A stretch of 21,831 bases of DNA from a virus, in IMG/VR virus record IMGVR_UViG_3300035670_001361, positions 1 through 21,831 of that record; one strand, given 5' to 3'. The notes below the pieces were generated by a model that had not been told where the DNA came from, did not search any database, and worked only from the letters and a program-made list of their open reading frames with translations. This document shows positions 1 to 21,831 of the stretch, piece by piece. Every line of letters starts with the position of its first letter. Within the stretch, counting starts at the first letter, position 1. The translations under genes and the position numbers were made by a program.

Positions 1-82
1 CCCGACACGGGTAACAAGTGTCGTAAATAAACAGTTGCAACAACAAAAGCCGCACCAATGCGGATGGCTGCTTAAAGCAGTG
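1..82 (+). ncRNA. ssrA: Probable coding end of a permuted tmRNA (partial, 5' part outside window)
   Basis: Trans-translation RNA that would rescue stalled ribosomes by adding a degradation tag. Seen: a 6-bp stem (3-8 with 18-23), then GUAAAUAAACAGUU leading into a GCA resume-like codon at 37. An open frame from 37 to 72 reads ATTKAAPMRMAA and ends in TAA at 73-75. That stop is the loop of a perfect 5-bp hairpin (68-72 with 76-80), as in tmRNA helix 5. A second hairpin (50-54 with 59-63) lies inside the tag. The loop of the first stem (11-15) could pair with 35-38 as a PK1-like pseudoknot, with one G-U pair. Known: tags end in Ala-Ala, and in circularly permuted (two-piece) tmRNA genes the tag piece is last and is followed by a terminator, which fits here. 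The tRNA-like half would lie before position 1, so the call cannot be completed. No tRNA-like 3' half is visible downstream. Confidence 0.5.
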
Positions 83-88
83 GGGTTT

Positions 89-123
89 CCCGGTTTTCCC
101 GCGACTGAAAAACCGGGTTTTTT
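89..123 (+). terminator. Rho-independent terminator
   Basis: A perfect 9-bp stem, CCCGGTTTT (89-97) with AAAACCGGG (109-117), has an 11-base loop and is followed by six T. It ends rightward transcription entering from the left edge, most simply the RNA at 1-82. Confidence 0.85.
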
Positions 124-127
124 ATTA

Positions 128-135
128 TATAAATA
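128..135 (+). promoter_or_regulatory. T4-type late promoter box TATAAATA
   Basis: Exact TATAAATA directly after the terminator, followed by TTTTT. It lies about 110 bases upstream of the resolvase gene, whose second box is at 227-233. The stretch 136-236 shows no convincing gene. Confidence 0.5.
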
Positions 136-226
136 TTTTTGCCGGGGAATGAAAACACTGCATTCTCTCTTGAATGTTCGAAGTAAGTTCAACCGAGAGT
201 CCAAGATTTCATTCTCCGAGCTAGGT

Positions 227-233
227 CTAAATA
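227..233 (+). promoter_or_regulatory. Late-type box CTAAATA before resolvase gene
   Basis: CTAAATA lies 12 bases before the ATG at 246. Transcription starting a few bases downstream would exclude the ATG at 237 and support the start at 246. Confidence 0.45.
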
Positions 234-245
234 TCTATGTTCTAT

Positions 246-785
246 ATGCTCGTAGGTGTTGACTACTCAATAACATGCCCCTGCCTATGTCTTTTTGATG
301 AAAGAAAACAATTTCATTTTAGAAATTGTTTTTTCTATTATCTAACAAATACCAAAAAATTTGCTGATAAAATTTTACCAAATGTCACAGGTGAAAGTTT
401 TCAAGAATATGTTGCCGATGTGGACCGATTTGACAGCATATCTGATTGGGCATCAAATTTATGCATAGGTGCTTCAGATGTGGCTATAGAAGGTTATTCT
501 TATGGATCAAAGGGCAAAATTTTTAATCTTGCGGAGAATATGGGTATCTTTAAGCATAAGCTCTATAAGGCGGGGGTTCCCGTGACCATCATAGAGCCAT
601 CCAAAGCCAAGAAACTCGCCACGGGCAAAGGTAACGCTGATAAACAGGCAATGTACGAAGCTTTCAGCAAAGAGACTAATACAAATTTAATGTATATTTT
701 TGAACAAAAAACTTTGTCAAACCCGATAACTGATATCGTTGACAGTTATTATATTTTAAAATCTTTAATTGCAACCAAAAATTAA
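246..785 (+). CDS. RuvC-like Holliday junction resolvase
   Basis: RNase H-fold endonuclease that would cut four-way DNA junctions, clearing branches before packaging or acting in recombination. The 179-residue product has the expected acidic set: D6 in LVGVDYS (strand 1), E82 in VAIEGYSYG, and D163/D166 in ITDIVDSYY near the C-terminus. The KKLATGKGNADK segment before the last helix is also typical of phage and RuvC-like enzymes. I prefer the ATG at 246 over the one at 237 because the protein then begins right at strand 1 and lies downstream of the CTAAATA box. Its stop overlaps the stop of the convergent zinc-ribbon gene within a shared TTAA. Family assignment is secure at fold level; the exact substrate is inferred. 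Confidence 0.85.
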   Translation: MLVGVDYSITCPCLCLFDERKQFHFRNCFFYYLTNTKKFADKILPNVTGESFQEYVADVDRFDSISDWASNLCIGASDVAIEGYSYGSKGKIFNLAENMGIFKHKLYKAGVPVTIIEPSKAKKLATGKGNADKQAMYEAFSKETNTNLMYIFEQKTLSNPITDIVDSYYILKSLIATKN

Positions 786-1087
786 CGAACGTATCTTACG
801 GCAGACCCCTTGCCAGCATTATCCAATTTTTCATGGAAACGTTTTGGTACTTGTCCATTATTTTTAATTTTTGATATAACTTCATTCCAAGCACTACCAC
901 AAACTTTTGTTGGTGTTAAAGTATTGTCAAAGGCAATTGAATTTCTTTGAGCTGACCAATTTTTTTCAACTTTCTTTTTACCACAACTTGGACATTTTTC
1001 TTTTAATGGTTTATCTGAATCAGCCATACGAAGAATTTCTTCAAATTCATGATCACACGCAACACATTTAAATGAATAATTAGGCAT
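782..1087 (-). CDS. FmdB-type zinc-ribbon protein
   Basis: Small (101 residues) putative regulatory or nucleic-acid-binding protein. The start MPNYSFKCVACDHEFEE is characteristic of the FmdB zinc-ribbon family, with metal ligands C8/C11 and C32/C35 about 20 residues apart. The C-terminal half is longer than the minimal zinc ribbon and basic near the end. It follows the HNH gene as TAATATG, so the two should be co-translated. The role in phages is unknown; binding Zn is a family inference. Confidence 0.75.
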   Translation of the reverse strand: MPNYSFKCVACDHEFEEILRMADSDKPLKEKCPSCGKKKVEKNWSAQRNSIAFDNTLTPTKVCGSAWNEVISKIKNNGQVPKRFHEKLDNAGKGSAVRYVR

Positions 1088-1088
1088 A

Positions 1089-1577
1089 TTATTTCTTTCT
1101 AAAAGTAATTAGCATGTGATCAAACAAGAATCCATAAGAAGGTTCTTTTGGTTTATTTTTGAGATTCATTTTTGCTTCTTTGAGAGTTCTATTGCCCTTT
1201 GAAAGATTGCAGTCCTTACATGCGGCAACCATATTGACCCATGTAGAACCTCCACCCTTTGATCTTGGGATTACATGGTCAATTGTAGCCGTCTTATCAC
1301 ACAAATCAATACCACAATATTGACAAACATAGTTGTCTCTTTTGAAGATATTTTTTCTATTTGCAACTACTTTTTTGAATGGTAGTTTTACATAATATTT
1401 TAAAATCAAAACCTTTGGTATTTTAACAATTTTTGATACAGAGATTACTTCATAATATTCTGGTGAAGTTTCATCTACCCAGACTTTATCTCTAGTCATC
1501 AATTTAAAAGCTTTTCCAACGGTAATAATATTAAGCGGTGTATTATCTTGGTTGAGCAAGAGAACCTGCTTATTCAT
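1089..1577 (-). CDS. HNH endonuclease (McrA-like, zinc-finger type)
   Basis: A 162-residue protein with a complete HNH site: C85-x2-C88 (CQYCG), D100-H101 in TIDHVIPRSKGGG, N115 in WVNMVAAC, C120-x2-C123 and the N124/N129 region. The N-terminal part (MNKQVLLLNQDNTPLNI) matches the common stand-alone HNH family of cyanobacteria and phages. It may cut DNA during packaging or as a free-standing mobile nuclease; the sequence does not say which. Start: ATG 1577 gives the usual family N-terminus and has a CATAAATA box 10 bases upstream. An ATG at 1619 would add 14 residues and overlap the divergent gene by 2 bases; a weak sigma-70-like pair (1653-1658, 1631-1636) would favour it. Confidence 0.85.
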   Translation of the reverse strand: MNKQVLLLNQDNTPLNIITVGKAFKLMTRDKVWVDETSPEYYEVISVSKIVKIPKVLILKYYVKLPFKKVVANRKNIFKRDNYVCQYCGIDLCDKTATIDHVIPRSKGGGSTWVNMVAACKDCNLSKGNRTLKEAKMNLKNKPKEPSYGFLFDHMLITFRKK

Positions 1578-1587
1578 ACCTTTTAAG

Positions 1588-1595
1588 TATTTATG
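1588..1595 (-). promoter_or_regulatory. Late-type box CATAAATA for HNH gene
   Basis: Reverse-strand CATAAATA lies 10 bases before ATG 1577. It is back to back with the rightward CTAAATA at 1601-1607, with only 5 bases between them. Confidence 0.45.
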
Positions 1596-1600
1596 AAAAT

Positions 1601-1607
1601 CTAAATA
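1601..1607 (+). promoter_or_regulatory. Late-type box CTAAATA
   Basis: CTAAATATTTT lies 10 bases before ATG 1618, opening the long rightward late block. Confidence 0.55.
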
Positions 1608-1617
1608 TTTTACAGCC

Positions 1618-2814
1618 ATGGATAATAAACAAAATAGACAATTTTATTGGGAAGTCAAGGATTTTATGAACAAAAATCCAAATTTAAATCCCATTAAAGA
1701 ATCAAAATCAAGTGTTAAAGATGCAGTTCAAAACGTTTTAGACAAAAATGTTCAATATAAACAAACTCAATTTAATCCAAATACTAACACAGTAAGTGCA
1801 GTAAGTCAAGAGATTAAATCAATAAGTGAATCTGAAAAGGGTTATAACCATGGTTGCAAAGCACTTACACACAATAAAGATGTAAATCATTTTTCATTGA
1901 GAAAACAAAATAATTTAAATGAAAGTGTAGCAACAGCATTAGGTAGAGTAGCAGCAAATCCATCTGCTAGAAATCTTGGAAGAGCTACCCAAACTATTGC
2001 AAGCGCAACACCCGATTCTCTTAAACTTGCTGGAGGTGTTGGTGTTCATATGGTAAGTGGTGAACAAGTCAGTGATGTGACAAGAAAATTAGCCAAAGAT
2101 TTTGGTGCTAGTGAGTTAGATACAGAGATTGCAGATACTTTAGCAACTGCAGCAACGGTACCAATTGGAGTACCTTTAGCTGCTGCTGTTGGTGCTGGTG
2201 CAGCATTAGGAAAAGCCATAGACTATGGTGTAGAATCATCTGGATTAGGTGATGTTCAAAGAAACGTAATGACTCGTACTGCAATTTCAATGAATCCAGA
2301 GCTTGCAAAGGGATTAAAAACATCAGAACAAGCAACAAAAGCAGGGTCAGAAATTAAACAACAAGCACAGATTGCAAGAATGTCTGAACTTGGAAAAAGC
2401 GCAACAGGAAAAGAAGATTTAGAAAAATTTGCACAGAATATGAAAGATCCTGCATTCAGAGCTCAATATCAAGCATCAGCATCAAAGGCATTAGAAGGAA
2501 GCGATTCATTTCTAACAAAAGCAGGAATTGGTGCATTAGATGCAGCCGATTGGATTGGAAGTAAAGTCTCAAATCTATTTGGATTTAATCCACGACAAGA
2601 AATTGGAAGACCCGATGAAGTAACCGATACTAGAGTTTTGGCTGCACAAAAACAACCAGAAAACTTAAAAGTAGCACAATCATCTTCACTGGGTACACCA
2701 TCTTCAACAACATCTTCTAATAAATCTACAGTGCAAACAACAACAACTCCACCAATTCGTGTTGCCAAAAAAGATGAATGGAAGTTGCAAAGTAGAGAAT
2801 ACAAAGCAAGCTAA
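1618..2814 (+). CDS. Putative virion-internal protein, Ala/Gly-rich centre
   Basis: No family recognised. The 398-residue product has a polar, Asn/Gln/Lys-rich N-terminal 100 residues. A helical region then begins near L100-N101-E102-S103, a possible L-x-E prohead-protease site. A hydrophobic Ala/Gly stretch at about 180-205 (VPIGVPLAAAVGAGAALG) could insert in or cross a membrane. A second Ala-rich helix follows, and a Ser/Thr/Gln-rich C-tail starts after about 350. This layout resembles ejected internal virion proteins that reach the host membrane, but that is inference. The gene starts directly after a late box and is followed after 8 bases by a second Ala-rich gene, probably in the same transcript. 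Confidence 0.6.
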   Translation: MDNKQNRQFYWEVKDFMNKNPNLNPIKESKSSVKDAVQNVLDKNVQYKQTQFNPNTNTVSAVSQEIKSISESEKGYNHGCKALTHNKDVNHFSLRKQNNLNESVATALGRVAANPSARNLGRATQTIASATPDSLKLAGGVGVHMVSGEQVSDVTRKLAKDFGASELDTEIADTLATAATVPIGVPLAAAVGAGAALGKAIDYGVESSGLGDVQRNVMTRTAISMNPELAKGLKTSEQATKAGSEIKQQAQIARMSELGKSATGKEDLEKFAQNMKDPAFRAQYQASASKALEGSDSFLTKAGIGALDAADWIGSKVSNLFGFNPRQEIGRPDEVTDTRVLAAQKQPENLKVAQSSSLGTPSSTTSSNKSTVQTTTTPPIRVAKKDEWKLQSREYKAS

Positions 2815-2822
2815 TAATTCAC

Positions 2823-3674
2823 ATGAATCCAGTAATTCAACAAATTCTTGAAGATAGATACCAACAAGCATTACAAAATAATCAACTTTCTGAAGGTATA
2901 CTCGGTGCTTTAGAAAAAGGATTAGCTAAAGCAAAGGGTGCTGTAGATGAACTTTTGCGTGGCGGGAAAGCAGCTGCTGACGAAGTTACAAAAGTTAGTG
3001 ATGAAGTCACAGATGTAGCAGCAGGCGCAGATGAAGCAGGAAAATTTAAATATTCCGAATCACCACAAAATCAATTGAGACAAGAATTAGAAGATAAAAC
3101 AAGAAGAGAACTTCAACAAGCAGAAATGCAAAAAAGAGGGGATATCGGTCAAGAGACAGAAAAAATTAGGCAAGATGCAGTGGAAGCTGCAAAAAATAAA
3201 CCATTTGAAGATAGAATTCTTTCTCCCGAAGATGCCGAAGAATTAGCAAAAAGAAATGCAGACATAGTACCAACAGAAACTGGTACTATAAAAGTTGTTC
3301 CTGACACTGCTGAGGACTTGGTAAAAGCTATCAGTGCTGAAGATGAAGCTTTAAAAATAAGACAAAAAATAAAAGCTGCAGGAGCAGCTGAAGATGCAGC
3401 CAAAGCTGCAGCAAAAGCAGATGAAGCTGCAAAGGCTGCAAAAGCTGCAAAAGCAGAAAAGTCAATAGCAAATCGATTGAAAAAAGCGGGGAAAGCTGCA
3501 AAAGCAGCAGCCTTGGCTGGTGCTGCAACAGCGATAGCAACAGGTGGTAGTGGAAAGTCATTCAGTGCATCCGGAGGTTATTCCAAACCACAAGGATCTT
3601 CTACAGGAGCAAGAGAACCAGGACTGGGTTCTATAGGTATTGGACAATTTTCTAGGGGTTATGTTCTTGCATAA
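2823..3674 (+). CDS. Ala/Lys-rich putative virion-internal protein
   Basis: No family recognised. The product has 283 residues. The start contains ILE (8-10) and LSE (22-24), both fitting an I/L-x-E cleavage pattern. The middle is charged and likely coiled coil (about 75-130). Residues about 185-235 are a run of A-A-K/A-K-A repeats like those in DNA-condensing tails (histone H1-like or AlgP-like). Next comes a short hydrophobic Ala stretch (AALAGAATAIA) and a Gly/Ser-rich tail. It may bind packaged DNA or pass through a membrane on ejection; both are inferences. It lies 8 bases after the preceding gene with no late box of its own, so it is probably co-transcribed. Confidence 0.6.
   Translation: MNPVIQQILEDRYQQALQNNQLSEGILGALEKGLAKAKGAVDELLRGGKAAADEVTKVSDEVTDVAAGADEAGKFKYSESPQNQLRQELEDKTRRELQQAEMQKRGDIGQETEKIRQDAVEAAKNKPFEDRILSPEDAEELAKRNADIVPTETGTIKVVPDTAEDLVKAISAEDEALKIRQKIKAAGAAEDAAKAAAKADEAAKAAKAAKAEKSIANRLKKAGKAAKAAALAGAATAIATGGSGKSFSASGGYSKPQGSSTGAREPGLGSIGIGQFSRGYVLA
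3373..3535 (+). repeat. GCT/GCA-AAA codon repeat
   Basis: Degenerate tandem GCTGCAAAA-type units encode the Ala/Lys-rich helix of the 2823 gene. Such tracts can change length by slippage. Confidence 0.6.
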
Positions 3675-3714
3675 CTAGTATTGGGTGTTATAATTTTATA
3701 TAAAGGTGTATTGA

Positions 3715-4374
3715 TTGGATATTAAAAAGTTTATACATAAACCTATTGTAATTGATTGGTCTCTGGAAGAAACTTATGTAAACGGATCTCGTTTTTATAA
3801 GACCCCAGAAGGCATTTTTCCAAGTGTTACAACTGTTGTTGGCTGGGAAAAACAAAAGTTTTTCAGTGAATGGAGAAATAAAAATCCACAAGAAAGCAAA
3901 CGTGTCACATCTAGGGGAACAAAGTTTCATAAATTAATTGAAAACTATTTAAACAATGAAACTATTGATTTTGATAATGTTCATTCTTCTCAAAAATCAT
4001 TATTTTCTATATTAAAACCAGAAATAGACAAAATAGACAATATAGTTGCTTTAGAAACTCCTTTGTTTTCAAGAACAGTGGGTCTTGCTGGAAGAGCAGA
4101 TTGTATTGCTGAATATGATGGTAAGCTAACCATTATAGATTTTAAAGCAAGCACAAAAGAAAAAAGAGAAGAAGATATTGATAATTATTTTGCTCAAGCA
4201 ACAGCATATGCTTTGATGTATCAAGAACGAACTGGAATAATTGTTGAAAACTTTGCTATTTTAATAGCATGTGAAGATGGATTAAGACAAGTATTTCAAG
4301 GAACACCATTAAAATATGTTAAACATTTATCAAATTTAATAAAAAAATATAAAGAAGCAAACTATGTTCCATGA
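3715..4374 (+). CDS. PD-(D/E)XK exonuclease (RecB/MGME1-like)
   Basis: DNA exonuclease for phage replication or recombination. The 219-residue protein carries the family motifs in order: RGTKFHKLIENY with H72/E75, E115 before the core, GRAD (126-129), the catalytic IDFKAS with D142 and K144, and the helix motif YFAQATAYALMY with Q161. It has the length and motif order of single-domain RecB-type nucleases. The start is TTG at 3715: an in-frame TGA stop at 3712-3714 excludes any earlier start, no ATG lies nearby, and AAAGG at about 3702-3706 is a suitable Shine-Dalgarno site. Its end overlaps the next gene by 11 bases, suggesting coupled expression. Confidence 0.88.
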   Translation: MDIKKFIHKPIVIDWSLEETYVNGSRFYKTPEGIFPSVTTVVGWEKQKFFSEWRNKNPQESKRVTSRGTKFHKLIENYLNNETIDFDNVHSSQKSLFSILKPEIDKIDNIVALETPLFSRTVGLAGRADCIAEYDGKLTIIDFKASTKEKREEDIDNYFAQATAYALMYQERTGIIVENFAILIACEDGLRQVFQGTPLKYVKHLSNLIKKYKEANYVP

Positions 4375-4960
4375 ACAAAGAACTCTTGAAGACCAAGTAA
4401 ATACAAAAGGAACAAAGCTTTGGATGCAAATGAACGATAATTCCAAAGCGCATAAAATGCGTAATCTTTTTGTTCAAAAAAATGGGGGATTCTTCTTTCA
4501 AGAAGACAATCAATGGAAATGGAAATCAGATATTGATGTTAAAAATGGTTATTGGTTAAAAAGAGTTGATACAGAAGAAAAAGTTTTTTTTGAAAATATG
4601 ACCGAGTTTGGAAAAAAACATGGTCTCTCAACAGTCAAAATATGTGAATTATTAAATGGAAAAAGAAAAACATATAAAGGATGGACTGCTGTAGAAATAA
4701 GAGAAGTTAAACAAACTGCTGGATCAAATAAGAAATTAAAAAAACCAAAAAGACAAAAAGTTCAAATTACTAAATCTGCAACGTTTCAAGATATAACAAC
4801 TGGGGAAATTATCAACGTTCTAAGTATAGCAGAATTTGCCAAACTTAATAACTTAGATTATGCCAATTTACGAAAATTGGCGATTGGAAAGAGTAAAACA
4901 TACAAAAATCTTAAATTATATGATCCTTTGGAAAAATATAAAGACTCTTCCCAAGACTAA
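4364..4960 (+). CDS. DNA-binding-repeat protein (NUMOD/IENR1-like), no nuclease core
   Basis: A 198-residue basic protein with two similar helical repeats. One is near residues 79-107 (FGKKHGLSTVKICELLNGK, then KTYKGW); the other is near 157-187 (IAEFAKLNNLDYANLRKLA, then KSKTYKNL). This pattern (short helix-turn-helix, then GK.KTYKG/N) is the one found in NUMOD/IENR1 DNA-binding repeats of homing endonucleases. No HNH or GIY-YIG motif is visible. It may be a degenerate homing nuclease or a stand-alone DNA-binding partner of the overlapping exonuclease. The repeats are seen; the family link is from memory and moderate. The stop TAA forms part of the CTAAATA box of the next gene. Confidence 0.6.
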   Translation: MFHEQRTLEDQVNTKGTKLWMQMNDNSKAHKMRNLFVQKNGGFFFQEDNQWKWKSDIDVKNGYWLKRVDTEEKVFFENMTEFGKKHGLSTVKICELLNGKRKTYKGWTAVEIREVKQTAGSNKKLKKPKRQKVQITKSATFQDITTGEIINVLSIAEFAKLNNLDYANLRKLAIGKSKTYKNLKLYDPLEKYKDSSQD

Positions 4961-4963
4961 ATA
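4957..4963 (+). promoter_or_regulatory. Late-type box CTAAATA containing upstream stop codon
   Basis: The TAA at 4958-4960 is both the stop of the preceding gene and part of the box. ATG 4971 follows after 7 bases. Confidence 0.6.
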
Positions 4964-4970
4964 ATTTAAG

Positions 4971-7346
4971 ATGAACTTTATAAAACTTTTACAAAAATTA
5001 GAAGAAGCTGCTAGTACACCCAAACCAGGCGAATCTTTGAAAAAAGAGCGTTCTGCTAGCATTTCCACAGATTATCGTTCTAAAGACGCGGCAAGAAAAA
5101 GAATTGAAAGATCTAGGCAAGTTCCCAGAGAAAGAAAGTCTAAACAGGAATTAATTCAAGAAGTCATAGCTGTTAAGACAAAAAGTGGAAGAGTTCAATT
5201 AATTTTTAAAGATTCTTACAATAAAGACTTACACCAAAAATTAACCAAAGAAAGTCTTACTATAGAAGAAGCCCAACAGTTCTTAAAAGATCCCAAATTT
5301 GAACAAACAAGAGCTTCAAAATTACTTTTTGGTAATGTAAAAGAAAAAGAAACAGCTAAAAAAGAATCAAAAGAAAAGAAACCAGAGTCTAAAGAAAAGG
5401 GACCAAGTAAATCTCAAGAAAAAGGTGAATCAAAAGAAAAGGGCGAAGGAGAAGAAAAAGCTCAACCAAAAGCCAAACGCCTTTCAAAAGAAGAAATATT
5501 TAAAGTCATGGGCCAAATGAATGGACAGCAATTAGCTTCTGTTCCATTGGATTTGCGACAAGAATATTTTAAGATGATTCGAAAGCCTCCTACAAATGTA
5601 GATTTTGACAATACCACATTTGAAGGACTTTCGGTTAAGTATGGCATTAGTCCAATTTCTAGTGTAACCTACAATCAGCAAGTATTGAATGCTGTTCTGT
5701 TTTTGGCCAAATTGAAGTCGGGTGCTTCTGAGCAAGAGATGCAAGCATATGGCGCAGTGGCTCCATTGGCTACAGAGTTTACTAAAAATGCATTTGATAC
5801 AGCTCAAAAAATATTATCACAAATTGGAGAAGAGTGTATTCAAAATCTTTTATCCAGCATTGAAACGGGCACACAGGCAATAAATTCTGAAGGTGCTGTT
5901 GATATGCAATGTGGTAAATATAAATTCAAAGTCGCTGCTGGTGGTGAAATTGCTTTATCCACAAATCAATTTGATCAATCAAATAAATCATTCAGAGGGT
6001 TGGTTGGCAATGCATTGATGATGAGTTTGAGCAATCCTTCTTTGATGCAAGAAGACCCCAAAGTTACAGAACTTTTTGATACTGGAAAACAAGAAGCAAC
6101 TAAATTTGCAAACGTATTAATTCCGGATCAATTTTTATCTACAATTTTAAGCGATGATTCATTAAAAAATGAATTATCGAAGATGCAATTTACAAATGGC
6201 AATGGTGAAAATATAGGTCCTATTGTGGATGAAAATGGCCAATTAAATCCCTTTGCCTCTTTATTAAATTATCAAAATGTTTGGAACAATGTAGGTAAAA
6301 AACTTTTAAGTGGTTCTAAGTCTTCTAAGAAATCACCATTTAAAGCACTTATTTCGGCAAATATTTTAAAATCCGTATTGCGTGGTGATAATATCGTTAA
6401 ACCCGAAAATGCTCCAAATCATTTAGTTACTGTAAATGGTGTATTCCCATTAACAGACGAATACTTCAATACAATCGCAACCCAAGCTGAAATGGATGTC
6501 AAGCCAGCAAAAGATATAATGAGTTCTTCAAATATTTCCAGATATGACGCTGGGGCAGCGGAAACCATGAAGAAATATAGAGTAATGGTTGAAGAAAAGA
6601 AAACTAGTACTTCATTAAAAGATATTTTGATTTCTAAAGAAGATGTAAGTCCAATAGAATCAATGGTACAAGTGATTATGAACAATAATGACTTTACATT
6701 AAATGCAAGTCTTTTACCGGGTTTTGATGTAAAAGATCTCAACTCGGTTGAGTATAATTACGTGACATTCGGGAAAAAAACAATAAAAATACCCGTTTTA
6801 AATAATGAAAAAATTGCTAATCAGATTACTGAAGACCATGCTATTTTTATAAATGATCTTTTAATCGAAGCACTAACAAATAATTTTGTTCTCAAATCAT
6901 TAAAAAATGCTGAACTATTGTCAGATTCACAAGAAGCCTTATTTGAATTGGATTCGTCATTGCTTCTTGAATCCATACAAGGTAATACTCCTTTAAAATC
7001 AATATATGATGATGTTTGGAATTCACTTTTAAGTGATCCATCAAAGATGACAAATTTGATATCATTTTTAGAAGAAGCTGAAAGAGACTATAAAAAAGAA
7101 TACCGTAATTATCACGGCAAACCAAAACAAAGAAAAGAAAGAGCAGCTAGAACAGCTGCCCGTGAATTGATGATCAAAAAAGGAAGAGCTAAAAAGGGCG
7201 ATGGCAAAGATATAGACCACAAAAAGCCTTTGCGTAAAGGTGGTTCCAAGAGCCTAAATAATTTACGTGTTCGTGATCGTTCATCCAATAGATCAGACAA
7301 TGGACACAAAAAGGGTGAAAACCAGAAAAAAGGCAGTTGGAAATGA
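4971..7346 (+). CDS. Large putative virion-internal protein with C-terminal HNH-like domain
   Basis: The 791-residue product starts MNFIKLLQKLEEA, with a possible prohead-protease cut after L10-E11-E12. Residues about 120-170 are a low-complexity Lys/Glu/Ser repeat and probably a flexible linker. The large middle (about 175-700) is unrecognised. The C-terminal 60 residues are basic and carry DIDHKKPLRKGG (D747, H750), SLNNLRV (N764) and NRSDN (N773), the layout of an HNH_3-type nuclease site. This suggests a capsid-targeted protein carrying a DNA-cutting or DNA-binding domain, which is inference. It overlaps the next gene by ATGA. Confidence 0.6.
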   Translation: MNFIKLLQKLEEAASTPKPGESLKKERSASISTDYRSKDAARKRIERSRQVPRERKSKQELIQEVIAVKTKSGRVQLIFKDSYNKDLHQKLTKESLTIEEAQQFLKDPKFEQTRASKLLFGNVKEKETAKKESKEKKPESKEKGPSKSQEKGESKEKGEGEEKAQPKAKRLSKEEIFKVMGQMNGQQLASVPLDLRQEYFKMIRKPPTNVDFDNTTFEGLSVKYGISPISSVTYNQQVLNAVLFLAKLKSGASEQEMQAYGAVAPLATEFTKNAFDTAQKILSQIGEECIQNLLSSIETGTQAINSEGAVDMQCGKYKFKVAAGGEIALSTNQFDQSNKSFRGLVGNALMMSLSNPSLMQEDPKVTELFDTGKQEATKFANVLIPDQFLSTILSDDSLKNELSKMQFTNGNGENIGPIVDENGQLNPFASLLNYQNVWNNVGKKLLSGSKSSKKSPFKALISANILKSVLRGDNIVKPENAPNHLVTVNGVFPLTDEYFNTIATQAEMDVKPAKDIMSSSNISRYDAGAAETMKKYRVMVEEKKTSTSLKDILISKEDVSPIESMVQVIMNNNDFTLNASLLPGFDVKDLNSVEYNYVTFGKKTIKIPVLNNEKIANQITEDHAIFINDLLIEALTNNFVLKSLKNAELLSDSQEALFELDSSLLLESIQGNTPLKSIYDDVWNSLLSDPSKMTNLISFLEEAERDYKKEYRNYHGKPKQRKERAARTAARELMIKKGRAKKGDGKDIDHKKPLRKGGSKSLNNLRVRDRSSNRSDNGHKKGENQKKGSWK
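5337..5483 (+). repeat. Lys/Glu/Ser low-complexity coding repeat
   Basis: Tandem SKEKG/KESKEK-type units inside the 791-residue protein; A-rich DNA with near-repeats of TCAAAAGAAAAG. It probably encodes a flexible charged linker. Confidence 0.6.
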
Positions 7347-8494
7347 TATCAAAACATATAAAATTAATAACTGAAAAAGTTTATTCAGATTCTGGTTTAG
7401 GTAAGTGGTTTAATCGTGAATCTGCAGGCGGTGAACCTGGATGGGATCGATATAACACAAAAGGTGAAAAGGTAGGTAAGTGTGGTGATGCCAAAGATGG
7501 TGAGCCATATGCAGCCTGCCTCAGTAAACAAAAAGCACAAAAATTAGGTAAAAAGAAAATTGGTAGCTTTGTAAGAAGAAAGCGTGCAGCCCAGAAAAAA
7601 GCAGGAAGATCTAAAAAGGGTGGTAAATCCAAAGGAAAGAAACCAATTTTTGTAAAAACTGGGGTAACGGATTTAAAAGAATGTTATGATTATTTTTTAA
7701 TTGAAAATTCAAATCTTGTAGCTCCTTTGTCTTTTTCATCTATAGAAGTAAAAGATCTTCTTCCATGTGATATTGTTGTTAATGCAAATGGAGATTTTTT
7801 AAATGTTGATATGATTGAAATAACCGAAGATGGAAAATACAATGTGTTTTTTACAAATGAAAATGGAATTGAATTGAATGAAGTATTCTCCGAAGATACT
7901 GTTATGGGATTTGTAGATGTAAATGAAGGAGAAGAATATAATGAATTGGGTGAACTCATTGAGTTACATGAAGAAGAAAAGAAAAAAGTAAAACTCAATA
8001 AGATAATGCGGGGTGACGTAAAGAAATACAAAGTATACGTCAAAAACGACAAGGGAAATGTTGTTAAGGTAAACTTTGGTGACCCAAATATGGAAATCAA
8101 AAGAGACGATCCAAATCGTCGGAAAAATTTTCGTGCTCGCCATAATTGTGATACCCCAGGACCACGTTGGAAAGCTCGTTATTGGGCATGCAAAACTTGG
8201 AGCGCCAAACCAGTATCTGCCATGTTGAAGGAATCTGAGATGTTGGAGGAAGCCAAAAATAAACCAAAAAACTCAAAGAAATGGTCTTCGTGCATTTCTC
8301 AGGCCAAGCAAAAATTTGATGTATATCCAAGTGCTTATGCAAATGCATGGGCTGCTAAATGTTATAAGAGCAAAGGTGGAAAATGGAAAAAACTCAGTGA
8401 ATCTATAGCAATGGATACATTAAACTCACTAAAAAATCAAATCTATAACTCGGATCTTTTTGATCTCATATCTTATAGAAACACTAAAAATTAA
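7343..8494 (+). CDS. Three-module Cys-pair phage protein (possible polyprotein)
   Basis: The 383-residue product is built from three short basic modules, each with one cysteine pair. Module 1 is about 17-75 (GLGKWFNRESAGGEPGWDRY, C47/C59). Module 2 is about 250-287 (RRKNFRARHNC then KARYWACKTW, C269/C283). Module 3 is about 313-350 (C317, FDVYPSAYANAWAAKC, C340). I recognise these as sequence modules common in marine phage proteins of unknown function. A beta-rich, acidic region (about 105-215) separates modules 1 and 2. I/L-x-E sites lie at ITE (9-11) and LEE (301-303), between modules. Start: ATG 7343 overlaps the previous stop (ATGA); a TTG at 7337 would add two residues. Zn or disulfide use of the cysteines is unknown. 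Confidence 0.65.
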   Translation: MISKHIKLITEKVYSDSGLGKWFNRESAGGEPGWDRYNTKGEKVGKCGDAKDGEPYAACLSKQKAQKLGKKKIGSFVRRKRAAQKKAGRSKKGGKSKGKKPIFVKTGVTDLKECYDYFLIENSNLVAPLSFSSIEVKDLLPCDIVVNANGDFLNVDMIEITEDGKYNVFFTNENGIELNEVFSEDTVMGFVDVNEGEEYNELGELIELHEEEKKKVKLNKIMRGDVKKYKVYVKNDKGNVVKVNFGDPNMEIKRDDPNRRKNFRARHNCDTPGPRWKARYWACKTWSAKPVSAMLKESEMLEEAKNKPKNSKKWSSCISQAKQKFDVYPSAYANAWAAKCYKSKGGKWKKLSESIAMDTLNSLKNQIYNSDLFDLISYRNTKN

Positions 8495-8495
8495 T

Positions 8496-8502
8496 CTAAA
8501 TA
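8496..8502 (+). promoter_or_regulatory. Late-type box CTAAATA with purine-rich SD
   Basis: The box lies 11 bases before ATG 8514, with GAAGAGAAG between, so this start could have both a late promoter and a weak Shine-Dalgarno site. Confidence 0.5.
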
Positions 8503-8513
8503 GAAGAGAAGCC

Positions 8514-9068
8514 ATGAAATTTAAAACATTACTTTCAAAAATCAACACATTAGTAGAAAATGCTCCAGAACACACAATGGGAGGTGGTCTTTATATCGGA
8601 GATCCAGAAGGTGCAGGAAAAATTTCTGCTCTGACTGATAAAGGAACATTTAATCTCAAACTTCCCCGTTCAATCGATGCAATAAATGCACTTTTGCATA
8701 CATTCTCAAATAAAGATTATATTGATCCAGATGGTCTAACAGCCATTGTTAAGCAAAAATTAAATCACTTTGGTTTAGATTTTTCATGCAGTGGAAAAGT
8801 ATCAGACGGTGAAAATGTATATGAATTAGTACAATATGGAAGTCCACAACTCGGTGTTTATGGTCAAAACCCATATGATGATGTCAATAAAACAGGGTTT
8901 AAACAAGGTGATGGAATTAAAGAAAAAATAGGACATTCATTAAATCTTATAGTAAATGTTCAAAAAATGCCTAATGGCTTACGCAAGGTAGGAATGATGA
9001 TTGTTCCTGCTGCCTCTTCTTCATACAATAGTGACATGGCAGAATCTGATTGTGGCTGCGAACACTGA
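8514..9068 (+). CDS. Hypothetical virion-associated protein
   Basis: No family recognised. The 184-residue product starts MKFKTLLSKINTLVENA, an amphipathic N-terminal peptide with L-V-E at 13-15, the pattern expected for a capsid-targeting sequence removed by a T4 gp21-like protease. The rest is a compact globular region ending in a Cys-rich tail (DCGCEH). ATG 8514 is chosen over an earlier in-frame ATG at 8460, which lies inside the preceding gene and upstream of the CTAAATA box. It sits in the middle of the rightward late block and is followed after 7 bases by the next gene. Confidence 0.6.
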   Translation: MKFKTLLSKINTLVENAPEHTMGGGLYIGDPEGAGKISALTDKGTFNLKLPRSIDAINALLHTFSNKDYIDPDGLTAIVKQKLNHFGLDFSCSGKVSDGENVYELVQYGSPQLGVYGQNPYDDVNKTGFKQGDGIKEKIGHSLNLIVNVQKMPNGLRKVGMMIVPAASSSYNSDMAESDCGCEH

Positions 9069-9075
9069 ACTATTA

Positions 9076-9474
9076 ATGAATAACGAAATAACTTCTCTGA
9101 CAGAAGAAAATTTTATTGAATTCTGTCAGAGATATTATTTTAATTCAGAATGTAGTGGTAAAAATGAATTTGTTGATGATTTAAAAAGAATCAAATATAT
9201 AAAAAGACTTTTGCAAAAAATTCACAAACACAAAACTCTTAAATCAATAAGAGAAAGACTCATAATAAATCATTTAATAATATTGAGAAATGTATTTGGT
9301 GACCAAAATTGTGGAAGAATATTATTTTTTAAATTAGAACCAAAATTACATTCTTATCTAAAATCGTTTACCGTATTTTTAGAGTTTTCCATTCAAAACA
9401 CAAAAGAAATGAATTATTCTGATTTAAATACGGATCCAAGAGTAGATCGTAAGCTCTCTCTGGCAGAAAACTAA
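9076..9474 (+). CDS. Conserved phage protein of unknown function
   Basis: A 132-residue, mostly helical, basic protein. The core FVDDLKRIKYIKRLLQKI, followed by LIINHLIILRNVFG and GRILFFKLE, resembles a small conserved protein I know from large marine phages; its function is not established. ATG 9076 starts 7 bases after the previous stop; longer in-frame starts would overlap that gene by 60 or more bases. The stop TAA lies inside the next CTAAATA box. Confidence 0.65.
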   Translation: MNNEITSLTEENFIEFCQRYYFNSECSGKNEFVDDLKRIKYIKRLLQKIHKHKTLKSIRERLIINHLIILRNVFGDQNCGRILFFKLEPKLHSYLKSFTVFLEFSIQNTKEMNYSDLNTDPRVDRKLSLAEN

Positions 9475-9477
9475 ATA
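9471..9477 (+). promoter_or_regulatory. Late-type box CTAAATA containing upstream stop codon
   Basis: CTAAATATTTTTAC precedes ATG 9485 by 7 bases; TAA 9472-9474 is the stop of the 9076 gene. Confidence 0.6.
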
Positions 9478-9484
9478 TTTTTAC

Positions 9485-11167
9485 ATGCATCCCGGTAATT
9501 TAGTACCATCTTTTTACTTTTATAAGTTGGCTGATGCTCTTTCCAGCCCATATACTTCGCTTTCTGCTTATACTTCTGGGATTATAGATGCAAGAGGAAA
9601 TATAATAAAATCTGAAAGTAGCATAGATCCTTTTGAATATCTTGTAATTAAATTAAAAAAGATTATAGATCAGTTGCCATACGGGATGACAAAGGCTTCT
9701 TTGGGCAATACATTGTCTGCAATACAAATGTTTAGTGAAGAAGTTGAAAAATATGATATCACTGTAGATCAATTTAATTGTATGATGGAAGGTATTTTTT
9801 TTCAGGTTACAGAAAATAAATTAAGTTATTTTGAATTGCTTGAAGATATGTCTGTTGGCGGTGGGGGTGGTGCAGCAGGATCTTTAGGAACACCTATTGC
9901 AAATAGTGTTGGACCTGGTGTTGCTGGATTTGATCCCTTACTTGGAATGCAATTACAAAAAAGAAAGCCTTTAAAGTATTCAAACTCTTGTGAAATTTTT
10001 GATGTTGATCCAGACACATTTGTTCAATTTAAAGCATGCAATCAATGGAAAAATTTACCAAAGAGCCCTACTAAAGATTATTTGCAAAGATTTCAAAGAA
10101 GAAATAAAGGAAAAAAATTAGGCATCAGTTCATTAAATCCAATAAGTGGTGAAAAAGATTTATTTTGGATAAACTATACTCCAGAAAACTTTATGGAAGA
10201 TGTGAATCTTGATCCAATAAAAACTATTTTAGAAAATAAATCTACTGATGAAGTACGCCCCGTAGATATATCTGGAAAAGAGTTTGATACTACTATAGAT
10301 ATACTTCAACAGAGATATGAAGAAGAAAAACAAAAAGAAGGAAAACGTGCTCCATATTTAAAGGCTGGTACTGCAGAAAAATATGCTACCGGAGTTGAGT
10401 TGGAAAGGAGTATGCCAAGAACAGTAGAATTGATGAAAAGATTTGGAAATCGTGGTGAAGAAATTGCTAGAGAATGGCATGGTCGAATTAGACAATCGGC
10501 AGAGAAACCAATCTCTAAACATGGTGATGATGAAGGAAGTGCCGATTATTTTGGTATTGCAGACGTTAAAGTTGCCACTCCAGAAGACTTAGAAGATATG
10601 ATTGTAGGGTATGATGCAAAAAATATCAAAGCTACTGGTCAAGTAAATTTAAATCCTGAAGAATTTTTTAAAGAAACTGAGATTGATGGCACAGTTGGAT
10701 TTCCAAAAGTAAATGGTGTTCCAGCACATATAGCCAAGGCTCTTGCAAAAGAAGCAGGAAACGCGAGAGAATCAGCAAGAATCCAACAAGAAGTGTTAGC
10801 TCCTTTTTTTGCTCATCCAACAGTTCAAGAAAAAATGAAAACGCATTGGCAGGAAAAACACTTTCCAGAGCAATCCTCTTTATTATATCGTCTTGCAAAA
10901 AAACATGGGCATGAATTAGTTCCGCTTACAAGAGATAGCGCAGAGACACTAACTAAAAAAGGTATGCGTGCAAGAGTAACTAGAGGTGGAAAACAAACAG
11001 CAGAAAGAAGCCAAATAGGTATAAAAACAAGTAGTGATTTTGGTGTACTTGCTGCTAATGAATTGAATCCTGGACCTCTAAAACCTTTATCTCCAGAAGA
11101 AGTTAGAACCATTCAAACCTTGGGGTCAAACACCAAAAGATTTGGTGAATGGTTGAGAACTACTTAA
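9485..11167 (+). CDS. Large conserved phage structural protein
   Basis: The 560-residue product opens with NLVPSFYFYKLADALSSPYT and SSIDPFEYLVIKLKKI, followed by MFSEEVEKY. I associate this N-terminal pattern with a conserved virion-associated protein of large phages, without a known role. A Gly/Ala-rich linker (about 125-150) separates it from a long charged C-terminal region (about 260-560), for which I see no known fold. The C-terminal part ends the rightward block. Its stop shares TTAA with the convergent leftward cluster. The structural role is inferred from the late box and neighbours. Confidence 0.6.
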   Translation: MHPGNLVPSFYFYKLADALSSPYTSLSAYTSGIIDARGNIIKSESSIDPFEYLVIKLKKIIDQLPYGMTKASLGNTLSAIQMFSEEVEKYDITVDQFNCMMEGIFFQVTENKLSYFELLEDMSVGGGGGAAGSLGTPIANSVGPGVAGFDPLLGMQLQKRKPLKYSNSCEIFDVDPDTFVQFKACNQWKNLPKSPTKDYLQRFQRRNKGKKLGISSLNPISGEKDLFWINYTPENFMEDVNLDPIKTILENKSTDEVRPVDISGKEFDTTIDILQQRYEEEKQKEGKRAPYLKAGTAEKYATGVELERSMPRTVELMKRFGNRGEEIAREWHGRIRQSAEKPISKHGDDEGSADYFGIADVKVATPEDLEDMIVGYDAKNIKATGQVNLNPEEFFKETEIDGTVGFPKVNGVPAHIAKALAKEAGNARESARIQQEVLAPFFAHPTVQEKMKTHWQEKHFPEQSSLLYRLAKKHGHELVPLTRDSAETLTKKGMRARVTRGGKQTAERSQIGIKTSSDFGVLAANELNPGPLKPLSPEEVRTIQTLGSNTKRFGEWLRTT

Positions 11168-11385
11168 TCTTGAATAAAGTTTTTATTCTTACAGCATTTT
11201 GGTCTGCTGCATGAATTTCTTTCACGTGCTTCACTGATAATTTTTGTATCAGCATCTTCCCAACCAGTCTTATATTCTTTCCAATAAGGATCAATTGAAA
11301 AGATTGCTTGATTTGGAAGTTCACCACCATTCATACGACAATTAAAACCCTTGTCATAACCTTCACCCGCCTTGTATGTAGTCAT
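11164..11385 (-). CDS. Small protein resembling ribosome modulation factor
   Basis: A 73-residue protein. The order GEGYDKGF, then NGGELPN, then DPYWKEYKTGWEDAD follows the outline of the RMF family (GY..G ... P ... W..GW.EA), which dimerises and silences ribosomes in enteric bacteria. Matching positions include Y10, G13, P33, W35, G41-W42-E43 and A45. The C-terminal tail has four cysteines (SCSRPKCCKN) not expected in RMF. If real, it could act on host ribosomes, but the resemblance is by eye only. It is last in the leftward cluster, with AAAGGA before its start. Confidence 0.5.
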   Translation of the reverse strand: MTTYKAGEGYDKGFNCRMNGGELPNQAIFSIDPYWKEYKTGWEDADTKIISEARERNSCSRPKCCKNKNFIQD

Positions 11386-11387
11386 AA

Positions 11388-11807
11388 TTAATCCTTTTGA
11401 TTAGGGGGCATTGGAACCATTTTAATGTGATTCAAAACTTTGTCCAATGCTTTTACATGTGCAAATTGTTCAGTGATTGCAAGATAACCACGAATCTCAA
11501 TAAGTTTCATATATTCTTGTTGAGTAAAATTTACAACTTCACTCTTTTTAATCTTTTTGCGAGGAGACTTCCAATTTGGATTCTTTTTAATCTCCTCTTT
11601 AAACATCTCATTAAAATTTAAATAATTGGCAAGGTCATCGGTGCCATCACCTTTGTACATATTTTCCCACATCTTCTTGAATTGATCTGAAGCTTTGGGA
11701 CTGCGATAAAACATCCAATTACTGAATGGAGGATTATTGTTTGGATTATTAGGATCAAAATCCCCATGCTGCCATTCATTAAAATCATTGTAATCTGAAT
11801 TGTTCAT
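11388..11807 (-). CDS. Hypothetical protein
   Basis: The 139-residue product is unrecognised. The first 35 residues are Asn/Asp/Pro-rich and probably disordered; the rest looks helical, with a basic patch (KSPRKKIKKSE) and a C-terminal helix (FAHVKALDKVLNHI). An AAGGA Shine-Dalgarno site (TGAAAGGAAACT before the ATG) overlaps the stop of the upstream gene, so it is translated as part of the leftward operon. Confidence 0.6.
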   Translation of the reverse strand: MNNSDYNDFNEWQHGDFDPNNPNNNPPFSNWMFYRSPKASDQFKKMWENMYKGDGTDDLANYLNFNEMFKEEIKKNPNWKSPRKKIKKSEVVNFTQQEYMKLIEIRGYLAITEQFAHVKALDKVLNHIKMVPMPPNQKD

Positions 11808-11816
11808 AGTTTCCTT

Positions 11817-12113
11817 TCAGGAGACATCAAAAAACTGTTCATATAGAACTTTTCCATGGTTATCTGTAACTGAAAGATAACGAACATGGCGACTAAGTGC
11901 ATCACTAATATTTAGTGGATCCTTGGTACCAAATGACATTCCTTTGATCCAAGCAGAACAACCACCCAAAGAAATTCTGACCTCAAAACCATTTGCATCA
12001 GAACCATAAAAATCAAAAGTAGCCTTGTCACCATCATAATAAGTAAAAAAGCAATCAATCTTATCAAACTTCTTTCGAACGTCCTCAATGGACATTTGTG
12101 TAGCATTAGCCAT
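11817..12113 (-). CDS. Hypothetical protein
   Basis: A 98-residue alpha/beta product, unrecognised. N-terminal helix (SIEDVRKKFDKID), then beta-rich segments (CFFTYYDGDKATFDFYG, FEVRISLGG). ATG 12113 is chosen over an in-frame ATG at 12191 because the longer form would lie almost wholly inside the 57-residue gene upstream. The start overlaps the stop of that gene by 8 bases, a typical coupled arrangement. Confidence 0.65.
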   Translation of the reverse strand: MANATQMSIEDVRKKFDKIDCFFTYYDGDKATFDFYGSDANGFEVRISLGGCSAWIKGMSFGTKDPLNISDALSRHVRYLSVTDNHGKVLYEQFFDVS

Positions 12114-12279
12114 TAGACAATCTCTCTTGCTTGACAGACTTAGGAAGTTGGCCAATCCGGTCAAGCTCTCGGAGTGTTCCAACCTTTGCATTCATCAGAC
12201 TACGAGCCCGACGACGCTTTAGACGCTCTTTGCGTTGCTTGTGCTTACGATTAGTAATGCGTTGCTTTGAATTAGGCAT
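12106..12279 (-). CDS. Small highly basic protein (57 aa)
   Basis: Reads MPNSKQRITNRKHKQRKERL and continues KRRRARS, then a polar C-terminal helix (VGTLRELDRIGQLPK) ending SNG. The Arg/Lys-rich N-half suggests binding to nucleic acid or ribosomes; no family recognised. It is supported by a perfect consensus promoter directly upstream, by the 8-base coupling to the next gene, and by its own composition (many CGT codons). No Shine-Dalgarno site precedes the ATG, consistent with a leaderless message. Confidence 0.7.
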   Translation of the reverse strand: MPNSKQRITNRKHKQRKERLKRRRARSLMNAKVGTLRELDRIGQLPKSVKQERLSNG

Positions 12280-12285
12280 AGTTAT

Positions 12286-12314
12286 ATTATATCACTTTCT
12301 TTTACGTTTGTCAA
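12286..12314 (-). promoter_or_regulatory. Perfect sigma-70 promoter inside a coding sequence
   Basis: On the reverse strand TTGACA (12309-12314), a 17-base spacer and TATAAT (12286-12291) match the bacterial consensus exactly. The -35 and spacer lie inside the last codons of the 48-residue gene. The predicted start, seven bases after the -10, is at 12279, the A of the next ATG. Confidence 0.85.
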
Positions 12315-12438
12315 GTTTTTTCTTGAGTTCCATATTTTCTGCTGCTAATTTCCCGGCAGAAACTGTTATTTCACGATTTAATTTTTGGAGTTCTTGGACT
12401 TTTTCCTTGAGTTTTTTGATTTCTTCTTCTTTGGACAT
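12292..12438 (-). CDS. Small coiled-coil protein (48 aa)
   Basis: Starts MSKEEEIKKLKEKVQELQKL and ends KKKLDKRKRK. Leu/Ile at heptad spacing and many Lys/Glu indicate one continuous amphipathic helix, likely a dimeric coiled coil with a basic tail. The first 61 bases overlap the 3' end of the 46-residue gene in another frame. Function unknown. Its 3' end also serves as the promoter of the next gene. Confidence 0.6.
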   Translation of the reverse strand: MSKEEEIKKLKEKVQELQKLNREITVSAGKLAAENMELKKKLDKRKRK

Positions 12439-12518
12439 CCAAAAATTTTCTCCCAATTTTCACAGTAAATTTTATAATTTACTGGTCGATAAGAATCACC
12501 TTTACCTGCGTCACTCAT
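12378..12518 (-). CDS. Small conserved phage protein of MSDAGKGD type (46 aa)
   Basis: Begins MSDAGKGDSYRPVNYKIYCE, then NWEKIFG and a Lys/Ser/Asn tail. Very short proteins with this G-K-G-D-x-x-R-P-V start and W..IFG ending are widespread in phages and have no known function. Here the tail after GCPKKKKS is longer than usual and is encoded in the stretch that overlaps the coiled-coil gene, so the extension may be a by-product of the overlap. A sigma-70-type promoter ends one base before its predicted transcript start. Confidence 0.7.
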   Translation of the reverse strand: MSDAGKGDSYRPVNYKIYCENWEKIFGCPKKKKSKNSRKKSKNSKN

Positions 12519-12525
12519 AATATAT

Positions 12526-12553
12526 ACTATACACCATACTCAGAATATGTCAA
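12526..12553 (-). promoter_or_regulatory. Sigma-70-type promoter for leftward cluster
   Basis: Reverse strand TTGACA (12548-12553), 16-base spacer, TATAGT (12526-12531). The expected start near 12519 would give a leader of about one base before ATG 12518. It overlaps the region before the divergent late box at 12556-12562. Confidence 0.8.
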
Positions 12554-12555
12554 AT

Positions 12556-12562
12556 CTAAATA
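12556..12562 (+). promoter_or_regulatory. Late-type box CTAAATA
   Basis: CTAAATATTTTT is followed by ATG 12568 after 5 bases. It lies next to the leftward sigma-70-type promoter, forming a divergent early/late pair. Confidence 0.6.
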
Positions 12563-12567
12563 TTTTT

Positions 12568-13188
12568 ATGAAAAACAATAAAGGTTATTATCATTGGATC
12601 CATTCTTTAAAAAGCGCTGCAATTGACTCATTTTCAAAGGGTCAAGAAATGTTACAAGAACAAAAGAAAAAGATAGAGGAATCAAAAGAAAGATCCGGAT
12701 ACATACCCTCAGCCCTACAACATGTAGAAAAGGGATTTAGAAAAGAAGGTATTCCCGCTGAACCACACAGAGAAGATATGCCTTCAGAAACTGCTCATCA
12801 AATTCAGGCAAAAATTTTAGCCAAAAAGATGGCTGTTGGAAATGAAAGACAGTTTACAACTCCACGTGATGCAAAATCAGTTGTTGCTGATGCTCAAGAT
12901 GGTGTTATGGGAGATGAGATGGAAGATGAAGGTGATGAAGGCGAACCAATAAAAATGTCTCAGGTTAAGCCAGCAATCAAGCCAGGAAAAACATCACCAA
13001 TTGCTGCAAGAGCAAGAGTAGAGGCGGGATTTCCTCTTCCCGGCGATCAAGAGATTGTTGATGATGAAGACAAAAACGAACAAGAGCCACCCGAGAGAAC
13101 CACAGAAGTCTCTGATGAATATGGCAATTTAATCGCCATGCCTATGGAATCTCTCAATTACAAGATTAACAAATTCTTACACGGTTAA
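12568..13188 (+). CDS. Acidic hypothetical protein, possible head-internal
   Basis: The 206-residue product is unrecognised. It has a helical, Lys/Glu/Gln-rich N-terminal 40 residues with LQE (29-31) and IEE (36-38) as possible I/L-x-E sites. A Pro-containing middle follows, then an acidic run (DEMEDEGDEGE) and a second acidic stretch near the C-terminus. Such composition is common in scaffold or core proteins, but this is weak evidence. ATG 12568 is preferred to the ATG at 12547, which lies upstream of the late box and inside the opposing promoter. Confidence 0.55.
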   Translation: MKNNKGYYHWIHSLKSAAIDSFSKGQEMLQEQKKKIEESKERSGYIPSALQHVEKGFRKEGIPAEPHREDMPSETAHQIQAKILAKKMAVGNERQFTTPRDAKSVVADAQDGVMGDEMEDEGDEGEPIKMSQVKPAIKPGKTSPIAARARVEAGFPLPGDQEIVDDEDKNEQEPPERTTEVSDEYGNLIAMPMESLNYKINKFLHG

Positions 13189-13427
13189 TTTAAAAGCCAA
13201 CCAGTAAGACCGCCGTTTATGCTTGTCACTCTATACAATTGCAATGGAAATATTGTATATGAATTTGCAGCAAGAGTTATACCACAACCTGCTAAAGTAC
13301 CACCTGTAGCACCATATCCTTGAAAAGCAATATGTCCTTGAGCTCCTGCAGTTAAATAAACTGCTTTATGTTTTGGGAGATCTTTTGCAATATCTATTGG
13401 ATAAATTTTATTATATTTGTCGTACAT
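13185..13427 (-). CDS. Small Gly-rich beta protein, possibly virion-associated
   Basis: The 80-residue product is unrecognised. The second half (VYLTAGAQGHIAFQGYGATG, then SYTIFPLQLYRVTSINGG and TGWLLN) alternates short strands and Gly turns, typical of small decoration or fibre-related phage proteins. The ATG at 13427 follows a TATAAATA box by 8 bases; longer starts would overlap the gene upstream. Its stop shares TTAA with the convergent 12568 gene. Confidence 0.6.
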   Translation of the reverse strand: MYDKYNKIYPIDIAKDLPKHKAVYLTAGAQGHIAFQGYGATGGTLAGCGITLAANSYTIFPLQLYRVTSINGGLTGWLLN

Positions 13428-13435
13428 GATACAAA

Positions 13436-13443
13436 TATTTATA
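13436..13443 (-). promoter_or_regulatory. Late promoter TATAAATA containing upstream stop codon
   Basis: Exact TATAAATA on the reverse strand. Its central TAA (13439-13441) is the stop codon of the upstream 13439 gene. ATG 13427 follows after 8 bases. Confidence 0.65.
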
Positions 13444-13741
13444 TTGCTTTTTTGTTGTAAGATTTCATAGGCAAAGAGGACCAAAATGGTGTCGTATGTT
13501 CCGTACCTGTTGCAAAATTTACCATCCAAATACAACGGTAAACTTTGCCCAACTTTTCATTGACTCCAATGTGATAGGACGCCCCTTCTGAATATTGGTC
13601 AATTTTTACTTTGAAGTGTGTTTTGGATTCCACTTCTTTAATAAAATTTTCAATATATTCTGGATATACTGGACGAACAATAACCGGAGCTGGTTTTGGC
13701 TTGCGTTTTGGCTGTGTGGATGTTTTTCTAATTCTTGGCAT
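13439..13741 (-). CDS. Hypothetical protein with basic N-terminus
   Basis: A 100-residue product starting MPRIRKTSTQPKRKPKPAP, a basic Pro-rich and probably disordered arm, followed by a compact alpha/beta region (YIENFIKEVESKTHFKVKID, then YHIGVNEKLGKVYRCIWMVN). Unrecognised. The start codon lies three bases after the 3' end of the tRNA-Gly gene on the same strand; longer in-frame starts would run into the tRNA and are rejected. No Shine-Dalgarno site is visible. Confidence 0.6.
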   Translation of the reverse strand: MPRIRKTSTQPKRKPKPAPVIVRPVYPEYIENFIKEVESKTHFKVKIDQYSEGASYHIGVNEKLGKVYRCIWMVNFATGTEHTTPFWSSLPMKSYNKKAI

Positions 13742-13744
13742 AAA

Positions 13745-13816
13745 TGCGGCTGGAGAGAATCGAACTCTCATATCAAGCTTGGAAGGCTAGCGTAATGGCC
13801 ATTATACTACAGCCGC
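13745..13816 (-). tRNA. tRNA-Gly (anticodon TCC)
   Basis: A 72-base cloverleaf: acceptor GCGGCTG/CAGCCGC with discriminator A, T-arm GAGAG-TTCGATT-CTCTC, anticodon loop CTTCCAA on stem CTAGC/GCTTG, and a D-arm starting GTAT. The anticodon stem has one T-T mismatch and the D-stem is short. CCA is not encoded. It reads GGA codons, which suit an AT-rich genome. Confidence 0.88.
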
Positions 13817-13817
13817 T

Positions 13818-13829
13818 TATAAATATTTA
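13818..13829. promoter_or_regulatory. Late promoter TATAAATA within palindrome TAAATATTTA
   Basis: TATAAATA (13818-13825) lies 5 bases before ATG 13831. The core TAAATATTTA (13820-13829) is a perfect palindrome, so the same box also points left toward the tRNA-Gly gene, which begins 4 bases past it. Confidence 0.5.
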
Positions 13830-13830
13830 C

Positions 13831-14037
13831 ATGAAACAAATCAAAGAAGGTAACGTGTACAATGTACAGCAAGTGGTCACCAAAGCAGATGCTTCCAATG
13901 TAAGTGGAAGAGGCATTAAACAGTGGACTGATGCTGTAAGAAAAGAACTCATGGAAAAATTAAGAGGTTATTCACCTGAACAAGTTGATAAAATCATCAA
14001 AACAACTTTTGGTGACACCCTTAATCCACCTTCATAA
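13831..14037 (+). CDS. Small hypothetical protein (68 aa)
   Basis: Starts MKQIKEGNVYNVQQVVTKAD. Helical second half (IKQWTDAVRKELMEKLRGYS, then EQVDKIIKTTFG). Unrecognised. The ATG follows TATAAATA by 5 bases; an earlier in-frame ATG at 13744 would read through the tRNA gene. Its end overlaps the convergent 14021 gene by 17 bases. Confidence 0.6.
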   Translation: MKQIKEGNVYNVQQVVTKADASNVSGRGIKQWTDAVRKELMEKLRGYSPEQVDKIIKTTFGDTLNPPS

Positions 14038-14209
14038 GTTTTTTATTATTTTTAAAAAATTCATCAAATTTTTCAATTAATTTTTCTTTGTGAGAAATTA
14101 ATTTGTTGTATTCTTTAGATGATGATTTATCATTGGTTTCCGACCTACCAATGTGTTTCATCGTCTCACCATAATCATAAATCATTGATTCTATATCTTT
14201 TAGATTCAT
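14021..14209 (-). CDS. Small helical hypothetical protein (62-64 aa)
   Basis: Lys/Glu/Ser-rich, probably two helices forming a coiled coil (NLKDIESMIYDYGETMKHIG and KLISHKEKLIEKFDEFFK). Unrecognised. Two starts are possible, ATG 14215 or 14209; a sigma-70-type promoter predicts transcription from about 14213, which favours 14209. Confidence 0.55.
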   Translation of the reverse strand: MNLKDIESMIYDYGETMKHIGRSETNDKSSSKEYNKLISHKEKLIEKFDEFFKNNKKLMKVD

Positions 14210-14212
14210 AAC

Positions 14213-14220
14213 CATAAATA
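14213..14220 (+). promoter_or_regulatory. Late-type box CATAAATA
   Basis: Lies 39 bases before ATG 14260 of the first trypsin-like gene and overlaps the -10 region of the leftward promoter by one base. This leader is longer than at the other late boxes. Confidence 0.4.
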
Positions 14221-14247
14221 GTATAGACCAAGAATCATTCTTGTCAA
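14220..14247 (-). promoter_or_regulatory. Sigma-70-type promoter with palindromic operator candidate
   Basis: Reverse strand TTGACA (14242-14247), 16-base spacer, TATACT (14220-14225). A 15-base inverted repeat CAAGAATCATTCTTG (14229-14243) fills the spacer and touches the -35, the usual place for a repressor site. Confidence 0.65.
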
Positions 14248-14259
14248 ATTTATTATATC

Positions 14260-15705
14260 ATGTATTTCAAAAATTATAATCCCACATTACATGATGTTTA
14301 TGTCTACGGAGATGGCAATACAGGATATCCTACAGGATTAAATACAAATTGCTTAATTTATGATGCTAGAAAATCTTATCAAGCAATTTCTCTGAGAGAA
14401 AGATCTTGGACCATCACTGGTCCTAGTGGTGGGCCACCAGAGGGAGCTACAGTAGGCGTTTATCCAAATTATTACAACATTGGATATCCTTTGTTCTGGT
14501 GGGTTTCCAAAACTATGCTTGGTGCCTGCACACACTTTAGTTCTGATATTCCATGTGACAGCATAGCAGGAGAACAATCTTTTGTCGTTAAAGAAACAGG
14601 TTTAACTGGTAGTTATGACAGATATTATTGGGATTCTGATTTAAGTAATAAAACATTTTATTCTAATTTTAGGGGAATATATAACGCATCAGAATATCAA
14701 CCATATGTCGATGTTCCAAGATATTTCAAGGGTTGGTCTGGAACCTCTTTAGCATGTGAAGAACAAGCTCCCGGTTTTGGTACAGGTAGCACTTTTTATC
14801 AAATAACGACGACCGACTACTCATTCTCTAGATTGCCAAGTACATCATCACCCAATCAATATAATGGAAAAGTATTAAAATCAATTTCTCCTCTATCTAT
14901 TTTAACACAAGAACAAGTTAAAGGTATTACAAGTTATTTGATATCAACAAATGATACTAACCCATTTGAACTTGGAAATATTGTATATGAATTTCCAGTA
15001 TCCGATGTTTATTTTTGGGGAGGAAATGATACTATACAGCCAGTTGCAAAAATTAGATTAGGATATAGACAAGTAGGTTTTATAACAGGATCGTTGTGGG
15101 ATAATACATCAATCAAATATAAGCGTGGACCATTTATCAGATTATTATTTGATGAGGAAGAAGAATCAATTTTATGGACTGGTGATTCTTCGGGATTATT
15201 ATTATATAAAAAAAATAATGAACTGTTTTCCATATCTTCACTTCTTACTACTGCTGGAAGAGGAGATTTGCATGCTTCTTCGTTGTTGCCACCAGTAGAA
15301 TACCTACGTCAAGAAACAGATATAGATGCATATTCTTATTTTTATTCTAATAGAGGCGTGGGTACTGCTGCCGGAACAAGTGGTTTCAGTGGATTACAAT
15401 TACAAATGGCAATTGCATTATCGAATGCCCAAAAACAAGCAACATTACTTTCAACTATACCAAACATTCCAACCGGATTGACTTTAGTTGGTGTTACTTA
15501 TTATGGAATAACATTAAATTGGACTGATACTTCAGATAACGAATCTGGTTTTAGAATCTATTATAAAAAATATGTACCATATCCAACTCCACCTTCAGGG
15601 TTAACATATTTGGAAAAAAATGAAACAGAGATTTTGTTATCGTTTACGGATAATTCAGTCAACGAAGATGGTTTTAAAATATATTCAGTAAGGGATTTAT
15701 ATTGA
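14260..15705 (+). CDS. Trypsin-like virion protein 1 with two FN3 N-half domains
   Basis: 481 residues. The N-terminus (NYNPTLHDVYVYGDG) is shared with two downstream paralogues. A PA-clan (chymotrypsin-like) layout is suggested by H92 in LGACTHF, D186 in TTTDYSF and S310 in WTGDSSG, in the correct order and at positions comparable with the paralogues. The C-terminal 80 residues hold two successive copies of the first half of a fibronectin-III domain (LNWTDTSDNESGFRIYY and LLSFTDNSVNEDGFKIY), each without the second half; the protein ends right after the second. It is probably a fibre or baseplate-tip protein acting outside the host cell, by context. Whether the protease site is active is unknown. 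It is coupled to the next gene by GAGGA overlapping its stop. Confidence 0.65.
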   Translation: MYFKNYNPTLHDVYVYGDGNTGYPTGLNTNCLIYDARKSYQAISLRERSWTITGPSGGPPEGATVGVYPNYYNIGYPLFWWVSKTMLGACTHFSSDIPCDSIAGEQSFVVKETGLTGSYDRYYWDSDLSNKTFYSNFRGIYNASEYQPYVDVPRYFKGWSGTSLACEEQAPGFGTGSTFYQITTTDYSFSRLPSTSSPNQYNGKVLKSISPLSILTQEQVKGITSYLISTNDTNPFELGNIVYEFPVSDVYFWGGNDTIQPVAKIRLGYRQVGFITGSLWDNTSIKYKRGPFIRLLFDEEEESILWTGDSSGLLLYKKNNELFSISSLLTTAGRGDLHASSLLPPVEYLRQETDIDAYSYFYSNRGVGTAAGTSGFSGLQLQMAIALSNAQKQATLLSTIPNIPTGLTLVGVTYYGITLNWTDTSDNESGFRIYYKKYVPYPTPPSGLTYLEKNETEILLSFTDNSVNEDGFKIYSVRDLY

Positions 15706-15708
15706 GGA
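15704..15708 (+). promoter_or_regulatory. Strong Shine-Dalgarno GAGGA overlapping a stop codon
   Basis: TTGAGGAATCTATG: the SD begins inside the TGA stop of the previous gene, 4 bases before ATG 15713. It contrasts with the SD-less starts behind late boxes. Confidence 0.7.
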
Positions 15709-15712
15709 ATCT

Positions 15713-17179
15713 ATGGCTTACATAATAAATTACGATCCAACTATTCATGATTTATATCTTTATCCATCTGGACCAACACTAGATAGAATTGGTGCTACGT
15801 ATACTTGGGTTTATCCAAATTCTTACAATTCAAGTTTATACATTAATTACATAGACAGTTTTTCACCTGGTGCTACTTTACCAACCATGGATTTTAGTGG
15901 ATTGGCATTAAGAAGAAAGGGGGCTTCAACAGTATTCAATCTTAGTGGTTTAGGGGGTGGTACTATGCCAGATTCTGCTTATTTTGATGGTCTAGCAAAA
16001 CCATCAGTATCTTGGAGCTATCCTCTTTCATATGAAAATAATGCAAATTTTTTCAGAAATGCTTCTACCTCTGAAGAGTTGGCAATAGTAAATGATTATA
16101 ATCACTGGAATAATGGTGAAGTTCCAGCATGTTTGATAAGCCCAATGCATGTATGGGCTGGTGGACACATGTTTGAGCCATTTATGGGTCCAAGTGGAAA
16201 CAGTGGTCCATTTAGATATGAATATGGAACTACAAATGACCCTTATATTGATTTGAAGTTTTTAGGAAAAGATAATACAATATATGAAAAAAGAGCTAGA
16301 TTGGCTTTCTTTGTAAATGATTGTGAGGATAGCCAATGTGCGGCAGAATGTTGTACTCCAAGTTTTAAAACATATGACAATAGTTATTTTCAAAATTCTG
16401 TTTTAGGAAAAACATTTGGTACTGAAAATACTTTAGATACTGCAATTCTGGAATTAGAAGAACCATTTAGAAGTCGTGAAATAGAAAACTTAAAAATATA
16501 TAAAATGGCAAATTTAAGTTCTTGGCCAAATGGAAAACCAGTTTTCCTCGTAAATCCAAATGGGGCAGTAACTGTGTGGAGATGTTCGTTGGGATCTTAT
16601 GATACACAATATTATTTTGATTCAAATTTATTTAAAACAACTCATAGTAAAATTCCTTATCAAGGATACATAAATTTAGATTATGAAAAAGGACAATCTG
16701 GTTATTATAATGTTTCAACTGCTCCATTTTTTGGAGATAGCTGCAATTTAGTTTTTGGATATCATGATGGAATAAAAGAAACCGTTTTATTGGGACAAAG
16801 AAACGCCCCACAAAATTTGTCTTATGATGGTTTTAGTGGTTATTCATCTAGATTTTTTGGAGCGCTTAAAGACTGGGTTTATCAAAGAACCACGGATGTA
16901 ATGGGTGTAGGGTATCACATTGGGTGGATTGATTATAGCGTTGAAACTGACTGCATTCAATTTGAAGGAAAAGTTTACACCAAAAAAGATTCTATTTCAA
17001 ATATAGTGGGCAATACAGGAACAACTTATATTTTTGGTGGACTTACCAAAGGAACAACGTATTCAATCATAGTTGCTGCTTTTACGGAAAACAACAATGC
17101 CACAGTAGGATTTTCTGGATTTGCAGGACCAATTACAGTTACTACAAATCTTACAGGTGGAAGCCCATTATTAGGTTAA
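15713..17179 (+). CDS. Trypsin-like virion protein 2 with FN3 C-half domain
   Basis: 488 residues, a paralogue of the 14260 and 17515 products (start NYDPTIHDLYLYPSGPT). The trypsin-like order is clear: H152 in CLISPMHVWAGGHMF, D242 in NTLDTAILELEEPF (very like the DIALL motif) and S343 in FFGDSCNLVFGY. YNHWNNG (129-135) and VFLVNPNGAVTV (277-288) are shared with the 17515 product. A Cys-rich insertion (about 204-214, with NDCEDSQCAAECC) lies in the protease-like part. The C-terminus (about 410-488) contains only the second half of an FN3 domain (GNTGTTYIFGGLTKGTTYSI). The oxyanion Gly after the Ser is altered (GDSCN rather than GDSGG), so activity is uncertain. Confidence 0.65.
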   Translation: MAYIINYDPTIHDLYLYPSGPTLDRIGATYTWVYPNSYNSSLYINYIDSFSPGATLPTMDFSGLALRRKGASTVFNLSGLGGGTMPDSAYFDGLAKPSVSWSYPLSYENNANFFRNASTSEELAIVNDYNHWNNGEVPACLISPMHVWAGGHMFEPFMGPSGNSGPFRYEYGTTNDPYIDLKFLGKDNTIYEKRARLAFFVNDCEDSQCAAECCTPSFKTYDNSYFQNSVLGKTFGTENTLDTAILELEEPFRSREIENLKIYKMANLSSWPNGKPVFLVNPNGAVTVWRCSLGSYDTQYYFDSNLFKTTHSKIPYQGYINLDYEKGQSGYYNVSTAPFFGDSCNLVFGYHDGIKETVLLGQRNAPQNLSYDGFSGYSSRFFGALKDWVYQRTTDVMGVGYHIGWIDYSVETDCIQFEGKVYTKKDSISNIVGNTGTTYIFGGLTKGTTYSIIVAAFTENNNATVGFSGFAGPITVTTNLTGGSPLLG

Positions 17180-17182
17180 ATA
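17176..17182 (+). promoter_or_regulatory. Late-type box TTAAATA containing upstream stop codon
   Basis: TAA 17177-17179 ends the 15713 gene; ATG 17189 follows the box by 6 bases. Confidence 0.5.
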
Positions 17183-17188
17183 TTATAG

Positions 17189-17515
17189 ATGTCACAAACA
17201 ATAGACATAAACGGTGTTGAGTATTTGCTTGGAGCAACGGTAGGTCCTGTTTCAGGAACAGGTGGTACTGGCTCTTATTTTTTGAATACTCTTTTACCGG
17301 GTTTCACATATTCTATAGTTTTAACTTCTTACAACAATAATGGCTATAGTGGGTATGTTGGACCAATTGAATATTATGTTAAAGAAGGGCCTTTTCCAAA
17401 TCCACCTAAAAATGTTTCTACAACAAGATTGGATATTGGTACATTGGCTATAACTTTTGAAGATCAGTCAAATACAGAGACAGGTTTTAAAATTTTTTAC
17501 CATAGAGTTACATAA
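17189..17515 (+). CDS. Small FN3-fragment protein (C-half then N-half)
   Basis: The 108-residue product consists only of fibronectin-III pieces. Residues about 8-65 match the second half of the domain (EYLLGATVGPVSG, then GFTYSIVLTSYNNNGYSGY). Residues about 72-107 match the first half of another domain (PPKNVSTTRLDIGTLAITFE, then TETGFKIFY). The order is therefore reversed relative to a complete domain. Its C-half is closely related to that of the 17515 product (YTLGATVAAVPG). The stop and the next ATG overlap by one base (TAATG), so the next gene is probably co-translated. It is likely a linker or tip subunit of the same fibre. Confidence 0.65.
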   Translation: MSQTIDINGVEYLLGATVGPVSGTGGTGSYFLNTLLPGFTYSIVLTSYNNNGYSGYVGPIEYYVKEGPFPNPPKNVSTTRLDIGTLAITFEDQSNTETGFKIFYHRVT

Positions 17516-18879
17516 TGGCATATGTAATAAATTACAATCCATCACAGCACGATTTGTATAATTTTCCATCTGGACCAACAATTGATCCAACTGATTGGAG
17601 AAACAACAGACAAGTTTCTGGTGTCTGTTATAATAGCAATTTATATATAAAAAATGCAGGAGCATGTGGGTTTACTTTTTTTATTGATTTTAGTGGTATG
17701 GATGTTAGACCAAGGGGCTGTCCCGCATATGGTTTTGACCAGTATGCCAACAACGCCGGATATACTTATTCTGGTTTGTGTTTTAATTCCCCAACTAGCT
17801 ATACTTATCCATACATACTGACAAGTTTTAATGGTGTTTTTCCTGATCCAATTAGTGAACCTGGTAGCATTTTAACTCAAACCCAACAGCTAGCTTATTA
17901 TTATCCAGGTATCCCCACCGCGGATTTTACAGTTGCCAAAAATTATAATTGTTGGAATAACGGTGTTTTTGCAAAAATACTAATAAGTCCAAAGCATTTT
18001 ATTTCTACATTGCATTTTACTGGTTCAAATTATATTCAAGGTGGTAGTGTCAAATTTATAGGAAAAAATAATCAAGAATATTACAAAACTTTTAATACTG
18101 CATTTATATTTTCTCCTTTCAATGTTAATGGAAATGCACCCGGCTATCCTCAAGGATATAATTTCCCTTCCCTTGCACAAGATTTACATTTGTTTGAATT
18201 AACAGAAGAATTAACAGAAGAAGAATTGGAACAAATAAAAGTTTATGATTTGATTGATATAAGTTCCGTTCCATCTACCGTACCAATATTTCGTGTAAAT
18301 CCACAAGGAGTAGTTACAGTTGTAACAGAAAATCCCCTACGAGGATTTACATCATATTATAATCCAAGTACAAATACTTCAGTGCCTTATTATGGGTACA
18401 ACGCTGGTGGTATATCTTTTGCTTTTGAAACTTTATGGTCTGGAGACAGTGGAACACCGACATTTGTTTGGGATCCGGTATTACAAGATACTTGTTTTTA
18501 TAAATTATACTTTGGTGGAAATGGATATGATACAAGATTTCCAAATGTAAGTCAAACATATACAGCTTTACAAAAATGGATACACGATCAAATTGGCTAT
18601 ACTATAGGTCTTATTACCTACAATCAACAACCACCACCAAGTGGACCAGAAACATTCTATGCGAATGGATTGACCTATACACTTGGTGCTACAGTAGCAG
18701 CAGTTCCAGGAAATGCAGGCACAACAAGAGGAATAATTAGTGGTTTAGATCAAGGTGTTACATATAATTTTATAGTTGTGGCCTATAATGCAAATGGTTT
18801 TTCTGGGTATGCTATTATAAATGATGTTCATATTCCACCATTGGAAATAGATGGTGATGGACCTATACTTGATGTATAA
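17515..18879 (+). CDS. Trypsin-like virion protein 3 with FN3 C-half domain
   Basis: 454 residues, paralogous to the 15713 product. The trypsin-like set is the best preserved of the three: H167 in LISPKHFISTLHF, D223 in LAQDLHLFEL and S312 in WSGDSGTPTF, with the GDSG-x-P form of active serine peptidases. YNCWNNG (144-150) and IFRVNPQGVVTV (258-269) align with protein 2. The C-terminal 75 residues are a lone second half of an FN3 domain (NAGTTRGIISGLDQGVTYNF and VVAYNANGFSGY). No signal peptide is visible, consistent with a virion part rather than a secreted enzyme. The stop codon TAA is inside the TATAAATA box of the next gene. Confidence 0.68.
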   Translation: MAYVINYNPSQHDLYNFPSGPTIDPTDWRNNRQVSGVCYNSNLYIKNAGACGFTFFIDFSGMDVRPRGCPAYGFDQYANNAGYTYSGLCFNSPTSYTYPYILTSFNGVFPDPISEPGSILTQTQQLAYYYPGIPTADFTVAKNYNCWNNGVFAKILISPKHFISTLHFTGSNYIQGGSVKFIGKNNQEYYKTFNTAFIFSPFNVNGNAPGYPQGYNFPSLAQDLHLFELTEELTEEELEQIKVYDLIDISSVPSTVPIFRVNPQGVVTVVTENPLRGFTSYYNPSTNTSVPYYGYNAGGISFAFETLWSGDSGTPTFVWDPVLQDTCFYKLYFGGNGYDTRFPNVSQTYTALQKWIHDQIGYTIGLITYNQQPPPSGPETFYANGLTYTLGATVAAVPGNAGTTRGIISGLDQGVTYNFIVVAYNANGFSGYAIINDVHIPPLEIDGDGPILDV

Positions 18880-18882
18880 ATA
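18875..18882 (+). promoter_or_regulatory. Late promoter TATAAATA containing upstream stop codon
   Basis: Exact octamer; TAA 18877-18879 ends the 17515 gene. ATG 18888 follows after 5 bases. Confidence 0.65.
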
Positions 18883-18887
18883 ATTTT

Positions 18888-19739
18888 ATGATTGTCAAAA
18901 AAGGAAATAAATTTTTAGTGATGGATTCTAAGGGAGAAAAAATTCTTGGAACTCATTCTACAAAAAATGAAGCAGAAGATCAATTGACTGCTATACATAT
19001 TTCTCAACAAAAAAGAAAATCATTCAAAGAACATTTAGAAGAAGCTAATTCACTTACTCTGCAATATCATGACACATTAAATCCAGAATTGTGGGAAGAA
19101 AATAAATTAAAAGCAGATGTAAGAGATAAATTAATACAAATAGCAAATGTTTGGACCAATTTTGCTAAAATACCAGCTGAAGCTATTGAAGATGTTTTGT
19201 TTGTTGGTGGGAATGCAAATTACAATTACACACCTTTTTCCGATATAGATTTACATATATTAGTAGACAAAGAAAAAATTGCAGACTGTCCAGAAATATT
19301 AGATGAATATTTGAAAGATAAAAAACTTCTTTGGGCACATTCCCATGATATAAAAATACATGGTCATGATGTTGAAGTTTACGCTCAAGATATAAATGAA
19401 CAAGTTCCAGTCAATCAAGGTTGCTACAGTGTAGTTGATGATGAATGGGTTAAAGAGCCAACAATTGAAGAAGTTGATTTAGAAGATCCAGAGATACAAG
19501 TTAAAGTCAATGATATGAAGGCAAAGATTGATAGCATGATAACTTCAAAAGTTAGTGATGAATCTTTTGAAAAATTAAAAGATAAATTTAAATCTATGAG
19601 ATCTGCTGGACTCAAAAAAGCTGGTGAATTTTCTGTAGAAAATTTAGTATTTAAAGAACTTAGAAATTTGGGATATTTGGATAAAGTAAATGATTATATT
19701 TTATCAAGTCAAGATGAAAGATTGAGCCTTAAAAATTAA
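18888..19739 (+). CDS. Nucleotidyltransferase-fold protein (pol-beta superfamily)
   Basis: 283 residues. Residues 1-40 form a small beta-beta-alpha domain (FLVMDSKGEKILGTHSTKNE, then AEDQLTAIHI) seen in other phage proteins. It is followed by FKEHLEEA with a possible prohead cut after L50-E51-E52. The central domain has the nucleotidyltransferase signature GGNANYNYTPFSDIDLHILV with G107-G108, S118 and D119-x-D121, and a third acidic position at E163 in DVEVYAQ. The Lys-rich C-terminal part is helical. If active it would transfer a nucleotide to a protein, RNA or small molecule; the target is unknown. The late box and L-x-E site suggest it could be packaged and injected, which is inference. 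Confidence 0.7.
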   Translation: MIVKKGNKFLVMDSKGEKILGTHSTKNEAEDQLTAIHISQQKRKSFKEHLEEANSLTLQYHDTLNPELWEENKLKADVRDKLIQIANVWTNFAKIPAEAIEDVLFVGGNANYNYTPFSDIDLHILVDKEKIADCPEILDEYLKDKKLLWAHSHDIKIHGHDVEVYAQDINEQVPVNQGCYSVVDDEWVKEPTIEEVDLEDPEIQVKVNDMKAKIDSMITSKVSDESFEKLKDKFKSMRSAGLKKAGEFSVENLVFKELRNLGYLDKVNDYILSSQDERLSLKN

Positions 19740-19745
19740 TAAATA
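19740..19745 (+). promoter_or_regulatory. Late-type core TAAATA next to a stop codon
   Basis: TAA stop (19737-19739) is followed immediately by TAAATA, 28 bases before ATG 19774. Confidence 0.35.
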
Positions 19746-19773
19746 ATATCAGAAGAACTGGAATCTAATAAAA

Positions 19774-20451
19774 ATGGAACACGAATCAAATAAAAAAATT
19801 ACCTTTGTCCATCTTGTTGAAAAACTTCTTAATGAAGCTAAAAAGAAGAAAGATAAGGCAGAAGGAAAAGGAAAAGCCAAAGAAAAAATGGCTGATAAAG
19901 ACTATGATGGTGATGGTAAAGTAGAAACCTCAAAAGAGGAATACTTTGGTTCCAAAGATAAAGCAATCAAGAAGGCAATGGGAAAGAAAGAAATTGTTTC
20001 CAAGGACAAGAAAAAAGTTCTAAAGGAAGGAACATCCATTAGTGATGGAAAGTTTACTTATGGTGGTTTTCCAAGAATTCTAAAAGAGGAAGAGAAAAAG
20101 AGCCCAGAATATTTCATTCCAGCAAACCCTAAAGAACAAGAAGAACACAAAGATAATCCAGCAACAGTTGGTATGGGTGAAATGCATAAACTATTATCTG
20201 GCCCCAGCCACCCTTTAATGGCTGGTCAGGTTAAAGGTGGACCAAGAGGTGTTCCAGATGAAGTCAGAAAAGAAGCCCTAGCACATTTAGAAACTTTACA
20301 AAAGCATCCAAAAGGTAAAGTTGAAGGATATGGCCCTGAGCATGAATTTTATAAACAAGCAAAAGCTGCACATAAATTCTTCAAGAGTACATTCCCAGAA
20401 TTTGGTGTAGCTAGTCACATCAAAGACGAATATAATCTAGAAAACGAATAA
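19774..20451 (+). CDS. Lys/Glu-rich protein with EF-hand-like loop
   Basis: 225 residues. The N-terminal amphipathic peptide (ITFVHLVEKLLNEA) has a possible prohead cut after L19-N20-E21. A calcium-loop-like stretch follows, DYDGDGKVETSKEE, with D43/D45/D47, G48 and V50 in EF-hand order but K54 where the twelfth position is normally Glu (E55 follows). After it comes a helix (KDKAIKKAMGKKE). The C-terminal half (about 130-225) looks globular, with a helix-rich end (EHEFYKQAKAAHKFFKSTF). I recall the D.DGDGK.E....EY...KDKAIKKA pattern from marine phage proteins of unknown role. It is probably capsid-internal by analogy. Confidence 0.6.
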   Translation: MEHESNKKITFVHLVEKLLNEAKKKKDKAEGKGKAKEKMADKDYDGDGKVETSKEEYFGSKDKAIKKAMGKKEIVSKDKKKVLKEGTSISDGKFTYGGFPRILKEEEKKSPEYFIPANPKEQEEHKDNPATVGMGEMHKLLSGPSHPLMAGQVKGGPRGVPDEVRKEALAHLETLQKHPKGKVEGYGPEHEFYKQAKAAHKFFKSTFPEFGVASHIKDEYNLENE

Positions 20452-20459
20452 TTTAAATC

Positions 20460-20786
20460 ATGGACCCATACATCAAACATCTAAATGAGTTAGTTTATAC
20501 AGTTCAAGCACTTTCAGAAGAACTTGAGATTGCATATGAGATTATAGACAATCTTTTTGAAGATGAAGACTATGATCTAAAAGAAGAAGTTCTTCTTGAA
20601 AAGAAAAAATGGATTCAAGCAGCTATTGAAAAAGAAGGTTCACTACGCAAGAGTCTCAAGACAAAAGAAGGAAAGAACATTCCTGTATCCAAGCTTGAGA
20701 AGGCTGCTTCCAAAAGCGGTAAAACAGGCAAGAGAGCAAGACTTGCTCTTACTCTTCGTAAATTAGCCAAGAAGAAAAAAGACTAA
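20460..20786 (+). CDS. Small protein with basic C-terminal phage module
   Basis: 108 residues. An acidic helical N-half (ELEIAYEIIDNLFEDEDYDL) is followed by a basic module starting KKWIQAAIEKEGSLRKSL and continuing KNIPVSKLEKAASKSGKTGK. I recognise this W-I-Q.AI...G.L...L....G..IP...L..AA as a short domain repeated in many phage proteins, function unknown. L-L-E (45-47) sits exactly at the junction, so a gp21-like protease could release the 61-residue basic part. It is the last gene before the terminator. It has no exact late box; TTTAAATC precedes the ATG. Confidence 0.65.
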   Translation: MDPYIKHLNELVYTVQALSEELEIAYEIIDNLFEDEDYDLKEEVLLEKKKWIQAAIEKEGSLRKSLKTKEGKNIPVSKLEKAASKSGKTGKRARLALTLRKLAKKKKD

Positions 20787-20788
20787 TA

Positions 20789-20845
20789 CCCTAGGAATAG
20801 TATTCTTAGGCCGACAACCCCGTGAAGTGCGGGGTTGTTTCTTTT
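20789..20845 (+). terminator. Strong rho-independent terminator with preceding hairpin
   Basis: ACAACCCC (20814-20821) pairs with GGGGTTGT (20831-20838) around a 9-base loop and is followed by TTCTTTT. A second inverted repeat (20790-20799 with 20801-20810) precedes it. The T-run reaches into the stop codon of the convergent gene. It ends the rightward block. Confidence 0.88.
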
Positions 20846-21164
20846 AGCAATCTGTGTGACGATAATAATCCATGACTTCAACATGATCTTCAAGATCATG
20901 GAATCTCTTCATCACCTGCATCTTGATATCGTATGCACGGGCTGAGATGTCAAGATATTCCTTTTTGTCATAGTATTTGTCTGGAAACTTGGCAATGATC
21001 TTGCCAATCTCTTCACAAGCATTTGCATACTCGTTCAGAAGAATCTTGACAGGCATAAAACTAATTCTCTCTTGGAATTGCTTTTCATCCATGTCAATGA
21101 AGAATGGAGTGGTCTTCCAAGGAATTGTTTTTGTGACGATTTTTTTAATTTTTTTCTTTGCCAT
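20844..21164 (-). CDS. Helical hypothetical protein
   Basis: The 106-residue product is unrecognised. Basic N-terminus (MAKKKIKKIVTK), then mostly helices (LLNEYANACEEIGKIIAKF, YLDISARAYDIKMQVMKRF) and a His/Asp-rich C-terminus. It follows the GroES-like gene as TAATATG with GGAGAG as Shine-Dalgarno, so the two are co-translated. A partner role in chaperonin-assisted folding is possible but unsupported. Confidence 0.6.
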   Translation of the reverse strand: MAKKKIKKIVTKTIPWKTTPFFIDMDEKQFQERISFMPVKILLNEYANACEEIGKIIAKFPDKYYDKKEYLDISARAYDIKMQVMKRFHDLEDHVEVMDYYRHTDC

Positions 21165-21165
21165 A

Positions 21166-21432
21166 TTATCTCTCCACGAATGAAACCCAATCTTGATGAA
21201 CTACATGGTAGCCAGCATAACCATCTTTGATCTTACTGACATCCCACCATATTACATCGCCCACTTGAATATCTTCGGTGAGTTTATTACCGATTGCCTC
21301 TACCTTTGCAGGAATGATCTTTGAAGATGACTTCTCATTATATATGATTCCTGCAGCAGTGGTTTTTTGACCACCGATCAAAGACTTTGCGAGCATCCAT
21401 TTGCCGACTGGTTTCATTTGTTTGTCTGTCAT
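21166..21432 (-). CDS. GroES-like co-chaperonin (Cpn10)
   Basis: 88 residues, close to the length of GroES. The family outline is visible: N-terminal strand KPVGKWMLAKSLI, mobile-loop region with TTAAGIIYNE (GroES SAGGIVL), KVEAIGNK (GroES VLAVGNG), the QVGDVIWWD strand (GroES VGDIVIFN) and a C-terminal V..DWVSFVE. By analogy with T4 gp31 and other phage Cpn10 proteins it would cap the host GroEL to fold a phage protein, often the major capsid protein; that is inference here. The ATG lies three bases after tRNA-Gln, whose 3' acceptor strand supplies AAGGA four bases upstream as a Shine-Dalgarno site. Confidence 0.82.
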   Translation of the reverse strand: MTDKQMKPVGKWMLAKSLIGGQKTTAAGIIYNEKSSSKIIPAKVEAIGNKLTEDIQVGDVIWWDVSKIKDGYAGYHVVHQDWVSFVER

Positions 21433-21435
21433 AAA

Positions 21436-21506
21436 TTCCTTCGCTAGGATTCGAACCTAGAAAGAGAGATCCAAAGTCTCCCGTGTTACCGTTACACCAC
21501 GAAGGA
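21436..21506 (-). tRNA. tRNA-Gln (anticodon TTG)
   Basis: A 71-base cloverleaf: acceptor TCCTTCG/CGAAGGA with discriminator A, D-arm GTGT/ACAC, anticodon stem GGAGA/TCTCT with loop CTTTGGA, T-arm CTAGG-TTCGAAT-CCTAG. CCA is not encoded. Its first 15 bases overlap the last codons and stop of the upstream methylase gene. Confidence 0.92.
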
Positions 21507-21831
21507 GTGAATCTTGGCACAATAATTGTTCATTATAATGCCAGAGGCAGTACCAACATTGATGCTTCTCACAGAACCATACTGAGGAATGTAAAGAAGA
21601 TCATCACACATATCTAGAACGTTTGCAGGAACTCCAATTTGTTCCTGACCAAAGATCATAATATAATGCACATTTGGGTCAAAGTCAAATGCATTTACAT
21701 CTTTTGCTTCACATACATTGTCAATTCCCAATAGTTTAACTTTGCCCTCATGCTTGGAAACAGTTTCTTCAATGTAGGAGCCGAGATCTTCAATGCTTTT
21801 GACATGGCGTAGGTGGGTGTAGTGATGAGTA
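21492..21831 (-). CDS. SpoU/TrmH-like RNA 2'-O-methyltransferase (partial, N-terminus outside window)
   Basis: SPOUT-fold methylase that would add a 2'-O-methyl group to tRNA or rRNA. The visible 112 codons are open to the window edge. They contain LRHVKSIEDLGSYI, then KVKLLGID, motif 2 as IMIFGQEQIGVP, and the knot motif 3 IPQYGSVRSINVGTASGII, equivalent to IPM..SLNVS.A in the family. The final residues SFVV and the stop TAA are read from the 5' acceptor and D-arm of the tRNA-Gln gene. Specificity cannot be told from this part; linkage to a tRNA makes a tRNA target attractive but unproven. Confidence 0.8.
   Translation of the reverse strand, partial: THHYTHLRHVKSIEDLGSYIEETVSKHEGKVKLLGIDNVCEAKDVNAFDFDPNVHYIMIFGQEQIGVPANVLDMCDDLLYIPQYGSVRSINVGTASGIIMNNYCAKIHSFVV

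Follow-up and report, generated by a model that had tools for sequence, protein, structure and literature searches.

What is the short stretch at the left edge of this phage contig, where a very small reading frame ends in a hairpin and a terminator follows at once? The window, which is the whole stretch of DNA analysed here (21,831 nt, 1-21,831), is a linear virus record with no bases to the left of position 1. The first-pass annotation proposed that positions 1-123 are the tag-bearing piece of a phage-borne, circularly permuted tmRNA. The elements on which it drew, including AACAGTTGCA, are all where it placed them: the tag frame at 37-72, the stop codon in a hairpin loop, and a terminator 8 nt later. 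The beginning of the window contains the following features:

1-2, + strand: CC, either the final two bases of an AUACC/AUGCC strand pairing with the acceptor piece's 5' end GGUAU (off the contig) or PK1 stem 1 with GG at 10-11
3-23, + strand: PK1 stem 2, hairpin CGACAC...GUGUCG 5' of the tag; 3-8 pair with 18-23 (143 of 144 cells paired)
24-36, + strand: segment between PK1 and the tag, nearly invariant among relatives
37-75, + strand: tag reading frame ATTKAAPMRMAA with resume codon GCA (GCA...GCT, 37-72) and stop UAA (TAA, 73-75)
50-63, + strand: hairpin CCGCA-CCAA-UGCGG within the tag frame; variants with other letters (UUGCUAA/UUAGCAA, UUGCCA/UGGCAA) still form a hairpin
68-80, + strand: stop-codon hairpin CUGCU-UAA-AGCAG, 5 bp, with TAA in the loop; paired in 24 of 24 copies
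80-102, + strand: putative PK2 stem 1, GUGGG (80-84) with CCCGC (98-102) in the terminator loop; both strands invariant, even where the terminator differs
89-123, + strand: intrinsic terminator and probable PK2 stem 2, CCCGGUUUU/AAAACCGGG plus U6; the stem changes in relatives
129-135, + strand: T4-type late promoter motif ATAAATA for the downstream unit, assigned from the enrichment of [AC]TAAATA at ORFs

In the window itself, neither ARAGORN nor Rfam (RF04321) reports a tmRNA, because over half of the gene falls outside the contig. Both give only two tRNAs, and the claim was therefore tested in relatives. Folded by itself, 1-125 has an unremarkable energy (z -1.6); support for the tmRNA reading is comparative. 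Rfam overlaps of anti-hemB (17.8 bits) and RT-12 (16.4 bits) with 1-260 fall far under the gathering scores, and we regard them as chance overlaps on the hairpins and terminator.

A degenerate DNA pattern of the tag recovered ten further viral contigs, and the adjoining RuvC-like resolvase gene (237-785, phrog_159), used as a query, gave 80 loci. Positions 1-123 recur without a change (123 of 123) in three contigs from other samples (L005/L113, L006/L112, L010/L110), and positions 1-84 (84 of 84) also in L003/L012, L004, L009 and L011. The records with the identical 123-mer (L005, L006, L010/L110, L113) contain complete permuted tmRNA genes, which bears out the proposal that the tag piece is the 3' end and is followed by a terminator. 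The contig probably stops at this point because the stretch, near-identical from one related phage to the next, breaks assembly. The acceptor piece of this phage would lie beyond the edge, and we take its form from the near-identical sisters.

RF04321 matches 31 of 50 whole related records, including that of Pelagibacter phage Mosig, with 51-82 bits in 30 related phage contigs and 93.6 bits in Mosig. The match lies directly upstream of RuvC or elsewhere on the same contig. ARAGORN predicts a permuted tmRNA at 16 loci with the tags ATTKAAPMRMAA, ANIKAAPMRMAA or ANIKAAPLRMAA; the tag of the window is the one read in the complete copies of L002, L004, L007 and L008. The circular permutation, with the acceptor piece upstream and the coding piece downstream, is complete in L012, L003, L006, L010, L011 and others, and the window holds the 3' part only. 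The copy in L012 (2544-2819, 57.2 bits for RF04321) contains, in order, an acceptor piece GGTATTG...GGGGTTCGAATCCCCACGACTCCA, a 97-nt intervening segment, GGGGTCGAAAGGCATCGACTGG..., PK1, the tag, the stop hairpin and PK2/terminator. An extension to the left had been expected to reveal a T-arm and acceptor piece, an intervening segment, a GGGG-type start and a D-loop. The relatives (L012 2544-2819; 24 distinct copies) have these parts, as an acceptor piece (T-arm, CGACUCCA), an intervening segment, GGGGUCG and a D-loop-like part. The CCA end expected with the acceptor piece is not encoded; the piece ends at the discriminator A. Acceptor pieces measure 60-61 nt in the 24 distinct copies, and coding pieces, counted through GTGGGG, 130-133 nt. 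The coding-piece starts were picked by best pairing with the acceptor 3' end, which introduces a mild bias, although inspection by eye leaves no doubt about the GGG...G start.

Two length classes of intervening segment occur, one of 5-6 nt and one of 71-98 nt (TTAGCCTAACC...); in L111 the segment measures 122 nt and resembles a further tRNA-like RNA.

In the tRNA-like domain, the 7-bp acceptor stem is paired in 168 of 168 cells across the 24 distinct copies, with double changes at three pairs: pair 4 occurs as G-C, A-U and U-A, pair 5 as C-G and U-A, and pair 6 as three pair types. G3:U70, the alanine identity element of tRNA-Ala and tmRNA, is invariant (24 of 24 distinct copies). The T-arm, off the contig for the window, is present with a UUCGA loop in 24 of 24 distinct relatives. 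In the P2a helix, which joins both pieces, six of seven pairs carry compensatory changes. For P1, the T arm and P2a alike, pairing as complete as that observed never arose in 1000 shuffles, a figure that ignores relatedness and serves as a guide, giving no probability; slid controls pair far less.

P2b is paired in 24 of 24 relatives, with covariation at one pair, and at bases 1-2 it competes with the PK1 stem 1 pairing as one of two alternatives. PK1 stem 2 has one compensatory variant, in L098 (CGUUAC/GGAACG), with both sides changed at two pairs. The stop-codon hairpin has no covariation support because it is invariant in the 24 copies. The terminator consists of a 9-bp stem, CCCGGTTTT/AAAACCGGG (89-97/109-117), and T6 at 118-123, and begins 8 nt past the stop hairpin. 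The strong terminator noted after the tag is present at 89-123, with the refinement that it probably doubles as PK2 stem 2, together with GUGGG/CCCGC; region 80-117 can form an H-type pseudoknot. In L121 both sides of stem 2 are altered together (CUGG/CCAG). Five contigs (L099, L100, L102, L103, L107) have another terminator and keep GUGGG/CCCGC; there GGUC/GACC is possible as the second stem, and a separate terminator follows. That the terminator and PK2 uses coexist in one stem is our inference. The family RF04321 is indicated by the permuted order, the tRNA-like domain, the short tag frame ending in AA, and PK1 before and PK2 after the tag (PK1 stem 1 with two candidate pairings). PK1 and PK2 flank the tag in two-piece tmRNAs (PMC3985003).

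The same five contigs also have an extra base after the GCA resume codon (GCAAAAAATAATT...), which places the conserved tag end in the +1 frame; they comprise two sequence types. Strict conservation of the tag frame across all relatives is contradicted by these contigs, which may use a frameshift, slippage on the A run or a shifted resume codon.

With a probability of about 0.93, we read window 1-123 as the 3' end of the coding piece of a T4-like phage's circularly permuted ssrA gene, whose product would serve in ribosome rescue. The gene order, pairing, covariation, tag, terminator and promoter motif behind this reading come from sequence, mostly that of the relatives. Processing, charging, SmpB binding, proteolysis, timing and a role in infection would follow as in other members of the family; ribosome rescue and tagging with host SmpB, in particular, are predicted from family knowledge. 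One transcript would give rise to two pieces, an acceptor piece (60-61 nt) and a coding piece (~165 nt), which would pair through P1 and P2. The RNA may then be charged with alanine through G3:U70, bind host SmpB and enter stalled ribosomes. No SmpB was found in 21 phage records, so the host's SmpB would be used. The tag added would be Ala from the charge, then ATTKAAPMRMAA, and the peptide end predicted for tagging by a complete phage gene (L012 or L010) is AATTKAAPMRMAA. Ribosomes would be released and their products marked for host proteases.

In this phage group the tmRNA is probably a late transcript. Its T4-type late promoter would start at the acceptor piece's first G or precede a tRNA-like leader. 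In the window, [AC]TAAATA lies within 30 nt before 5 of the 14 main ORFs; random ATGs would give 0.29 (0 of 5000 samples reached 5). NTAAATA is present in the last 45 nt of the leader in 9 of 24 distinct complete copies, in every case exactly 5 nt upstream of the acceptor piece's first G. T4 late promoters have a known spacing of motif to transcription start, and the start of transcription is therefore predicted to be the mature 5' end. Most of the remaining leaders have a tRNA-like element in that place, often with a CTAAATA motif ahead. It is possible, if rather doubtful, that this T4-like group has made split tmRNA a late gene, with a promoter at the mature acceptor 5' end, a PK2-terminator fusion, tRNA-like RNAs in the leader and intervening segment, and a phage tag replacing the host's, so that late trans-translation would run on phage terms.

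The tRNA-like RNA is 80-96 nt (L012 2456-2536; also L006, L097, L098, L102, L113 and others). It has a 7-bp acceptor-like stem and a T-loop-like GGUGCARGUCC, with 15 predicted pairs, five of them compensatory, and it is not called by Rfam or ARAGORN. It lies between the late motif and the tmRNA acceptor piece, or near tRNA genes (L002, L113).

The near-complete relatives G035 (137 kb) and G040 (136 kb) encode a T4-type major capsid protein (gp23), which in G035 is ~51-54% identical to cyanomyophage proteins. The closest RuvC from an isolate is that of Mosig (45% identity). At the DNA level, the tmRNA has no relatives among 50,697 deposited phages. The first-pass annotation took the tag to hint at an alphaproteobacterial host, which is not supported. 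A scan of 84,980 species genomes with the pattern KA-x-P-x-R-x-AA found no bacterial tmRNA with this tag ending; the pattern covers set substitutions only, which leaves room for a more divergent host tag. Three pattern matches (Anaerospora, Williamsia, Mediterraneibacter) are due to chance, as the fetched stretches contain no tmRNA or tag-like context.

The phage tmRNA might instead be mainly a competitor that diverts SmpB, AlaRS or stalled ribosomes from host tmRNA, with an unusual tag that, to the phage's benefit, weakens or redirects proteolysis. Its tag differs from that of Mosig, and the C-terminal motif was not found as a tag in the bacterial species scanned. A precedent is Mycobacterium phage DS6A, which likewise encodes a tmRNA-like RNA; that RNA lacks a tag frame and inhibits host tmRNA when expressed in E. 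coli (PMC11915505), whereas the RNA here has a tag, resume codon, stop and pseudoknots. A competitor needs the tRNA-like part alone, yet the tag frame is kept in full, with its resume and stop codons, as are PK1 and PK2, and the tag ends in AA, as ordinary degradation tags do. We therefore consider a mainly competitive role unlikely.

That the fragment is a scar or decaying remnant of ssrA, left by imprecise excision of a prophage integrated there, is far less probable still: ssrA is a common integration site (PMC9004378, PMC11915505) and the fragment stands alone in the window, but in relatives, phages that encode T4-like capsid proteins, the gene is complete, its stems covary, and it has a terminator and late promoters. 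In view of these complete copies a prophage or att scar is rejected. A chance combination of a small open frame with a hairpin and a terminator, or a protein gene that begins here, has next to no probability despite the missing ARAGORN and Rfam calls and the 75-aa open frame (35-262), given the letter-for-letter recurrence with full tmRNA genes upstream. A protein-coding reading of 1-262 is rejected: the frame at 35-262 is 3-38 aa in most relatives and 71 aa in one. A protein gene over 1-80, which would have spoken against the tmRNA, is not present, because this overlapping frame is not conserved.

As a kind, the phage-borne two-piece tmRNA is already known: 53 of 133 distinct phage tmRNA structures are two-piece (Melnitz, Mosig, others), 50 of the 53 from marine or aquatic sources (PMC9004378). 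Less usual here are the late promoters, the tag and the PK2-terminator overlap. The ssrA of Melnitz, a Methylophilales phage, is reported to lie behind an early promoter with a glutamine riboswitch (PMC9004378). Melnitz resembles the present case as an aquatic myophage with T4-like genes and a circularly permuted phage tmRNA of unproven function; it is set apart by that description from the phage group here, with its T4-type late promoter or tRNA-like leader. Neither the riboswitch nor the early promoter is seen in the relatives: nine have the late-type motif 5 nt before the acceptor piece, and no glutamine riboswitch matches L012 2420-3030 at E up to 5. The leader belonging to the window is off the contig. 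In Mosig (EXVC030M), a T4-like phage, the annotated SsrA (MT647606, 111558-111772) also belongs to RF04321, but its tag is ..FLNGEDNFALAA, it does not adjoin RuvC, and blastn finds no DNA-level similarity to this tmRNA. Bacterial permuted tmRNAs (RF04321; RF01849) share the gene order, the tRNA-like domain and the PK1-tag-PK2 coding piece. The complete phage copies score above threshold for RF04321, and the alphaproteobacterial model alpha_tmRNA (RF01849) gives a 10-bit match only, elsewhere in L012. Among the bacterial species scanned, no tmRNA had their tag ending.

As this case shows, 120 bases from the edge of a contig are enough for a correct reading as split tmRNA, and following the fragment up yielded 24 distinct phage copies with clear covariation. 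Single-contig tools overlook such truncated copies. The late promoters, the phage-specific tag and the pseudoknot-terminator overlap make it testable whether phages supplement or steer trans-translation.

The tmRNA cassette adjoins RuvC in some phages and lies ~20 kb off in others (L002/L033 and L006/L026, on the same contigs), and so seems to travel as one unit, set between late promoters and terminators. A conserved structured RNA with no Rfam match lies at 141-222, shortly before the RuvC gene and between late motifs at 129 and 227. It has 24 predicted pairs, 14 with compensatory changes (12 sequences), and is also found in phages with the tmRNA elsewhere. The other large ORFs of the window that were tested match no Pfam family. 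Further along, the window contains:

4364-4960: HNH/homing endonuclease-like gene (phrog_2081)
13745-13816, - strand: tRNA-Gly(TCC), with a late-type TAAATA motif just upstream
21436-21506, - strand: tRNA-Gln(TTG)
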